DNA of 64,000 nucleotides. It comes from Cylindrospermum sp. NIES-4074. GTDB taxonomy: Bacteria; Cyanobacteriota; Cyanobacteriia; Cyanobacteriales; Nostocaceae. Positions within the stretch are counted from its first letter, which is position 1. The number at the start of each line of letters is the position of its first letter. Shown one piece after another: positions 1-64,000 of the stretch. The DNA lies in NCBI GenBank assembly GCA_003994795.1, contig AP018269.1, positions 4,985,677 to 5,049,676 on the forward strand, read 5' to 3'. The translations under genes were made by a program, and so were the position numbers. Below the pieces are notes generated by a model. The model was not told where the DNA came from and searched no databases. It saw only the letters and a list, made by a program, of their open reading frames with translations.

Positions 1-445
1 GATGGTTTACTAGTAATTCACGCAGACTGGTATAGTTACCTTTAATTTGCTCATGAATAACAAGTTTTGAAATAGGCTTGATATTTTCAATTTCATTTTT
101 ATTTATTTCTTTTGTTGTGTTACTTTGTTTCGTAGAATCTGTTTCTTTTTGGCAGATTTCTAGGATATATGGAAAATCTCCCCCATGCTGAATTTGATCA
201 GGATGAATTTTAGGGGATTGCAATCTCGCATCTAAATCTCTAATTTCTCCATGCAAAGAGTCTATTCTAATGTCTATGTCTTGAATTTCTTTTTCAGCCG
301 TTTTAATCTTTTCCTTTAGTTCAAATTTTTGAGATGGGCTATCAATATATGCAAGTTCTTTTTTAAAATAAGCGATTTTTTCATAATTAGTGATTTTAGT
401 ATTATCTAACTCAATCAACAATTTTTCTAGCCTTTCTTTCGACAT
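1..445 (-). CDS. Partial adaptor-like protein, effector-associated-domain type
   Basis: An open frame starts at an ATG at 445 (MSKERLEKLL...) and runs without a stop through the left window edge, so only the first 148 or so residues are visible. The segment SQKFELKEKIKTAEKEI (about residues 38-54) shares the FELK-x-x-IK pattern with the upstream gene (449-928), and it is followed by a predicted coiled coil and a polar linker. The start lies 3 bases after the upstream stop, with AAGAAGG as the ribosome binding site, so the two genes form an operon. Cyanobacterial proteins with this N-terminal pattern often carry an effector or a STAND NTPase further on; what this one carries is outside the window. 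The CDS call is good; the function is inference. Confidence 0.7.
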   Translation of the reverse strand, partial: MSKERLEKLLIELDNTKITNYEKIAYFKKELAYIDSPSQKFELKEKIKTAEKEIQDIDIRIDSLHGEIRDLDARLQSPKIHPDQIQHGGDFPYILEICQKETDSTKQSNTTKEINKNEIENIKPISKLVIHEQIKGNYTSLRELLVNH

Positions 446-448
446 TAT

Positions 449-928
449 TTACCTTCTTACTAATCGCTCAATGGCTTTCCACGTTTTGTACATGATCCCT
501 TGCGTATCCATCTCCAGTTCGTAGGATGCGATCATGGGAATTAACGGTAAAGCCACCTTCAATTTGGCTGAGGCTGACTTATCCAAATCGTTTAACTTGG
601 CTTGGATATCTTGTAACAATGAGAGTAATTGCGGAGGATATTCAGAATGAGAAATACACTCAATAGCTTCAACCGCTTGCTTTACTTGAACCAGTTGAGT
701 GGTTGCTTCTTCTTCGGAGATAACAATTGCATCACTAGAATAAATTTGCCAATACTCCTGTTCGTATCGACGGATATCGGGAAGAATTTCTCGCTTAATC
801 CTTTGCTTGAGTTCAAATTTGGCAGAGTCGCTATCTCTAATAACCAGTGCTTTTTGAAACTCTCCTAGCCTTTCATAAAGCAAATCTAAGACTTCTTTTA
901 AATCGGCTAACCTTATGCGATCGCTCAT
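449..928 (-). CDS. Small effector-associated-domain-like protein
   Basis: A 159-residue, mostly helical protein with no signal peptide. Residues about 10-62 (LYERLGEFQKAL, then KFELKQRIKREILPDI, then RRYEQEYWQ) match the pattern I know from N-terminal adaptor domains of cyanobacterial STAND/TIR/caspase-type conflict proteins. The C-terminal part (ALPLIPMIASYELEMDT) is also typical of such stand-alone partners. The family assignment is from memory and was not searched. It is translated just upstream of the partial gene at 1-445, which repeats the FELK motif, so the two products may interact through like domains. No enzymatic motif is visible. Confidence 0.6.
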   Translation of the reverse strand: MSDRIRLADLKEVLDLLYERLGEFQKALVIRDSDSAKFELKQRIKREILPDIRRYEQEYWQIYSSDAIVISEEEATTQLVQVKQAVEAIECISHSEYPPQLLSLLQDIQAKLNDLDKSASAKLKVALPLIPMIASYELEMDTQGIMYKTWKAIERLVRR

Positions 929-1320
929 GGTCGTTAGTGCTGTAAAGTTTATTAGTCATAGTATAATCCCCCTTCCGCATTTTCTCTTGTATCCCACATT
1001 CCGCACTCTTAACTGTCACAAGCGGTAATTACTGAGGTAAAAAAGCCAAGCAAGAATAAAAAGAGACATTGCTGCTCAAATGTCTTTTTGAGCGAGGAAT
1101 GGGAAATAGGGAACAGGGGAAATTTGGGGATTTTGAGCACGTCACCCCTCAAATGTGTTCACAAACACAGTGAAATTTAAAATAAAGTCTATACCTTTGG
1201 TAGTAGTGCCTTGATTCTTGGGGTAGAAGTTGGGAGAGATATTAACAGTTAACGTAATAAAAAATGGCGATCATTATCACAAGTTGCAAATTAACGAGGG
1301 AGTGTTCAAGCAGGTTAAAC
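929..1320. other. Intergenic region, no gene seen
   Basis: AT-rich spacer upstream of the minus-strand adaptor pair. No convincing coding frame, tRNA or hairpin terminator is visible. It probably carries the promoter of the pair near 930-990. Confidence 0.4.
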
Positions 1321-1586
1321 GTAAGCATTCAGCCGTCAGCTATCAGCTATCAGCAATTTTCAAGAATTTATGAGCATTCTGACAAAGGGATTACTAATTA
1401 CGTTTGGTGTAAGTTTCCCCAACGCAAAACCCTTAAACTCAGTCTAAAAAGTGGTTTTAGACTTTCCTGCGGAACGCTACGCGTTGGCGGTTCGCGGAGC
1501 GTGTCGCAGACAAGCCTGCGCTTTGCGCTTACGGCGTGAGCGAGCGTCGAACGCTGACTGCTGACCGCTGATAGCTGAATGCTTAC
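1321..1586. repeat. Palindromic-end repeat, family A copy 1 (with inserted repeat)
   Basis: The element is bounded by inverted ends GTAAGCATTCAGC (1321-1333) and GCTGAATGCTTAC (1574-1586). The core includes ATTTATGAGCATTCTGAC, AAACCCTTAAACTCAGTCT and GGTTTTAG. Two further copies lie at 45268-45437 and 54191-54368. This copy is about 90 bp longer because GC-rich short-repeat DNA (about 1464-1552, rich in CGCTACGCG and GCGGAGCG words) interrupts it. No transposase is encoded, so it is MITE-like. Confidence 0.8.
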
Positions 1587-1849
1587 AGTTAAACAGAGTG
1601 ATAATTTGCAGCCAAAGTATCAGGAAACTCAGGTTAAGTTGACAAAGATAAGTTTCCAGCAGAAAAATACTGTTCAACAGAGTTAAATCTCTTACCAAGA
1701 AGAACTTTATCTCAAATCTCCCAGAATTCCTCATAATTTACTCTGCAATTGGGGATCAGCTTAATCTCAAATCTAAAATTAGCACTGTCAAGCCGCAGTG
1801 GCAGGGATGCTGGCAGCACAAGCATTGAAAACCGAGGTGCAAATTTGGT

Positions 1850-2269
1850 ATGAACTGGTCTACATCTCTACAGCAATTTCAGGACTTTGCTTTATTCAGA
1901 TTTCCGCAACCGCCCTACTTCTTACTCTTAATTGGTTTGATAATTAGCCTCAGTTGCGTTTTACCGTTTGTTCTCACACTGCGACAACTATTGAAATATT
2001 GGTCTCAAAACCGTTCTCCAAGTGCTCTAAGCCGATGGAGTAAGTTACAACTTTTAATTCCCTTGTTAGGCACAGGCGTTGGAATCGGCATCGTGTTTGC
2101 CTCAATGTTGGAGATATTTGGTTTACCAACACTACCTTCTTATCTGGTTTCTCTGCTAGTGACAATCTTGATTGGCTCATTGGTGTGGTCACAAATCGGC
2201 ATAATTTTAGGTAGGCGTCTTTTACGTTCTTATTTAGCTGATTTTTCCCAATTTTCCCACCAAAGATAG
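1850..2269 (+). CDS. Small hydrophobic membrane protein, unknown function
   Basis: A 139-residue protein with three clear hydrophobic stretches (about residues 22-46, 66-90 and 95-118) joined by short basic loops, so an integral membrane protein. GAGGTG lies about 11 bases before the ATG. No catalytic motif or family is recognised. It stands alone, with repeat DNA upstream and an intergenic stretch downstream. Confidence 0.6.
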   Translation: MNWSTSLQQFQDFALFRFPQPPYFLLLIGLIISLSCVLPFVLTLRQLLKYWSQNRSPSALSRWSKLQLLIPLLGTGVGIGIVFASMLEIFGLPTLPSYLVSLLVTILIGSLVWSQIGIILGRRLLRSYLADFSQFSHQR

Positions 2270-2751
2270 AAGTGATATCTAGCAAAAACCTGTAAACTAC
2301 TTTATACCAAGGTGTGTGCCAGCGAACATCATAAGTCGGAGCTATGCAAGAATAGCTATTTTTAGGACTTGGCTACCAAGATTTTGAGAAGATGAAAATT
2401 ACCTAAAACATATATAGGTGTGACTTTTGAGAGTTTAGGTAGGCGGCAAACGCTGCTAATAGCAGTTCAGGAGGCAGGAGATAGGAGGCAGCAATGCTTG
2501 CGGAACCCAGGTTTAAAAACGTGGGATTGAAGCAAGGACGCTTTATATCTCGTGCTACGCATCTCGATACAATTCTTTTTTTTAACAAAGCTCTAAACCC
2601 AGAACTAAAGTTTTTATTCATACTTCTTTCCTCCTGCCTCCTGCCCTCAGCAAAGCTGCCTTCTTTGTAAATTTCCTCATTTTGCAGCTTGAGAATGCTG
2701 CAAATTGTCTTATTTTGTTCAACCTCTGCAAACAAATAGCGGGAATTTAAG
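2270..2751. other. Intergenic region with inverted GGAGGCAGGAG/CTCCTGCCTCC words
   Basis: About 480 bp without a convincing gene. GGAGGCAGGAGATAGGAGGC near 2469 is roughly complementary to TTCCTCCTGCCTCCTGCC near 2634, giving a possible long-range hairpin. The rest is AT-rich and presumably holds the promoter of the PAS-Crp gene. Confidence 0.4.
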
Positions 2752-3915
2752 GTGAACATAGAACAATTTATCCAACGCGCAGAATCATTGCATAGCCGTT
2801 TAGCAGATTTGTACCAAACTGCTAGCGTTTTGCCTTGGATTCCGCCGGATCTGCTGCCGCAAGCATTCAAAGAACTTTATAGCACGTCCAGAATGGTACA
2901 GTTAGCTGCGGAGGAACTATATCAACAAAATGAAGAACTTGTTCAAACTCGCAATTTACTGGAAGCAGAACGTCAACGCTACCAGAATTTATTTGAGTTT
3001 GCACCAGACGGCTATTTAGTCACTAATACAGAAGGTATTATCCAAGAAGCTAACCGGGCCGCAGCTAAGTTGCTCAACGCTTCTAAACCTTTGCTGGTTG
3101 GTAAACCGATGATTAACTTCATCCCTCAAGCAGAACGCCGACGCTTTCGTACTGAATTTATCCAGTTATCTCAATCAGACATTGTTAGAGAAATATTAGC
3201 ACCTGTGCAACAACGTCATGGTGATTTCTTTGACGCTGCTTTCACGGTAGCAGTTGTTCGCAATCAGCATGGCAAACCGGCCGCTCTGTGCTGGTTACTG
3301 CGGAATATTTCTGAGCGACATCGACTAGAATCAGCAAACATCAATGAGGAGGAGGACTTCACTCAGAATCGCCCTCTACATAAATATTCCAAAGGAGAAA
3401 CTATTCCCCTCAACCCACTAGTAATTTGGTATGTTCGTCAGGGTTTGGTCAAACTCAGTACGTTTTGTGAAACGGGGGAAGAAGTGCTGGTAGGTTTGGC
3501 AACGGCAGAAATGGTTTTTGGCTCTAGTATGACTTTTCTAGCCATTTACCAAGCAACAGCCCTCGCAGATGTGGAGTTAGTGTCAATTTACATGGCAGAG
3601 ATGACAACTACTCCCTCTGTGAGCATTGCTCTTTTACCGAAAATCAATCAACGGTTAAAGCAGACCGAAGCGTTTTTAGTTATTTCTGGAAGACGACGGG
3701 TACAAGAGCGTTTGCACCATCTATTAGAACTATTAAAACAGCACGTTGGGCAACCGGTGCCGGGGGGAACGCGCCTTAGTGTGCGCTTCACTCATGAGGA
3801 TTTTGCGAGCGCTTGCTGCACTACGAGAGTCACAATTACGAGATTGATGGGGAAATTGCAACAAGAAGGTGTAATTAGTTTAGACGCCACAAAACATATT
3901 ATTTTGAAAAATTAA
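2752..3915 (+). CDS. PAS-domain Crp/Fnr-family transcriptional regulator
   Basis: 387 residues. Order: helical N-terminus with coiled coil (about 1-75), PAS domain (about 76-190, with FEFAPDGYLVTN and NISERH at its end), a cyclic-nucleotide-binding-like beta roll (about 205-300), a dimer helix (about 305-332) and a C-terminal Crp-type winged helix (about 340-387, with FTHEDFASACCTTRVTITRL as the DNA-reading unit). The DNA-binding helix resembles the NtcA/Crp group. The beta roll lacks an obvious cAMP phosphate-binding cassette, so the ligand, if any, is unknown. A sensory PAS in front of a Crp module is uncommon. The frame opens with GTG at 2752; no better ATG is available before the PAS domain. 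glpK follows after a hairpin, which suggests but does not show a regulatory link. Confidence 0.8.
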   Translation: MNIEQFIQRAESLHSRLADLYQTASVLPWIPPDLLPQAFKELYSTSRMVQLAAEELYQQNEELVQTRNLLEAERQRYQNLFEFAPDGYLVTNTEGIIQEANRAAAKLLNASKPLLVGKPMINFIPQAERRRFRTEFIQLSQSDIVREILAPVQQRHGDFFDAAFTVAVVRNQHGKPAALCWLLRNISERHRLESANINEEEDFTQNRPLHKYSKGETIPLNPLVIWYVRQGLVKLSTFCETGEEVLVGLATAEMVFGSSMTFLAIYQATALADVELVSIYMAEMTTTPSVSIALLPKINQRLKQTEAFLVISGRRRVQERLHHLLELLKQHVGQPVPGGTRLSVRFTHEDFASACCTTRVTITRLMGKLQQEGVISLDATKHIILKN

Positions 3916-3941
3916 TGCTAGTCGAATAGTGTAATTTTGAT

Positions 3942-3973
3942 CATGGGTAATTAACTGAAAGCTATTACCCATG
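3942..3973. promoter_or_regulatory. Inverted repeat between the PAS-Crp gene and glpK
   Basis: CATGGGTAA and TTACCCATG form a perfect 9-bp inverted repeat with a 14-base spacer, ending 5 bases before the first glpK start. It has no T-tract. It could be an operator for the adjacent Crp-family regulator or a structure in the glpK leader. Confidence 0.45.
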
Positions 3974-3978
3974 TTGTC

Positions 3979-5511
3979 ATGGGAACTTTCCAGATTTTGA
4001 TGGGCATCACAAATAGATCATCAGGTTACATCCTGGCACTAGATTTAGGGACAACAGGCAACCGCGCCTTTGTGTTTAACGCCGATCGCCAGATTGTTGG
4101 ACAAGGGTATAAAGAACTGAAGCAGTATTATCCTCAGCCTGGGTGGTTGGAGCATGACCCGGAGGAGATATGGCAGGATACTTGCTCTTTGATCCAAACG
4201 GCGATCGCTAATGCTCAAATTACACCCTCAGCAATTGCCGCTTTGGGGCTGACTGTACAGCGGGAAACTTGCTTAATTTGGGATAAAACTACTGGTAAAC
4301 CACTCCATAATGCTATTGTCTGGCAAGACCGTCGCACTGCGCCCCTTTGTCATCAGTTGCAAGCACAAGGCTATGCTAGTGAGATTTACAGCCGCACAGG
4401 CTTAATTATCGATGCTTATTTTTCGGCTACTAAGCTCAGGTGGTTGTTAGATTATTTCCCAGATGTTGACCGGCAAAACATCCTCGCAGGGACTATTGAT
4501 ACTTGGGTGCTGTGGAAGCTGACGGGGGGGAAAGTTCACGCTACTGATCACAGCAACGCCAGTCGCACAATGTTGATGAATCTCAAGACTTGTGAGTGGG
4601 ATAATTTTCTACTGGAGTTGTTGCAAATTCCCGCTGAAATATTACCGCAAATTCGCCCCAGCTTAACAACATTTGGTGTTACCGATGCCACTTTATTGGG
4701 GGCGGAAATTCCCATCACAGCGATTTTGGGGGATCAGCAAGCGGCTTTATTTGGTCATGGATGCGATCGCCCCGGTTTAATGAAATGTACTTACGGCACT
4801 GGCAGCTTTTTAGTAGCTCATACAGGCTCGGAAATTGTCCGCTCCCAAGAAAAACTAATTTCTACAATCGCCTGGACACAAGCCACTCACGGCGGTACTT
4901 TGGATATAGGCTATGCCTTAGAAGGCAGTATGTTTACTAGTGGCGCTTGTATTCAATGGTTGCGCGATGGACTTAAGTTAATTAAAACTGCTGGAGAAAC
5001 TGAAGCCTTAGCCAATCAAGTGCCAAATAATGGCGGAGTCTATTTTGTCCCCGCATTTAGCGGACTGGGGGCACCCTACTGGGACATGAGCGCTAGGGGA
5101 GCCTTTTTTGGCATTACTGCCAGTGTGCAACCACAGCATTTAGTTAGGGCTGTGCTAGAGGCGATCGCCTACCAAGTGCTGGAAGTGGTAGAAGCGATTA
5201 ATGCCTCTAGCAGTACGCCAATGGGGCGATTAATCGTAGATGGTGGAGCTTGCGAGAACAATTTCCTGATGCAGTTCCAAGCAGATGTGTTAGGAATTCC
5301 TGTTGAACGCCCTGTCATGCGTGATACTACTGTGCAAGGCGTAGCTTTTGCAGCGGGTTTGGCTGTGGGATTGTGGCATAGCTACGCAGAACTGGTGCAG
5401 CAAAGACAGATTGAAAGGGTATTTGAGCCTGGAAAGGGGATGCATGATGCACTAGCAAACTTTGACACTTGGCAAAAAGCAGTTAACCGCACATTAAATT
5501 GGGTGGAGTAG
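3979..5511 (+). CDS. glpK: Glycerol kinase
   Basis: A 510-residue FGGY-family kinase that phosphorylates glycerol to sn-glycerol 3-phosphate in the cytoplasm. Signatures: N-terminal phosphate loop LALDLGTTGNRAFVF, NAIVWQDRRT, GDQQAALFGHG, GYALEGSMFTSGACIQWLRD, and the C-terminal ATP-site pieces GLGAPYWD and DGGACENNFL. Length matches the family (about 500). The usual DQGTT is DLGTT here. Translation may start at 3979 or at the in-frame ATG at 4000 (MGITNRSS), which gives a more typical N-terminus. A hairpin sits immediately upstream. No glycerol facilitator or glycerol-3-phosphate dehydrogenase gene is adjacent. Confidence 0.9.
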   Translation: MGTFQILMGITNRSSGYILALDLGTTGNRAFVFNADRQIVGQGYKELKQYYPQPGWLEHDPEEIWQDTCSLIQTAIANAQITPSAIAALGLTVQRETCLIWDKTTGKPLHNAIVWQDRRTAPLCHQLQAQGYASEIYSRTGLIIDAYFSATKLRWLLDYFPDVDRQNILAGTIDTWVLWKLTGGKVHATDHSNASRTMLMNLKTCEWDNFLLELLQIPAEILPQIRPSLTTFGVTDATLLGAEIPITAILGDQQAALFGHGCDRPGLMKCTYGTGSFLVAHTGSEIVRSQEKLISTIAWTQATHGGTLDIGYALEGSMFTSGACIQWLRDGLKLIKTAGETEALANQVPNNGGVYFVPAFSGLGAPYWDMSARGAFFGITASVQPQHLVRAVLEAIAYQVLEVVEAINASSSTPMGRLIVDGGACENNFLMQFQADVLGIPVERPVMRDTTVQGVAFAAGLAVGLWHSYAELVQQRQIERVFEPGKGMHDALANFDTWQKAVNRTLNWVE

Positions 5512-5745
5512 CCGTTTAATTTTGGATTTTGGCTTACTCCCTTTCCAGAATTAAATTACCCTTACCTCTACTAGTCTGATAAAGCAACGAAAGAAAGAAG
5601 AAGTCAGAATTCAGAATCAAATTGCTTCACAAATACCACAGTGACTAATGTGGACAAACAACTTGGTATAAATATCTTCAATCCACAATCCCTCTGGAAA
5701 AGTTTGTTAGGTCGGGCTAACCCACCTGATAACTTTTTGCAAAAT

Positions 5746-6678
5746 CTAATATTGGTAAAATCCGATCTTGTCAGGTACTCTAGAGAATCTCCCTGTGCGA
5801 TGACCTCTAGATAATTCATTCAGTACCTTGTTTTTTACCTCTCTAATTTGCTGAGAATCAAGTTCTCCATAAATTCCATTGACTATTTCCGCAACGCTGA
5901 AAATTATCCCCGGATTTTGTTCTAAGAAAGAGGTGATAGCATCAATTAAAAATTGACCTTCAAAGGCTCTGAGCATGGGTACTACTTTTGACTTTGGCAG
6001 TAGGAAAGGTTTCTTTTTCTTGCCTCTAATACCCATAGAAGCGCCATTACCATTACTTGGAGTTAGCACACTTAAATCGATAGTATAACAACCCGGTTCA
6101 TTGGGAATAGCTGACCAAGCTGCTCTTTCTCTACCCTGAGTAAGAGACGATTGGACTCTACCTTTAACTACTTTGAACATATGTGGGTCTAACTCTCCGT
6201 AAAGCGATCGCACAATGAAATCTATATGGCAGACAGTGCCTATATATTCTTCCAAAAGCTGTTTGATAGCTTCCATCCGAGTGAACCCTTCATAGTGGGG
6301 TAGCATGGGAACTTCCGGCCACTTGAGAGAGTTATCATGGCTCTCTGGGGATTTATTTGGAAGTGGGGAAGCTTTTGAGGTTGCTAGTTCAGGCTCCACC
6401 AAGTCAATTTCTGAGGTGCTATCAGGAGATAGAAACAACAGAGAGCTTTCTTCAGCAACAGTGAGCGCCTCATCAGCAGCTTCAAGTCTGGAAAGCTCCT
6501 CATGACCATTAGCCAAAGACCAAGTAGACAACAAAGCATCTACATGATCAAGTTGCGATCGCGCCTGTATAAATAAACGTTGGTACTCTTCTGCTAAGTG
6601 AGCATAGTAGTCTCGTAATTCCAACAATGGAGAGACAAATGCGTCTGGAGGTGATTGTAATTTTCCCTTTGAATTCAT
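5746..6678 (-). CDS. Cyanobacterial protein with two tandem winged-helix-like domains
   Basis: 310 residues. The N-terminal 70 residues are helical; a Ser/Glu-rich linker follows. Two homologous modules come next: about 133-200 (EAIKQLLEEY, LYGELDP, VKGRVQSSLTQG) and about 240-310 (DAITSFLEQNPG, IYGELDS, VKNKVLNELSRG). The two share IYGELD followed by basic helix KxxV and a final tyrosine segment, so they arose by internal duplication. The pattern suggests small winged-helix folds, possibly nucleic-acid binding. A basic KKKK patch lies between them. It follows the zinc-ribbon gene by 10 bases and is likely co-transcribed. Function unknown. Confidence 0.6.
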   Translation of the reverse strand: MNSKGKLQSPPDAFVSPLLELRDYYAHLAEEYQRLFIQARSQLDHVDALLSTWSLANGHEELSRLEAADEALTVAEESSLLFLSPDSTSEIDLVEPELATSKASPLPNKSPESHDNSLKWPEVPMLPHYEGFTRMEAIKQLLEEYIGTVCHIDFIVRSLYGELDPHMFKVVKGRVQSSLTQGRERAAWSAIPNEPGCYTIDLSVLTPSNGNGASMGIRGKKKKPFLLPKSKVVPMLRAFEGQFLIDAITSFLEQNPGIIFSVAEIVNGIYGELDSQQIREVKNKVLNELSRGHRTGRFSRVPDKIGFYQY

Positions 6679-6688
6679 AAAGCTTTAA

Positions 6689-6934
6689 TTAATCTAAATC
6701 GGTGTAACTTTTGTAAGACATGGGTCTAGGTTTTGCTTTTCTAGATTCCTGTGGTGATTTTTTGGGTGCTTGGGGAGGACGACAAATCTCACAATATAAC
6801 GGTCGAGGCCCAAAGGTCTCACGTTTTGTAGCTTCGTTACATTGTTTACAGACAAAGTGAAAAATGCGTGTGTGAATTTGTCTTTTGTGCGCTCTGACAG
6901 TATATTCCCTAACATCAATCAGTTTGGTTGCCAT
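6689..6934 (-). CDS. Small zinc-ribbon protein
   Basis: 81 residues with two CxxC pairs (CKQC and CEIC, about residues 29-32 and 48-51) spaced as in a zinc ribbon, then a basic Pro/Lys/Arg-rich tail. The start is ATG at 6934. A second, shorter frame in the same place is an out-of-frame shadow. It probably binds nucleic acid or protein; the role is unknown. It is the first gene of a likely two-gene operon with 5746-6678. Confidence 0.65.
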
Positions 6935-7232
6935 AATGAGTAATTGTGTGTTTCCGTCCTATTAATATAGCTATTCAAGCAAAGGAAACTTCATCAGTGT
7001 GTGTTCTCGGACAAGTTTTATTCAAATCATTAAATTTACATCAATTATGGGATGTAGATATCTCTGAAATAGATTGGCTAGAAAAAACTACATTATGTAA
7101 ATGTCTGTAAACTAGTAATATGTCAAGGCAACTTGGCAGGGTTAAGAAGAAAGGTGTAGGGTGTAAGGAATATCCTCTTCCCCTACACCCTACACCCTAC
7201 ACCCTACACCCTACACCCCACACCCCATTATC
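6935..7232. repeat. Intergenic region ending in a CCCTACA heptamer array
   Basis: The first 200 bases show nothing coding. From about 7181 to 7227 there are roughly six tandem copies of a 7-base unit CCCTACA, just past the groEL stop. A second array of the same unit, on the other strand sense, lies upstream of groEL at 8897-8956. Such heptamer arrays are the short tandemly repeated repetitive sequences known from heterocystous cyanobacteria. Confidence 0.8.
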
Positions 7233-8864
7233 TTAGTAGTCAAAATCTTCCCCCATACCCGCAGGAGATGCCGTCTTAGTCTTCTGCTCAGGCTTATCAA
7301 CGACAATGCACTCGGTAGTTAGTACCATACCGCCAATAGAAGCTGCGTTTTGCAACGCTGAACGGGTGACTTTGGCAGGATCAACAATGCCAGCTGCCAA
7401 CATATCGATAAACTCATTTGTCACGGCGTTATAGCCAACGTCAAATGATTTCTCCTTCACCCACTCAGATATCACAGCACCATTCTGACCGGCGTTATCG
7501 GCTATCCGTTGTAGAGGTGCATACAAAGCGCGGGCGACAATTTTGGCACCGACTAGCTCTTCCCCTGTTAGATTTTGCCTTGCCCATTCTTCTAGTTGCG
7601 GTGCCAAGTGTACTAGGGTAGTACCACCACCGGCAACAATACCTTCTTCTACCGCCGCCTTAGTGGCGTTGATGGCATCTTCTAGGCGGAGTTTCTTTTC
7701 TTTCATTTCGGTTTCTGTGGCTGCACCTACCTTAACCACGGCGACACCACCAGCTAGTTTTGCTAAACGCTCTTGTAACTTTTCTTTGTCGTAAGCAGAT
7801 TCAGTTTCATCCATCAAACGACGGATTTGTTCGCAACGAGCCTTCACACCTTTTTCGTGACCTTCAGCCACAATTGTGGTGTTGTCTTTAGTTATGGTGA
7901 CGCGGCGCGCTCTACCTAGCATATCCAAGTGGGTGTTTTCCAACTTCAGACCGGCATCTTCGGTAATTAACACGCCACCAGTGAGGATGGCCATATCTTC
8001 TAACATTTCTTTGCGGCGATCGCCAAAACCAGGCGCTTTGACTGCTGCTACATTGAGAATACCCCGCAGACGGTTGACAACAAGAGTGGCTAGGGCTTCT
8101 TTTTCAATGTCTTCGGCAATAATCAACAAGGGTTTGCCAGAACGAGCTACTTCTTCCAGTACTGATACTATGTCTTGTACTAGAGCGATTTTCTTGTCGG
8201 TGAGTAGAATGTAAGCATCTTCTAATATGGACTCCATCCTTTCTGGATCGGTAACGAAGTAAGGGGAAATATAGCCTTTATCAAAGCGCATCCCTTCAGT
8301 GACTTCCAGTTCAGTAGTCATTGACTTCCCTTCTTCTAGAGAAATCACCCCTTCTCTACCAACTTGTTCCATTGCGCTGGCGATCATTTGCCCGACTTCT
8401 TCATCATTACCGGCGGCGATCGCACCTACTTGCGCGATCGCTAATGAGTCTCTCACAGGTCGAGCGTGTTCGGCAATCCTTTCTACCAGAAATTGGGTGG
8501 CTTTGTCAATTCCATGTTTGAGGGCGATGGCGTTTGCACCAGCAGCAACGTTCCGCAGTCCTTCCCGGACAATTGCATGAGCTAAAACAACAGCGGTGGT
8601 AGTACCATCACCAGCAACATCATTCGTTCTCGAAGCCGCTTGACGAATCAGCGCTACCCCCGTATTCTCTACGTGATGTTCTAATTCAATTTCTTTGGCG
8701 ATCGTAATGCCATCATTGACAATTTGGGGAGCGCCAAATTTCTTTTCTAAAACTACGTTGCGACCTTTGGGGCCAAGAGTAACGGCTACAGCTTCTGATA
8801 AAATATCCATACCTTTTTCCAAGGCACGGCGAGCCTGTTCATCATAAAGGATTTGTTTAGCCAT
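7233..8864 (-). CDS. groEL: 60-kDa chaperonin, GroEL2 type
   Basis: A 543-residue chaperonin subunit, starting at [18 protein letters not shown] (ATG at 8864, preceded by GGAGGCATATTT). The open frame upstream of this ATG is repeat DNA and should not be included. Key motifs: [37 protein letters not shown] (ATP site) and [10 protein letters not shown]. The C-terminus ends MGEDFDY and lacks the Gly-Gly-Met tail. There is no groES next to it, which fits the second, non-operonic GroEL of cyanobacteria. It lies in a chaperone block with dnaK and hsp20 on the same strand. No CIRCE inverted repeat is seen upstream. Confidence 0.93.
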
Positions 8865-8896
8865 AAATATGCCTCCGGAAGAGATCACTAATGTTG

Positions 8897-8956
8897 AGGG
8901 TGTAGGGTGTAGGGTGTAGGGTGTAGGGTGTAGGGTGTAGGGTGTAGGGTGTAGGG
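8897..8956. repeat. GGGTGTA heptamer array upstream of groEL
   Basis: About eight perfect tandem copies of the 7-base unit GGGTGTA. It is the same unit, inverted, as the array past the groEL stop (7181-7227), so the gene is bracketed by inverted arrays. It lies in the presumed groEL leader. Confidence 0.9.
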
Positions 8957-9059
8957 AGATGGGGGAGTGTGGAGAAAAGACAGAGAAAAAGTATTTCCCC
9001 CCCTCTTCCCCCTCTTCTCTTCTTCCCCACACCCCACACCCCACACCCTTCAATCAGAT

Positions 9060-10955
9060 TCACTTGCTGTCTACAAAATCGGCGTCAATCACATCTTGCA
9101 CATCTTCACCCCTACCATTTGGTTGTTGATGTTCACCACCGTTAGAGCTTGCGGCTTGGGCATAGACAGCGCTACCGATTTGCATTAGGGCTTGCTGTAA
9201 CTCATTGGTGAGGGACTTAATGCGATCATATTTATCTTGAATAATCGCCTCCCGTAAATCGTTCACTAATCCTTCAACGCGAGTGCGATCGCTAGCACTC
9301 ACTTTATCACCCAAGTCTCGCAGTTGTTTCTCAGCTTGATAAGCCAAAGAGTCTGCCAGATTCTTGGTGTCAATTTGTTCACGGCGTCGTTTATCTTCCT
9401 CTGCGTGAGACTCTGCATCCCGCACCATCTGTTCTACATCTCGTTTATCGAGAGTAGAAGCACCTGTAATCGAAATCGACTGCTGTTTATTTGTCGCCCG
9501 ATCTTTGGCGGTGACTGAGAGAATCCCGTTAGCATCAATATCAAAGGTAACTTCAATTTGCGGTACACCTCTAGGAGCAGGAGGAATACCATCAAGACGG
9601 AAAGTACCCAAACTCTTGTTACCTGTAGCTAATTCTCGCTCACCTTGAAGAACGTGAATTTCTACATTTGTTTGACCATCTGCGGCTGTCGAGAAGATTT
9701 CCGATTTTTTCACCGGAATTGTAGTATTGCGGGGAATAATTTTGGTCATTACACCCCCCAAAGTTTCTACACCCAAAGACAAAGGTGTGACATCCAACAG
9801 CAGGATATCTTTGACTTCACCAGACAACACACCCGCTTGAATTGCTGCACCCACAGCGACAACTTCATCAGGGTTAACGCCTTGGCAAGGGTCTTTTCCT
9901 GTCATCCGGCGTACCAATTCTTGCACAGCCGGGATGCGGGTTGAACCACCCACTAACACAACTTCATCAATTTCCGCTTGAGTGAGTTTAGCGTCTTGTA
10001 GCGCTTGTTGCACTGGTTTTCGACAACGGTCTAAAAGATCCGAAGTCATTTCTTCAAACTTCGCCCGCGTCAGCGTTGTATCTAAGTGTTTTGGGCCTTC
10101 TTGCGTGGCGGTGATGAAGGGGAGGTTGATATTAGTTTGCGTAGCACTGGAAAGTTCAATTTTGGCTTTTTCTGCTGCTTCGGTCAGCCTTTGTAAAGCT
10201 TGTTTGTCTTTACGCAAATCAACGCCCTCATTACGTTGAAACTCCGACGCTAACCAATCAACAATCTTTTTATCGAAGTCATCACCACCTAAATGGGTGT
10301 CACCACTGGTAGATTTAACTTCAAATACACCATCACCAACTTCCAAAATAGAAACGTCGAAGGTACCACCACCAAGGTCAAAGACTAAAATAGTTTCATT
10401 GTGCTTTTTATCTAAACCATAGGCGAGGGCTGCTGCTGTTGGTTCGTTAATGATGCGAAGGACTTCTAAACCAGCAATTTTACCTGCATCTTTAGTAGCT
10501 TGGCGCTGGGAGTCGTTGAAGTAAGCGGGAGTTGTAATTACGGCTTGGGTGATTTTTTCGCCCAAATATTTACTAGCATCATCAACTAGCTTCCGCAGCA
10601 CTTGAGCAGAAATTTCTTCGGGTGCAAATTGTTTACCGACTGCGGGACAGTTAAGTTTGACATTGCCGTTGCTGTCGCGCAGAATTTTATAAGTAACTTC
10701 TGTAGCTTCATGGGTGACTTCTTCATATTTGCGCCCAATAAAGCGTTTAACAGAATAAAAGGTGTTTTCTGGGTTCATTACTGCTTGGCGTCTGGCGATT
10801 TGACCTACCAAGCGTTCGCCCGATTTGGTGTAAGCTACAACTGAGGGAGTGATGCGCTGTCCCTCTGCGTTAGCTATTACCAGCGGTTGCCCACCTTCCA
10901 TGACGGCAACACAAGAGTTTGTTGTTCCTAAATCAATTCCAACTACTTTGGCCAT
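9060..10955 (-). CDS. dnaK: Chaperone DnaK (Hsp70)
   Basis: 631 residues. The N-terminal ATPase domain has [31 protein letters not shown] and [13 protein letters not shown]; the substrate domain begins near [14 protein letters not shown]; the helical lid ends in [11 protein letters not shown]. The start and the [19 protein letters not shown] stretch resemble cyanobacterial DnaK2. It works in ATP-driven folding with DnaJ and GrpE, but neither is encoded nearby. hsp20 lies upstream and groEL downstream on the same strand, with gaps of about 130 and 195 bases, so transcription may be joint or separate. Confidence 0.93.
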
Positions 10956-11089
10956 ACATCTTCCTCTGGGGCTTCAGCAATGGTGGCGCTGGAAATGGGG
11001 AGGACAAGAAGGAATAATTCTTTTCCCCCTTGTCTCCTCACAGTTCCCGTGTACTTGCTACTGGAGATAGATTAATTCCAGGGACGAAA

Positions 11090-11584
11090 TTAACCGAGAT
11101 TCACTTTAATGGCTTTGCCTTTTTCTGATTCAGCTTTTGGCAAGGTTAAGTGAATAATGCCATTCTTAAATTCAGCTTGCACCTTGTCGTTTTGCACTTG
11201 GGTGGGTAGAGGAATTACCCGTTGGAATCTGCCATAGCGGAATTCCGACCGAGTGACACCATTTTCCTCAGCCTTGCGTTCTACTTTGCGTTCACCGCTA
11301 ATTGAAACTGATTCGGGAGTTACTTCTACATTGATATCTTTTGGATCAAGACCAGGTACTTCTAGTCTTAAAAAGAGTGTGTCATCAGTTTCTTCGAGTT
11401 CTGCCACAGGAGCGAAAATCAAGCCAGCGGTTTCACCACCATCAGCGGGTGCTAACCTGTCAAATATGCGGCTTAATTGGCGCTGTAAGGTGTCAATTTC
11501 CCGGAATGGTTCCCAGCGTTCACTGTCTCGGAATGGTTCTAGACGTTCAATTTGCCGGAACGGGTCCCAACGAATTAGTGCCAT
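11090..11584 (-). CDS. hspA: Small heat-shock protein (Hsp20/alpha-crystallin)
   Basis: 164 residues. The start is ATG at 11584 (MALIRWDPF) with AAAGGTG in front; a GTG three codons earlier lies inside that ribosome site and is unlikely. The alpha-crystallin domain spans about 52-148 (LRLEVPGLDPKDINVEV, GIIHLTLPKAE). The N-terminus repeats PFR-containing units three times (WDPFRQIERL, EPFRDSERW, EPFREIDTL), where related proteins usually have one. It is an ATP-independent holdase that would feed the adjacent DnaK. Two copies of a palindromic 20-mer upstream (11620-11639, 11686-11705) are candidate control sites. Confidence 0.9.
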   Translation of the reverse strand: MALIRWDPFRQIERLEPFRDSERWEPFREIDTLQRQLSRIFDRLAPADGGETAGLIFAPVAELEETDDTLFLRLEVPGLDPKDINVEVTPESVSISGERKVERKAEENGVTRSEFRYGRFQRVIPLPTQVQNDKVQAEFKNGIIHLTLPKAESEKGKAIKVNLG

Positions 11585-11619
11585 ATTTATCACCTTTGAA
11601 ATGCACTATTGGTTTCTGG

Positions 11620-11705
11620 GAGGCTCAATTTCAAGCTTCTTAACTGACCGAAAACCTCTGTCTTTTCCTGACTATTCAATTTCTCGAAGCTCAATCTTTA
11701 GCTTC
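11620..11705 (-). promoter_or_regulatory. Paired palindromic 20-mers upstream of hsp20
   Basis: GAGGCTCAATTTCAAGCTTC (11620-11639) and GAAGCTCAATCTTTAGCTTC (11686-11705) agree at 16 of 20 positions and each has inverted ends (GAAGCT/AGCTTC type). They are 66 bases apart, start to start, in the hsp20 leader or promoter. They could be operators for a heat-shock repressor or stems of a leader RNA. No known factor is assigned. Confidence 0.5.
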
Positions 11706-11980
11706 CTAGTTCAACACTAGCACCTATATTCTAATTAGTTAGGTTCGGTTGTATGGCAATGAGCGATCGCAATATCCGAACCTATTTCTAGGCTTCACAA
11801 TTCGTTACAAAATGGGTAATAAGTATGATTTTGTTGAAAAATTTTTGTGGGAAGTTGCACCTTTATTTTGATATAGTTTAGTTTCTAAAATCTACGCCAA
11901 AGCTATTAAAAGATTGGTAGTTTGATTATCAATCTTTTGATAGAAGAAATCAAGACGAATTGTGCTAGTTAGTATATTAG

Positions 11981-12793
11981 CTAGACTAGCGATCGCATTT
12001 GCAACTGTCGCGCTATGCTTTGCAGTAAAATAGTTTGGGCTGAGTGGATAAAGAAATGGTCGCCGTCAATCATTTGTAAAGAGAAAGAAGCGATTGCCTC
12101 CGGCACGGCAGGGCCGAACGCCTCCGGCACGGCAGGGACGAACGCTTGTTCCCGCCATGCTTCCAGATTACCATAACTGACTTCTCGGTCTTGCAAACCG
12201 CCGAAAACAGTTATAGGACAAGCAAGGGGCGGTTTTTGGGTGTAAACATAAGTTTCCAGAATGGCAAAATCTGCCCGCAGCACCGGAAGAAACAGCTGCA
12301 TTAGTTCTGCGTTTTTTAGCACTGCTTCGGGAGTCCCGTTGAGAAGTCGCAGTTCCTCCAGAAATTCAGCCTCTGGGAGGTTGTAAATAGGAGGTTTCGT
12401 TGGCAAAATTTGTGGGGCGCGACGTGCAGAGATAAATAGGTGCAATGGAGTTAAACCATATTTAAAACGCAGGAAATGGGTTAACTCAAAGCTAATTAAT
12501 GCACCCATGCTATGACCGAAGATAGCAAATGGTTTATCTAAGAATGGTAATAGATTTTGGGCTATTTCACTCACTAGAGTATCTAACCGCGCAATAGGGG
12601 GCAATGTCATCTGTCTTCCCCTTCCCGGAAGTTCTACAGCACAAACTTCCACTGTTTCAGGTAAGTTATTAGGCCATGTGCGATAAATCATCGCGCTACC
12701 ACCTGCGTAGGGGAGGCAGATTAGACGCAATTTTGCCTGGGGGTTAGGTTTGGGGAAGGTAATCCAAGAGTTTGATGGTGATTTTTTTGTCAT
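11981..12793 (-). CDS. Type II thioesterase (alpha/beta hydrolase)
   Basis: 270 residues from the ATG at 12793 (MTKKSPSN). The fold of editing thioesterases of nonribosomal peptide/polyketide systems is seen: LICLPYAGGSAMIYRTWP near the start, nucleophile elbow GHSMG, an Asp in FGGLQDREV and the catalytic His in DGDHFFIH. It would hydrolyse misloaded acyl groups from carrier proteins. No synthetase genes are nearby, so it acts on a distant cluster or another acyl substrate. Oddity: between the Asp and His motifs the protein carries FVPAVPEAF and GPAVPEA, encoded by two tandem 25-base copies of a GC-rich dispersed repeat (about 12088-12139) that appears to have entered in frame. Confidence 0.85.
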   Translation of the reverse strand: MTKKSPSNSWITFPKPNPQAKLRLICLPYAGGSAMIYRTWPNNLPETVEVCAVELPGRGRQMTLPPIARLDTLVSEIAQNLLPFLDKPFAIFGHSMGALISFELTHFLRFKYGLTPLHLFISARRAPQILPTKPPIYNLPEAEFLEELRLLNGTPEAVLKNAELMQLFLPVLRADFAILETYVYTQKPPLACPITVFGGLQDREVSYGNLEAWREQAFVPAVPEAFGPAVPEAIASFSLQMIDGDHFFIHSAQTILLQSIARQLQMRSLV

Positions 12794-12833
12794 AATGTAA
12801 TTTATACCAATTCTATGTAATGTTCCCACAAAT

Positions 12834-13091
12834 TAGATCCCCCCGCCTGTGGCGACCCCCTTTTTAAGGGGGTTTAAGAGGGTGAAAGCCTCTTTTTATC
12901 TGAATGTTGCCACAAATCAGATCCCCCCGCCTGTGGCGACCCCCTTAAAAAGGGGGTGAAAGAGGAGGAAGGGAGAAATTTAGCCTCGCTTTTTAATGGG
13001 TAAAGGGTAAAAAGCCATCCTTTTAAAAAGGGTTTGAGGGGGTAAAGGTAAAAATTTAGCCCCCCTTAAAAAGGGGGGTTGGGGGGATCTA
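12834..13091. repeat. AGATCCCCCC-ended repeat, family B (double copy)
   Basis: It starts TAGATCCCCCCGCCTGTGGC at 12834 and ends GGGGGGATCTA at 13091. The left end is repeated at 12919. The inside has several CCCCCTT/AAGGGGG hairpins. A shorter relative lies at 62975-63105. No coding potential is seen; the element is MITE-like and occupies most of the gap between the thioesterase and the NACHT gene. Confidence 0.8.
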
Positions 13092-13163
13092 AATTTGTAA
13101 CTTTATCGAGAAATGGTATTAAAAGTGCAGTTTTAGTTATTAAATAAATTCATCGAGAATATT

Positions 13164-15437
13164 ATGACAGGAATGGAACCTTGGTTGACACAAGCTGTTA
13201 GTGGTGTAGCAGTTCCCATTTTTCAGTCCCTTTGGGGAAGCGGTGGTAAGGTTCTCGGTGTGTTTGGTAAAACGCTGGATGAAAAAACGAAAAATGTAAT
13301 TTTCAACGCTTCAAAGCAATATGTTGAGAACTATGCAGAAAGGCACGGCATTCTTAAAGTATTGGGAATGCGTGAACCTGTCAAGCTGGAATCTGTCTAT
13401 ACAGCAGTGCAATTTTTAAATGATGATGCTATTCGTAGTTTTGCATCTATTGAGAATTTAGAAAATTTCTATCGTCAATCTAAAAGCCGTAAGTTTCAAA
13501 CTCAAGATAATACTAAACAAGCTGGAATTAAAGTTGCAAATGAGAAACAATATTTGATGGTACTCGGTGGGCCTGGTGCGGGTAAGTCTACATTTTTGCG
13601 GAAGATGGGGCTAGAAGCACTCAAAGGTAAGAAAGGAGAATTTAAACATGGCTGTATTCCTGTTTTTATCGAATTAAAAAGTTTTACATCTAGTGATATC
13701 AATATTGAAAAATTTATTGCTGAAGAGTTTCGCATCTGCGGTTTTCCCTCACCAGAGAAGTTTACAGCAAAAGCCTTAGAACAAGGTAAATTACTGATTC
13801 TGCTGGATGGATTTGATGAAATACCTACTAAAAATTTAACTGAAGCTATTACCCAAATTCAAAATTTTGTAGACACCCATGATAAAAATCGCTTTCTTGC
13901 TTCCTGTCGCACGGCAGCTTATCGCAGTGGTTTCCGGCGTTTTAGTGATGTAGCAATGGCTGATTTTGATGATAGCCAAATTCAGCAATTTATTAATAAC
14001 TGGTTTCGCAAGGAAGAAGATAAACAAACGAAAACAGGCGATAAATGCTGGGAGTTACTACAAAAACCAGAAAATAAAGCTGCGAAAGAGTTAGCACATA
14101 CGCCTTTATTACTAATATTTCTTTGTTTGGTATATGACCGTTCTCAAAACTTTCCAGATAATCGTAGTGTTCTCTACCGGAAAGCATTACGTATATTATT
14201 AGAGGAATGGGCATCAGAAAAGCGAATTTTGCGAGACGAAATTTATCAAGGAATGCATACAGAACTAGAAGAACTGTTATTATCAGAAATTGCTTACACA
14301 GGCTTTGAGTCTAATCGCCTGTTCTTTTCTCAACGTGATATAGTGGGGCAAATCAAAACATTTTTGGCGAGTAACTTGAATGCACCACAACATTTAGATG
14401 GTGAAGCGGTTCTCAATGCCATTGCAATTCAACAAGGGATTTTAGTAGAACGAGCAGAAGATGTATTTTCATTTTCTCATTTGACGCTACAGGAATATTT
14501 AACTGCCCAATATATTGATGATCATCGCCAAGTTGAGAAATTAGTTACTGAACACCTAACAGATGAACGCTGGAAAGAGGTATTTTTGTTAGTTGCTGGG
14601 GTAATGCGGGGTGGTGCAGATGATTTATTGTTGCTGATGGAAAAGGAAGCACAAAAGTATATTAGTACACTGAAGTTAGAAGAGTTGTTCATGGGAAAGG
14701 AAGCGCAAAAATATATTAGTACAGCGAAGTTACAAGGGTTGTTTATGGAAAAGGAGGCGCAAAAATATATTAATGATATTAGTGCACTAAAGTTACAAGA
14801 TTTATTGAACTGGGCAAAACGCATAACAGCAGGATCTCTAGGGGATTTTAAACCTGTGAGTAAACGTGCAGTGGCCATCTCCTACGCCTACGCCATTGCC
14901 TACGCTATTGCCTACGCTAACGTCACTACCAACACCAACACCAACACTAACGTCATTACCAACGCTATCACCAACACCAATGCCATCGCCAACACCAATA
15001 ACAACGCCATCGTCATTGCTGAAGTTATTGCTTATGCCATCGCCAAGGCTAAAGTCAACACTAATATCAACATCAATGCCATCATCAACTCTATCGATGA
15101 AGTTATAGTTTATATTCGTGAACTTCAAAAATTAAAAATTTTCAACAATGTCAACTTTACTGTCCTGATTATTGAATTGGGAACACTAAAAGACAAAATG
15201 GCCTATGGAGCAAAGGTATTGCATCAGGAATTCGGCATCCGTCTCCAACGAACTTTACTCAATGCCTTCCGTCTCCCCCCAGAAATGATCAATTTATCTG
15301 AGGAAGAAGCGCAAGCACTGGGAAATTATCTCTACGCCAACCACCTCATTATCCAGTGCAAACAGGCTGCGGTGCGGGTGTCGCCCACAACCTGGGAAGC
15401 AATAGAGGCGCGGATGTTGTTGGTTCCTGGCAGTTGA
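13164..15437 (+). CDS. NACHT-domain NTPase with repetitive C-terminal region
   Basis: 757 residues. N-terminal about 110 residues are a helical domain. The NACHT module follows, with Walker A GGPGAGKST (135-143), Walker B LLILLDGFDEIP (about 210-221) and an arginine-containing sensor FLASCRTAAYR (about 244-254), then the helical part ending SFSHLTLQEYLTAQYI. Residues about 492-548 hold three copies of a unit like MEKEAQKYIS-x-x-KL. Residues about 571-642 are low-complexity, built from Ala/Ile/Tyr/Thr/Asn (for example TNTNTNTNV) and encoded by hexanucleotide-like repeats. A conserved-looking C-terminal domain (about 645-757) ends the protein. Bacterial NACHT proteins of this class are known as antiphage sensors; that role is inferred here. 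No separate effector domain is recognised. Confidence 0.85.
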   Translation: MTGMEPWLTQAVSGVAVPIFQSLWGSGGKVLGVFGKTLDEKTKNVIFNASKQYVENYAERHGILKVLGMREPVKLESVYTAVQFLNDDAIRSFASIENLENFYRQSKSRKFQTQDNTKQAGIKVANEKQYLMVLGGPGAGKSTFLRKMGLEALKGKKGEFKHGCIPVFIELKSFTSSDINIEKFIAEEFRICGFPSPEKFTAKALEQGKLLILLDGFDEIPTKNLTEAITQIQNFVDTHDKNRFLASCRTAAYRSGFRRFSDVAMADFDDSQIQQFINNWFRKEEDKQTKTGDKCWELLQKPENKAAKELAHTPLLLIFLCLVYDRSQNFPDNRSVLYRKALRILLEEWASEKRILRDEIYQGMHTELEELLLSEIAYTGFESNRLFFSQRDIVGQIKTFLASNLNAPQHLDGEAVLNAIAIQQGILVERAEDVFSFSHLTLQEYLTAQYIDDHRQVEKLVTEHLTDERWKEVFLLVAGVMRGGADDLLLLMEKEAQKYISTLKLEELFMGKEAQKYISTAKLQGLFMEKEAQKYINDISALKLQDLLNWAKRITAGSLGDFKPVSKRAVAISYAYAIAYAIAYANVTTNTNTNTNVITNAITNTNAIANTNNNAIVIAEVIAYAIAKAKVNTNININAIINSIDEVIVYIRELQKLKIFNNVNFTVLIIELGTLKDKMAYGAKVLHQEFGIRLQRTLLNAFRLPPEMINLSEEEAQALGNYLYANHLIIQCKQAAVRVSPTTWEAIEARMLLVPGS
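14638..14811 (+). repeat. Coding tandem repeat, three units, in the NACHT gene
   Basis: Three in-frame units of about 54-60 bases, each starting near ATGGAAAAGGAAGCACAAAA or a variant. They encode MEKEAQKYISTLKLEELF, MGKEAQKYISTAKLQGLF and MEKEAQKYINDISALKLQDL. The last unit is two codons longer. Near-identity between units implies recent duplication. Confidence 0.85.
14878..15090 (+). repeat. Hexanucleotide-type low-complexity coding repeat in the NACHT gene
   Basis: About 210 bases dominated by variants of ACCAACnnCAT and GCCTACGCNATT with a 6-base rhythm. All three plus-strand frames and a minus-strand frame stay open across parts of it, which explains spurious overlapping frames here. 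It encodes the Ala/Tyr/Thr/Asn/Ile-rich linker. Confidence 0.85.
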
Positions 15438-15467
15438 GCAACAATAAGATATATCTACGATTTTCTT

Positions 15468-16109
15468 ATGAGCAATCTTAAAATAAAACTCTCAACAGAT
15501 GAATGGGTTACAGCCACTTGGGAAGAATACCTGGAGACAATTAATGATCCAACCTACGCAAATGCTAAAAGCTATTATTATGATGGACAACTGCGACTAG
15601 AAATGATTCCCCAAGGTTATGATCATTCTTTTGATAACTCCTTCATCGGCTACGCCTTAGCTTTGTTAAGTGCGATCAAAGGCATTCCCATGAGTGCAGT
15701 CACTAACTGTAGTTTTCGGAAAACCGGCGAAGTAGAATTTCAGCCCGATTTAGCATTTTATTTAGGTGCAAATGCCGAAATTGTCCCCGCAAATACTTCT
15801 GTAGTTGACTTGGATATTTATCCACCGCCTGATTTAGTGGTAGAAATTGCTAAGACTTCCGTCGCTGATGATTTGGGAGTTAAGCGACTTTTGTATGAAC
15901 GCTTGGGAGTTTCAGAATATTGGGTAGTAGATGTTCGCAAGGCACAATTAATAGCTTTGGCGATCGCTAATTGTGGTAGTCGGCAAATCACTCAATCCCT
16001 GATTTTACCAGATTTATCCTTAAATCTGTTAGTTGAGGGTTTGCGTCGCAGTCGGGAAACAGGTAGAAGTAATTTATATGCTTGGCTACTTTCCCAATTA
16101 CAAACATAG
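15468..16109 (+). CDS. Uma2-family (DUF820) putative endonuclease
   Basis: 213 residues. The PD-(D/E)XK-like core has FQPDLAFYLG, then PDLVVEIAKTS, then VSEYWVVD, the usual Uma2 order. This family is greatly expanded in cyanobacteria, and the function of most members is unknown. It starts 30 bases after the NACHT gene and ends 9 bases before the carotenoid oxygenase gene, all on the same strand, so it could be part of either transcript. Confidence 0.85.
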   Translation: MSNLKIKLSTDEWVTATWEEYLETINDPTYANAKSYYYDGQLRLEMIPQGYDHSFDNSFIGYALALLSAIKGIPMSAVTNCSFRKTGEVEFQPDLAFYLGANAEIVPANTSVVDLDIYPPPDLVVEIAKTSVADDLGVKRLLYERLGVSEYWVVDVRKAQLIALAIANCGSRQITQSLILPDLSLNLLVEGLRRSRETGRSNLYAWLLSQLQT

Positions 16110-16118
16110 TATTTTGAT

Positions 16119-17555
16119 ATGCAGACAATTGATAAAAAGTCAACTAAAAAAGCTTGGGCAAATGCGATCGCGCAACCTGCTACAGAATTCCCCCTCACCC
16201 AATTGCCAATTCTCTCTGGCAAAATCCCAGAAGGCTTACGTGGTACACTTTACCGCAATGGCCCAGCACGTCTAGAACGAGGTAACAAGCGCGTAGGACA
16301 TTGGTTTGATGGAGATGGGGCAATTCTCGCTGTCAATTTTACCGATGCTGGTGCAACGGGAGTTTATCGCTATGTGCAAACAGCAGAATACCAAGCGGAA
16401 ACACAAGCAGATAGATACCTCTACGGTGTTTATGGTTATAACGCACCAGGCCCCATCTGGGAAAATTGGAACCGGCAGATGAAGAACTCAGCGAATACAT
16501 CAGTGTTGGCGTTACCTGATAAGCTGTTAGCTCTGTGGGAAGCTACTCATCCTTATGCCCTAGATTTGCAAACTTTAGAAACTCAGGGTTTGGATGATTT
16601 AGGAGGTTTAGATAAAGGCATACCTTACTCTGCCCATTACAAACGCGATCCGCACACCGGGGAAATATTTAATTTTGGTGTCAGTATTGGCCTTTCTGTA
16701 AATCTGAATCTCTTTAAAAGCGATCGCACTGGCAAGATTATCCAAAAAAATGCATTCAAGCTAGACCGCTATTCCATTATCCATGATTTTGTACTCACAC
16801 AAAAGTATCTCGTGTTTTTCGTCCCCCCAATGGGGTTTAAAATACTATCAGTGCTGTTAGGGTTGAGTAGCTTTAGTGAGTCTTTGTTGTGGAAACCTCA
16901 GCTAGGTACTCAGATATTAATCTTTGACAGAGAAAATCTATCTTTAGTTAGTCGCGGGGAAACCGAACCTTGGTTCCATTGGCATTTCGGCAATGGCTAT
17001 GAAGAGCAAGATGGTACAGTAATTCTGGATGTGGTGAAATATTCAGACTTCGACCAAACTAATGAATTTCTCAGAGAATTTGCTAGTGGTGAAACACATA
17101 CAGTTGCGAAAGGGACACTGTGGCAGGTGCGCCTAAATCCCCAAACTGGTAAGGTGATAGGAGTACAAGAAGTTGTCAACCGCAAGTGTGAGTTTCCTGT
17201 AGTACCGCAAGCGCAAGTCGGGCAACCTTGGCATCATACCTATATATCATTACTCCAACAAGGTGTAGATATTGATAAAGAATGGTTTGGTGCGATCGCC
17301 CGTTTTGATTATCAAACAGCAACTCTTACCGAAGCAGATTTAGGTACAAATCGTTATGGTTCTGAACCTATCCATGCTCAAGATAGCCAAAATCCTCAGC
17401 AAGGTTGGGTGGTGACGGTTGTGTACGATGGTAATACTCATCATAGTGAAGTTTGGGTATTTGATGGCGATCGCCTCAATGAAGAACCCGTTTGCAAACT
17501 CGGATTACCCAGCGTTATACCCCACGGCTTCCACGGCACCTGGAAACCTGCTTAA
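16119..17555 (+). CDS. Carotenoid oxygenase (RPE65/CCD family)
   Basis: 478 residues. It cleaves a double bond in carotenoids or apocarotenals using Fe(II) and O2. The four iron-ligand histidines are seen in their usual settings: YSAHYKRD (His173), IHDFVLT (His222), HFGNGYE (His289) and PHGFHGTW (His472). The N-terminal entry LRGTLYRNGPARLERG and HWFDGDGAI are family signatures. Length is typical of cyanobacterial apocarotenoid oxygenases. No signal peptide is evident. The exact substrate cannot be read from sequence. Confidence 0.9.
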   Translation: MQTIDKKSTKKAWANAIAQPATEFPLTQLPILSGKIPEGLRGTLYRNGPARLERGNKRVGHWFDGDGAILAVNFTDAGATGVYRYVQTAEYQAETQADRYLYGVYGYNAPGPIWENWNRQMKNSANTSVLALPDKLLALWEATHPYALDLQTLETQGLDDLGGLDKGIPYSAHYKRDPHTGEIFNFGVSIGLSVNLNLFKSDRTGKIIQKNAFKLDRYSIIHDFVLTQKYLVFFVPPMGFKILSVLLGLSSFSESLLWKPQLGTQILIFDRENLSLVSRGETEPWFHWHFGNGYEEQDGTVILDVVKYSDFDQTNEFLREFASGETHTVAKGTLWQVRLNPQTGKVIGVQEVVNRKCEFPVVPQAQVGQPWHHTYISLLQQGVDIDKEWFGAIARFDYQTATLTEADLGTNRYGSEPIHAQDSQNPQQGWVVTVVYDGNTHHSEVWVFDGDRLNEEPVCKLGLPSVIPHGFHGTWKPA

Positions 17556-17561
17556 TCAAAT

Positions 17562-17608
17562 GGGGAAACTTCTTTTATGCTCAAACCAAGCAAAAAAGAA
17601 GTTTCCCC
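17562..17608. terminator. Bidirectional terminator between convergent genes
   Basis: GGGGAAACTTCTTTT (17562-17576) pairs perfectly over 15 bp with AAAAGAAGTTTCCCC (17594-17608). It lies between the carotenoid oxygenase and the minus-strand secreted protein. A degenerate copy at 18569-18616 follows the paralogous secreted gene. Confidence 0.8.
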
Positions 17609-17623
17609 CAATCAAACTACAGT

Positions 17624-18223
17624 CTAGTTTTTGGTAATGAACAGAGAACCGTTGTTAGAAGAACTCAAAGAACCATAGCTGGGCACATTTGCAATCAGGT
17701 TTGTCCCATCTACAGTCACAGTGCCTGTAACGCTTGCGTCACGATAAGCACCGACAGAGCGATAACTGGAACGGTAGCCTGGCCCTTGATAAGTGCTGTG
17801 GCTGTTACCACGGAAGAGATCACCTGTACCCGTCCAAGTCAAATCAACTGCTGCGGTTTTGTTAACTGCTGATGAATAATCATAGAGTGTGAAAGAGCCA
17901 CTCAAAGAGGCAGATTGTAGTGAATTGCTACTTGTGAAGGTCGCGTTTTCACTATAGCCATAACCATAAGACCCGACTCCGGTGCAGTAGTCATAGCTTG
18001 AATAGTAGAGGTTAGCCCCTGTCTGTGAAGTTGGCGCACCAGGTGCGTCTTTAGTCACATTGTCAAAAGCGTACACACCAACGTAGGTTGAATTACAACC
18101 GTCATATTGGGAAAAAGAGGCTGAAGCGCTCTCACCCTTAAATTTGTATTGCTCGGTGGTAGCGGCAAATGCTGGGGCTGTCAAGCTGAGTACGGTCAAA
18201 GAGGCTATAATTGCTGCTTTCAT
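17624..18223 (-). CDS. Secreted protein, paralogue 1
   Basis: 199 residues with a clear signal peptide (MKAAIIASLTVLSLTAPAFA, cleavage before ATTEQ). The mature part is rich in Ser, Tyr, Gly and Thr with alternating residues, suggesting an all-beta fold, and has two cysteines (in YDGCNST and YDYCTG) that could form a disulfide. No enzyme motif is recognised. It is roughly 70% identical by eye to the product of 18631-19251, and both genes share the same 3' hairpin, so the whole unit was duplicated. Likely periplasmic or extracellular. Confidence 0.75.
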   Translation of the reverse strand: MKAAIIASLTVLSLTAPAFAATTEQYKFKGESASASFSQYDGCNSTYVGVYAFDNVTKDAPGAPTSQTGANLYYSSYDYCTGVGSYGYGYSENATFTSSNSLQSASLSGSFTLYDYSSAVNKTAAVDLTWTGTGDLFRGNSHSTYQGPGYRSSYRSVGAYRDASVTGTVTVDGTNLIANVPSYGSLSSSNNGSLFITKN

Positions 18224-18568
18224 GTTTTTGCTAAAGAGTATTGAGAGTTACAAAATCTATATCTTCTCGAATATGATTTTTTATGCGGATTTTCAGAAAA
18301 ATAGTTCAATTAATTGGGCAAAAAGCTGGAAACAATTACCAAAGCATTAAACGGCGTTTCTAATAATACTGCAAACGCCTATATTCGGTCTGGACATTAT
18401 GCATTTACCTGCCAATTATTGACCATATTGTCATCAGTCTTTAGTAGTATTTTTAGATGAACACTCAAGATTTCACACATAAAGCTGCTGGTTCTTCTGA
18501 AAAAATTTGCGCCTAAACGCGTCATAGCTTACAAATTATACAACACATCAAAACCTGCTTAAGCAAAT
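18224..18568. other. Intergenic spacer between the two secreted-protein genes
   Basis: AT-rich upstream region of paralogue 1 with no coding frame of note. It is expected to hold that gene's promoter. Confidence 0.4.
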
Positions 18569-18616
18569 GGAGAAACTTAATTTTATGCTTAAACTAAGCA
18601 ACAAAGAAGTTTCCCC
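18569..18616. terminator. Terminator-like hairpin after secreted paralogue 2
   Basis: GGAGAAACTT (18569-18578) and AAGTTTCCCC (18607-18616) form an imperfect stem. Sequence and position match the perfect terminator at 17562-17608, including the loop words TTTTATGCT and AAGCAA. Confidence 0.65.
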
Positions 18617-18630
18617 AATCAAGCTACAGT

Positions 18631-19251
18631 CTACTTTTTGGTAATAGACAGAGAACCGCTGTTAGAAGAACTCAAAGAAGCATAGCTAGACAGATTTGCA
18701 ATCAAGTCTGTCCCATCTAAGGTAAGAGTGCCGGCAACTTTGGCATCACGATAAGCACCGACAGAACGATAATTGGATATGTAGCCAGGCCCTTGATTGT
18801 GGCTATGATTGTTACCACGGTAGATATCAGCTGCACCAGTCCAGGTCAAAGCCACATCTACGGTTTTGGTAATCGGTGCCCTTTTGACAGTAGGCCCTGA
18901 CAAGTAATCAGTGACCGTGAAGGAACCATTCAAAGAGGCAGATTGCAGGGAGTTACTGATTGTGAAAGTCGGGTTTTTACTAGCACCAGAACCATAGGAC
19001 TCGATGCCGGTGCAGTAGTTATAGTTTGAATAGTAGAGATAAACCTCTTTTTGTGACGTTGGCGCACCAGGTGCGTTTTTAGTCACATTGTCAAAAGCAT
19101 AGACATTCACGTAGGTTGAATTGCAACCATCATATTGGGAAAAAGAGGCGGAAGCGCTCTCCCCCTTGAATTGGTATTGCTCCGTGGTGACAGCTAGTGC
19201 GGGAGCAGTCAAGCTGAGTAAGGTCAAAGAAGCTACAATTGCTATTTTCAT
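18631..19251 (-). CDS. Secreted protein, paralogue 2
   Basis: 206 residues with signal peptide MKIAIVASLTLLSLTAPALA. It matches paralogue 1 along its whole length (GESASASFSQYDGCNSTYV is shared) and differs mainly by a 7-residue insertion in the middle (near GPTVKRAPITK). The two cysteines are conserved. Unknown function. Divergence is spread along the gene, so both copies look maintained rather than decaying. Confidence 0.75.
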   Translation of the reverse strand: MKIAIVASLTLLSLTAPALAVTTEQYQFKGESASASFSQYDGCNSTYVNVYAFDNVTKNAPGAPTSQKEVYLYYSNYNYCTGIESYGSGASKNPTFTISNSLQSASLNGSFTVTDYLSGPTVKRAPITKTVDVALTWTGAADIYRGNNHSHNQGPGYISNYRSVGAYRDAKVAGTLTLDGTDLIANLSSYASLSSSNSGSLSITKK

Positions 19252-19566
19252 GCTTTTTTTGAATTAGTATTTGTTGTTACAAAATATTCTTCCCTCCATA
19301 TAGAAGTAATTCAATTGTGTGAAGTTCCCATTGCAACCATGTGAGTTTTGCGTTTCCTATGGCTTTTGTGTCAGTGTCAGGATTAATTCCCAATACCCCG
19401 CCACTAAGAAGAATATAGAGACGTTACATGTAACGTCTCTACATGGTGTATTGCACCAGGTGTATTGCACCAATCGAGAAGCGTTATATTACCCGCTTTG
19501 TCGCATATTTCCTGATTTATACGGTAAATTAAGGTCATAATCAGCAAAAATGATGCTTTGAGAATA
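19252..19566. other. Intergenic region upstream of the small adaptor-like gene
   Basis: Holds the promoter side of secreted paralogue 2 and one family D repeat (19416-19490). No gene is seen. Confidence 0.45.
19416..19490. repeat. TAGAGACGTT palindrome repeat, family D copy 1
   Basis: A perfect palindrome TAGAGACGTTACATGTAACG... covers 19416-19441. It is followed by GTGTATTGCACC twice and AATCGAGAAGCG. Relatives lie at 20698-20760, 31121-31178 and 52452-52481. Confidence 0.8.
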
Positions 19567-19782
19567 ATGGAACCCTTAACTACGGCTGCGATGTCTACGA
19601 CGGGCGTAGCTGCGGCACTTGCTACAATACTCTCAACCAAAGCTCTAGAAAAAATTGGCGAAAACATCGGAGACGCTGTATCTGCAAAAACCAAGCAGTT
19701 TCTCGAATTTTTCTCGTTTTACCTGTTGTGGCTGTTGGTTAAACGTATTTTAATCTTTTGCTTGCGTTTATTCCGTCGTTAA
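19567..19782 (+). CDS. Small membrane-anchored adaptor-like protein
   Basis: 71 residues from the ATG at 19567 (MEPLTTAAMSTTG). The N-terminal part (ALATILSTKALEKIGENIGD) resembles the opening segment of several cyanobacterial STAND/NACHT-associated proteins. The C-terminal third is a hydrophobic helix (FFSFYLLWLLVKRILIFCL) ending in a basic RLFRR tail. It may be a truncated relic of a longer protein or a real small membrane protein. A 42-base tandem array begins right after the stop. The gene call is moderate and the family is from memory. Confidence 0.5.
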   Translation: MEPLTTAAMSTTGVAAALATILSTKALEKIGENIGDAVSAKTKQFLEFFSFYLLWLLVKRILIFCLRLFRR

Positions 19783-19785
19783 CAA

Positions 19786-19957
19786 AGTTTTCGCTGCAAT
19801 CTTAATGTTTTACGTTGCAAAGGCAAAGTTTTACGTTGCAATCTTAATGGTTAGCGTTGCAAAGGCAAAGTTTGACGCTGTAATCTTAATGTTTTACGTT
19901 GCAAAGGCAAAGTTTGACGCTGCAATCTTAATGTTTGGCGTTGCAATAATATTGCTT
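19786..19957 (+). repeat. 42-bp (2 x 21) tandem array
   Basis: Units alternate between TTTTACGTTGCAAAGGCAAAG and TTTGACGCTGCAATCTTAATG variants, with about four double units. Length 42 keeps a frame open (19805-20005 would read MFYVAKAKF-x-x-AILM repeated, then a hydrophobic end). There is no ribosome site before that frame, so it is listed as a repeat and not as a gene. Confidence 0.8.
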
Positions 19958-19980
19958 GTTTATCTATCGCTGTCAATACC

Positions 19981-20034
19981 GCCTGAGAATGAATTCTCAG
20001 GCTAATAGCAGAAGCCGGCTCAAGCCGACTAAAG
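19981..20034. repeat. Dual-hairpin repeat, family C copy 1
   Basis: Hairpin GCCTGAGAAT/ATTCTCAGGC (19981-20002), then TAATAGC, then hairpin AGCCGGCT/AGCCGACT, then AAAG. The same layout occurs at 49094-49145 and, inverted, at 49313-49361. Confidence 0.8.
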
Positions 20035-20114
20035 AATTTTTTAAAAGCTGGAAGCAGACTTTGAAGCGCAAGTACAATCTTAAGGTTTCCTGCTACAATT
20101 TTAATTTTAATGTT

Positions 20115-20405
20115 TCATACTCCAACCTCGAAGTTCTGCTGAAACCACCTTTCTAAATCTGCAACAGTCGCAAAATCTAACAAAGCCTCAGCTAAAGCCT
20201 CAATTTGTTCTAAAGGTAAAACCTGAATCTGCGACAACAACTCATCAGGAATTGCACCCAAGCGTCGGTTTAACAGTCGCAGAACGAACGATAAAGCCCC
20301 TTCAACTCGACCTTCTTCCCTCGCTTCACGCAAAGCCCTTGGTTCTTCCTGTGGTAGTTGCAACATTGTGTTAATCTCCTCTCAACTTAGGTTAATAAAC
20401 TTAGC
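20115..20405 (-). pseudogene. Truncated Rpn-family (DUF2887) gene remnant
   Basis: The C-terminal 80 residues of a DUF2887 protein (MLQLPQEEPRALREAREEG to LERWFQQNFEVGV). Reading further upstream continues the homology to the intact gene at 20760-21632 (KFINLS, stop, EEINTM against KFTNLSREEIDAM), so a CGA arginine codon has become TGA. Homology ends near 20405. It is a broken copy, not a short gene. Confidence 0.8.
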
Positions 20406-20697
20406 TCGACTTGATCCAAAATTAGAAACTCGGTTTCTCTAGGGATTTCCAAGAAATAAATTACCCAATCTTGTGGGATGGGCATCCTGCCTGTTCCATA
20501 TTCCGGGCGGGCTAGAAGCCCAACGCCACTTGCTTCTCCTTCGGAGACGCTGCGCGAACAAGTCGGGGAACCCGCCCAACGCAGTGGCTCCCCCACAAGA
20601 AAATTTGGGATGTTTTATTATTTGGAAGTCCCTTATCCGACACAAAACCTAACTATTTTCTAGTTATAATTTGGCTCAAATACACCACCACGAAAAA
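20406..20697. repeat. Spacer with GC-rich short-repeat block
   Basis: About 20496-20600 is GC-rich repeat DNA (GGGCGGGCTAGAAGCCC, CTTCTCCTTCGGAGACGC, AACGCAGTGGCTCCCC) of the kind scattered in Nostoc genomes. Overlapping open frames here are not convincing genes. It resembles the block at 55950-56220 (GGGAGCCACTGCG shared in inverse). Confidence 0.55.
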
Positions 20698-20760
20698 TGT
20701 AGAAACCGTACAGTACAGTCTCTACATTGTGCATTACACGCAATCAAGAAGCGCTATAGT
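20698..20760. repeat. Family D repeat, degenerate copy
   Basis: TGTAGAAACCGTACAGTACA, then TCTCTACATTGTGCATTACA and CAATCAAGAAGCG. It is a decayed version of the palindrome and tail seen at 31121-31178. Confidence 0.65.
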
Positions 20761-21632
20761 TATTTCTGCTGAAACCACGCTTCCAAATCAGCAACAGTAG
20801 AGAAATCCAACAACGCTTCACCTAAATCCTCTAACTGTGCCAAAGACAACACCTGAATCTGCGACAAAAATTCATCAGGAACCGCACCCAAGCGTCGGTT
20901 TAACAGTCTTAAAACAATAGATCGCTCTCCTGCTTCCCGACCTGCTTCCCAACCTGCTTCCCGACCTTCTTCCCGGCCTGCTTGTCTAGCTTCTTCCCTT
21001 GCTTCTCGCAAAACCCTTGGTTCTTCAAGTGGTAATCCTAACATGGCATCAATCTCCTCTCGACTTAGGTTAGTAAACTTGTAAAAGATAATAGTCGTGA
21101 TTAAATCTATTATCGCTGCTTCTGATTGTACCTGCGCTTGTTCTAGCAGAAAACGTGCGGTTTCTATTGCCTCCGTTCCTTCTTTAATGGTCAGCAACAT
21201 CAACCCTAATCCTAATGGTTGCTGCTGCAATTCCCCCAATTCATCAAGATAAACTCGACGAACTTGATCACCTGCTAACAAAGACCGATGAATTCTTAAA
21301 TTTGAGGGTTCCAGGTTGCGAGAGCCAAAAATTATCACCCCAAACCAATCATCATAACGGATAGAGTGCCGATGTAGAAACAATGTTAATTCAGAAAAGA
21401 AGCGATAATATAAATCCTCATCTTTCTGAAACTGTACTTCAGCAAAAAAGACTACTTTAGAAACTGCATTATCTGGAGGTAAAAATACTCCATCAATTCG
21501 GAATGCTGTTTCTTTAACCTCAACTGATTCAAATTGATAGCTTTCGGCTTCTGGGGGTGGTTCGTCTACTAATTCAAACAACAATCCCGGAAATTGCTTG
21601 AACAATTTATAAAAGATGGAATCACGTCGCAT
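20760..21632 (-). CDS. Rpn-family / DUF2887 PD-(D/E)XK protein
   Basis: 290 residues. The nuclease-like core is at the N-terminus: MRRDSIFYKLFKQFPGLLFEL, then FRIDGVFLPP (Asp) and VVFFAEVQFQKDEDLYYR (Glu-x-Gln). A helical middle region and a charged run (EEGREAGWEAGREAGER) of short near-repeats follow, then a conserved end (LLNRRLGAVPDE). Related Rpn proteins are recombination-promoting nucleases, often with variable C-termini. A broken copy of its C-terminal third lies just downstream at 20115-20405. Confidence 0.8.
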   Translation of the reverse strand: MRRDSIFYKLFKQFPGLLFELVDEPPPEAESYQFESVEVKETAFRIDGVFLPPDNAVSKVVFFAEVQFQKDEDLYYRFFSELTLFLHRHSIRYDDWFGVIIFGSRNLEPSNLRIHRSLLAGDQVRRVYLDELGELQQQPLGLGLMLLTIKEGTEAIETARFLLEQAQVQSEAAIIDLITTIIFYKFTNLSREEIDAMLGLPLEEPRVLREAREEARQAGREEGREAGWEAGREAGERSIVLRLLNRRLGAVPDEFLSQIQVLSLAQLEDLGEALLDFSTVADLEAWFQQK

Positions 21633-21808
21633 GATGACTTCAATTTGTGCTAAATACTGGTTTTGATTGCAAAAAATTGAGTTCCTAACTTTAACTTTCT
21701 CCCCCTACCTCCCCTGCTCCCCCTGCCTCTTCCCTTCTTTGCCATCCTGAGATAGCATGATTGTCTACTCCTTTGCGGAGCAGATGATATCAGGAGACAA
21801 AAACCAAC

Positions 21809-22294
21809 ATGAGGGAGGGCAGCAAATACCAGCTACTCCTAGACTTTTTACGTGGCTCTCAGCAAAATGATGTTATTCTCTCGTTTGCTGAAATCGAAAC
21901 TTTAATTCACGACAGCTTACCCGACTCAGCTAAAACTAAATCCGCATGGTGGAGTAACCGCAAAAAGGGCGCACTCCAAGCTTCTGCATGGATGGGGGCA
22001 GGTTATCGGGTGGAAAATGTGGATTTTGAACAGCAGCAAGTGAGATTTGTCAAGCCTCCTGAAAAAGTTCCTGTTCAGCGTTCAGGGAAAGCCGGAATTT
22101 GGAACGCTGATTTAATCAAAGCGCTAAGGTTGCACATGAATTTGACACAAACTGAGTTTGGAGAACGGTTAGGTGTACGTCAGGGAACGGTTAGCGAGTG
22201 GGAAACTGGAGCTTATGAGCCTTCGCGCTCAACCTCGAAACATTTGGAATTAATTGCTCAGATGGTTGGATTTGCGTATCAGCAAGAAAGCTAA
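21809..22294 (+). CDS. DUF7662-like and XRE helix-turn-helix protein
   Basis: 161 residues. The N-terminal about 90 residues (FAEIETLIHDSLPDSAKTKS, AWWSNR, ASAWMGAGYRVENVDF, VRFVK) form a small domain that I associate with DUF7662. The C-terminal about 60 residues are an XRE helix-turn-helix (NLTQTEFGERLGVRQGTVSE, WETGAYEPS). A DNA-binding regulator, target unknown. It stands alone and faces away from the Rpn gene. Confidence 0.75.
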   Translation: MREGSKYQLLLDFLRGSQQNDVILSFAEIETLIHDSLPDSAKTKSAWWSNRKKGALQASAWMGAGYRVENVDFEQQQVRFVKPPEKVPVQRSGKAGIWNADLIKALRLHMNLTQTEFGERLGVRQGTVSEWETGAYEPSRSTSKHLELIAQMVGFAYQQES

Positions 22295-22454
22295 AGTTTT
22301 TAATTTTCGTTGTTGACATTTATTGGGTATGCCGATACCGTAAGACTAACATCTCGGTTTGGCAATAGTCAAGTATGAATATTGGCAGTAAAAAATCCCC
22401 ATCAATGATGAGGATTTGAGAGATGTAATTTTTAACCAACGTAAAAACTTTGTC

Positions 22455-22496
22455 AGAAGTCAGCAATCAAGTTTCCGAGGCTTCTTGCTGACTTCT
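22455..22496. terminator. Hairpin, possible terminator
   Basis: AGAAGTCAGCAA (22455-22466) and TTGCTGACTTCT (22485-22496) form a perfect 12-bp stem with an 18-base loop. There is no clear T-tract. It lies between the XRE gene and the small gene at 22524. Confidence 0.4.
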
Positions 22497-22523
22497 GCGT
22501 TCCTAAAAACAGGACATTCATAA

Positions 22524-22760
22524 ATGATAGCGGTAAATATACACCCAACTGTTGAGCCATACCAGCCTCTACGGGAAAATTTTCATCGTCCTTGGTTGGT
22601 GGTGAGGCTGTTAGCATCTAGCCAATCTTGTATTGTCGCTCGCTTTGCTAACCGTCGAGATGCTGATGACCATTTAAGGTTTTTGCAGCGTTTTATTCCC
22701 AATGCTGCATTCGAGATTATGTTTGAACCACCGATGAAGGACGCAGAGATTCATCTTTAG
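22524..22760 (+). CDS. Small conserved-looking protein, unknown
   Basis: 78 residues with a start ATG at 22524 and a mixed alpha/beta composition (PWLVVRLLASSQSCIVARFA, NRRDADDHLRFLQRFIPNA). It resembles short soluble proteins found in many cyanobacteria, but I cannot name a family. No membrane segment. It sits upstream of miaB on the same strand, 160 bases away. Confidence 0.55.
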   Translation: MIAVNIHPTVEPYQPLRENFHRPWLVVRLLASSQSCIVARFANRRDADDHLRFLQRFIPNAAFEIMFEPPMKDAEIHL

Positions 22761-22920
22761 CAACTGTTTTAGTAGGGGTGGGGAAACTTTGGCCTTAGGA
22801 ATAACTGGTGCTTTTTGAATTATTGGGGCGATCGCATCCGCAATCAGGTTTTATTTTCTGTACTATATACAATAGAAAATAGAGCTGATATACATTGCAC
22901 TGACTTAAGCGTAATTCCTA

Positions 22921-24285
22921 ATGACCACTTCACCCCGTCGCTATCACATCACTACCTTTGGCTGCCAAATGAACAAGGCCGACTCAGAGCGCATGGCTGG
23001 CATCCTAGAAGACATGGGCTTTGAGTGGTCAGAAGACCCAAATCAGGCTAATGTGATTCTCTACAACACCTGCACAATTCGCGATAATGCCGAACAAAAG
23101 GTTTATTCTTACCTCGGCAGACAGGCAAAACGCAAGCACGAACAGCCAGATTTAACTTTGATTGTGGCAGGTTGTGTTGCCCAACAAGAAGGTGAAGCGC
23201 TGTTGCGGCGTGTGCCAGAATTAGATTTGGTGATGGGGCCACAACACGCTAACCGTCTCAAAGATTTGCTGGAGTCGGTGTTGGATGGCAACCAAGTTGT
23301 GGCAACTGAAGCAGTTCACATCATCGAAGATATCACTAAGCCACGCCGAGATAGCAGTGTTACCGCTTGGGTAAATGTGATTTATGGCTGTAATGAACGC
23401 TGCACCTATTGCGTAGTTCCCAATGTGCGCGGTGTGGAACAGTCCCGCACACCAGAAGCTATCCGCGCGGAAATGGTGGAATTAGGAAAGCAGGGTTACA
23501 AAGAAATTACTCTACTCGGTCAAAATATTGATGCTTACGGCCGAGATTTGCCAGGAACAACACCGGAAGGTCGTCACCTGCACACCTTGACAGATTTACT
23601 ATATTATGTTCATGATGTGCCAGGAATTGAGCGGTTAAGGTTTGCCACCAGCCACCCCCGTTATTTTACAGAAAGACTAATTAAAGCTTGTGCTGAGTTG
23701 CCGAAAGTGTGCGAACACTTCCACATTCCCTTTCAATCTGGGGATAATGAGATTTTGAAGGCGATGTCACGGGGTTATACTCATGAGAAATATCGCCGGA
23801 TTATTGACACTGTGCGTCGCTATATGCCGGATGCGTCCATTAGTGCAGATGCTATTGTGGGTTTTCCTGGGGAAACAGAAGCACAGTTTGAAAATACGCT
23901 GCAATTGGTAGAGGATATTGGCTTTGATTTGTTGAATACAGCGGCTTATTCTCCCCGTCCCGGCACACCTGCGGCTTTGTGGGATAATCAGTTGAGTGAA
24001 GAAGTGAAAAGCGATCGCCTGCAACGGCTCAATCATCTGGTAAATTTGAAAGCAGCAGAGCGATCGCAGCGTTACTTGGGACGCATTGAAGAAGTGCTAG
24101 TAGAAGACCAAAACCTCAAAGACAAAACCCAAGTAATGGGACGTACAGGAGGTAATCGTTTAACCTTCTTCACTGGTGATATCAACGAACTCAAAGGGCA
24201 ATTGGTGAAGGTAAAAATTACCGAAGTTCGTCCCTTTAGCTTGACTGGTGAACCTGTGGAAGTCAGGCAAGCAATCACGGCGTAA
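22921..24285 (+). CDS. miaB: tRNA-2-methylthio-N6-dimethylallyladenosine synthase MiaB
   Basis: 454 residues. It is a radical-SAM methylthiotransferase that converts i6A37 to ms2i6A37 in tRNAs reading UNN codons. The N-terminal MTTase domain has three cysteines (15, 51, 85) for the auxiliary cluster. The radical-SAM motif is CNERCTYC (157, 161, 164). A C-terminal TRAM domain (about 380-445) ends the protein. Motifs [14 protein letters not shown] and [11 protein letters not shown] are typical of MiaB rather than MtaB or RimO. Confidence 0.95.
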
Positions 24286-24297
24286 ATGCTTCTATAT

Positions 24298-24427
24298 ATA
24301 GCGTTTCTCGACCTAGTGAGGTACAAAAAGAAGTAATTAACCACAGATAAACACAGATGTAGACGCAGAGCGGCTTGCCGAAGGCTACACAGATAAATTT
24401 GTACCTCAGCAGGCTAGAAACCGCTAT
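24298..24427. repeat. 130-bp MITE-like element with about 30-bp inverted ends
   Basis: The left end ATAGCGTTTCTCGACCTAGT (continuing GAGGTACAAA) is the imperfect reverse complement of the right end TTTGTACCTCAGCAGGCTAG (continuing AAACCGCTAT). The 70-base inside (CCACAGATAAACACAGATG, GGCTTGCCGAAGGCTACAC) is unrelated to the ends. No coding frame. It lies between miaB and the DUF4058 gene. Confidence 0.8.
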
Positions 24428-24572
24428 ATTAAAAGCTAGGAGGATGCTTATAAACATCCTTCTAATATTACATTGCAACCATTCTCAAGTGACATCACAA
24501 AATGGGTGATTCCCCCAGAGAGAGATAGAATAATTCCAGAAAGGGAGAGTTAAATAACTTGGAGACAGCACA

Positions 24573-25334
24573 ATGCAAAATCCGTTTCCTGGTATGAACC
24601 CCTATTTAGAACAGCCAGAACTGTGGCACCAGGTACACAACCGTTTAATTGTAGCCATAGCTGATGATTTAACTCCCCAAATCGCTCCAAAATATCGAGT
24701 TTCCATTGAAGAGCGAGTTTACACAAGTGTGGATGATGTTTTATTAGTGGGAATTGCTGATGTAGCCGTTGCTAAAAGAAATGATGTCGAAACTAGAACA
24801 ACTTTAACTACTACAAAAATAGCTGAACCCAGTAAAGTTAAAGTTCCCATTCCTGAAGAGGTAATTGAGCGATTTCTAGAAGTGAGAACGACTCAAAGCC
24901 GGGAAGTAGTGACTGTAATTGAAATACTTTCTCCCAAAAATAAGCGCTCTAAGGAAGGTAGAATGGTCTACGAAAGCAAGCGACAGAAAATTTTGGCATC
25001 TGCAACCAATTTGATAGAAATTGACTTGTTGAGGCTTGGGGAAGCTTTGCCAATTTTAGGAGCAACTAAAAGCGATTATCGCATATTAGTTAGTCGCAGT
25101 TTTAACCGTCCTGATGCTGACCTTTACAGCTTTAATTTACCAGATCCAATTCCTGTTTTTCCTGTTCCCTTGCGCTTGGGAGAACCTGAGCCTGTGATTG
25201 ATTTGCAGAGGTTATTGAATGAAATTTATGAACGTGCTAGATTTGATTTAGCAATTGATTATTCACAAGTTCTCAAACCTGCGTTACCTTCTGAGCAGGA
25301 AGTTTGGGTGAGGGAGATTTTAGATAGAATTTAG
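24573..25334 (+). CDS. DUF4058 family protein
   Basis: 253 residues starting MQNPFPGMNPYLEQPELWH, the family signature. The middle has VVTVIEILSPKNKR, whose Glu and Lys resemble a PD-(D/E)XK nuclease-fold core, and the C-terminus has PEPVIDLQRLLNEIYERARFD in two consecutive segments. The family is common in cyanobacteria and of unknown function. Confidence 0.85.
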   Translation: MQNPFPGMNPYLEQPELWHQVHNRLIVAIADDLTPQIAPKYRVSIEERVYTSVDDVLLVGIADVAVAKRNDVETRTTLTTTKIAEPSKVKVPIPEEVIERFLEVRTTQSREVVTVIEILSPKNKRSKEGRMVYESKRQKILASATNLIEIDLLRLGEALPILGATKSDYRILVSRSFNRPDADLYSFNLPDPIPVFPVPLRLGEPEPVIDLQRLLNEIYERARFDLAIDYSQVLKPALPSEQEVWVREILDRI

Positions 25335-25540
25335 ACGGAATAAACCCAAAAAAAAATTTTAGTATTATTGAGGTTTTTTAGTAGATCCTAGCATTGCTAA
25401 TATTGAGTATAATCAATTGCTTGTTTTAGTCGATAGGTAATTAAAAATTAATCAAAATCTAAGAAATTCAAACAAATAATACAGCATAAATCCCGAATTT
25501 CTTGAGCATGTTCGCAGCAGTTCAGAATCACAAGACAATT

Positions 25541-25599
25541 GGCACGGGTAAAGGAATATTGGGGAGTGGGCCAATTGCTAACCTCCAAGGTGGCCCTAG
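25541..25599 (-). pseudogene. Fragment of an acyltransferase gene
   Basis: 59 bases aligning without gaps to 27430-27488 inside the acyltransferase gene, with about 53-54 identities. The minus strand reads LGPPWRLAIGPLPNIPLPVP against LGLPWGLAFGPLPNIPLPVP. Flanking sequence does not match, so it is an isolated remnant or copied fragment. Confidence 0.75.
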
Positions 25600-25618
25600 T
25601 CACACTCAATATCTATTG

Positions 25619-25683
25619 TAGGGTGCGTCAGACTCAATGATTTCGATAACAATCGACAGATTATCGGCATCTGACGCACCCTA
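25619..25683. repeat. Inverted-repeat element TAGGGTGCGTCAGA
   Basis: Perfect 14-base inverted ends TAGGGTGCGTCAGA (25619-25632) and TCTGACGCACCCTA (25670-25683) around a 37-base centre. It resembles the GGTGCGTCA palindromes common in cyanobacterial genomes. Confidence 0.75.
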
Positions 25684-25981
25684 CTACTAATATGCTAGTT
25701 GCGTAAGTTATTGCATAAAATTAGGCGATAGTCTATATGCCAAAAGTATAAGATATCGTGTAATTTATCTGTAAACTATTGAATTTAGATCATTTTATAG
25801 CAAAAATAGGCATAAAGATAGACTTTTATACCTACCTTTGAATAATCATTAAATCCTTAGATGGATGCATTAAATAATCAATTTAAGATACGTTACACAC
25901 ATGGTAAAGAAGAAGGGGATTAAATTTAATATTTACCTTCATCTTCACATTCTAATCATTAAAGTTAATTAGGAGAACATT

Positions 25982-26164
25982 ATGAGTTTAGAAGATCGGA
26001 TTAAGGCAACTGCTAAAAATATTGAAGGTAAAGCTCAAGAAGCACTGGGCGAGATTACCGGAGACCCCGCAGCCAAAGAAGAAGGGCAGGTAAAACAAGC
26101 AGAAGCACAGGTACTTCACACTGTGGAAAATGTGAAAGATGAAGTCAAAAGAGTTATTGACTAA
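25982..26164 (+). CDS. CsbD-family stress protein
   Basis: 60 residues covering one CsbD domain (RIKATAKNIEGKAQEALGEI, TGDPAAKEEGQ, VKQAEAQV). It has a strong ribosome site AGGAG 7 bases before ATG. CsbD-like proteins are small, highly charged and induced in general stress; the molecular role is unknown. It is the first of three stress-related genes in a row on the plus strand. Confidence 0.9.
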   Translation: MSLEDRIKATAKNIEGKAQEALGEITGDPAAKEEGQVKQAEAQVLHTVENVKDEVKRVID

Positions 26165-26202
26165 GTTTCATTTTTCAATAAAGTTTAGCTAGCAATATTT
26201 CC

Positions 26203-26226
26203 AACCCACGGATAACTCTGTGGGTT
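26203..26226 (+). terminator. Hairpin after the CsbD gene
   Basis: AACCCAC and GTGGGTT (7-bp stem, 10-base loop) followed by TTGAATAACTTT. A weak intrinsic terminator or processing hairpin. Confidence 0.45.
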
Positions 26227-26302
26227 TGAATAACTTTGAATTAATTTTGTATTTTGAATTTACCCAAAGGGGGTCGATTCATCATTTATTTTGGAGAGTA
26301 GC

Positions 26303-26770
26303 ATGATTCAGCTTCAACAAGTCCGCAAATTTTTGGTAAGTATTAGCCTGGTTGTATTCATCTCAACTGGGATAGCTTTTGGTTTGGCTGCTGATAATAG
26401 TTGGGCTGAGGCTTCATCTACTCAAATAGCATCACTTAATAGAGTAGAGGCAGCTGCTAAAAATATTCAAGGCAAAACTCAAGATGCGATCGGCAACATT
26501 ACAGGTGATCCCAAAGACCAAGCTGTGGGAAAAGCCAAGCAAGCCGAAAGCCGAGTTCGTAACGCCGCAGAAGATGTGAAAGACAATGCCAGGTTAACAC
26601 CAAGAGCTAAAGCAGTGACAAGAAACCTTGAAGGTAAAGCCCAAGCAGGACGCGGTAAGGTTACGGGTGACTTCAAAGACCAAGTGGCGGGAACAGCGAA
26701 GCAAGTGGGATCTGGAATTGTCCACACTGTTGAAGACGTGAAAGATAAAGTTAAAGACATTATTAACTAA
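26303..26770 (+). CDS. Exported or anchored protein with two CsbD domains
   Basis: 155 residues from ATG at 26303 (GGAGAG four bases before); the TTG further up would overlap the ribosome site. An N-terminal hydrophobic segment (FLVSISLVVFISTGIAFGLA) followed by ADNSWAEA suggests a signal peptide. Two CsbD modules follow (VEAAAKNIQGKTQDAIGNIT and AVTRNLEGKAQAGRGKVTGD), both with the AKQ...DVKD end. Each repeats the fold of the neighbour at 25982-26164, so the cluster contains a cytoplasmic single and an exported double form. Confidence 0.85.
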   Translation: MIQLQQVRKFLVSISLVVFISTGIAFGLAADNSWAEASSTQIASLNRVEAAAKNIQGKTQDAIGNITGDPKDQAVGKAKQAESRVRNAAEDVKDNARLTPRAKAVTRNLEGKAQAGRGKVTGDFKDQVAGTAKQVGSGIVHTVEDVKDKVKDIIN

Positions 26771-26841
26771 GCTTCATTTCTCAAGAAATTTTAGATAGCT
26801 TGATGACTATCCACTTCCGCTAGATAAAGGCTAAAACCGAT

Positions 26842-27087
26842 ATGGAATTTCTTTGGTTTATCTTGATTGGCCTAGTTGCTGGATGGCTGGCGGGACAATT
26901 AGTGAAAGGGGGCGGTTTTGGCCCCGTTGGAGACATCATCGTTGGTGTGATTGGCTCGTTGTTGGGCGGTTATCTGTTCCGTACTCTAGGCGTGTCTGCT
27001 GGTGGTGGGTTGCTCGGTAGCTTGCTCGTGGCCACAGTTGGCGCTGTCGTGTTCTTATTTGTGTTGCGCCTGATCAGAAGAGCTTAA
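26842..27087 (+). CDS. GlsB/YeaQ/YmgE-family membrane stress protein
   Basis: 81 residues with three hydrophobic glycine-rich segments: FLWFILIGLVAGWLAGQLVK, GDIIVGVIGSLLGGYLFRTL and GLLGSLLVATVGAVVFLFVL. This is the transglycosylase-associated/GlsB pattern. It is an inner-membrane protein linked to general or alkaline stress. It follows the two CsbD genes within 71 bases and probably shares their control. Confidence 0.9.
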   Translation: MEFLWFILIGLVAGWLAGQLVKGGGFGPVGDIIVGVIGSLLGGYLFRTLGVSAGGGLLGSLLVATVGAVVFLFVLRLIRRA

Positions 27088-27111
27088 ATAGCTTAGTTAA
27101 TTGTACAAAAG

Positions 27112-27158
27112 AGCGATCGCAATTTGCCCTGTCAGGAAAGCATCTGCGATCGCTTTTC
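27112..27158 (+). terminator. HIP1-based terminator hairpin
   Basis: AGCGATCGCA (27112-27121) and TGCGATCGCT (27145-27154) form a 10-bp stem ending in TTTT. It closes the stress cluster. Both arms contain the HIP1 octamer. Confidence 0.65.
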
Positions 27159-27275
27159 GCCGTAACTTACGACAGTCATTTTTACTCCCATTTGGTTGAA
27201 GACAATATAGGTTGACATCTATGTTATTTTTTGGCAATTACTCAAGCCGGAATATCTCCGGCCATACTCACCACT

Positions 27276-28121
27276 TCAAGAACTAGAACTGATTTGAATT
27301 AAATTATCTAACTCTTGCTGCATTTGACTTTTTACCAATTCATAACAAGCGTTGACATAATTGCGATCGCTTGCTGCTTTTTTTCCGTAGCGTTCAAACA
27401 CAATGGGAGGGCATACCCTAGTGTAGATAGGCACGGGTAAAGGAATATTGGGGAGTGGGCCAAAAGCTAACCCCCAAGGCAACCCTAGATAAATGGGAAA
27501 GACTAGGGGATCAACCCCCAGTAGCCAAGGCATCCCCCATTCATGGAGTTGGCGCATAATTTTGTAACAGTCAGCCAGCACAATCAAGGTATCGTGAGCA
27601 CCCCAGGAAATCGCAGGTACAATCGGCACATTTGCTCGCAGCGCTAGCTTGATAAATCCCCGACGTTCAGCAAAGTAAATTTTGTCACGCATTTGATGGG
27701 GTCGAAATACATCTTCTGGGCCACCAGGATAAACTAAGATGCTAGCGCCAGATTGAAAAGCAGCATAGGCCATTTTCGGATGAGCGATGACAGCACCACC
27801 TTTACCCACTACTTCAGCTATTTGGGGGGATACTTCCCAAACTTTGGGATGCATCAAACCATAAATCGGGCGTTCTGTTCCATAGCGGCGAAACCAGTCA
27901 TACATCATCATTGATGTGTCAGGAGAAGCCAGTCCCCCATTGTGGGAACCGACAAACAAGACTTTGCCATCAGGGATATTTTCCCAGCCACTAGTTTGGA
28001 CTCGGAAATAGTAGTTATATAAAAAGCCCAATATTGGCATCAGAGATTCGATGAACTTGGGTTCTCGCTTATCCAAAGACCAACCGGGTTTTGTTTTCTG
28101 GGAATGGTGCAATTTTAACAT
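27276..28121 (-). CDS. Lysophospholipid/diacylglycerol acyltransferase-like protein
   Basis: 281 residues. The PlsC-fold motifs are FVGSHNGGLASPDTSMM in place of the classical NHxxxxD, and VYPGGPEDVFRPHQMRD in place of the glycine-rich block II, followed by NVPIVPAISWGAHDT. This set is closer to the diacylglycerol acyltransferase/TMEM68-like branch than to plsC of phospholipid synthesis. Cyanobacterial members of that branch are implicated in neutral-lipid or plastoquinol acylation, but that assignment is inferred. A 59-base fragment of such a gene lies at 25541-25599. Confidence 0.75.
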   Translation of the reverse strand: MLKLHHSQKTKPGWSLDKREPKFIESLMPILGFLYNYYFRVQTSGWENIPDGKVLFVGSHNGGLASPDTSMMMYDWFRRYGTERPIYGLMHPKVWEVSPQIAEVVGKGGAVIAHPKMAYAAFQSGASILVYPGGPEDVFRPHQMRDKIYFAERRGFIKLALRANVPIVPAISWGAHDTLIVLADCYKIMRQLHEWGMPWLLGVDPLVFPIYLGLPWGLAFGPLPNIPLPVPIYTRVCPPIVFERYGKKAASDRNYVNACYELVKSQMQQELDNLIQISSSS

Positions 28122-28316
28122 CGAGGCATTCTATCAGGATTGATCAAGGTGAAACAATCAGTCCTGTTGGGGTTTCAGGACAAACCTATATATATTCTGT
28201 AATGTTTTGGCTCATATCATGTTCGGTAAATTGCCCATCATCACAGAAACGTCTGCTTCCCCACCAGTTTTGCACTCATATATCGGCGAGACATACCCAC
28301 ACTCCCCACACCCTGT

Positions 28317-29585
28317 TTACTCTTCATCTTCATCCCATTCCTCATCTTCACTCCAATATTGCTTTGGTGCTTCTCCGTGAATTTCTACAATTTTGGCTTT
28401 TTTAATTTTGCTGTCAGGTGGATTAATTGCTTCTAATTGCACATCAAATTGCCAATTGTCACCAAAATCATAAATATAAGTCATTTTCCCACCTGGTTCT
28501 AAGGGTAAATCACCAATTTTAACTTGATCAGCAAATGGGGGATCTTCCATATAAGGATGACCAATTTTTATGGTGCGCCCAAAACGGTCTTTACAATTAA
28601 ACTCATAGAGGTGATCATAATCAAAATCAAAAGCATCAAGGATAATCTCAGCTAACCAGCTTAATGGTTTTTTTGCTGGTATGGCAATACGCCGCCAAGC
28701 CTTAGAGATGGATACTTTAAAAATATAAATACCATCAGTAAACTCTTGATGGGGAATAATTAAGTTATGCTGCCATTCAGGAAAAAACAATTTAAATTGT
28801 GACTGCCATTTTCCAAAATTGACATTTTCATCATCCCCTAAATCTGCTTTAATGGCAATTTGTAACAGTAACGGCAACATGGCATCGCCCAAGGGTAAGC
28901 GTTGTAAACTGGTAATGCGCCATCCTTTACCGGCTTGGGATTTTCCTTGTTTAATAGAGAGAAATCCAAATAAATCTAACAAAGCAACATTATGGAGTCC
29001 TGGGAAATAACTAATATCATGTTGTTCTTCGTATTTAGCAAATTTTGCACCTTTGTCTGGTATACGTTTCCAACATTGAATACACTTAAATAAATTACCA
29101 AAAGAATCGCTGTGTTCACCCAAAATCTCGTTGTTTCCCCAAATTAACCAGGCTTCTAGTAAGTTAAAATAACGTTCGGTTGGGTTGAGCCTTGACCAAG
29201 ATGCCAATGCATCTGCATCTAATACTAAACTTTGCTTTTTACCTTGTCCTTTAACTTGGGCTATGCCAGAACTGCGTAATAATAAATAAAGTCCGTTAAT
29301 ATAAGGATATGATTTCTGTACAGGACGTTTGAGTTGAATATCTATAGGGTGACTTAAGCGAGAATTTAGTTCTGATAAGACTTTCAGCGGTAGTAGGTTA
29401 TTGACACTACTAACTTCTACACCTTTTGGCTGCAAAAAATCAATCAGGGTTTGAAAGTCTCGTAAAATTGTCCCTGGTTGATTTTCATCAATGCTGATTT
29501 CTTGCAGTAGTTGTTTTTGTGACTCTGTGAGGGCAGGCAGTTCAGGTTTGAAGATGTCTCCCATCCGTGCGAATAAGTCTTCCAT
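28317..29585 (-). CDS. Plasmid pRiA4b ORF-3-like family protein
   Basis: 422 residues. The C-terminal about 150 residues carry the family signature (YIFKVSISKAWRRIAIPA, LAEIILDAFDFDYDHLYEF, MTYIYDFGDNWQFDVQLE). The N-terminal 270 residues are helical and unrecognised. The end is strongly acidic (SEDEEWDEDEE). The family is widespread, often plasmid-borne, with unknown function. Confidence 0.85.
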   Translation of the reverse strand: MEDLFARMGDIFKPELPALTESQKQLLQEISIDENQPGTILRDFQTLIDFLQPKGVEVSSVNNLLPLKVLSELNSRLSHPIDIQLKRPVQKSYPYINGLYLLLRSSGIAQVKGQGKKQSLVLDADALASWSRLNPTERYFNLLEAWLIWGNNEILGEHSDSFGNLFKCIQCWKRIPDKGAKFAKYEEQHDISYFPGLHNVALLDLFGFLSIKQGKSQAGKGWRITSLQRLPLGDAMLPLLLQIAIKADLGDDENVNFGKWQSQFKLFFPEWQHNLIIPHQEFTDGIYIFKVSISKAWRRIAIPAKKPLSWLAEIILDAFDFDYDHLYEFNCKDRFGRTIKIGHPYMEDPPFADQVKIGDLPLEPGGKMTYIYDFGDNWQFDVQLEAINPPDSKIKKAKIVEIHGEAPKQYWSEDEEWDEDEE

Positions 29586-29724
29586 AATTTAAAGTTTAAA
29601 ATCAAAAATTTTACCTTGGGTGTGCCCTATCCTATTTATACTACTCGCTTAGTCTAATACTAAAATTTTGGCAATGTGAGTGGTAATATTTTTTCCTGAT
29701 AGTAGAAAATTCTTTACATTTGCT

Positions 29725-30312
29725 ATGAATGATAACACGCGCCTAAAAATGATTCTGGCTAATTCACTTATTGGTACTGTATTACCGGAAATTGCTCAAC
29801 TCAACTTACCCAACTGGTGGTTAGCCGGGGGTGCAGTGCGAAATACTGTTTGGCGTTCTATTTTTGGTGAAAAATGCGGGTTAATTATCAATGACTTTGA
29901 TGTGGCATTCTTTGATGATGGGGGAAACCGTTCCCAAGAACAAGCAGCCAAGACAATTATCACCGCAAAGTTTCCTGACTACTTATTTGATATTAAAAAT
30001 CAAGCCAGTTTTGCGCGTTGGCGTGATGGTCGCAGAACCTATTCTAGTACGGAAGAGGGGATTAAAGATTGGCTGCATACTGCTACGGCTGTAGGTGTGA
30101 AGGTAGATGCACAAGGACAATGGCAGTTTTTCACCCCCTACGGGTTAGATGACTTATTTGGCGGTATTGTTCGACCTACGCCAGCCCATACGCATAACCC
30201 AGTTGCTGAGAAAAAGGCGTCTGGGTTTGTGGAAAAATGTCCTTGTTTGCGATCGCCACATCTAGCACCAGACTGGAAGTCGCGGCTACCAGAACAAAGC
30301 CTACCTACGTAG
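29725..30312 (+). CDS. Nucleotidyltransferase-fold protein (COG3575-like), altered C-terminus
   Basis: 195 residues from ATG at 29725 (MNDNTRLKM). WWLAGGAVRNTVWRSIFG and NDFDVAFFDD give the Gly-Gly and Asp-x-Asp of a polymerase-beta-like nucleotidyltransferase. PYGLDDLFGGIVRPTP continues the usual family sequence. The last about 20 residues (SPHLAPDWKSRLPEQSLPT) are encoded by the left arm of a long inverted repeat (30249-30420), so the native C-terminus has probably been replaced. No strong ribosome site is seen. Confidence 0.75.
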   Translation: MNDNTRLKMILANSLIGTVLPEIAQLNLPNWWLAGGAVRNTVWRSIFGEKCGLIINDFDVAFFDDGGNRSQEQAAKTIITAKFPDYLFDIKNQASFARWRDGRRTYSSTEEGIKDWLHTATAVGVKVDAQGQWQFFTPYGLDDLFGGIVRPTPAHTHNPVAEKKASGFVEKCPCLRSPHLAPDWKSRLPEQSLPT

Positions 30313-30420
30313 GCTCTAAAACCCTTGATTTATTATCAGTCCGCGCAGGCGGACTTCGTTTTTCTAGCCGAGACTTCTAGTCGTTGGGGCTAGGTGCAAG
30401 ATAGAGCGATCGCCATAACA
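30249..30420. repeat. Long imperfect inverted repeat overlapping a gene end
   Basis: The left arm (GCGATCGCCACATCTAGCAC, GACTGGAAGTCGCGGCTA) is the imperfect reverse complement of the right arm (TAGCCGAGACTTCTAGTC, AGGTGCAAGATAGAGCGATC). The centre holds CAGTCCGCGCAGGCGGACT. The whole forms a roughly 170-base hairpin. Confidence 0.7.
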
Positions 30421-30426
30421 ACGATT

Positions 30427-31038
30427 TTATTTCTCTGCCAGCATTAAGTAAATGTCCCGCTTAACTTGCTCTAGTAGTTCACGCAGCCGATTTATGCGCT
30501 CTACATTGCCACTACGAGCAACTTGCATCACTATCGCCGCTAACTCTCCTGCCACATTCCGCAGTTCGCCAAACTCTTGAGGCTTGCCTTTGACAAAGCT
30601 TTTGAAGGCATCCTTAGGAGAATCTGCGGTTTCTTGTTGGACACGTTCTGCTAGTAGTTGTCTACCTTGCTCTGTGATTGTATAAATCCGCTTGCCGCTT
30701 TCCTGTTGGCTTGTCAGATAACCCCCATCCTCTAGCATCTGGAGTGTGGGATACACGGAGCCAGGACTGAGGCGACGAAAACCACCATAGCGATTTTCCA
30801 TCTCTTTGATGAGGTCATAACCGTGACTGGGATGCTCAGATAACAATTCCAGTAACAAGAACTTGATATCACCTCGCCGAGTCCGGGATTCATCTCCCCA
30901 ACCGCGACTAAACATTTCATCGCCACGGTGTTTGCCATGATGCTGGCGATGTTGAAAGCGATGACTGATCAATGGTTCATCGTGGCTAACGCCAATCAAT
31001 GCGAGTGCTGGAAAGTGGAACCGAAGATGTCTAAACAT
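30427..31038 (-). CDS. PadR-family transcriptional regulator
   Basis: 203 residues from ATG at 31038 (MFRHLRFHF). The PadR winged helix spans about 60-135 (IKFLLLELLSEHPSHGYDLI, GSVYPTLQMLEDGGYLTSQ, KRIYTITEQGRQLLAERV); a C-terminal helical dimer domain follows. The N-terminal about 45 residues are His-rich (HDEPLISHRFQHRQHHGKHR), unusual for PadR, and could bind metal. An 18-base perfect palindrome lies about 45 bases upstream, fitting autoregulation. Confidence 0.85.
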   Translation of the reverse strand: MFRHLRFHFPALALIGVSHDEPLISHRFQHRQHHGKHRGDEMFSRGWGDESRTRRGDIKFLLLELLSEHPSHGYDLIKEMENRYGGFRRLSPGSVYPTLQMLEDGGYLTSQQESGKRIYTITEQGRQLLAERVQQETADSPKDAFKSFVKGKPQEFGELRNVAGELAAIVMQVARSGNVERINRLRELLEQVKRDIYLMLAEK

Positions 31039-31081
31039 AGGTAAATTCTCAATCAACTTCTTCTAATATACGATATGTTTT

Positions 31082-31099
31082 GATATATCGCGATATATC
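31082..31099. promoter_or_regulatory. 18-bp perfect palindrome upstream of the padR-like gene
   Basis: GATATATCGCGATATATC is fully self-complementary. A half-like CGATATG lies 7 bases closer to the gene. Probable operator for the PadR-like protein itself. Confidence 0.6.
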
Positions 31100-31120
31100 G
31101 GAATAGATTTTGAGCTTTAG

Positions 31121-31178
31121 TGTAGAGACGTTTCATGAAACGTCTCTACATTGTGTATTGCAAGCAACCGAGAAAGCG
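31121..31178. repeat. TGTAGAGACG palindrome repeat, family D copy 3
   Basis: TGTAGAGACGTTTCATGAAA continues into CGTCTCTACA (30-base perfect palindrome, 31121-31150), followed by TTGTGTATTGCAAGCAACCG and AGAAAGCG. Confidence 0.85.
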
Positions 31179-31182
31179 CCAC

Positions 31183-31857
31183 TCACCGCTTCTGGGTTTT
31201 TCGCTGCAAGTATGCAACTAGTTGTTCTCCTGCGGTGTCAATGTGTCGTTTCAGCAGTCGGATAGCGGCTTTGGTATCTTGTGTTTGACAAGCTGCCAAA
31301 ATTTGATAGTGTTCTTTTTGGGAAAGATCCTGGTAATCCATTTGCGCTAACTGCACGCGGACATAGCGATCGCAATTTACGTGTAAAGTTTTAATTAGGG
31401 TCAGCAGCCGGGGACGTTCCGCAGTGGCATACAAGGTGGCGTGAAATTCCCAATTGAGTTTTGCTAAAGTTCCCGCATCGGTTGCTTGGTCGGTGGCTTC
31501 AAGAATTACAGCGGCTTTTGCTAAATCTGCTTCCTTTAATTTGGGAATTGCTAATTGCATCGCTTTCACCTCCAAAGCGCTGCGAATTTCACATATTTCT
31601 TGTGCTTCGACATCTGTTAACACTGATACCATCGCACCACGATTGAGATGTAGTGTCACCAATCCTTCCGCCTCTAGTTGCTTGAGTGCTTCGCGTACAG
31701 GAATGCGACTGACACCAAATTGAGTGGCGATTTCATCTTGTCTGAGAGATTGTCCTTCCTGAAAAATACCCTGCAAAATCGCTTCCCGCAAGGCGTCAGC
31801 AATTAAATCTGGGGTACTGCGTTGCTGGATGTTGGCGGCTAATTCATGTAAATTCAT
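31183..31857 (-). CDS. GntR-family (FadR/FCD type) transcriptional regulator
   Basis: 224 residues. The N-terminal winged helix ([38 protein letters not shown]) and the C-terminal FCD ligand domain ([44 protein letters not shown]) are complete. The His in FHATLY and later HYQ and KRH positions match metal-binding FCD members. It is divergent from leuA across two GTATAC palindromes (31865-31899), which suggests control of both genes. Confidence 0.9.
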
Positions 31858-31864
31858 AATTTAT

Positions 31865-31899
31865 ATTGTATACAATTTAGAAAATATTGTATACAATAT
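31865..31899. promoter_or_regulatory. Paired GntR operator in the gntR-leuA divergent promoter
   Basis: ATTGTATACAAT (31865-31876) and ATATTGTATACAATAT (31884-31899) are perfect palindromes centred 21 bases apart, about two helical turns. The TTGTATACAA core fits GntR/FadR-class half-site spacing. Confidence 0.75.
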
Positions 31900-31944
31900 C
31901 CAAAGTTACAAACAATCATTCCCCTAACACTACGGGAGAAAGTT

Positions 31945-33552
31945 ATGAGTATTGCATCGCCAGCAGACCGGATGATTATCTTCGATACCACCTTACGGGA
32001 TGGTGAACAGTCCCCAGGTGCAACCTTAAATGTAGAAGAGAAGCTAGCGATCGCTCATCAACTTGCTCTATTGGGTGTGGATGTGATCGAAGCGGGTTTT
32101 GCAGTTGCTAGTCCGGGGGATTTTCAAGCCGTTAAAAGCATTGCTGAACAAGTGGGGAAACCAGGCGGGCCAATCATTTGCAGCTTGGCTAGAGCCATCC
32201 GCCAAGACATTCAAGCCGCAGCGGAAGCCTTAAAACCTGCGGCCCATCCGCGAATTCACACAATGATTTCTACCTCTGATATCCACCTCAAATATCAGTT
32301 GAACAAGTCTCGTAGCGAAGTATTAGCGATCGCCACAGAAATGATCGCTTATGCTAGATCCTTTGTGGATGATGTAGAATTTTCGCCAATGGATGCGAGC
32401 CGCACAGAGCCAGAATTTCTCTATCAAGTTTTGGAAATGGCGATCGCCGCAGGTGCCACTACCATTAATATTCCCGATACCGTCGGCTACTGCACACCCA
32501 AGGAAATGGGTAATTTAATTCAGGGAATTCGCGCCAACGTCCCCAATATTGACCAGGTGATTCTTTCTGTACACACCCAAAATGATTTGGGTTTAGCCAC
32601 CGCCAACGCCTTAGCCGCCATTGAGCATGGTGTACGCCAAGTAGAGTGTACAATTAACGGTATTGGCGAACGGGCAGGTAATGCCGCACTCGAAGAAATT
32701 GTCATGGCGTTGCAAGTTCGCAAACCCTTCTTTAACCCCTTCTTTGGTCGTCCTGTTGATGCAGAAGCACCTCTAACAAATATCAAAACCCAGGAGATTT
32801 ACAAAACCTCATCCTTAGTATCCCAATTAACCGGGATGCTGATTCAGCCAAACAAAGCCATAGTCGGGGCTAACGCCTTCGCCCACGAGTCAGGAATTCA
32901 CCAAGACGGCATTATTAAGCACCGCCAAACCTACGAAATTATGGAAGCCGCATCCATCGGTTTACCAGAAAATCGTATTGTTTTGGGTAAGCATTCCGGT
33001 AGAAATGCCTTCCGTACCAGGTTAAAAGAATTGGGATTTGAATTGAATGAAACAGACTTGAATAAAGCCTTCAATCGCTTTAAAGAGGTTGCAGACAAGA
33101 AAAAAGAGATGTCCGATTGGGATTTAGAAGCGATCGTCCGGGATCAAACGCAGATTCAAGTTGAAAGCGGCTTTCAAATCGAACATATTCAAGTAATCTG
33201 CGGTGATTGCACCTGCCCCACTGCAACCATCACCATTGTCACCCCCGACGGCAAAATCATCACCGACGCAACGGTGGGTACAGGCCCAGTAGATGCAGTA
33301 TATCAAGCCATCAATCGACTGGTGCAAATTCCCAATCAACTAATTGAGTTTTCTGTGCAATCTGTCACCGCCGGTATTGATGCGCTGGGTACAGTGACAA
33401 TTCGTTTGGGACATGAAGAGCGGATTTTCTCAGGACAAGCATCAGATACAGATATTGTAGTCGCTGCCGCTTACGCCTACATGAATGCTCTCAATCGTCT
33501 TTATCGATACTTACAAACTCGCATTCCTGATTCTGCTGTTGTCTCTGGGTAG
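31945..33552 (+). CDS. leuA: 2-isopropylmalate synthase
   Basis: 535 residues. It condenses acetyl-CoA with 2-oxoisovalerate in the first committed step of leucine synthesis. Signatures: [19 protein letters not shown], the metal-binding [14 protein letters not shown], and the linker [15 protein letters not shown]. The C-terminal LeuA regulatory domain (about 400-515, [20 protein letters not shown]) is present, so feedback inhibition by leucine is expected. Its promoter is shared with a divergent GntR regulator, an arrangement unusual for leuA. Confidence 0.93.
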
Positions 33553-33622
33553 AGATTCGACCGTTGCATATTTGCGGAATTATTTTGTAGGACTGCTGTA
33601 CTTTAATAAAGAGTGGGAAAAT

Positions 33623-34459
33623 ATGTTATCAAAATTAGCAATCGTTACAGGTGGAACTCGCGGAATTGGTTGGGGTATATCGCAGCAACTAGCCAAGAAC
33701 GGGCATGACCTTATACTTGGCTTTAATGCGAATGAAGAGGCTGCATTAACTGCAAAAGCTACTCTTGAATCTACCTATGAGATAAAAGTTGACATTGTGA
33801 AAGGTGATGTAGCTCAAGAGTCTACTATTGAAAAAATATTCCAATCTGTGGAAGATAATTTTGAAGGCAAGCTGACAGCCTTTGTTCATAATGCTGGACT
33901 CTATGTTGGGGTGACAACATCTGCTGAATCAAAAGAGGCAAATTTAGCTGGCAATCTTCACACTCAGTTATTGGGGAATGGTAGTTTTACTAGCTTTGAG
34001 CAGTATGACTATTATCAGAATGTTTATCCTAAGTGCTTCATTAGATGTGTGGAAAAAGCACTTAATTATATGGAGGATGAAAACGGTTATATAGTAGCAA
34101 TATCTGCTCCTGGATGTAATATTAGCCAAACGCCAAAGTTGTCATATGCAATGCCAGGACAAGCTAAGGCGGTTGTTGAGTTTTTAACAAGATACTACGC
34201 CAAGACGTTAGCACCACGACGAATTACAGTCAATGCAGTTATTCCAGGTTATATTAAGACTGAAGCCTGGAATTTTGCCGCCTCTAAATGGGGTGGAGTA
34301 GATAGTGATACTATAAAAAATACAATTAAAAATACACCAATGCAACGTTGGGCATCACCAATAGAGATAGGTGAAGTAGTAGCATTTTTATGCTCTCCTA
34401 AAGCAGCATTTATTACTGGAGTAGCGCTACCTGTTGATGGTGGACTACATCTGAGTTAA
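33623..34459 (+). CDS. Short-chain dehydrogenase/reductase with atypical active site
   Basis: 278 residues from ATG at 33623 (MLSKLAIVTGGTRGIGWGIS), with GAGTGGGA upstream; the longer open frame overlaps leuA and is unlikely. The cofactor loop TGGTRGIG and NAG (HNAGLYVG) are normal, and the end (RRITVNAVIPGYIKTEAW, ITGVALPVDGGLHLS) fits the family. The catalytic YxxxK is not standard: SYAMPGQAKAVVE places Tyr seven residues before Lys. An expected-size insertion also lies before residue 120. It may catalyse an unusual reduction or be redox-inactive. It follows leuA by 70 bases. Confidence 0.85.
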   Translation: MLSKLAIVTGGTRGIGWGISQQLAKNGHDLILGFNANEEAALTAKATLESTYEIKVDIVKGDVAQESTIEKIFQSVEDNFEGKLTAFVHNAGLYVGVTTSAESKEANLAGNLHTQLLGNGSFTSFEQYDYYQNVYPKCFIRCVEKALNYMEDENGYIVAISAPGCNISQTPKLSYAMPGQAKAVVEFLTRYYAKTLAPRRITVNAVIPGYIKTEAWNFAASKWGGVDSDTIKNTIKNTPMQRWASPIEIGEVVAFLCSPKAAFITGVALPVDGGLHLS

Positions 34460-34648
34460 GAAAATACTACAAAACAATGTAATTTCACATGATCAAGCTT
34501 CGGCTGCTGGCTGGGGGGACAGTAGAAGGCATTGAGCCGAGATGCGAGCAAAAGCGGCAATAGAGGCTGAAAAGCCTTGCCAATGATAGATTTTAAGGAT
34601 TTCGCTACTTGTAATAAGTTTGTTCTTGTTGATAATTGCTATTTCCTG

Positions 34649-34680
34649 ATTACCAATTACCAATTACCAATTACCCATTA
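34649..34680. repeat. TTACCAA heptamer array reaching into a kinase gene end
   Basis: About four tandem copies of TTACCAA. The stop and last codons of the hybrid kinase gene (NNG, stop) lie in it. A related array (TTGGTAA) is at 37093-37140. Confidence 0.85.
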
Positions 34681-36563
34681 TTCTTAACTGCGTTAATAGT
34701 TTGTAATAATTCACAGGCTGTGTAAGGCTTGCATAAAAAAGCTTTAACACCCATATCATAAGCTGCATTTGCTTTGTCACTGGACACCAGACCACTAACA
34801 GCAATAATTTTCACATCTGGATTAATTTTTTGCAGAGTGCGGATAGTGATTATTCCATCCATACACGGCATCACCATATCGGTCAACACCAAAGATATTT
34901 CATCCCGATTTTCTACGAACAAGGCAATAGCCTCAATGCCATCACAGGCAGTAATTGCTCTATAGTTATGACTTTCTAAGGTTGTTTTTGTAATATCGCG
35001 GATAGCAGGTTCATCATCTACAACCAAAATTAATTCTCCATTACCTTGAGGTAAATCTATTTCGTGTTCTTCTATAATTTCTGTTGCATCTTGGGCTGGT
35101 AAATATACTTTAAATCGGCTACCTTTTCCTTCTTCGCTGTAGACGTTGATAAAACCGCCGTGACTCTTAATAATTCCCAGAACAGTAGCAAGTCCTAAGC
35201 CAGTGCCTTTTCCAAGTTCTTTAGTAGTAAAAAATGGCTCAAATATCCGATCTAATATTTCTGGGGATATCCCATTTCCTGTATCAGTCACAGTAATCAC
35301 TACATAAGGGCCAACTTTGGCATCAATATGCATTCTGGCATAATTTTCATCAACTAAGAGATTTTCTCCAGTAATTTTTAAAGTCCCGCCATTAGGCATG
35401 GCATCACGGGCATTAACACATAAATTCATCAGTACTTGATGCAGTTGGGTAGCATCGCCATATGTAGTCCAAAAGTCTTGAGATATTTGGGTAAAGACAT
35501 CAATTGATTTAGGAAAAGTTTCTTTAACAATTTGCTGAATTTCTATGATTAAATGTTTTAATTGCAATAAAGTACGCTCGCCCTCGATCCCACGAGTAAA
35601 AGACAGTACTTGTTTAACTAAATTTGCCCCACGTTTAGCGTTAGTAATTAATATTGGTAGCAGTCGCCGAGAGCGCTCATCATGCATTTGTGATTCTAAA
35701 AGTTGGGCTGTCATCAAAATTGGGGCGAGGACATTATTCAAATCATGGGCGATACCACTAGCTAAAGTACCAATACTCTCCAATCTTTGAGCGCGGAGAA
35801 ATTGGGCTTCTAGTTGTTTCTTTTGGGTAATATCTGTATTCACAACTAATATAGATTGTGCTTTATTGCTAAATTCGCGCACTAATGTCCAACGGCTTTC
35901 AACTATGATTTCTTTGCCACATTTTGTTTTTTGCTGTAATTCTCCTTCCCAGCAGCCCTTGTTCATGAGCATTTTGAGTGCTTCTGGCAATTGAGACAAA
36001 TTTTTCTCTTGCCAAAGCTCTCTGGTCTTTTTAGTAGTAGCTTCTTCTGTTTTCCAGCCATAAAGACGTTCAGCAGCTTTATTCCAAAACAAAATTTGCT
36101 CGTCTAAATCACGTACAAAAATGGCATCGGTGGCCACATCGAGTAAAGCAGCTTGTTCGCGGATTTTTTGTGCTGTTTGTTTGCGCTCTACGGCATAGCG
36201 GATGGAACGCTCTAATAAAGGTGCAGTTAACTGGCTTTTTTCTAGATAATCTGCTGCACCTGCTTTCATAGCCTCTAAATCTATTTCATGATCGCCTTGA
36301 CCAGTGAGTAAAATAATGGGAGAAGCATAACCGTTGGCTACTGCTACGCGCAACAGTTGCAGTCCATTATGCTGGCCCAAACGGTAATCTACCAAATATA
36401 CATCATGCTCCTGGCGTGCGATCGCCTCCGTTGCTGCTGTATAACTATTTACCCACTCCAATTCACAGCCAGCTACCTGAAATTCACCGAACCAGTCACG
36501 GGTTAAAATATAATCATCTTCATCATCATCAACTAAAAGAACTTTAATTGGGCTATTGTTCAT
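34671..36563 (-). CDS. Hybrid histidine kinase, REC-PAS-HisKA-HATPase-REC
   Basis: 630 residues. Receiver 1 (about 5-125, phospho-Asp in DVYLVDYRLGQ), PAS (about 135-255), phosphoacceptor helix with ASGIAHDLNNVLAPILM, ATPase with NLCVNARDAMP, TDTGNGIS and GKGTGLGLATVLGIIKSHGG, and receiver 2 (about 505-625, VLTDMVMPCMDG). From the PAS domain onward it is a clear paralogue of the 937-residue kinase at 39935-42748. No membrane segment, so cytoplasmic. It follows the Rcp1-like receiver gene by 16 bases. Confidence 0.92.
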   Translation of the reverse strand: MNNSPIKVLLVDDDEDDYILTRDWFGEFQVAGCELEWVNSYTAATEAIARQEHDVYLVDYRLGQHNGLQLLRVAVANGYASPIILLTGQGDHEIDLEAMKAGAADYLEKSQLTAPLLERSIRYAVERKQTAQKIREQAALLDVATDAIFVRDLDEQILFWNKAAERLYGWKTEEATTKKTRELWQEKNLSQLPEALKMLMNKGCWEGELQQKTKCGKEIIVESRWTLVREFSNKAQSILVVNTDITQKKQLEAQFLRAQRLESIGTLASGIAHDLNNVLAPILMTAQLLESQMHDERSRRLLPILITNAKRGANLVKQVLSFTRGIEGERTLLQLKHLIIEIQQIVKETFPKSIDVFTQISQDFWTTYGDATQLHQVLMNLCVNARDAMPNGGTLKITGENLLVDENYARMHIDAKVGPYVVITVTDTGNGISPEILDRIFEPFFTTKELGKGTGLGLATVLGIIKSHGGFINVYSEEGKGSRFKVYLPAQDATEIIEEHEIDLPQGNGELILVVDDEPAIRDITKTTLESHNYRAITACDGIEAIALFVENRDEISLVLTDMVMPCMDGIITIRTLQKINPDVKIIAVSGLVSSDKANAAYDMGVKAFLCKPYTACELLQTINAVKNNG

Positions 36564-36579
36564 TATTGCCTCCCACTGC

Positions 36580-37026
36580 TTATAGGGGCAGTTCTACAAT
36601 TTCAAACCAGTATTTTCCTAGAGTCTTCATTACCTCAACTAAAGAAGCAAAATTTGCAGGTTTAATAATGAAGGAGTTTGCGCCCAGATCATAAGTATTA
36701 TATATATCTTCCTCGGCTTTAGATGTTGTCAATACTACTACAGGAATCCGCCGTAATTTTGGGTCAGATTTAATCTCCTTAAGTGCTTCAACACCATCTT
36801 TTTTAGGCATATTCAAATCTAGCAAAATCAAACCCGGATGGGTGGCAATGCTGCTGTCGGCGTATTGACCACGATGACACAGATAATCCATCAAATCCTC
36901 ACCATTTCTGACAATATGTAGTTCAATTGGTAATTGACTTTCTATCAAAGCTTCATGAACTAACAGGCTGTCATCTTCATCATCATCAGCCATTAATATT
37001 GTAATGACTGTTTGCCGACCCTTCAC
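36580..37026 (-). CDS. Rcp1-like single-domain response regulator
   Basis: 148 residues, one receiver domain (ILMADDDEDDSLLVHEA, phospho-Asp in GLILLDLNMPKKDG, VVVLTTSKAEEDI, FIIKPANF). The long insertions and the DDDEDD acidic start match the small receivers paired with phytochrome-type kinases (Cph1-Rcp1). The gene lies between the candidate cyanobacteriochrome kinase and the REC-PAS hybrid kinase on the same strand, so it is the likely partner of the former. Confidence 0.9.
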   Translation of the reverse strand: MKGRQTVITILMADDDEDDSLLVHEALIESQLPIELHIVRNGEDLMDYLCHRGQYADSSIATHPGLILLDLNMPKKDGVEALKEIKSDPKLRRIPVVVLTTSKAEEDIYNTYDLGANSFIIKPANFASLVEVMKTLGKYWFEIVELPL

Positions 37027-37052
37027 TCTAGATTGTCTCCTTTAAACTAGTT

Positions 37053-37197
37053 ATATCATGTCCAGTTGAACACTTATCATATCTGTTTGGGCTGGTAATG
37101 GGTAATGGGTAATTGGTAATTGGTAATTGGTAATTGGTAAAAATCAATAGCAACCAGACCAAACTTATCCTAAGTAATTAGCCGGATATGATATTAT
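37053..37197. repeat. ATATCATGTCC-ended element, family E copy 1
   Basis: The left end ATATCATGTCCAGTTGAAC and the right end TTAGCCGGATATGATATTA are imperfect inverted repeats. The inside is a TTGGTAA/GGGTAAT heptamer array (37093-37140). The element at 51661-51822 has the same ends around a different inside. Confidence 0.65.
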
Positions 37198-37300
37198 TAA
37201 TAATAATCACGTCCTATTTAATTGCTATTTTATAGCGACTACAATTGTACAATTAACCTCATTTTTGGGTCTAGTAGTAATCCCTCTGTAGGAATAAAAA

Positions 37301-39916
37301 TCAAGAATGGGAATTAATTGGCAGTGTGATGATAAATTTTGCTCCTTGTCCTGGGTTACTTTGCGCTGTAATACTTCCGTGATGGCGTTCAGTAATTTTC
37401 CGGCAAATAGCTAAACCAATGCCAGTACCTTCGTATTCACTGCGACTATGTAGACGTTGAAAAACATTGAAAATCCGATCAAGATATTTTTCGGCAAAAC
37501 CAATACCATTATCTTCAACTATGATTTGACAAAGTTCCGCGCCGACTGTAACTTTATCTAAGTTATTGTTTAAAAATTGACTATATATTTTGACAATAGG
37601 TACTTCTTGTTGGCGGTGAAATTTGAGAGCGTTACCAATTAAGTTTTGCAATAATTGGCGCATTTGTAGGGGATCAGCTTGAATAGTGGGTAATTCCCCT
37701 ACTTCTACTCGTCCTCCAGTCTGCTGGATACGTATTTCTAAATCAGATAATACTTCTTGGGTAATTTGTTTGAGATTTACTGATACAAAAGGGAGTGCCC
37801 TAGTAGTCACTCGCGAAAGTGCTAATAAGTCTTCAATTAAAGTCTGCATTCTCAGGGCAGCATTTTGCATCCGTTCCAAATAGTCTTGTCCCTGTTCATT
37901 TAATGATTCACCACAACTAGCTTTGATTCTCTCACCAAAGGTCTTAATTTTACGCAATGGCTCTTGTAAATCATGAGAGGCAATAAAAGCAAATTGTTGC
38001 AATTCTTCGTTGGAACGGGTGAGTTCTTGCCGCTGATTAGTTTCTTGTTCTAAAATTAAACTCTGAGCTAAGGCAATGCCGATTTGATCTGCCAATTGTC
38101 GCAAGAGTTCAATTTCCCAGTTTGTCCACTGACGGGGATGCAGACATTGATGGGCAATTAACAAACCCCAAAGTTGATTTTTGAGGAAAATTGGGACAAC
38201 AAGGTTGGCTTTGACACTAAATTTTTGTAGTAATTCCAAATGGCAAGGATGGATTTGTATTTGCTCGATATCAGTAATGGTACTAATTCGCCCTTGGCGG
38301 AATTTGTGAATATAATCTTTTTCTAGGCAAGGGTCAACAATTTTCTCCCCTAAGACTATGGGTAAACCGGGAACTACTGCTTCTTTCACCGCTAGTAAAG
38401 AATCATTTGCTTGTAGCTGCAAGATTAATACTCGGTCTGCTTGCAGTAATTTTTGGACTTCGGTGACGCTAGCTTGCAGTATTTCATCGATTTGTAGAGA
38501 CTGACGAATTTTCAGAGTGACATCAGCGAATAATTGCGATCGCAAATTTTGCCGCAATAATTCTGCTTGAGCGCATTTGCGATCGCTCATATCCATCATC
38601 GCCCTAATCATCCGCACAGGCTTACCTGTATTGTCATGGACAACATAACCGCGATCAAAAATAAAGGCATAACTACCATCACTACGCAAAAAGCGGTATT
38701 CATTCGACCAAAATTGTTGCCCACTATCAATCACAGCCCCTACCTCAGCCGTAATTCTTTGGCGATCGTCTGGATGTATGCGATCGCGCCACCAACTTAT
38801 ATTAGAATTTACCTGCTCTGTTGTGTAACCAAAAAGCGTCTGTACAGCTTGATTCCACCACACCTGATTAGTTAACAAATCCCAATCCCATAAAACATCA
38901 TTAGTCGCACTGACAGCCAATTGCCAACGTTCTTCACTTTTTTTTAGCGCTTCTTCTACCCGTTGACGCTCAATCGTTGTTGCTAGCACATTGGCAACAG
39001 CTTGCAGAAAATAAATATCATCTCTAGTAAAAGTACGTTGTTTACTGGTGTGTACCCCTAAAACACCAAAAGGACGCTCCTTACCATGAATAACCACACT
39101 CATCCCACTGACAACTTGGCTGGAGTTATGAACAATCAACGGCTCTTGGGAAACTAAGGTATAGCCAGTTGCCGAATGCATAACCGTGCTAACAATTACC
39201 TGTCCCACCGCTCCCTGTTCCCACCCAACCCCCGCCCGTAGTAGTAATTTATTACCATCTGCCAGCAGTTCTAAAACCTTGCAAGACTCAACCTTCAGAC
39301 ATTGGGCTACAAGGGTAACACTCTTGTTCATCAGCGTAGTCAAGTCTGTCCCAGCTAAGGCAATTTGACTAAGTTCTGCCACAATTGCCTGTTGATTGGC
39401 ATGAACTTCCAGCGCTGCTTCCGCTTGCTTGCGCTTGGTAATATCCATGTCTACGGCATACATTTGCACAGACACCCCAGATGAGTTGTGTAAGACTACC
39501 CCCTTACTCGCTAACCAGCGAATGCTACCATCAGGTAAAACAACTCGAAACTCAATATCATATTCTACTCCGTCCCCAATAGCCTGTTGATGAGAGCGCT
39601 TGACAAAATCACGATCTTGGGGATGAATGCAGTTTAAAAAAGCTTCGTAGGTATCGCTAAAACTGCCTTTCTCCAAACCAAACAGCGTTTCCAGATTATC
39701 CGACTCAGTAATTTTGTTACTCTGAAGATCCCAGTTCCAGATACCCAGACGAGCTGCATCTAATGCCATTCTCAGTTGTGCTTCCTGTAGTTGCACCTGC
39801 TCCGTTTGTTCTGGCAATTCTTTAGTTATTGGGCATTGCTCATTGCTCATTGGTTTTTGACTTTTTATCGAAACAATCGGGGTATAAATCCCCATTACAA
39901 AAATTGCCCCCAGCAA
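37301..39916 (-). CDS. PAS-GAF-PAS-GAF sensor histidine kinase, candidate cyanobacteriochrome
   Basis: 871 residues as read from 39916; translation may really begin at the Met at residue 23 (MSNEQCPITK), because the region before it is repeat-like. PAS 1 (about 45-165), GAF 1 (about 175-318), PAS 2 (about 328-450), GAF 2 (about 458-622), then HisKA with ASHDLQEPLRKIKTFGERI (His648) and an ATPase domain (NLIGNALKFHR, EDNGIGFAEKY, GTGIGLAICRKI). GAF 2 has the phytochrome-like Cys-His (HPCHLELL, Cys558) and an upstream DPCL cysteine (Cys530), 28 residues apart as in DXCF-type dual-cysteine cyanobacteriochromes. A bilin photoreceptor is inferred. No receiver is fused; the Rcp1-like gene follows. 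Confidence 0.88.
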   Translation of the reverse strand: MLGAIFVMGIYTPIVSIKSQKPMSNEQCPITKELPEQTEQVQLQEAQLRMALDAARLGIWNWDLQSNKITESDNLETLFGLEKGSFSDTYEAFLNCIHPQDRDFVKRSHQQAIGDGVEYDIEFRVVLPDGSIRWLASKGVVLHNSSGVSVQMYAVDMDITKRKQAEAALEVHANQQAIVAELSQIALAGTDLTTLMNKSVTLVAQCLKVESCKVLELLADGNKLLLRAGVGWEQGAVGQVIVSTVMHSATGYTLVSQEPLIVHNSSQVVSGMSVVIHGKERPFGVLGVHTSKQRTFTRDDIYFLQAVANVLATTIERQRVEEALKKSEERWQLAVSATNDVLWDWDLLTNQVWWNQAVQTLFGYTTEQVNSNISWWRDRIHPDDRQRITAEVGAVIDSGQQFWSNEYRFLRSDGSYAFIFDRGYVVHDNTGKPVRMIRAMMDMSDRKCAQAELLRQNLRSQLFADVTLKIRQSLQIDEILQASVTEVQKLLQADRVLILQLQANDSLLAVKEAVVPGLPIVLGEKIVDPCLEKDYIHKFRQGRISTITDIEQIQIHPCHLELLQKFSVKANLVVPIFLKNQLWGLLIAHQCLHPRQWTNWEIELLRQLADQIGIALAQSLILEQETNQRQELTRSNEELQQFAFIASHDLQEPLRKIKTFGERIKASCGESLNEQGQDYLERMQNAALRMQTLIEDLLALSRVTTRALPFVSVNLKQITQEVLSDLEIRIQQTGGRVEVGELPTIQADPLQMRQLLQNLIGNALKFHRQQEVPIVKIYSQFLNNNLDKVTVGAELCQIIVEDNGIGFAEKYLDRIFNVFQRLHSRSEYEGTGIGLAICRKITERHHGSITAQSNPGQGAKFIITLPINSHS

Positions 39917-39934
39917 AGCTGCCTTCGTTAATTT

Positions 39935-42748
39935 TTAATTTTTAATTGCTTGTAGGGCTTGCAATAATTCCTGTGCTGTGAATGGTTTGGGCAAGAAAGT
40001 TGTATGTTTGGATGCTTTATTCACAGGTATTTGTTCGCTTCTTGCCAATCCACTGACAGCAATAATTCCCAATAGCGGATTGATTTTTTGTAATGTGCGA
40101 ATAGTAGCAGAGCCATCCATATTAGGCATCATCATGTCAACAATTGCCGCACTAATTTTGTCTTGATTTTGGGCATATAATGCTACTGCTTTGATGCCAT
40201 CACTAGCGGTAATTACTCGATAATTATAGTTTTCTAATGAAGTTGTGGTAATTTCCCGAATGGCTGCTTCATCATCCACAACCAAAATCCATTCGCCATT
40301 ACCTTGAGGAATTTCTGTGTTTTCTAAGAACTGGGTAGGAGCTGTATTCACAGCTGGCAAATAAACCTGAAATGTTGTGCCTTTATCTATGTAACTAGAC
40401 ACAGTAATAAAACCACCATGCCCTTTAATAATTCCCATGACTGTTGACAGCCCCAGTCCTGTACCTTTACCAAATTCTTTGGTTGTAAAAAATGGTTCAA
40501 ATATTCTATCTAATATGCTACCTTTAATGCCAAATCCTGTATCAGTAACTTTCATAACGATGTAAGACCCAACTTGTGCGTCTAGATGCATTTTGGCATA
40601 GTTTTCATCAATAAAAATATTCTCAGCAGAGATTGCTAAATTTCCGCCTTTAGGCATAGCATCACGAGCATTAAGACATAAATTAATCAATACTTGATGT
40701 AATTGGGTAGTATCACCACAAACTGGTAATAAATCTTGCTGAATATTTGTATATATATTAATTGATTTAGGGAAAGTTTGTTCGACGATTTGCTGCATTT
40801 CTAAAATCAGGTGTTTTACCTGAACCACCGTCCGCTCGCCTTCAATTCCCCTAGCAAAAGATAGCACTTGTTTAACTAAATTAGCACCACGTTTAGAGTT
40901 ACTTTCTATGATCGATAGTATTTGGTGAATATGCTGTCCAGTAGTTTTATTTTTCAATAGTTGTACTGACATCAAAATTGGTGACAACACATTATTTAAA
41001 TCATGAGCAATGCCACTGGCAAGAGTACCAATGCTCTCCATTCTTTGAGCGCGTAAAAATTGCTTTTCTAATAGTTTTTTCTGGGTGATATCAGTGTCAA
41101 CAATCAAGATAGATTTGGCTTGAGAATGCTCATCATATACAAGCGTCCAGCGACTTTCTACGATTAGCTCTGAGCCTGATTTTCTGGTTTTCTGTAACTC
41201 ACCTTGCCAAGAGCCATGTGTTAATACTGTTTGATAAATTTCTTGGTGTTGCAGCAGAGGTTCATTATACAAAAGCTGACTAGCATTTTTGCCGATTGCT
41301 TCTGCTGTCTGCCAGCCGTAAAGTTGCTCGGCGCTTTTGTTCCACAATAAAATTTTGTTGTCTAAATCTTGCACCACAATCGCATCTGTGGCTACATCTA
41401 GTAGTGCTGCTTGCTCACGGATTTTTTGTTCTACCTGTTTGCGGGTGGTGATATCCTCAAAAATGTACAAGCGCCCAAAATATTTATCATCATGATCTCG
41501 AATTTGGGTAGAGAACCGCCGAATGATGCGCCCATCAGTAAAGCGAATTTCGTCTTCGACAACGCTGCGGTTTTCTTCACTTTGCAAAGGTTGGCAAGAT
41601 GCAGCAAAGGCGGGAATATCTACTATAAATTTGAGACAGTCAGGAATGATATCATTATTTTTTAATTCCTGGCGTTCCATACGCTCTTTGAGAGATTCAA
41701 TTCCCCAAATTTCACAAAAGCGATCATTAAAATATAGAATATTATCATTGCGGTTATCGACAACATAAAACGCTAGCGGAGAAACACTATTCATGGAGCG
41801 TAAAAGTGCTTCTTTCCAGCGTAATTCTTCTTGTGCTTGCTGACGTTCCGTAATGTCTTCTACGACATAGGCAAATTGCTGACGGCTACCAGAATTTTGG
41901 GCAATTGCTGAGACTGTTGCTGATAGCCAGTGGCGATTTTGGGGCGTTTCATGAGCATATTCAAACCTGACGGGTGATTGGGTGCGTTCGGCTTGACGAT
42001 AGTGATGAATCCATTGGTTTAAATGGCTGTCTGTTCCACCCATATCCCGCGCTAGGCGATTTTGCATCGCTTCTGGGGTGAGTCCAACAAATTTAGCCGT
42101 GGCGGGGTTATCAGAAATATGCAGGATGTCGTTATCTACCAACTCCACAATTCCCATCATCATCGGCGCACTCTCGAAGAAGCTGTGGAGGATAGATTCA
42201 CTTTGGCGTTGTGCTTCTTGTGCCTGTTTGTACTCTGCTTTAATGCTGGCTAGTTCTGCTAAATTCCGCCGGATTTCCAGTTGTCTAAGTATGAGACGGC
42301 TAATAGATTGCAGTGCTGCTAACTGTTTGGCGTTAAGTTGGCCAGGGATACGATCTAATACACAGAGAGTGCCGATCGCCTCCCCTCCTGGTACTAACAA
42401 GGGTATTCCTGCATAGAATCTGACAAATGGCTCTGCGGTAACTACTGCTTCTGTGGCAAACTGTGGATCTGCTAAAGTATCAGGAATAATCAATACATCG
42501 CTTTGCTGAATACACAGCGGACAGAAGCCAATATCTATAGGCATTTCCTGAACATCCAACCCCACCTTGGCTTTGAACCACTGACGTTTGGCATCTATCA
42601 GATTAATTAAGGCGATCGGTGTGTCACAAATCTGCGCGGCTAACGACACTAAATCGTCGAATGCTTGTTCTGGTGCAGTATCAAGAATTTGGTACTGATA
42701 GAGAACCTCAAGCCTTCTTGCTTCATTGTTACACACTGTAGATGTCAT
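39935..42748 (-). CDS. Hybrid histidine kinase, GAF-PAS-PAS-PAS-HisKA-HATPase-REC
   Basis: 937 residues. The N-terminal GAF (about 10-165) begins RRLEVLYQYQILDTAPEQAF and holds the GFCPLCIQQ motif common to this GAF class, not a bilin site. Three PAS domains follow (about 185-300, 310-440, 445-560), then ASGIAHDLNNVLSPILMSVQ, an ATPase domain (NLCLNARDAMP, GKGTGLGLSTVMGIIKGHGG) and a C-terminal receiver (AAIVDMMMPNMDG). It is the first gene of the four-gene minus-strand run; the cyanobacteriochrome-like kinase starts 18 bases later. Its last 500 residues are paralogous to 34671-36563. Confidence 0.92.
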   Translation of the reverse strand: MTSTVCNNEARRLEVLYQYQILDTAPEQAFDDLVSLAAQICDTPIALINLIDAKRQWFKAKVGLDVQEMPIDIGFCPLCIQQSDVLIIPDTLADPQFATEAVVTAEPFVRFYAGIPLLVPGGEAIGTLCVLDRIPGQLNAKQLAALQSISRLILRQLEIRRNLAELASIKAEYKQAQEAQRQSESILHSFFESAPMMMGIVELVDNDILHISDNPATAKFVGLTPEAMQNRLARDMGGTDSHLNQWIHHYRQAERTQSPVRFEYAHETPQNRHWLSATVSAIAQNSGSRQQFAYVVEDITERQQAQEELRWKEALLRSMNSVSPLAFYVVDNRNDNILYFNDRFCEIWGIESLKERMERQELKNNDIIPDCLKFIVDIPAFAASCQPLQSEENRSVVEDEIRFTDGRIIRRFSTQIRDHDDKYFGRLYIFEDITTRKQVEQKIREQAALLDVATDAIVVQDLDNKILLWNKSAEQLYGWQTAEAIGKNASQLLYNEPLLQHQEIYQTVLTHGSWQGELQKTRKSGSELIVESRWTLVYDEHSQAKSILIVDTDITQKKLLEKQFLRAQRMESIGTLASGIAHDLNNVLSPILMSVQLLKNKTTGQHIHQILSIIESNSKRGANLVKQVLSFARGIEGERTVVQVKHLILEMQQIVEQTFPKSINIYTNIQQDLLPVCGDTTQLHQVLINLCLNARDAMPKGGNLAISAENIFIDENYAKMHLDAQVGSYIVMKVTDTGFGIKGSILDRIFEPFFTTKEFGKGTGLGLSTVMGIIKGHGGFITVSSYIDKGTTFQVYLPAVNTAPTQFLENTEIPQGNGEWILVVDDEAAIREITTTSLENYNYRVITASDGIKAVALYAQNQDKISAAIVDMMMPNMDGSATIRTLQKINPLLGIIAVSGLARSEQIPVNKASKHTTFLPKPFTAQELLQALQAIKN

Positions 42749-43524
42749 TAGATTTTTCCTACTATTGCTGAACTACAACTTGCTCTCGATTAACCCTCGT
42801 GTTGCTCGCGTTTCTCTAAATTCATTAACCAGGAAGGTGTAAGGGTGGCAGTGCTAAAACGCTTGCTGCTAAGAGTTTGGTTTCAATTGCCATACACCTG
42901 TAGCTGATTGGTAGCCTTGATGGGAAATTTGCTGTTTAGTCAATTCAGCCGTGACTGCACTTGATGGCGAGAGTGAAGTTACTATCGGATGATCTACTAA
43001 TAAAGTGAGCAAATTGGTAACTTTATCACTTCTTAATTATAGTAATAAGCCCTAAGGAGGATGACAGTGAAATTTACCATTTTGAGTAGATTGAGAACTA
43101 ATACAGAAAATTAAGTAATTATTGGCAGTTGTTTATCACTAATAAAATAACTCCTACCAGAGGAAAACCTGGCTAGCACTTGATTACAGAGTTAAATAAC
43201 TTTATACCCATTTTATGAAAGGTAACGGTAATTTACTAGAAGGCATCTCAGTTTATTTACCCCTAAAGACGTAGAAACCGGAGTTATGTTCCTGATTGCT
43301 TCACAAAATCTTAATAAAAAACAGGTGGCAATTACGCAAATAATCTCAGGTTCTCCTTCAAATCGAGTGTTTGGCTACTAGTATCGGGCGCGACCAACCC
43401 AAAACTGGCGGATGTAGATTCACACACAGAATGGCAGATGCTCTGAGAATGTGCAGATAGCGGCTAACGGCGCTTGATTCTTAGACAATGTAAATACTCA
43501 TATTCCATAATTTAGAAATCGGTT
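42749..43524. other. 776-bp intergenic region between a kinase operon and moaE
   Basis: Divergent promoter region. No large gene. A 15-codon frame with a strong ribosome site (AAGGAGG then GTG at 43067, ending 43114) is the only coding hint. No tRNA, known riboswitch or repeat family was recognised. The moaE leader could still contain an unrecognised structured RNA. Confidence 0.5.
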
Positions 43525-44022
43525 ATGACAACTACAGTTGCTTCTTTGATGAAACCAAGAGCCGAAGATAGCTTTGCCATTACCTTTGCGCCATTGTCTC
43601 TGGAGGAAATTTACGCCAAAGCGGATGATCCGGCTAATGGTGCGGTGGTGGTGATGAGTGGGATGGTTCGCAATCAAACCGATGGTAAACCTGTGGTGGC
43701 TTTAGAATATCAAGCTTATGAACCGATGGCGTTGCGGGTATTTTATCAAATTGCGGCTGATATTCGCTCTCTTTGGTCCGATGTGAGTCGAGTTGTAATC
43801 TATCATCGCATTGGACGCTTGCAAATTGGGGAAATTAGCGTTTTAGTAGCTGTGGGTTCTCCTCATCGTAGTGAGGCGTTTGACGCTTGTCGCTATGCAA
43901 TTGATACCCTCAAACACAATGCACCGATTTGGAAAAAGGAATACTATACCGTGCTTTCAGAAGATGGCTCTCAAATACTGAATTCATCTTGGGTGTCTAT
44001 AAATGCTTGTGAACACAAGTAA
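43525..44022 (+). CDS. moaE: Molybdopterin synthase catalytic subunit MoaE
   Basis: 165 residues. It transfers sulfur from MoaD thiocarboxylate to cyclic pyranopterin monophosphate in molybdenum cofactor synthesis. Signatures: NGAVVVMSGMVRNQTDGKPV, LEYQAYEPMA, IYHRIGRLQIGEISVLVAVG, PHRSEAFDACRYAID and the catalytic lysines of APIWKKEYY. No other moa gene is adjacent. Confidence 0.93.
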   Translation: MTTTVASLMKPRAEDSFAITFAPLSLEEIYAKADDPANGAVVVMSGMVRNQTDGKPVVALEYQAYEPMALRVFYQIAADIRSLWSDVSRVVIYHRIGRLQIGEISVLVAVGSPHRSEAFDACRYAIDTLKHNAPIWKKEYYTVLSEDGSQILNSSWVSINACEHK

Positions 44023-44112
44023 TATCTATTAGGTTGTATTGAGAAAACTTGATGGGTAGATAGCTGTAGAGGTGACTCATCAAGTTTTGTTAATATGGAG
44101 GAGTGATGTTAG

Positions 44113-44463
44113 TTAGCCCTCAGTTTCATTTTCTGTATCAGTTGACGGGTTAATACCAAGTAGTTCTTGTATTGCAACACGTATGTCTTTATTGTCTATC
44201 GTTCCCAAACGACTTCCTAAAGATTCCCTCAATTTAGACCAATCTAAAGTATGTATTTGGTCTTTCCAATTATGCCCATCAATTAAACCTATTTCTACTA
44301 TATGAGCCAGAATTTGTCTATTTAATTGGTCAAGAGATTCCTTTAATTCATCATTGTCCTTGGTTAAAAGTTTTTTACATGCAAGCTGGTGGATACATTG
44401 TAATGATTGATGAATCACATGGAAATATTGAATTGCCTGTATCCTAGCTTCCTTATCAGTCAT
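44113..44463 (-). CDS. Hypothetical protein
   Basis: 116 residues from ATG at 44463 (MTDKEARIQ). All-helical and soluble, with an acidic tail (STDTENETEG). No family is recognised. It points towards moaE's 3' end and stands alone. Confidence 0.55.
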   Translation of the reverse strand: MTDKEARIQAIQYFHVIHQSLQCIHQLACKKLLTKDNDELKESLDQLNRQILAHIVEIGLIDGHNWKDQIHTLDWSKLRESLGSRLGTIDNKDIRVAIQELLGINPSTDTENETEG

Positions 44464-44802
44464 AATCACACACTTTGTTATCTTAACTACACGCACACCC
44501 TAGAGCATTATAAAGCTCATGTATGTGATTGAGGTCACTGTGTTGCGATCGCCTTTTGATGGTTGCTGTATGCACTCAGGGGTTGGTGACTTCCTCACTT
44601 TAAAAAAAGTTGTAAGGATTTTTATAGCCTGTAAACTATGCTGGGCAGAATGAGTTTTCAATGTTCAATGCTGCTTAAAGATCAGTTGTGTATGAGAAGT
44701 GATTAAAAAGGTAAGAAGCTGGGTAAACAATTTCTTACCTTCTTGAGTTGTAATATTTGTGATAGGTTACTTTTGTCAGCTAGTACATCTAAGCCACAAA
44801 CT
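44464..44802. other. Intergenic region, nothing recognised
   Basis: AT-rich spacer with one HIP1-like site. No gene or hairpin of note. Confidence 0.35.
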
Positions 44803-45153
44803 TTATTGTTCTTGTCTTTTTTTTAAATTAAACCTCCAGCCATTGTCTCCTGGAATAGGATTTTCTCCAGAATTAATGATATCCCAAGTTACTTTTTCCT
44901 CATCAATAAAACTTGCATAGCTTTTATGACTGATTCCATTTTCATTACTTCTGGCTATGTGAAGGTTCAAAATTAGAGCTTGAGCATAAGTATCATTTGT
45001 TTGTTGTTCAGTAGAGTAAATAGTAAACCGTTCACACTTGATTTCTAAAGATTCATCTCCTGAATCTATCACTACCTGAAGCTTTATCTCGTTCTTCTCT
45101 ACCAATATAGTTGGCTGCATAAAGTCTCTTAAGCTTGTATTTTTTCTGACCAT
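44803..45153 (-). CDS. Hypothetical protein
   Basis: 116 residues from ATG at 45153 (MVRKNTSLRDF). Mixed composition with beta-strand-like segments (LVEKNEIKLQVVIDSG, FTIYSTEQQ). No signal peptide or membrane segment. No family recognised; lower AT bias than flanks supports coding. Confidence 0.5.
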   Translation of the reverse strand: MVRKNTSLRDFMQPTILVEKNEIKLQVVIDSGDESLEIKCERFTIYSTEQQTNDTYAQALILNLHIARSNENGISHKSYASFIDEEKVTWDIINSGENPIPGDNGWRFNLKKRQEQ

Positions 45154-45576
45154 AGCAAGCAAATAATACTAAGTCAATAAAAGTACCCAACTCTACAGGA
45201 GACTTGACCTGTATGTTTCTCTCCAGGCAGCTTAACTGGTCGGATATTGTAATAGTTCCACAACGTCAGCATTCAGCTTGTAGCTTCAAATTTTCAGCAA
45301 TCTTAAAGAATTTATCAGCATTCTGACTGAAGGATTATTAATTGCTTTTGGTGTAAGTCTCCTCAACTCAAAACCCTTAAACTCAGTCTACAACACGGTT
45401 TTAGGTAACTGCTGACAGAGGGATAGCTGAATGCTTAGTGAAATAACAACGTTTGTTGCAATTGTTTACAGATGTTGTATGCAACTATTGCAGTTTGTAA
45501 ATGTTTTGTATAACCGCTGGGAATATTCCTTTAGACTGAATCTCAATAGAAATAGAAATATTGGGATCTAACGCAA
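45154..45576. other. Intergenic region containing a family A repeat
   Basis: Apart from the repeat at 45268-45437 and the promoter side of the following gene, nothing is seen. Confidence 0.4.
45268..45437. repeat. Palindromic-end repeat, family A copy 2
   Basis: Ends AGCATTCAGC and GCTGAATGCT. The core shares AAAGAATTTAT, GCATTCTGACTGA, TTGCTTTTGGTGTAAGT and AAACCCTTAAACTCAGTCTA with the other copies. Confidence 0.8.
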
Positions 45577-45897
45577 ATGCATACGGTAAACCTATTTTGT
45601 CACGGATTTGTAGTTGCTATTTCCTCTATAGCTTGTATTGTTGGACTAGTATTACTGCGAGACTGTAAGCAACAGAAAGACGACGCGACAGAAACAGAGG
45701 AAATTCTGCTGAGAATGAGCTTTTCTTACTGGTTAGTTTACTGTATTGCCTTTGGCATTGAGAAAATGCTTGTACCCAACTGGGAAGAATTGACAATGAC
45801 TTTGAGAATCACTACGGCTTTGTCATACTTCTTAACTTTTTCTTGTGTTCTCAGTTTACCATTGCACAAATTTGCGGTTCGCCAAATTGAAGAATAG
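45577..45897 (+). CDS. Small membrane protein, unknown
   Basis: 106 residues with three hydrophobic segments (about 6-28, 46-66 and 74-98) and a charged loop (RDCKQQKDDATETEE) after the first. No family recognised. It converges with the DUF2103 gene across a hairpin. Confidence 0.55.
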   Translation: MHTVNLFCHGFVVAISSIACIVGLVLLRDCKQQKDDATETEEILLRMSFSYWLVYCIAFGIEKMLVPNWEELTMTLRITTALSYFLTFSCVLSLPLHKFAVRQIEE

Positions 45898-45898
45898 T

Positions 45899-45938
45899 CA
45901 ACAGTCAACAGTTAATAGTCGCTGAACTATTGACTGTT
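45899..45938. terminator. Hairpin between convergent genes
   Basis: CAACAGTCAACAGT and ACTATTGACTGTTG can pair with one mismatch around a short loop. Its position between convergent stops at 45897 and 45951 suggests a shared terminator. Confidence 0.5.
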
Positions 45939-45950
45939 GACAATTGATAG

Positions 45951-46247
45951 TCATAGAAGTTTCATGGCGATCGCGATCGCTAATTCCAGTTTATCCTGCT
46001 CCAAGGTGGTGAGGATAAACACCTCCTGCACCGTCTTACCCTGCCGTGCAATTACTTTATAGCCCCCCAGAATGGGTACAGACACACGCAATTGCATTTT
46101 CGGACAATGACCTCTCACCCGCCCAATCACTGCTGGGGTAACAGTTTGAATACCCTCCTGCTGGCAGAGACGTTCTAAAATTGGGATTAGACCAGAAATG
46201 TGGGTTGAGTGATTCCAAACTAGTCTGCCATCCGTGGGTTTACCCAT
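45951..46247 (-). CDS. DUF2103 family protein
   Basis: 98 residues. RLVWNHSTHISGLIPILERL and the RGHCPKMQLRVSVPI stretch with one Cys and several His fit DUF2103, described as a putative metal-binding family of cyanobacteria. It follows clpS by 9 bases and is probably co-transcribed. Confidence 0.75.
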   Translation of the reverse strand: MGKPTDGRLVWNHSTHISGLIPILERLCQQEGIQTVTPAVIGRVRGHCPKMQLRVSVPILGGYKVIARQGKTVQEVFILTTLEQDKLELAIAIAMKLL

Positions 46248-46256
46248 ATTACTGTA

Positions 46257-46583
46257 TTAAGCTGCCTCTAGTGGTGCCATAGTCAAACCATCTCGACGCA
46301 GTTGTTGATGATACAGTTCCGCTTGCTCTTGCGGCCCCACCCAAACGATCGCTTGTCCTTCATGGTGTATTTGGTTAGTCAAATCCCAAGCGCGATCGCT
46401 ACTCATTCCCGGAATATACTTAAGCAAGCACTCAGCAACGTGTTGAAATGTATTGAAATCATCATTCAACACAATCACCTTGTAATTGGGATAAAGTTTG
46501 CGGACAACTTGACTAGACCGTTCAGGAGCTACAGTTGGTGCTGTGGCCATCCCGTAAACATTCGCTGAAAGTCTTGTAACCAT
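46257..46583 (-). CDS. clpS: Clp protease adaptor ClpS
   Basis: 108 residues from ATG at 46583; a TTG further up is less likely and MATAPT at codon 12 is another option. YKVIVLNDDFNTFQHVAECL contains the Asn-Asp-Asp that grips N-degron substrates, and IHHEGQAIVWVG supplies the ClpA/ClpC contact. It delivers N-end-rule substrates to ClpCP in the cytoplasm. Confidence 0.92.
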   Translation of the reverse strand: MVTRLSANVYGMATAPTVAPERSSQVVRKLYPNYKVIVLNDDFNTFQHVAECLLKYIPGMSSDRAWDLTNQIHHEGQAIVWVGPQEQAELYHQQLRRDGLTMAPLEAA

Positions 46584-46677
46584 AGCAAAATAAGTCAACA
46601 GAGTTTTACAAAACTACATTACAACTAACTATTTTAATCGATGATCAGTTATCAACTGACTACTGACAACGGACTAA

Positions 46678-48708
46678 CTACCGCCAATCTTCCCAATTTT
46701 CGTTAAAAATGGAAGTATCGGGGAAAGCTGTAGGATTGCCGTTTTGCTCTAACAGCTGTTTGAGAGCTTGCAGTTGTGGTTCTGCTGATGGTAAATTATC
46801 TACCAGTTCGTAAGGTGCGATCGCATTTTTAATTGCAAAAGCCGCTACAGTTCCCGCCGCAGCCCCAGATGACCACTCAAAAGAGTGTACCCGATAAGCA
46901 GCCGCAGCAATATGACTAGTACCAATACTTTTACCCCCCACTATTAAATTATCTACTTTTTGGGGAATCATCGCCCGCAGCGCAATTTGGAAAGGATAAG
47001 CTTGTCCTGCACCACGCCTTTCACCTGCACGTTCCTTGTTACCATAAGCTTCAGCTGGGCTGTTCGTCATGCAAGGATGAAAGTCTATTGCGTAGTGACC
47101 AATACCCACAGCATCAGGGAAAATGGTAGAACGAGTCCGACGCATGGCTTTATCTGGTGGAGTCTGTCCCGCAATTACCGAAGTCGCTTCTAAACCAGCT
47201 AGTGCTGCCTTTAAGTTGCGATACACATCTGCTGGTAGAGTTTTGGAGTAATATGCATCATTGTAATTACGGCGAGAAATATCAATTTCCCAAATTCCAA
47301 AACCCTCTGGTTGTCCCCAGCTTGGACGGCCAATGATGCGCCGACCTTCCCGCATATAGGGGTATTTGGATAGTCCATGCACCGTCCCCATCGGCGAATT
47401 TAGCCCCGATAGCAAGCGGATATTTGTTTGCGGCTGCTTCACACCATTTCCTAATTGAGAATCTGTAGTCCCAGCAAACAGCCAATAAAAATAAGAGAGT
47501 GCATTTTCCTCACCTTTGCGGAGGGTTTCGGTTCGCAGTCCCCCCTTCCAACCCCCAGGTTTTAATTGTCCAGAAGCTTGCAACTGTTGACGAGTGTAAA
47601 TTAAATTATCCTGGGCTGTTCCTGGGCGGTAATCATTCCCCCAAGTCCAGTTTTGCATAGAAATGTCACCAGGCGTAGGTTCACTAAACTTAACACCGCC
47701 AAATTGCATTTCTTTTCCCTGTTTGGGACTCCAAATGCGGCGATAGGTGAAGACTAAATCAAAATTCGCCAATCGCTTTAATTCATAGCTGAAATATGGC
47801 GAATATTGTAAATAAAATGGAGGCATTGCCTGCTGTTGCGGTTCCTTTGTAGACTCCATTGCAAAGGTGTAAGTAAAACCTTGGGTGCAATAGGCGTCAT
47901 TTGTGGTGCTAGAAGATGAAGGTTCTAGATAGGAACGCGCATCAATGCCTAGTCGGTAAGGTACATCAGCGAGGGCGATAATTTCCCCAGTTTCGCTGGT
48001 GTCTACAACATACCATTTAGCGGTATTGTTTTTAATTGGCTTGGGGACAAAGCGGATAACATTTTTGCTAAACCGGGACGAGTTTTGGTAGCTATAGGCG
48101 TCTTCAATGGTTTGCGATAAAGGAGAAGTGTTAAGAGGTGGTGCGCCTTTAACTGGTTGATGTTGAATAGCTAAAGCGCTATTAATTATTTTGCCATCTG
48201 CACTAATTGCTAAGTCCTTAATTACCGTATTTGGGAATAATGCTAACTTGCCATTACCCTTTTTTTCAGCATCTTTGAGCATTTGAGTGATGATGGTGTG
48301 AGCATCACGGGGGAGAAAGCAAGAGTCGCTTACCCAGCAGTCACCGGGGTTAAATTCACCATATTTGCGTTTAATGCGATCGCGCAATTCCAAATAACCG
48401 CGAGAATAGAATTGGCGCTGACGTTGGGTTGGTCGTTCGTCTAACGCAGATGTCCCTTGAGAGGAAATTTGTCCCCCTAACCAGTCGGTAATTTCCGTTA
48501 AGCAAACTGTCCGTCCTGCTAGCAGTCCTTCATAAGCTGTAGCAACACCAGATAGTCCCCCACCCACAACGAGAATTTCGCAGTTAACGGTTTTGCTTGG
48601 GGGTATGAGTGGGGATGCTGTAGCGGCTAATGGTGCTATAAAGGTAGCGATTAAGCTGAGGCTAATCACTGATTTTTGGTGAAAAGCCTTTGTCTGTCTG
48701 TGTTTCAT
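46678..48708 (-). CDS. Exported FAD-dependent oxidoreductase
   Basis: 676 residues from ATG at 48708 (MKHRQTKAFHQ); the frame opens earlier only at a TTG. An N-terminal signal-like segment (SVISLSLIATFIAPLAATAS) precedes the FAD site EILVVGGGLSGVATAYEGLL and CLTEITDWLGGQIS. FAD_oxidored-family features continue with PYRLGIDARSYLEP and DNLIVGGKSIGTSHIAAAAYRV. Likely periplasmic. The substrate is unknown; similar proteins are annotated only generally. Confidence 0.85.
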   Translation of the reverse strand: MKHRQTKAFHQKSVISLSLIATFIAPLAATASPLIPPSKTVNCEILVVGGGLSGVATAYEGLLAGRTVCLTEITDWLGGQISSQGTSALDERPTQRQRQFYSRGYLELRDRIKRKYGEFNPGDCWVSDSCFLPRDAHTIITQMLKDAEKKGNGKLALFPNTVIKDLAISADGKIINSALAIQHQPVKGAPPLNTSPLSQTIEDAYSYQNSSRFSKNVIRFVPKPIKNNTAKWYVVDTSETGEIIALADVPYRLGIDARSYLEPSSSSTTNDAYCTQGFTYTFAMESTKEPQQQAMPPFYLQYSPYFSYELKRLANFDLVFTYRRIWSPKQGKEMQFGGVKFSEPTPGDISMQNWTWGNDYRPGTAQDNLIYTRQQLQASGQLKPGGWKGGLRTETLRKGEENALSYFYWLFAGTTDSQLGNGVKQPQTNIRLLSGLNSPMGTVHGLSKYPYMREGRRIIGRPSWGQPEGFGIWEIDISRRNYNDAYYSKTLPADVYRNLKAALAGLEATSVIAGQTPPDKAMRRTRSTIFPDAVGIGHYAIDFHPCMTNSPAEAYGNKERAGERRGAGQAYPFQIALRAMIPQKVDNLIVGGKSIGTSHIAAAAYRVHSFEWSSGAAAGTVAAFAIKNAIAPYELVDNLPSAEPQLQALKQLLEQNGNPTAFPDTSIFNENWEDWR

Positions 48709-48893
48709 GGTTTGTGCACTCTTGCTACTTCTGTCCAACTTGTAGACGGTAGCATCTGGGAAATGTTCTTTACAAGGTTATTTTGGGTTGTGGGGGTGGG
48801 TGTGTCGTCAAAATACAGGTATACCCTAATACGATTTAGTGGGATTTAGACAAAAAGAACGGATACAATTGTTTCACTACACTTGATGCAAAA

Positions 48894-49049
48894 TTAGAGT
48901 AACTTCTGTCGGCGTTCTTTCAAGCTGCGACTGAGAGCTAACTTAATTTCTACTAAAGCTGTTTCCTCTGAAGTCATTTCCAGAAATTCTGCAACCGTTC
49001 CCACTTTCCAACCACTAGCTTCTAGGCGTTCTCTCTTTGATTGTTCCAT
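48894..49049 (-). pseudogene. Truncated XRE-type antitoxin-like gene
   Basis: 51 residues from ATG at 49049 (MEQSKRERLEASGWKVGTVA). This matches the N-terminal half of cyanobacterial XRE antitoxin-like proteins (TVAEFLEMTSEETALVEIKL, ALSRSLKERR) which normally continue into a helix-turn-helix. Here a stop follows LKERRQKLL and no helix-turn-helix can be read in any frame downstream. Either a stand-alone relic or a shortened family member. Confidence 0.55.
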
Positions 49050-49093
49050 ACAAATTTTTGTAACATTTAAATCATCGTACTGCCTCACACCCC

Positions 49094-49145
49094 GCCCAGA
49101 ACTGAAGTTCAGGGCTAATAGCCGAAGTCCACTTAAGTGGACTAA
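49094..49145. repeat. Dual-hairpin repeat, family C copy 2
   Basis: Hairpin GCCCAGAACT/AGTTCAGGGC, then TAATAGCCGA, then palindrome AGTCCACTTAAGTGGACT, then AAAAC. Confidence 0.8.
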
Positions 49146-49312
49146 AACCTTTATTTAATCCAATACAGTTAAGTTAAGCATTTCTTCCTTCTCTTCCTAC
49201 TCTTCCTTTGCGTTCTTTGCGTCCTTTGCGGTATGCCTCCGGCACGCTACGCGAACGTTAAAAAAATTGACTTTGACACAGAGTTAAACCTTAACCAAAC
49301 CGTATTGTTATT

Positions 49313-49361
49313 TAGTCTACTTCAGTAGACTTTAGCTATTAGACTCAGAATTCATTCTGAG
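49313..49361. repeat. Dual-hairpin repeat, family C copy 3 (inverted)
   Basis: Palindrome AGTCTACTTCAGTAGACT (49314-49331), TTAGCTATTAGA, then hairpin CTCAGAATTCATTCTGAG (49344-49361). On the other strand the order equals copies 1 and 2. Confidence 0.8.
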
Positions 49362-49605
49362 ACGGAATCACAACGCAGCGAGGGATTGACTGTGTTACAC
49401 TTCAGTTCAGCAATGGTGAGATCCTTTACCTGCATAGGGATTGCGGGATTGTAGCGTTGTTAATTTATTCTAGTAGTTGCAAGTCTGGCTGTGAAGTACG
49501 TGCGCTCTACAACAAACAGCTAACAGGGTTGAATGCTGGTCATCTATCATAGATGGGAGAGAGGCAAGCCGTTGCCAAAACTGACCAACAGACGGGATAG
49601 TTGTT

Positions 49606-51627
49606 ATGAAGAGCAAGAAACCGGTAATCTTCGCTTTAGCCTTGAAAAGTGCGATCGCTTTTTCACCCTTGCTGCTATCCGCTGGGAGCGTCAGTGGACA
49701 ACCCGCTCCAACCACCACTCCGGCTCCGGTAATATCAAATCAGGAACGGGAAGAATTAGCACGACTGCGAGCCGAAAAACGCGTTCAACAGCAAGTCCAG
49801 TCTGACTTGGAGCGAGCTTTTGGTCGTACTACCATTCTACTCAATGTTTGGTTAACTATCTTAAGTTTATTTCCCGTTGCGGCGATCGCAATTTTTTGGC
49901 TGTTACGACGAGCCGCAATTCGGGAAATTGTGGATCGAGCGATGAAACAGTTACAGGGAATGGAAAGCTTGCAAAATCAGCTAACCACTGTGAAGCAAGA
50001 AGCCGAAAATATCATTCTAGAAGCTAAAAATGTCACTCGTGAATTAGCAAAAGAATCTGATACTCTCAAGCACAAAATCAGCAGCGAACAAGAAAATTTA
50101 ACTCTATTCACATCTGAGCTATCCCAGTCAAAAGTACAATTTATAGCAAAATTAGAAACTGAGATTAAATCTGCTCAACAAAATATAAAAAATCTAGAAT
50201 CTGAATTAGCTGCTCAACTTGCAGAATTCCAGTTAACTGCTCAACAACAACGGGATTTAACTTTAGAAAATTTCTGCAAATTTGAATCTGAGTTAGCCTT
50301 TCAATTAGCTGAATTCCAGATAGGTGCTGAAAAACAGAAAGATACCGCTTTGGCAAATATAGAGAAATCCCAGTCTGACTTTACATCTCAACTTACTGGC
50401 TTGTATGCTGATACCCAGCAGCAAAAGGATCAGACTCTGGAGAATTTAGCAAAATTGCAGTCAGAATTCGCTGCTCAACTTACTGATTTACAGGTTGATA
50501 CTCAAAATCAAAAAAATGTCACATTAGAAAATCTCCAAGAATTAAATAATCTTTTTAAATCTCTAATTGCTGATTTACAAGGTGATGCTCAAAATCAAAA
50601 GGAGCAAGTTATTGAGAGTTTAGTAAAATTAAAATCTGAATTTGCATCTCAACTTTCACTTTTACAGTTAGATGCTCAAAAACGCAAAGATTTAATTATT
50701 GAACATTTAGAAAAATCGGGTTCAGAATTTATCTCTCAATTCTCAGAATTACAAGGAACTGCTCAAGAGCAAAAGATGATAATTCTAGAAAAGTTGGAAA
50801 AATTAGAAACTGAATTTGTCACCCAACTTTCTGAATTACAGCTAGATGCTCAACAACGTAAAAATTTAATTTTGCAAGAAATTTCCCAGATAACACCTGC
50901 ATCTATCCCAGAAGCACCGCCACAAATAGAAGTTACGGCTGATGATTATGTGAAAGAGGGAGATATTCTATTTTCTGAAAAGCGCTATGAAGACGCTTTT
51001 ATTGTTTATGAAAAAGCCGTAAAAATTAATCCTGAAAATGCTGAAACCTGGTTGAAACGTGGTATAGTATCAGCAAGGTTGAAACGCTACAAAGAAGCGA
51101 TCGCTTCTTATGACCAAGCCATTGCCATTCAGCCAGATTATCACCAAGCTTGGTGTGACCGTGGTGTGGCCTTTGGCTACTTACGCAGACATGAAGAAGC
51201 ATTTGCCTGTTTTGAGCAAGCTATCAAAATCAAACCTGATGATGGTGTTGCCTGGTTAAATCGCGGCCTTTCTCTGTTAGAATTGGAAAAATACGAAGAT
51301 GCGATCGCCTCTTTTGACACAGCTTTGCAGTTTCAACCCAATTCCCCGAAAATCTGGGATAAACGTGGTTACACCTTGGTAAGATTAGGACAAGACGAAG
51401 ATGCGATCGCCTCTTTTGATAAAGCGCTAGCAATTAAACCGGACTACGCCAGTGCTTACTATAATAAAGCAGCTTGTTATGCTTTGCAAAGACAAGTTGA
51501 ATTAGCTGTTGAAAGTCTGCAAAAAGCCATTCAAATTAATCCTAGATACAAGGAAGAAGCTGCGACTGACATAGATTTTGATGATATTACAAAAGATCCG
51601 CAATTCCAGCAGTTAATTCAAAGTTAA
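49606..51627 (+). CDS. Membrane-anchored coiled-coil and TPR protein
   Basis: 673 residues. A signal-like N-terminus (IFALALKSAIAFSPLLLSAG) and a transmembrane helix (about 77-98, LLNVWLTILSLFPVAAIAIF) precede a coiled coil (about 115-440). Within it about seven units of 29 residues repeat, each like NLAKLQSEFAAQLTDLQ followed by QKxxTLE. Five or more TPR motifs follow (about 452-660, for example AWLNRGLSLLELEKYEDAIA). It is probably a scaffold; topology and partners are unknown. It is not linked to an obvious operon. Confidence 0.8.
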   Translation: MKSKKPVIFALALKSAIAFSPLLLSAGSVSGQPAPTTTPAPVISNQEREELARLRAEKRVQQQVQSDLERAFGRTTILLNVWLTILSLFPVAAIAIFWLLRRAAIREIVDRAMKQLQGMESLQNQLTTVKQEAENIILEAKNVTRELAKESDTLKHKISSEQENLTLFTSELSQSKVQFIAKLETEIKSAQQNIKNLESELAAQLAEFQLTAQQQRDLTLENFCKFESELAFQLAEFQIGAEKQKDTALANIEKSQSDFTSQLTGLYADTQQQKDQTLENLAKLQSEFAAQLTDLQVDTQNQKNVTLENLQELNNLFKSLIADLQGDAQNQKEQVIESLVKLKSEFASQLSLLQLDAQKRKDLIIEHLEKSGSEFISQFSELQGTAQEQKMIILEKLEKLETEFVTQLSELQLDAQQRKNLILQEISQITPASIPEAPPQIEVTADDYVKEGDILFSEKRYEDAFIVYEKAVKINPENAETWLKRGIVSARLKRYKEAIASYDQAIAIQPDYHQAWCDRGVAFGYLRRHEEAFACFEQAIKIKPDDGVAWLNRGLSLLELEKYEDAIASFDTALQFQPNSPKIWDKRGYTLVRLGQDEDAIASFDKALAIKPDYASAYYNKAACYALQRQVELAVESLQKAIQINPRYKEEAATDIDFDDITKDPQFQQLIQS

Positions 51628-51660
51628 CAATCAGGATTTAAGGATTTAAGGATGATGAGG

Positions 51661-51822
51661 ATTAATATTATATTATGTCCGGTTAAATAGTTATAATTAA
51701 ATGTAGGTTGGGTTGAGGAACGAAACCCAACACAACCTTTATGAATGTTGGGTTCTCACACGGTAAGCCCAACCTACTAATAAAAGTTTTATGCTAACTA
51801 ATTATCCGGACATGATATTAAT
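51661..51822. repeat. ATGTCCGG-ended element, family E copy 2
   Basis: The left end ATTAATATTATATTATGTCC (continuing GGTTAAATAGTTA) is the imperfect reverse complement of TAACTAATTATCCGGACATG (continuing ATATTAAT). The inside has the inverted words TAGGTTGGGTTGAGG and CCCAACCTA. Outer direct words GGATTTAAGGATTTAAGGAT lie just before it. Confidence 0.7.
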
Positions 51823-51869
51823 CATGCTCAAATAAATCCTGTTAATCCTCTAATCCTCTCATCCTGATC

Positions 51870-52280
51870 TCAATAGTCTATCCGTTCACAGTCATATTTA
51901 CCTTTAATCTCTTGATTAAAAAATTGGCCGATGGAGTCTGCGGAGTGCAAATCTTCCCAAGTCTCCTCGTCTACTCCCGAATATTGATAGACTGCACCAC
52001 TTTGAAACTCAACTTGCAAGATTTGTTCGTGGCTATCATAACCTACAGCATAAGCCATTGAAGAGCTAACTGGTAGCATGGCAATTGGTTCTTCCGCAAA
52101 AGGAAGTGTAGACGGTTCAGCAATCAACTCGTGAAGCTGTTGCAATCCTTCATAAGCTTGGACAGGTGCGGGAATTGCCATCAATTCTATCTCGTCACCT
52201 CGGTCAAGCACTAACTGCAAACATCCGTCAGAGTGAGCGATCGCTAATAAACTGCTCAAGTCTACCTTAGATAGCTTCAT
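51870..52280 (-). CDS. KTSC-domain protein
   Basis: 136 residues. The C-terminal half (SSSMAYAVGYDSHEQILQVE, FQSGAVYQYSGVDEETWEDL) is a KTSC domain, normally involved in nucleic-acid or protein binding at the end of larger proteins. The N-terminal half (about 1-60) is not recognised. No membrane segment. Confidence 0.8.
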   Translation of the reverse strand: MKLSKVDLSSLLAIAHSDGCLQLVLDRGDEIELMAIPAPVQAYEGLQQLHELIAEPSTLPFAEEPIAMLPVSSSMAYAVGYDSHEQILQVEFQSGAVYQYSGVDEETWEDLHSADSIGQFFNQEIKGKYDCERIDY

Positions 52281-52333
52281 TTATGCCTCTCCTGTTGGCT
52301 TATTTGGAAGTGTTAAAGTTTGATGCAACGATA

Positions 52334-52382
52334 TTTTATAGTATAAATGTACTATAAAAAGCTTCAATTGTCAAGCTTTTTT
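52334..52382. terminator. Two adjacent hairpins upstream of the KTSC gene
   Basis: TTTTATAGTA/TACTATAAAA (52334-52359), then AAAAGCTT/AAGCTTTT (about 52357-52380) ending in a T-run. The second may terminate pyrR transcripts coming from the right; the first may be an operator or promoter element of the KTSC gene. Confidence 0.45.
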
Positions 52383-52451
52383 GCGACCAAATGCCTAAAA
52401 GGTCGTGATATCGTTACAAATGCTTTGTATTAGACATAATAGTGAAAACAA

Positions 52452-52481
52452 TGTAGAGACGTTTCATGAAACGTCTCTACA
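52452..52481. repeat. TGTAGAGACG palindrome, family D copy 4
   Basis: A 30-base perfect palindrome identical to 31121-31150 but without the TTGTGTATTGCA tail. Confidence 0.85.
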
Positions 52482-52545
52482 AGGGTTCTGAATGACACAC
52501 ACTTAATTTTCACTGCTATGTCTATTGAATTCAATCAAGAATTAA

Positions 52546-53082
52546 CTAATTTGTAATCAACACCACCGCATCTCTTCCATCCGCATCTTGTAAGTACACT
52601 TTGACAATTTCTTCTTTAGCAGTAGGCAATTTTTTACCCACAAAATCCGGGTGAATGGGTACTTCTCTATGTCCCCTATCTACCAGTACAGCTAAACGAA
52701 TCACTTCCGGTCTACCATACTCGTTCACTGCATTCAAAGCAGCGCGAATTGTCCGTCCTTTGAAAATCACATCATCCACCAACACAACTGTTTTCCCTGT
52801 GAGATCAAAAGGGATATCGGTTTTTGCGGGAGTTCTTAAACCTATTTTGTCAAGGTCATCACGATAAAATGTAATATCTAAAGCTCCCACCGGCACACTG
52901 ACACCTTCGAGGGTTTCAATCTGACGCGCCAACAATTGAGCTAATGGCAAACCCCTAGTATAAATACCCAGGAGTACCAGTTGGGACAAATCGCGTGTCC
53001 TTTCCACAACCTGAGAGGCCAGGCGAGTCAAGGTACGACGAAGTTCTTCTGATGAGAGAATTTCAACTATTTTGGCAGACAT
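52546..53082 (-). CDS. pyrR: Bifunctional pyr regulator / uracil phosphoribosyltransferase PyrR
   Basis: 178 residues. The PRPP-binding loop is [18 protein letters not shown], and [19 protein letters not shown] and [11 protein letters not shown] are PyrR signatures. It salvages uracil to UMP; in Bacillus-type bacteria it also binds pyr mRNA, which cannot be tested here because no pyrimidine operon or attenuator is in the window. Confidence 0.92.
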
Positions 53083-53159
53083 ATAAATACTGGGGATTGG
53101 GGACAGGGAGGCAGGGGAGCAGGGGGAGTGTGGGGAGTGTGGGGAGATGAGTAAGTATT

Positions 53160-53217
53160 TCCCCCAGTGACTAATGACTAATGACTAATGACCAATGACC
53201 AATGACCAATGACTAAT
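53160..53217. repeat. TGACYAA heptamer array at the cobD 3' end
   Basis: About seven tandem copies of TGACTAA/TGACCAA. The final codons of cobD and its stop are drawn from this array. A GGGGAGTGT array lies just beyond (about 53122-53150). Confidence 0.85.
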
Positions 53218-54164
53218 AATATAGCGATCGCCATCCCCAACCACAGCAAAAAGCAATATCGAGTCAGTTGTAAAGCCTGGTGAATGGAAATTGAGGTAAT
53301 AGGATTGATCGCATCTCCTAAAAGTGGTTTGTGTTTAGCCACCCCACCATACCAATTAGTACCCCCCATCTGCACACCTAAAATAGCAGCATAGGCGCAT
53401 TCACTCCAGCCAGAATTAGGACTAGGATCTTTAACAGCATCCCGGCGACAAATTCGCCAAACATTCAGGGGTTTACCGGATAAAAGCGCTAAAGTCATCA
53501 CCGTTAACCGACAAGGTAGCCAAGTTAAACAATCTTCTAACCGCGCACTAAACCATCCCAAGTAAGTATAGGGTGCTTCTCGATAACCCACCATTGAATC
53601 TAGGGTACTGCTGGCTTTATATGCTAGAGCTAAAGGGGCAGCTCCCACAATAGGCAAAAATCCACCTGCGATCGCATAAAAAAGTGGAGCCATTACCCCA
53701 TCAGTAGCATTTTCTGTCACCGTTTCCAGAACGGCGCGCAAAATTTCTGTTTCTGAGAGGTTTTCTGGATCTCGACCTACATAATTACTTAAAATATGAC
53801 GAGCCTCCCCTAAATCTCCTGCTGTTAAAGGTCGTAAAACATCTATGGCAGCTGCTCGCAAACTTGAAAGTGCAAAACAGCTAGCCAGGAGAATGCTTTG
53901 TAAAGCAATTCCCAACCACGGATGCAACCTACTAGCAGTTTGAATTATTAACCAGCCTGCAAAACCGCTACCAATTATTAAGGTAACGCCTAGCGCAATT
54001 CCAGCTAGGCGCTGTGTTAAAGAACTTTGACAATATTGTAGGGAAAATTTACTCCAGCGAGAAATTATCCACCCCATAACTCGCACCGGGTGAGGCCAAC
54101 CCCAAGGATCACCAACTAAGTAATCTAAGAGCGCCGCAATGATGAAAACAATTGTTGATGTCAT
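53178..54164 (-). CDS. cobD: Adenosylcobinamide-phosphate synthase (CobD/CbiB)
   Basis: 328 residues, membrane protein of cobalamin biosynthesis that joins the aminopropanol arm to adenosylcobyric acid. Signatures: [71 protein letters not shown]. The end ([13 protein letters not shown]) is read from heptamer repeats, so the native C-terminus was probably overwritten or extended by the array. Several hydrophobic helices fit the family. Confidence 0.9.
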
Positions 54165-54190
54165 TTGTCCTTTGTATGATTGCCAATGAC

Positions 54191-54368
54191 GTAAGTGTTC
54201 AGCCGTCAGCTATCAGCTATCAGCAATTTCAAAGAATTTATGACCATTCTGACAGATAGATTACTAATTGCTTTTGGTATAAGCCTCCTCACCCCAACTC
54301 AAAACCCTTAAACTCAGTCTGAAAACCGATTTTGGCTGACTACTGACCGCTGATAGCTGAATGCTTAC
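54191..54368. repeat. Palindromic-end repeat, family A copy 3
   Basis: Ends GTAAGTGTTCAGC and GCTGAATGCTTAC. The inside shares the CAGCTATCAGCAATTTCAA and AAACCCTTAAACTCAGTCT blocks with copy 1 but lacks its GC-rich insertion. Confidence 0.8.
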
Positions 54369-54375
54369 CCAATGA

Positions 54376-54819
54376 CTAAACCACAAAACTAGCTTCTTGT
54401 CCCATAGAGGCTTGCCAGCTGCGAGCGTCGTAATAGAGGTCTGCCAGAGTAATACTGTACAATGCTTCTTTGAGCTTTTGGTTGAGTCTCTGCCAGAGGG
54501 TAAATGTTACCCAGTCTTCAGCTTGTGTTGGCGCAGTCGTGTTATGGGGTAAGTGAGTCATGCTTTCACCGACTGCCTCCAAAATTTGTCCGATGGAGAT
54601 TTGTAAAGGCTCTCGTGCTAATTGGTAGCCACCAATGCTGCCGCGAATCGATTTCACTAACCCAGCACGACGCATTTCAATCAGCAGCTTTTCTAAATAA
54701 GGAGCGGGGATATCTTGGCGATTGGCGATCGCTTTTACAGATACAGGCCCGTATCCTGGCTGTAAACTCAAATCTAGCAAAGCCTTCACACTATAGTGCC
54801 CTCTAGTCGTTAGTTTCAT
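54376..54819 (-). CDS. Rrf2-family transcriptional regulator
   Basis: 147 residues. MKLTTRGHYSVKALLDLSLQ, PAPYLEKLLIEMRRAGLVKS and RGSIGGYQLAREP make the Rrf2 winged helix. The three cysteines of Fe-S-sensing IscR/NsrR types are absent, so it is not an obvious Fe-S sensor. Target unknown. Confidence 0.9.
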   Translation of the reverse strand: MKLTTRGHYSVKALLDLSLQPGYGPVSVKAIANRQDIPAPYLEKLLIEMRRAGLVKSIRGSIGGYQLAREPLQISIGQILEAVGESMTHLPHNTTAPTQAEDWVTFTLWQRLNQKLKEALYSITLADLYYDARSWQASMGQEASFVV

Positions 54820-55502
54820 TTGTCAGTGTTAAGAAGGGTGTAGGTTGTGGGGAGTGTGGGGAGTGTGCGGAGTGTGGGGGGTGTGGGAATCCCAAATAAT
54901 AATTTTGGGGGATTTAATCAGGAAGAAATTTTGATTTTTCCATAAATAAATTCAGTTGCTCTCACTCCTGTTCGGTGTAGAGTCCGGTGTTTTCCCTTTC
55001 ATCGTGATGTGACTTCATCCCCGAAGGAAGCAACCCTAGTTTAATGATTAATGACTAAGGATCAGGTTTGCTTATCATTTTGTGTCCCAATGATCATCTT
55101 TAGCAAGTAGACAGTTCTTTCGCCTGACTTTAAAAAACTTAAAACTTCTATAGTCTAGCAGTAATTCATAACCTATATATAGTTATCACCATTGCCAGGA
55201 ATCTATTAGACTTTTGGCAAAAGTGGGAGCTTACGGGAAAGGAGCTTACGGGAAAGGGATTGAATTTTCCTTTCCCCTTTCCCCTTTCACCTTTCCCCCC
55301 TCTTGCAAAAGGGACTTTTGCAAGAAATATATTTTATAGAATGTCTTGACAATATTAGTAATTGTGCAACAATTTCGTCTATGAGTGTAATATACTTGTT
55401 CAGGCTGAAATAAAAACTAAAGGATTCTGTTCCTATTAGCTCAACCTCAGCTAAAATAAAATCGATTCAACCACTTCAAACATTCGTTTTCGACCTAAGT
55501 TG
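54820..55502. other. Long intergenic region upstream of the cyAbrB gene
   Basis: 683 bases. A GTGTGGGGA-type heptamer array (about 54848-54888) lies near the Rrf2 gene. At 55210-55330 there are direct words GGAGCTTACGGGAAA (twice) facing CCTTTCCCCTTTCCCC, and TTTTGGCAAAAG facing CTTTTGCAAG, giving a possible long stem. A TTGACA at about 55344 could be a -35 element for the next gene. No gene seen. Confidence 0.45.
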
Positions 55503-55916
55503 ATGCCTAAACAGAAAAAAATTGAACCCCTACTCGGTGAAGAACTGCTCAGAAAAGTCAAGGAGCTAGAGAACGAGAGTAAAGAGGACAAAGCCAAGCA
55601 GTGCGGCTACTATACCGTTACCAAAAACGGTATAGAGCGTGTCAATATGATGAAATTCTTAAATGCCCTAATTGATGCTGAGGGCATTCAGTTAGACAGT
55701 ACGCCTAGTGCCAATGGTCGTGGCGGACGCAGTGCTAGCTATAGAATTAGTGTGCAATCGAATGGTAACTTACTGATAGGTTCAGCTTATACAAAACAGA
55801 TGAATCTTCAACCAGGCGATGAGTTTCTCATCACTTTAGGGAAAAAGCACATTCGACTGCGGCAAGTAGACCCAGAAGATAGAGTAGGCGAGGAAACTGT
55901 AGAAGCTACAGCTTAA
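55503..55916 (+). CDS. cyAbrB-type transcriptional regulator (CalA-like)
   Basis: 137 residues from ATG at 55503. PLLGEELLRKVKELENESKE, KQCGYYTVTKNGIERVNMMK, FLNALIDAEGIQLDS and the C-terminal AbrB-like swapped hairpin (YTKQMNLQPGDEFLITLGKK) match the cyanobacterial AbrB family, unusual in having DNA binding at the C-terminus. Closest by memory to the CalA (cyAbrB1) branch, which controls hydrogenase, superoxide dismutase and carbon/nitrogen genes; not searched. Confidence 0.88.
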   Translation: MPKQKKIEPLLGEELLRKVKELENESKEDKAKQCGYYTVTKNGIERVNMMKFLNALIDAEGIQLDSTPSANGRGGRSASYRISVQSNGNLLIGSAYTKQMNLQPGDEFLITLGKKHIRLRQVDPEDRVGEETVEATA

Positions 55917-56269
55917 TAATATAGTGACTTGTCAATTGTCAGTTGTGAGTCAGTATGGTCTTCTCCCGACGCCAACAGCGTCTCGCAGAAAAGGGGAGCC
56001 ACTGCGGTCTTCTCCCAAAGGGAGAGGCTAGCGCCAAGGGGTTTCCCCAAATGGCGCAAGTGGCGTGAGACGCCAAGGGCGAAGGGGAGCCACTGCGTTT
56101 GATTGCCAGACTTGTATCCCTACGAGGAAACAAGCTACGCGCAGCGTTCTCGCAGTCTTTGCAAGTGGCCTAGTTTCCCCCATGAGCAACTAGCGTTCAC
56201 CGTTCGCGTAGCCACAACCACAGGAGAAAGGTTAGTTGTTAAACTTTTTAACTGACTACTGACCAACCA
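55917..56269. repeat. GC-rich palindromic repeat block
   Basis: About 55955-56215 is composed of interleaved short inverted words (GACGCCAACAGCGTCTCGC, GGCGCAAGTGGCGTGAGACG, GGGAGCCACTGCG twice). Such DNA is typical of Nostoc repeat-rich spacers. No gene. Confidence 0.6.
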
Positions 56270-58174
56270 CTAATGACTAATCGCTATATCTGTTGTTGGT
56301 AAAACTGGTAAATAGTGACGCAGCGCTCTGCGCGTAACTGCCAAATTGCAAGTTAAAGCAATTTGCTCCCTTTCTAGTAAACCCAATATGCGATCAGGGT
56401 TGTCTCGTGCAACCACTGGTAACTGATGCAAACCACGCACAGCCATGCGATCTAAAGCCTCAGATAAGGGTTCATCTTGCCACGCGTAAAGGATTTCAGT
56501 GGTACAAATATCTATGAGATTTTGACTAGATAAATTATCCTGAATTTCTGTAGGCGAATTTGGGTGAGTTTGCCAAAGGGAAAGGGCACGGTTAATATCT
56601 TCTAGAGTCAGAATACCAACTAATTGCTCAGAGTCATCAATTACTAAAGCACTCCTAGTGCGATCGCGTGTCATTTCCATAGCTGCCTCTAACACTCCAA
56701 GAGTAGCAGGCAGCTTTTTTGGATAAGATTGCATAGCATCTTCTACCAAAATTTGCTGTACAATTTCCGCCTGTTCGTCTTTCAATACAGAAAGACCAAT
56801 CTGTTGTAGATTGGAATTAGAGTTAAAAGTCGGCTTAATCCGCTCCACTAGCCACACACTCAAACCCACCGCCGCCATCAAAGGTAAAACAATGCGGTAA
56901 TCGCGGGTTAATTCAAATAGCATTAAAATCGATGTTAACGGCGCTCTCACACTTCCAGCCAAAACCGCAGCCATCCCCACCATTGCGTAAGCTGGAGGAG
57001 CCGCCATCTGTTCACCAATTGTCGGCACTATCAGGGCCAGAACTTTTGCATAAGCCGAACCAAAAGACGCACCTAAAAACATCGCTGGTGCAAACAACCC
57101 ACCTACGAAACCGCTACCGGCACTAATTGCCGTCATCAGCAACTTCATCACCAACAGCACAACTAACAAGTTTAGGGAAAACTCCTGATCTTGCAGCATT
57201 GCTTGGATTGTGCCATAGCCAATGCCCAAAATTTGCGGGTATTGTAAAGCGACTGCACCAACGACGACACCGCCAATAATGGGATGAATGGGCTGAGGAA
57301 TTCGTGCCAAAAAACCAAATCCCGGAACCCGTCCAGCAAAGCAAGCTTTTGCCAACCGAATTGATTCAGTGTAAGTTAGAGAAACTAGACTTGCTCCTAA
57401 ACCCAAGCCCATATACAAAGGTAATTCTAGGGGACTGCGGACTTGGTACACAGGTAACGTAAAAGCAGGTTGTGCCCCCAAAGCAATTTGAGCAATTAAC
57501 GCTGCCACCACTGCGGCTAACAATACTACACTCACGGCTGAAGTAGCGAAGGATGTAGCACCCATCACTACCTCTAAGGCAAAAAACACTCCCGTAATGG
57601 GCGCATTAAAGCCAGCAGCTAAACCAGCGGCAGCACCAGCACCTAAAAGCAATCGCTGTCGCTCTTGAGAGACTTGTAGCGCATCCGATAACAACACCCC
57701 GAAATTTGTGCCAATTTCTACGCTTGGCCCCTCTGGGCCTAAAGAAGCACCACTACCCAAGGAAACAGAGGCGGCCAGCATTTTTGTGACTGGCCGCAGT
57801 TGTTGCTTGACTTCTTTGCCTTGAGAGACGGCGATGAGAGATGAAAGTCCAGGGCCAAAGTCTTGAGTCCGCCAGCGCATTAAGCCGACAATTAATCCGC
57901 CAAGGGTGGGCACACAGGCTAAAGTCCAAGCACCCCAAGAGGCGATCGCGCCCATTAAATTTTCCAGCATTAAATGGTGGATCAGCTCAATTAAAAAGTG
58001 AAACGTAACTACACCCATACCAGTGCTACCACCAATTAGCACTGACAAAAACAGCACACCTATTTCTGGAGATGGTTGAATACGGTTAATCAGGTTAGTT
58101 AAACGGTCGGAAGGTGTAGGAAAAGCAGGTGGTTCCGTTACCTTCCTCAGTTGAGTGGGAGGCAAGAAAGTCAT
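56270..58174 (-). CDS. ClC-type chloride/proton antiporter with CBS domains
   Basis: 634 residues. The ClC core (about 30-430) has GSGASLGPEGPSVEIG (gating Glu in GPEGP), the FNAPITGVFFALE segment and GGLFAPAMFLGASFG. Two CBS domains end the protein (about 480-625; MQSYPKKLPATLGVLEAAME, LVGILTLEDI, LPVVARD, RILGLLEREQ), which often bind adenine nucleotides. Inner-membrane anion transport is expected; exchanger versus channel cannot be decided with certainty. Confidence 0.9.
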   Translation of the reverse strand: MTFLPPTQLRKVTEPPAFPTPSDRLTNLINRIQPSPEIGVLFLSVLIGGSTGMGVVTFHFLIELIHHLMLENLMGAIASWGAWTLACVPTLGGLIVGLMRWRTQDFGPGLSSLIAVSQGKEVKQQLRPVTKMLAASVSLGSGASLGPEGPSVEIGTNFGVLLSDALQVSQERQRLLLGAGAAAGLAAGFNAPITGVFFALEVVMGATSFATSAVSVVLLAAVVAALIAQIALGAQPAFTLPVYQVRSPLELPLYMGLGLGASLVSLTYTESIRLAKACFAGRVPGFGFLARIPQPIHPIIGGVVVGAVALQYPQILGIGYGTIQAMLQDQEFSLNLLVVLLVMKLLMTAISAGSGFVGGLFAPAMFLGASFGSAYAKVLALIVPTIGEQMAAPPAYAMVGMAAVLAGSVRAPLTSILMLFELTRDYRIVLPLMAAVGLSVWLVERIKPTFNSNSNLQQIGLSVLKDEQAEIVQQILVEDAMQSYPKKLPATLGVLEAAMEMTRDRTRSALVIDDSEQLVGILTLEDINRALSLWQTHPNSPTEIQDNLSSQNLIDICTTEILYAWQDEPLSEALDRMAVRGLHQLPVVARDNPDRILGLLEREQIALTCNLAVTRRALRHYLPVLPTTDIAISH

Positions 58175-58647
58175 GGAGAGGCAGGGTAAATGTAAGAAAA
58201 AATTTAAATTTTCATCTGTTACTTCTCATTGTGAGCCATTATTTAGCAACCAGACAACTATGCTTGATTCACTTGATTTACAAAGCTTGGGTAAAAAAAT
58301 GCAACTACTCACAATTTTTGTGGGGAGAATGGTTAAATGGGAGAGAATTAATAGTCAATGGTCAACGAGCAGTGGTAGATGCAGGTGAGCACAGACGGTC
58401 TTCTTTGTAAAGAATATTCCAGTCACACGGTCTTAGTTCATACATCTTGGGTAGGATGTAACAGAGAGTCATCCTCACTTGAATCTAGCTATACTCGTGT
58501 TGCGACCATGTAGCCCTTCTTAACGGATACATTTATGTATAATTTGTAATTTATGCCAAATTATACTAGTAAGTTTCCTAAGTAAGGTGCAAATTTCAAT
58601 ATAGCTATTGTTATAGAGCGAGTAAATGGATTAAGCGGACGAGGTAG
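58175..58647. other. Intergenic region, nothing recognised
   Basis: 473 bases upstream of two divergent genes. Plus-strand open frames here lack ribosome sites and family features. No repeat family or RNA recognised. Confidence 0.4.
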
Positions 58648-59013
58648 ATGAACATACACACCTTTGATAATCATTATGTAACTTGCCCAATTTGCCAAAG
58701 AAATACCAGGACAAAGCCAGTCAAGACTTGTATCGGCCTATTTTCCTGCCCCTATTGCCAAGAACGGCTAGTAGTCTGTAAAAGCGGTCATTACGTCCGT
58801 GATCCGTTTACATTGAGACAGATCATGATCTCTTCAGCGCTGCGTCGTCAAAGTCGGCCTTTAGCTAGGATTATAAGGGATTTTGTTCTCCTCAAGCGTC
58901 CTATGGTAGCTTTGGCTGTGGGCAGTGCAATTTTCTTGAGTATGATTGCTATGACCCAGGAAAGCACGAACTACGACCACCAAGTGATCCCACGAACTGA
59001 GAAAGTTAAATGA
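58648..59013 (+). CDS. Zinc-ribbon membrane protein, unknown
   Basis: 121 residues. Two CxxC pairs (CPICQ at about 13-16 and CPYCQ at about 34-37) form a likely zinc ribbon, a further Cys follows (VVCKSGHYVRDP), and a hydrophobic helix near 85-105 (MVALAVGSAIFLSMIAM) anchors it. Unknown family. Confidence 0.65.
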   Translation: MNIHTFDNHYVTCPICQRNTRTKPVKTCIGLFSCPYCQERLVVCKSGHYVRDPFTLRQIMISSALRRQSRPLARIIRDFVLLKRPMVALAVGSAIFLSMIAMTQESTNYDHQVIPRTEKVK

Positions 59014-59426
59014 AGTAGAAACAGAATTTCTATCAGTGTACATTTTGGTATAAATCGCCTCTTCGTTATTAAACGGCAATATTATATCAAAAAATACTCC
59101 TCTGACACTGTGTCTATAATAGCCCTGTGTTGTATTGTTCCTTTATTGACTAAAAACTAGAGTTTAGAACTTCCGCCGTGAGCGTCAGCCGAACGGTGTG
59201 GAGTTTAGGGATATGGAAGCAGGGGAGAGGGGGAAGAAGAGGAGAGGGGGGAGAGGGGGAAGAGGGGGAAGAGGGGGGGAAATACTTTTTCTCTGTCTTG
59301 TCCCCACACTCCCCACACTCCCCACACTCCCCACACCCCCCACACCCCCCACACTCCACTCAGCACTCAGCACTCAGCACTCAGCACTTTAGCCGAAGCA
59401 CTCAGCACACAGCACACTCCTATTCT
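59014..59426. repeat. Purine-rich and heptamer repeat region
   Basis: About 59218-59280 is a GGGGGAAGA purine run; about 59303-59352 a CCCCACACT heptamer array; about 59357-59400 CAGCACT repeats. Long open frames on both strands here come from the low complexity, not from genes. Confidence 0.75.
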
Positions 59427-61046
59427 CTACAATCTATCAGTGTCTTTGGTAATTAATTGCCAACCTTCAGTTTGATAAACTACCTTGATTGACTGTAGTT
59501 GGAGATTTTCTAGAGCAGATGCATCTAGCAGAAAGTAGGGTTCGCCCAGATGCTGCCAATAATAGTGCAGTTGACTAATAGAAGCAGGGACAATAGTGCG
59601 ATCGCTATAAAAATTCAATGACGGACGATGGTAGGGAAAAGATGTATGTATCGTCCTGACTGCTGGATTTGCCCGCACTATCATGGCAGCAACTGGTTTA
59701 ACTGGATAGGCTTCACCTAATTCCCAAACCCAGTAGTTAGATTTCATCAACAAGAACAGCGAAATATAACTGCCCCAAAACAAAATTTTCAGAAATTGCC
59801 CATCGCCGCGCTCTGCCAAAATAGCTGCTAAAGTCATAGTCAAGGCTACTGCGGCAAAAATCATCTGTAAGTCGGTTTTTGCTGGACTACCCCAACTAAA
59901 ATAAATGCTACCAGCAGAAGCCACTACAGCAAGTATTGCTAAACTAGCCACCCAACTACGGGGATATGATGAGAGTAAAGGCAAGTTTTCTGTTTCTGCT
60001 AGCTGGAAACCAAAAGCTAAGGCTAGACTAGGGTAAATCGGGAACAAGTACCAGGAAAGTTTAGTGTTGATCAGGGAAATTAGCAGCAGATAAACACCAC
60101 TCCACACGATGATGAGTTTTGCCCAGCTAAGATTACGATTTTCCCAGGTTAGGCGGAGGCTTTGCGGTAAAAATAGTAGCCACGGCCATGCCCACTTAAA
60201 AATTTCTATGAGATAGTACCAAGGGGGCCCAGATTTCCCATCAATGACTGTACCGATGGGGTTGAGGGATTTATTGCTCAAGCTAATTTGGATAAAGGTG
60301 TAATCATAGCGTAGTAGCTGGGCGCCATACCAACCAGCAACAGGCAGACTACCGATGAAGATTGCTATCCACAGATATTTACTGGTAAGTAGTCGTGGTG
60401 TATCCCAAAAGAGAAAGACGATCGCCACTGTCCCTAATAACAGGCCAACCATCCCTTTAGTCAGGCAAATCAACCCAAAACCCAGGCCCACACCCAAGCA
60501 ATAACGCAAATCTCGGCGCGATCGCAACACGCACAACATCATCACCATCAAAAAGCTTACCACTGCGCCATCCAACATCGCCAACCGCCCGTGACGCACC
60601 ACAGGTAGCATTGTCAGATAAATCAAAGCACTATAAATAGCTGCCCAGCGGAGACGAAATATTTCTCGCCCAATACAATACAGCAAAGGTACAGAAGTTG
60701 CTGTTAATATTGCCCCCGGTAAGCGTGTTGTCCACTCATTCACACCTCCAAGGGAATAAGCCCAAGCAATTAGCAAATGCATCAGGGGTGGCTGGTTGTG
60801 GTAAGGTTTACCTCCCAAGGTGGGGTAAAGCCAATGCATTGAACCTAATGGGGCCCGCCAAATTTCCCGTGCTACCTGGGCCACTGTGCCTTCATCCCAG
60901 TCTTGTAGCGGCAATCCCCCAAGATTAATGCTAAACAATAACACTGCTGCCAAAAGCAGTACTATCAACCATACCCAATCAACCCATTTATCAATGGCTC
61001 GATGCTGTTTTTCTAGATGACTCCAAATAAAGCTTCCTTCTTGCAT
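59427..61046 (-). CDS. GT39/ArnT-like glycosyltransferase
   Basis: 539 residues with about 11-12 hydrophobic segments. The loop LGGLPLQDWDEGTVAQVARE carries the Asp-Glu pair of the dolichyl-phosphate-mannose and ArnT-like glycosyltransferase superfamily, and LGGKPYHNQPPLMHLLIAWA and TRLPGAILTATSVPLLYCIG follow in the normal order. It moves a sugar from a lipid-phosphate donor to protein or lipid at the outer face. The acceptor is unknown. Confidence 0.88.
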   Translation of the reverse strand: MQEGSFIWSHLEKQHRAIDKWVDWVWLIVLLLAAVLLFSINLGGLPLQDWDEGTVAQVAREIWRAPLGSMHWLYPTLGGKPYHNQPPLMHLLIAWAYSLGGVNEWTTRLPGAILTATSVPLLYCIGREIFRLRWAAIYSALIYLTMLPVVRHGRLAMLDGAVVSFLMVMMLCVLRSRRDLRYCLGVGLGFGLICLTKGMVGLLLGTVAIVFLFWDTPRLLTSKYLWIAIFIGSLPVAGWYGAQLLRYDYTFIQISLSNKSLNPIGTVIDGKSGPPWYYLIEIFKWAWPWLLFLPQSLRLTWENRNLSWAKLIIVWSGVYLLLISLINTKLSWYLFPIYPSLALAFGFQLAETENLPLLSSYPRSWVASLAILAVVASAGSIYFSWGSPAKTDLQMIFAAVALTMTLAAILAERGDGQFLKILFWGSYISLFLLMKSNYWVWELGEAYPVKPVAAMIVRANPAVRTIHTSFPYHRPSLNFYSDRTIVPASISQLHYYWQHLGEPYFLLDASALENLQLQSIKVVYQTEGWQLITKDTDRL

Positions 61047-61303
61047 ATCCTATGATAATCATTTTACTTGCTGGTTCGATTACATAGAGACCGGAGTGAA
61101 TCTCCAATGTTGCCACCCAGTAACAACCTAAAACTGAACAATTGCTAAATCCCAAATTAACTCAGATTCCTTTGAACAGTGATATTTTTTGGCAGGGAAA
61201 TTTTTCTTAGTTAATTGTCAACTAATTTAACAAGCATTTTTCCAGATAAATGATACATATATTACAACTACCAACTAGTTAATTTCCCGTGAGGAGTCTG
61301 TAA

Positions 61304-62911
61304 ATGAGCCTACCTTTTATCTTAGATATTGCCATTGGTTTAGTTTTTATTTACTTAATTTTAAGTTTGTTAGCCTCAGAAATTCAGGAACTGATTACTA
61401 CGGTACTGCAATGGCGTGCTGTTCATCTCAAGAAATCAATTGAAATTCTGATAGCAGGGGATGCAGCCAAGTCAGACGACGATAATGTGATCAAGCTTGT
61501 AAACGACTTGTACGAACATCCTCTAATTAAAAGTGTCAATCAAGAAGCCAAAGGATTTTTAACTACTTTACCTCGCAAGTTTATTTGGTTCTTATCATCT
61601 CTTCCAGTCAAATTATCATTATCTGGAAAAAAGAGAACTAAAAGTATTTTTGGATATACAAAAAATGTACAGGGAAATATTAAAAGTGAAGAGGGAGATC
61701 CAAAATATAAAAAGCGCAGTGCGCCTTCTTACATCCCTGCGGCAACATTTGCTACCACTCTCATGGAGACATTAGGAATACCAACGCTTGTACAAAAATT
61801 AACTGAATCAAGGCTGATAAATTTTAAGGATGAACAGTTACATGAAATACAAAAAATCATCTTGAGACTACAGGAATATGTAGCTAATTTAGCAGATGAA
61901 AAATCAAAGAAATTTTCAGATGATGTTTATGAAGAATTTAAAGATAAAATTGAACAAGGTTTTGGCAAGATTATTGAAGATTTCCAAAAAAATAAAATTA
62001 ATTTAACTACTAGCATTAATCGCATGGCAGTAATTTTGGATAGATATATAGATGCTGTGCAACTAGATATGCCAGAAGATGAATATGCTAAGAAAATCTG
62101 GCAACGATTAATCTTTTTAAGAAAAAATATTTTTGACAATCCTGAACAGACTATCTCACTCAGAGGGTTACGACCTAATATCAACGAACTATTCCAATTA
62201 ATCAATACAAGTAGTAATTTGCACGAAGAATTTAAAAACGAATTTAAGGATAAAAATAGCGAAGCTTATCAAACGTTTGAATATTTCTGTAAAAAGCTTG
62301 ACGATTTTAGTAAAAGATTGCCGCCATCTGTAGTTACTAATATGGCTATGTTAGCCGAGCGTGCTCAGAAAAAAGCTCAATCAACAGAAGAAGGCATTGA
62401 GATATTAAAAAAAGAGATTGAAGAAACATTCGATAACTCAATGGAACGAGCCTCTGGTGTCTACAAACGCAATGCTAAAGGAGTGGCACTTTTAATTGGA
62501 CTTGGCATTGCTGTTTTTGCTAATGCGGATGCATTTCATATCGTTAACAGATTGTCAAAAGATACAGGTATTCGTACTGCCATTGTTAGTAATGCTGGGC
62601 AAATAGTGCAGAAGAACTCATTGGCAGATTTAGAAACTGTGAAAAAGCAAACTGATCAGATTTTGACAGAAGTTAATCTGCCGATTGGTTGGAATGATTT
62701 TAACTTACAACAGCAATTTGGCTGGCAACCAAAGAAAAATAATGGTTTTGCCTTATGGAAAGTTGTAAAGGCAATTCCTGGCTGGATTTTGAGTGCTATT
62801 GCTATTTCTATGGGTGCGCCTTTTTGGTTTGAATTACTGGGTAAAGTTGTGAATGTGCGGAATGCGGGTAAACCACCTGCAACTTCTGCCAAAAGTCAGG
62901 CTGATAATTAG
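61304..62911 (+). CDS. Large membrane protein of unknown function
   Basis: 535 residues. An N-terminal hydrophobic helix (FILDIAIGLVFIYLILSLLA) with ASEIQELITTVLQWRAVHLK, a long soluble mid-part rich in Lys/Glu helices (about 60-390), then two or three membrane helices (GVALLIGLGIAVFANADAFH near 410-430; WILSAIAISMGAPFWFELLG near 496-516). The end motif GAPFWFELLGKVVNVR recalls a widespread bacterial membrane family that I cannot name. GAGGAG lies 10 bases before the ATG. Confidence 0.7.
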   Translation: MSLPFILDIAIGLVFIYLILSLLASEIQELITTVLQWRAVHLKKSIEILIAGDAAKSDDDNVIKLVNDLYEHPLIKSVNQEAKGFLTTLPRKFIWFLSSLPVKLSLSGKKRTKSIFGYTKNVQGNIKSEEGDPKYKKRSAPSYIPAATFATTLMETLGIPTLVQKLTESRLINFKDEQLHEIQKIILRLQEYVANLADEKSKKFSDDVYEEFKDKIEQGFGKIIEDFQKNKINLTTSINRMAVILDRYIDAVQLDMPEDEYAKKIWQRLIFLRKNIFDNPEQTISLRGLRPNINELFQLINTSSNLHEEFKNEFKDKNSEAYQTFEYFCKKLDDFSKRLPPSVVTNMAMLAERAQKKAQSTEEGIEILKKEIEETFDNSMERASGVYKRNAKGVALLIGLGIAVFANADAFHIVNRLSKDTGIRTAIVSNAGQIVQKNSLADLETVKKQTDQILTEVNLPIGWNDFNLQQQFGWQPKKNNGFALWKVVKAIPGWILSAIAISMGAPFWFELLGKVVNVRNAGKPPATSAKSQADN

Positions 62912-63252
62912 GGTTGTGGGGAGTGTGGGGAGTGTGGGGAGTGTGGGGGGTGTGGGGACAATACGGTTCGGATAAGATCCCCCCGCCTGTGGCGACCCCC
63001 TTAAAAAGGGGGTAAAAGAGAGTTTAAAGCCCCCCTTTTTAAGGGGAGCCAGTTGCGTGGGCGGGTTTCCCGACTTGAGCAAACTGGCGTGGGTTGGGGG
63101 GATCTTCGATAGATTCAAACGTTAACCGAACCGTATTGGGTGTGGGGAGTGAGAGATATTAAATATTATTCTTCTGCTTCCCCATCTCCCCACTCTCCCC
63201 ACTCTTCCCCCTCTCCCCTGCTTACCTGCATCATGACTAAAGGATGTATCTG
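62912..63252. repeat. Heptamer array and family B element
   Basis: A GTGGGGA array (62917-62957) is followed by outer inverted words AATACGGTTCGG (62960-62971) and CCGAACCGTATT (63126-63137) that bracket the AGATCCCCCC-ended element (62975-63105). The right side is a CCCCACTCT/CTCCCC low-complexity tail. Confidence 0.8.
62975..63105. repeat. AGATCCCCCC-ended repeat, family B copy 3
   Basis: AGATCCCCCCGCCTGTGGCG at the left, GGGGGGATCT at the right, with CCCCCTTAAAAAGGGGGT inside. The left 40 bases are nearly identical to 12919-12958. Confidence 0.85.
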
Positions 63253-64000
63253 CTAAAAAATGAAAATAACTGCCAATTTCCACTCTTGATCTTGGCGAAT
63301 AATTTCAATTTGCCGAATGAATTCGCGAAAGTAAAATCGTCTTTCCGCTTCTGATAAGTCTAACCAAAATTGGGGAATAGAAACAGCTTGGGCGACAGAA
63401 CGCAAGTTTACAGGGGGGAGGGTGGCTAGCTTTGCTTGGAGTGCTGAAATTTCTGTGCGGAGTTTGTAAGCCCTTAATTTTGCTGTTTCCTCATCCAAAA
63501 TTCCAGTTTCCGTTAAAGCGGGTAATTGTTGGAGTATTTGTTGTTGACGAGCGATCGCATCCCCTAAACTATTTTTAATGGCATCTAACTGGGGAAAGTC
63601 CATCCCAGCAACCGCTAGAGGTAAGTCACGACACACCACTTCGATAGTTTGTTGCAAAACTTCCTGGTAAGGAATAGCACGACATTTTGGACTGCGGGAA
63701 CAGCTATGAGGACGTAAATAAAGATACTCTTTTTCTTGGTGGCGTTTAGTAACACGGGTGACAATCATATGAGACTGACACTCACCACAAATCACCAACC
63801 CAGCTAGAGAACGGGGCGCACTAGCACTCCGAGATGGTAAGCGACTGTTTCGGCGCAAAAGTCGGTCAATTTGGGCAGCTTCTTCTCTAGAAATTATAGG
63901 AATATGAGTATCAGAGATAATTTCCCCATGCTGATAAGCTGTGTCGCCGCGATAAACTGGATTTGTTAGCCAGCGTCGTCCTGTGGTGACAGAGATGCGC
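63253..64000 (-). CDS. Serine recombinase (XisF-like), 3' part
   Basis: The open frame continues through the right window edge; about 248 C-terminal residues are visible. The first visible residues (RISVTTGRRWLTNPVYRGDT) belong to the recombinase domain, and SLAGLVICGECQSHMIVTRV with CSRSPKCRAIPY make a recombinase zinc ribbon with C-x2-C and later cysteines. A coiled-coil region (about 150 residues) and a C-terminal ISRQIEIIRQ-like end follow, as in large serine integrases. The catalytic serine domain lies outside the window. Resemblance to XisF of heterocyst DNA rearrangement is inferred. Confidence 0.88.
   Translation of the reverse strand, partial: RISVTTGRRWLTNPVYRGDTAYQHGEIISDTHIPIISREEAAQIDRLLRRNSRLPSRSASAPRSLAGLVICGECQSHMIVTRVTKRHQEKEYLYLRPHSCSRSPKCRAIPYQEVLQQTIEVVCRDLPLAVAGMDFPQLDAIKNSLGDAIARQQQILQQLPALTETGILDEETAKLRAYKLRTEISALQAKLATLPPVNLRSVAQAVSIPQFWLDLSEAERRFYFREFIRQIEIIRQDQEWKLAVIFIF

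Follow-up and report, generated by a model that had tools for sequence, protein, structure and literature searches.

In cyanobacteriochromes of the DXCF type, as described in the accessible parts of three sources (PMC11284453, PMC4067208, PMC6955287), the canonical Cys holds the bilin and a second Cys binds C10, blue-shifting the dark state until light releases it; typical members also convert phycocyanobilin into phycoviolobilin. The GAF domain of TePixJ (PDB 4glq, 4fof, and 3vv4) has its motif and 28-residue spacing in common with GAF 2, the second GAF domain of a sensor kinase encoded in the window, i.e., the whole stretch of 64,000 nucleotides of Cylindrospermum sp. NIES-4074 that was analyzed here. 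Differences are that TePixJ carries Phe, Tyr, and Leu at the sites of Leu531, Phe539, and Phe566 of GAF 2, respectively, and that TePixJ is named a methyl-accepting chemotaxis protein, whereas the window protein is a kinase. The GAF domain of RcaE (PDB 7ckv and 8k9o), whose solved states are titled Pr and Pg, carries Val where GAF 2 has its second cysteine, Cys530, and Leu where the canonical Cys of GAF 2 is followed by His559. A further relative is 6oap, a dual-sensor histidine kinase that we take to be PPHK: it is the best match of the family profile and its GAF domain lies within a histidine kinase, as does GAF 2, but its residue at the second-Cys site is Tyr. According to the part of PMC5240096 available, Mbr3854g4 and other insert-Cys cyanobacteriochromes have Leu at the position of the DXCF Phe, like the window protein, whereas their second Cys is located in an insert loop and not in the motif.

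The window gene very probably encodes a light-sensing kinase with a bile pigment held by two cysteines in the sensor domain. As judged from its sequence, this protein is a DXCF-type cyanobacteriochrome kinase and thus one of a widespread class that is already known; novelty is limited to this member, the combination of its DXCL motif with Phe539, and the list of cysteine-losing relatives given below.

Kinase gene and domain architecture

The gene is read from the minus strand and has the following parts.

37301..39916, minus strand: PAS-GAF1-PAS-GAF2-HisKA-HATPase_c sensor kinase (Pfam domains, open frame)
38966..39337, minus strand: GAF 1, residues 194-317, not cyanobacteriochrome-like (Pfam; PDB sequence search)
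38069..38491, minus strand: GAF 2, residues 476-616, cyanobacteriochrome-type (Pfam, PDB sequence searches, model, fold comparison)
37805..38002, minus strand: HisKA with SHDLQEPL, likely phospho-accepting His648 (Pfam; sequence motif)
37316..37675, minus strand: HATPase_c (Pfam; nucleotide-box motifs present)

The nucleotide-box motifs of the HATPase_c domain are presumably the N, G1, F, and G2 boxes. Of the 25 NCBIfam matches listed for the kinase, only a PAS-box domain model scored above its cut-off. A plus-strand reading of 37301..39916 was ruled out: frame 1 contains many stops, and no plus-strand frame listed there exceeds 102 aa.

The preliminary description had placed the gene at 37301..39916. 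This extent is exact for the open frame, which runs from 39916 to 37301 and has 871 codons when counted from TTG, but the TTG start at 39916 is probably too early. In tblastn matches from 16 named loci, the first aligned kinase residue was between 26 and 44 in 13 loci, 6 in L010, and 316 in L013 and L015, and because most matches begin at residues 26-44, a start at 39850 or later appears likelier. The ATG at codon 23 corresponds to 39850 and sits within a short ATGAGCA repeat, of which two tandem units occupy 39837-39850. A terminator-like hairpin is found at 39878-39894, also near the 5' end of the frame. Repeat units and hairpin blur the start codon; scans for promoters and terminators gave signals no greater than in shuffled sequences.

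GAF 2 is a cyanobacteriochrome-type domain

The two cysteines of GAF 2 on which the preliminary description was based are both present, 28 residues apart.

38327..38329, minus strand: Cys530, second cysteine, in DPCL (DXCF position); Cys in 144 of 148 relatives
38240..38245, minus strand: Cys558-His559, predicted canonical bilin attachment position; Cys558 in 142 of 148 relatives

Cys530 forms part of VDPCLEK, and Cys558 (codon 38245-38243) of HPCHLELL; the flanking stretches VKANLVVPI and LWGLLIAHQC were likewise located in GAF 2. The preliminary description had given the same spacing for TePixJ, and the PDB search bears this out, aligning DPCL and CHL of the window protein to DPCF and CHL of TePixJ with no gap. 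The proposal that this is a dual-cysteine cyanobacteriochrome kinase gains support from sequence searches, trees, and fold comparison, all of which place GAF 2 among bilin-binding domains; clustering with GAF domains that bind no bilin, the outcome that would have spoken against it, was not seen. The predicted model used for the fold comparison has a mean pLDDT of 88.0. GAF 2 is thus of the cyanobacteriochrome type, with a canonical Cys followed by His and with Asp528-Xaa-Cys530, and departs from a strict DXCF motif in that Leu531 rather than Phe follows the second Cys. The tree places this DXCL motif as a variant within the DXCF lineage. The Trp of the XRG group, as defined in the accessible part of PMC11284453, is missing from the family: the window protein has Ile526, alongside Cys530, and 130 of the 141 dual-cysteine relatives also have Ile.

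Trees were built with five solved references, namely, TePixJ, RcaE, 6oap, 5zoh, and miRFP670nano (CcaS is absent from the tree). In a careful tree of 54 rows, the grouping of the family with RcaE was supported at 100/94, and TePixJ was the next neighbor (97/78); a quick tree also joined the family with RcaE (support 93). The nearest of the five references is hence RcaE and not TePixJ. RcaE falls inside the family on the 54-row tree, but the alternative in which the family is held apart is not rejected (p-AU, 0.474).

GAF 1 was considered as a second bilin site and rejected. It has one clear PDB match, 3e0y (E 1.9e-7), and the cyanobacteriochrome 6uv8 appears only at E 0.096; it is also absent from the 32 matches of the search of the strain's own genome for GAF 2-like domains. 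Many GAF domains bind no bilin, and they are common in this genome (77 matches), so that GAF 2 might be an ordinary GAF domain for another small molecule that has its cysteines by descent or by chance. The searches, the trees, the conservation described below, and the fold comparison all argue for a bilin-binding domain, in contrast to GAF 1, and we hold the ordinary-GAF reading to be highly improbable. We put the probability that GAF 2 is of the cyanobacteriochrome domain type with a covalently bound bilin at roughly 85%.

Conservation of the two cysteines

Conservation was assessed in 172 distinct GAF domains including that of the window, identical domains being counted once. They were obtained from the 16 named loci, the 111 best-scoring matches of a larger search (the window and the strain's own paralogue L018 included), the GAF domains of the strain's own genome, and two further searches; selection was by score, so the sample leans toward close relatives. 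There are 148 other domains with at least 50% identity to GAF 2, and 141 of these have both cysteines. The 23 domains below 50% identity were excluded from the family counts; among them, Cys occupies the second position in 12 and the canonical position in 18. Across a 121-row alignment, Cys exceeds 10% of the rows at just three columns, 530, 558, and 591. The retention of both residues by 141 of 148 relatives argues that the cysteine pair is not due to chance.

In the 141 dual-cysteine relatives, 66 columns are at least 90% conserved. The window protein departs from these at three (T482A, F531L, and Y539F), as compared to a median of two for the dual-cysteine relatives, 49 of which differ at three or more. 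Judged by this comparison, GAF 2 appears to be a functional domain, two of whose pocket residues are unusual.

Within the strain's own genome, both cysteines are found in 9 of the 22 GAF domains that passed the cut. Two-cysteine domains that, like GAF 2, deviate from DXCF are L024 (C1:1232034-1232519), with DPCL and CY, and L020 (C1:1226779-1227267), with DPCI and CH. Two other GAF domains have Cys at the second position only, namely, L038 (C1:3385945-3386433), with DYCF and PH, and L027 (C1:2736680-2737165), with NRCC and RH.

Relatives that have lost cysteines

The full pair is missing from 7 of the 148 relatives: L159, L056, and L104 have only the second Cys, L193 has only the canonical Cys, and L011, L016, and L114 have neither. 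The substitutions include C558V in L159, C558W in both L056 and L007 (aff. Roholtiella), and C530W in L193. L159 represents one of the three genomes examined in the genus of the window strain; its Val at the canonical position indicates that the trait is not fixed even nearby, which counts against our preferred reading. In an 87-row quick tree from which the columns concerned had been left out, each cysteine requires a minimum of four changes. A test for joint loss of the two cysteines had two supported independent pairs, too few to reach significance.

All seven cysteine-losing relatives have an Rcp-type regulator gene downstream. Together with the presence of such a relative within the genus, this would fit a GAF 2 that is losing its bilin in a kinase that has become light-independent, as may hold in the cysteine-losing relatives themselves. 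The window protein, however, retains both cysteines and His559. Its three departures at the 66 conserved columns are also close to the median of the dual-cysteine relatives, whereas the cysteine-losers differ at two to nine columns besides both cysteines (mean, 4.86), a modest contrast given that two of them differ at only two. Loss of the bilin is therefore improbable for the window protein, and covalent attachment of the pigment remains the reading that we prefer.

A more speculative view, which we consider rather doubtful, is that the family forms a natural series: the kinase, otherwise intact, and its Rcp partner would remain functional, whereas the pigment sites would be retuned or disappear, leaving the second Cys alone, the canonical Cys alone, or neither. 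The window protein would then be one step of this series, and Leu531, together with Phe539, which is unique so far, would give it a color or a bond stability unseen in DXCF sensors.

Leu531 and Phe539

Two residues close to the second cysteine set GAF 2 apart from most or all of its relatives, which also counts against the preferred reading.

38324..38326, minus strand: Leu531, codon CTA; relatives have Phe (136), Leu (11), or Val (1) of 148
38300..38302, minus strand: Phe539, codon TTC; all 148 relatives have Tyr

The Leu in place of the DXCF Phe, already pointed out in the preliminary description, is real: CTA differs from a Phe codon at two bases, more than one misread base could account for, while TTC at 539 is one step from TAC. 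The 87-row tree requires a minimum of six changes at position 531 and one at 539. Phe has thus been replaced several times within the family, and the change from Tyr to Phe is, as far as sampled, the window protein's own. Eight of the 11 Leu531 relatives keep both cysteines (L069 and five EPCL kin, L083, and L129).

Both changes are small and unusual for the pocket, and they could alter the color. The available portion of PMC5240096 judges Leu at the equivalent position of insert-Cys cyanobacteriochromes not to be color-setting. The trapped-twist positions given there, of which those in beta2 and helix alpha4 are Phe in the teal-DXCF group, align to Ala509 (beta2), Leu531, and Phe566 (helix alpha4) of the window protein; Ala at beta2 is ill-suited to the teal-DXCF group, a comparison in which Ala509 is uncertain since the column was assigned by counting. 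Position 539 matches Tyr302 of AnPixJg2, counting from Asp291, and the NMR calculations on that protein included this Tyr in their quantum part, according to the accessible text of PMC7727823.

These observations bear on the photocycle. With Leu531 and Phe539, the bond formed by Cys530 might be weak or absent, or the bilin on Cys558 might not be isomerized, in which case GAF 2 would be a green-to-red sensor instead of a blue one. Such a reading agrees with our preferred one in its core and differs from it in the photocycle. In its favor, both residues lie within the segment that bears the second cysteine, the invariant Tyr is replaced at the site that matches Tyr302, and RcaE, the nearest reference, has no second cysteine and has states titled Pr and Pg. 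Cys530 itself is retained, however, and the co-occurrence of Leu531 with both cysteines in most Leu relatives and in L024 suggests that Leu is tolerated. A green-to-red photocycle is therefore possible, albeit unlikely. We consider a blue-absorbing dark state made by Cys530, by analogy to characterized sensors, the probable outcome.

Literature searches over titles and the start of abstracts returned no paper on a DXCL motif; subscription papers were mostly outside this search, and the motif is hence not claimed to be unreported. A search on AnPixJ Tyr302 and propionate found nothing matching, and one on loss of the canonical Cys gave only unrelated titles among the matches listed.

Neighboring genes and bilin supply

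The kinase gene is flanked by further signal transduction genes on the same strand.

36580..37026, minus strand: single-domain response regulator of the Rcp type (148 aa, starting with GTG); RcpA is the best match among solved structures (1k68, E 5e-36)
34671..36563, minus strand: REC-PAS-HisKA-HATPase-REC hybrid kinase, third in the conserved gene order (domain search)
39935..42748, minus strand: GAF-PAS-HisKA-HATPase-REC hybrid kinase, directly upstream of the kinase (domain search)

Rcp1 and its kin are also among the best solved-structure matches of the regulator. The order kinase, regulator, hybrid kinase is kept in 14 of the 16 named loci but not in L013 and L015, which match only the N-terminal part of the upstream hybrid kinase, just before the kinase. 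A separate match to that upstream gene lies well upstream in 3 of the 16 loci (L006, L011 as a partial match, and L016). A regulator match (>45% identity, 0.8-1.3 kb downstream) was detected in 45 of the 51 testable rows with at least 70% identity, window included; at 50-70% identity it was found in 44 of 83 testable rows, which counts against our preferred reading. Rows that were too short, 10 and 5 in the two groups, respectively, were set aside.

The genome has one Fe_bilin_red match and two heme oxygenase matches, making it very likely that a bilin is produced. We infer that this bilin is phycocyanobilin and that the Fe_bilin_red gene is PcyA.

Elsewhere in the window, the plus strand encodes at 13164-15437 a NACHT protein whose C-terminal domain is NCH2 and which may belong to the bacterial NACHT defense type; two more frames follow close behind on the same strand.

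Proposed mechanism

Cys558 most likely attaches phycocyanobilin to GAF 2, and Cys530 most likely forms a second bond in the dark, to the bilin's C10, as deduced from TePixJ and Tlr0924, which would result in blue absorption. Blue light would flip the D ring and open the second bond, shifting absorption to green to orange or beyond; the color of the product would depend on isomerization of the bilin to phycoviolobilin. The shape change may then travel via a helix into the kinase, whose direction of control by light we infer, as we do its partner: the kinase would phosphorylate the Rcp-type regulator encoded by the next gene and perhaps also feed the following hybrid kinase.

Implications

The protein is otherwise ordinary for a filamentous cyanobacterium, considering the number of two-cysteine domains (9 of 22) in its own genome. 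It is, however, a well-placed natural variant for understanding how residues beside the second cysteine set the color and the strength of the reversible bond. In addition, the cysteine-losing relatives, with their kinase and regulator genes, provide a ready test of sensing without a covalent pigment.
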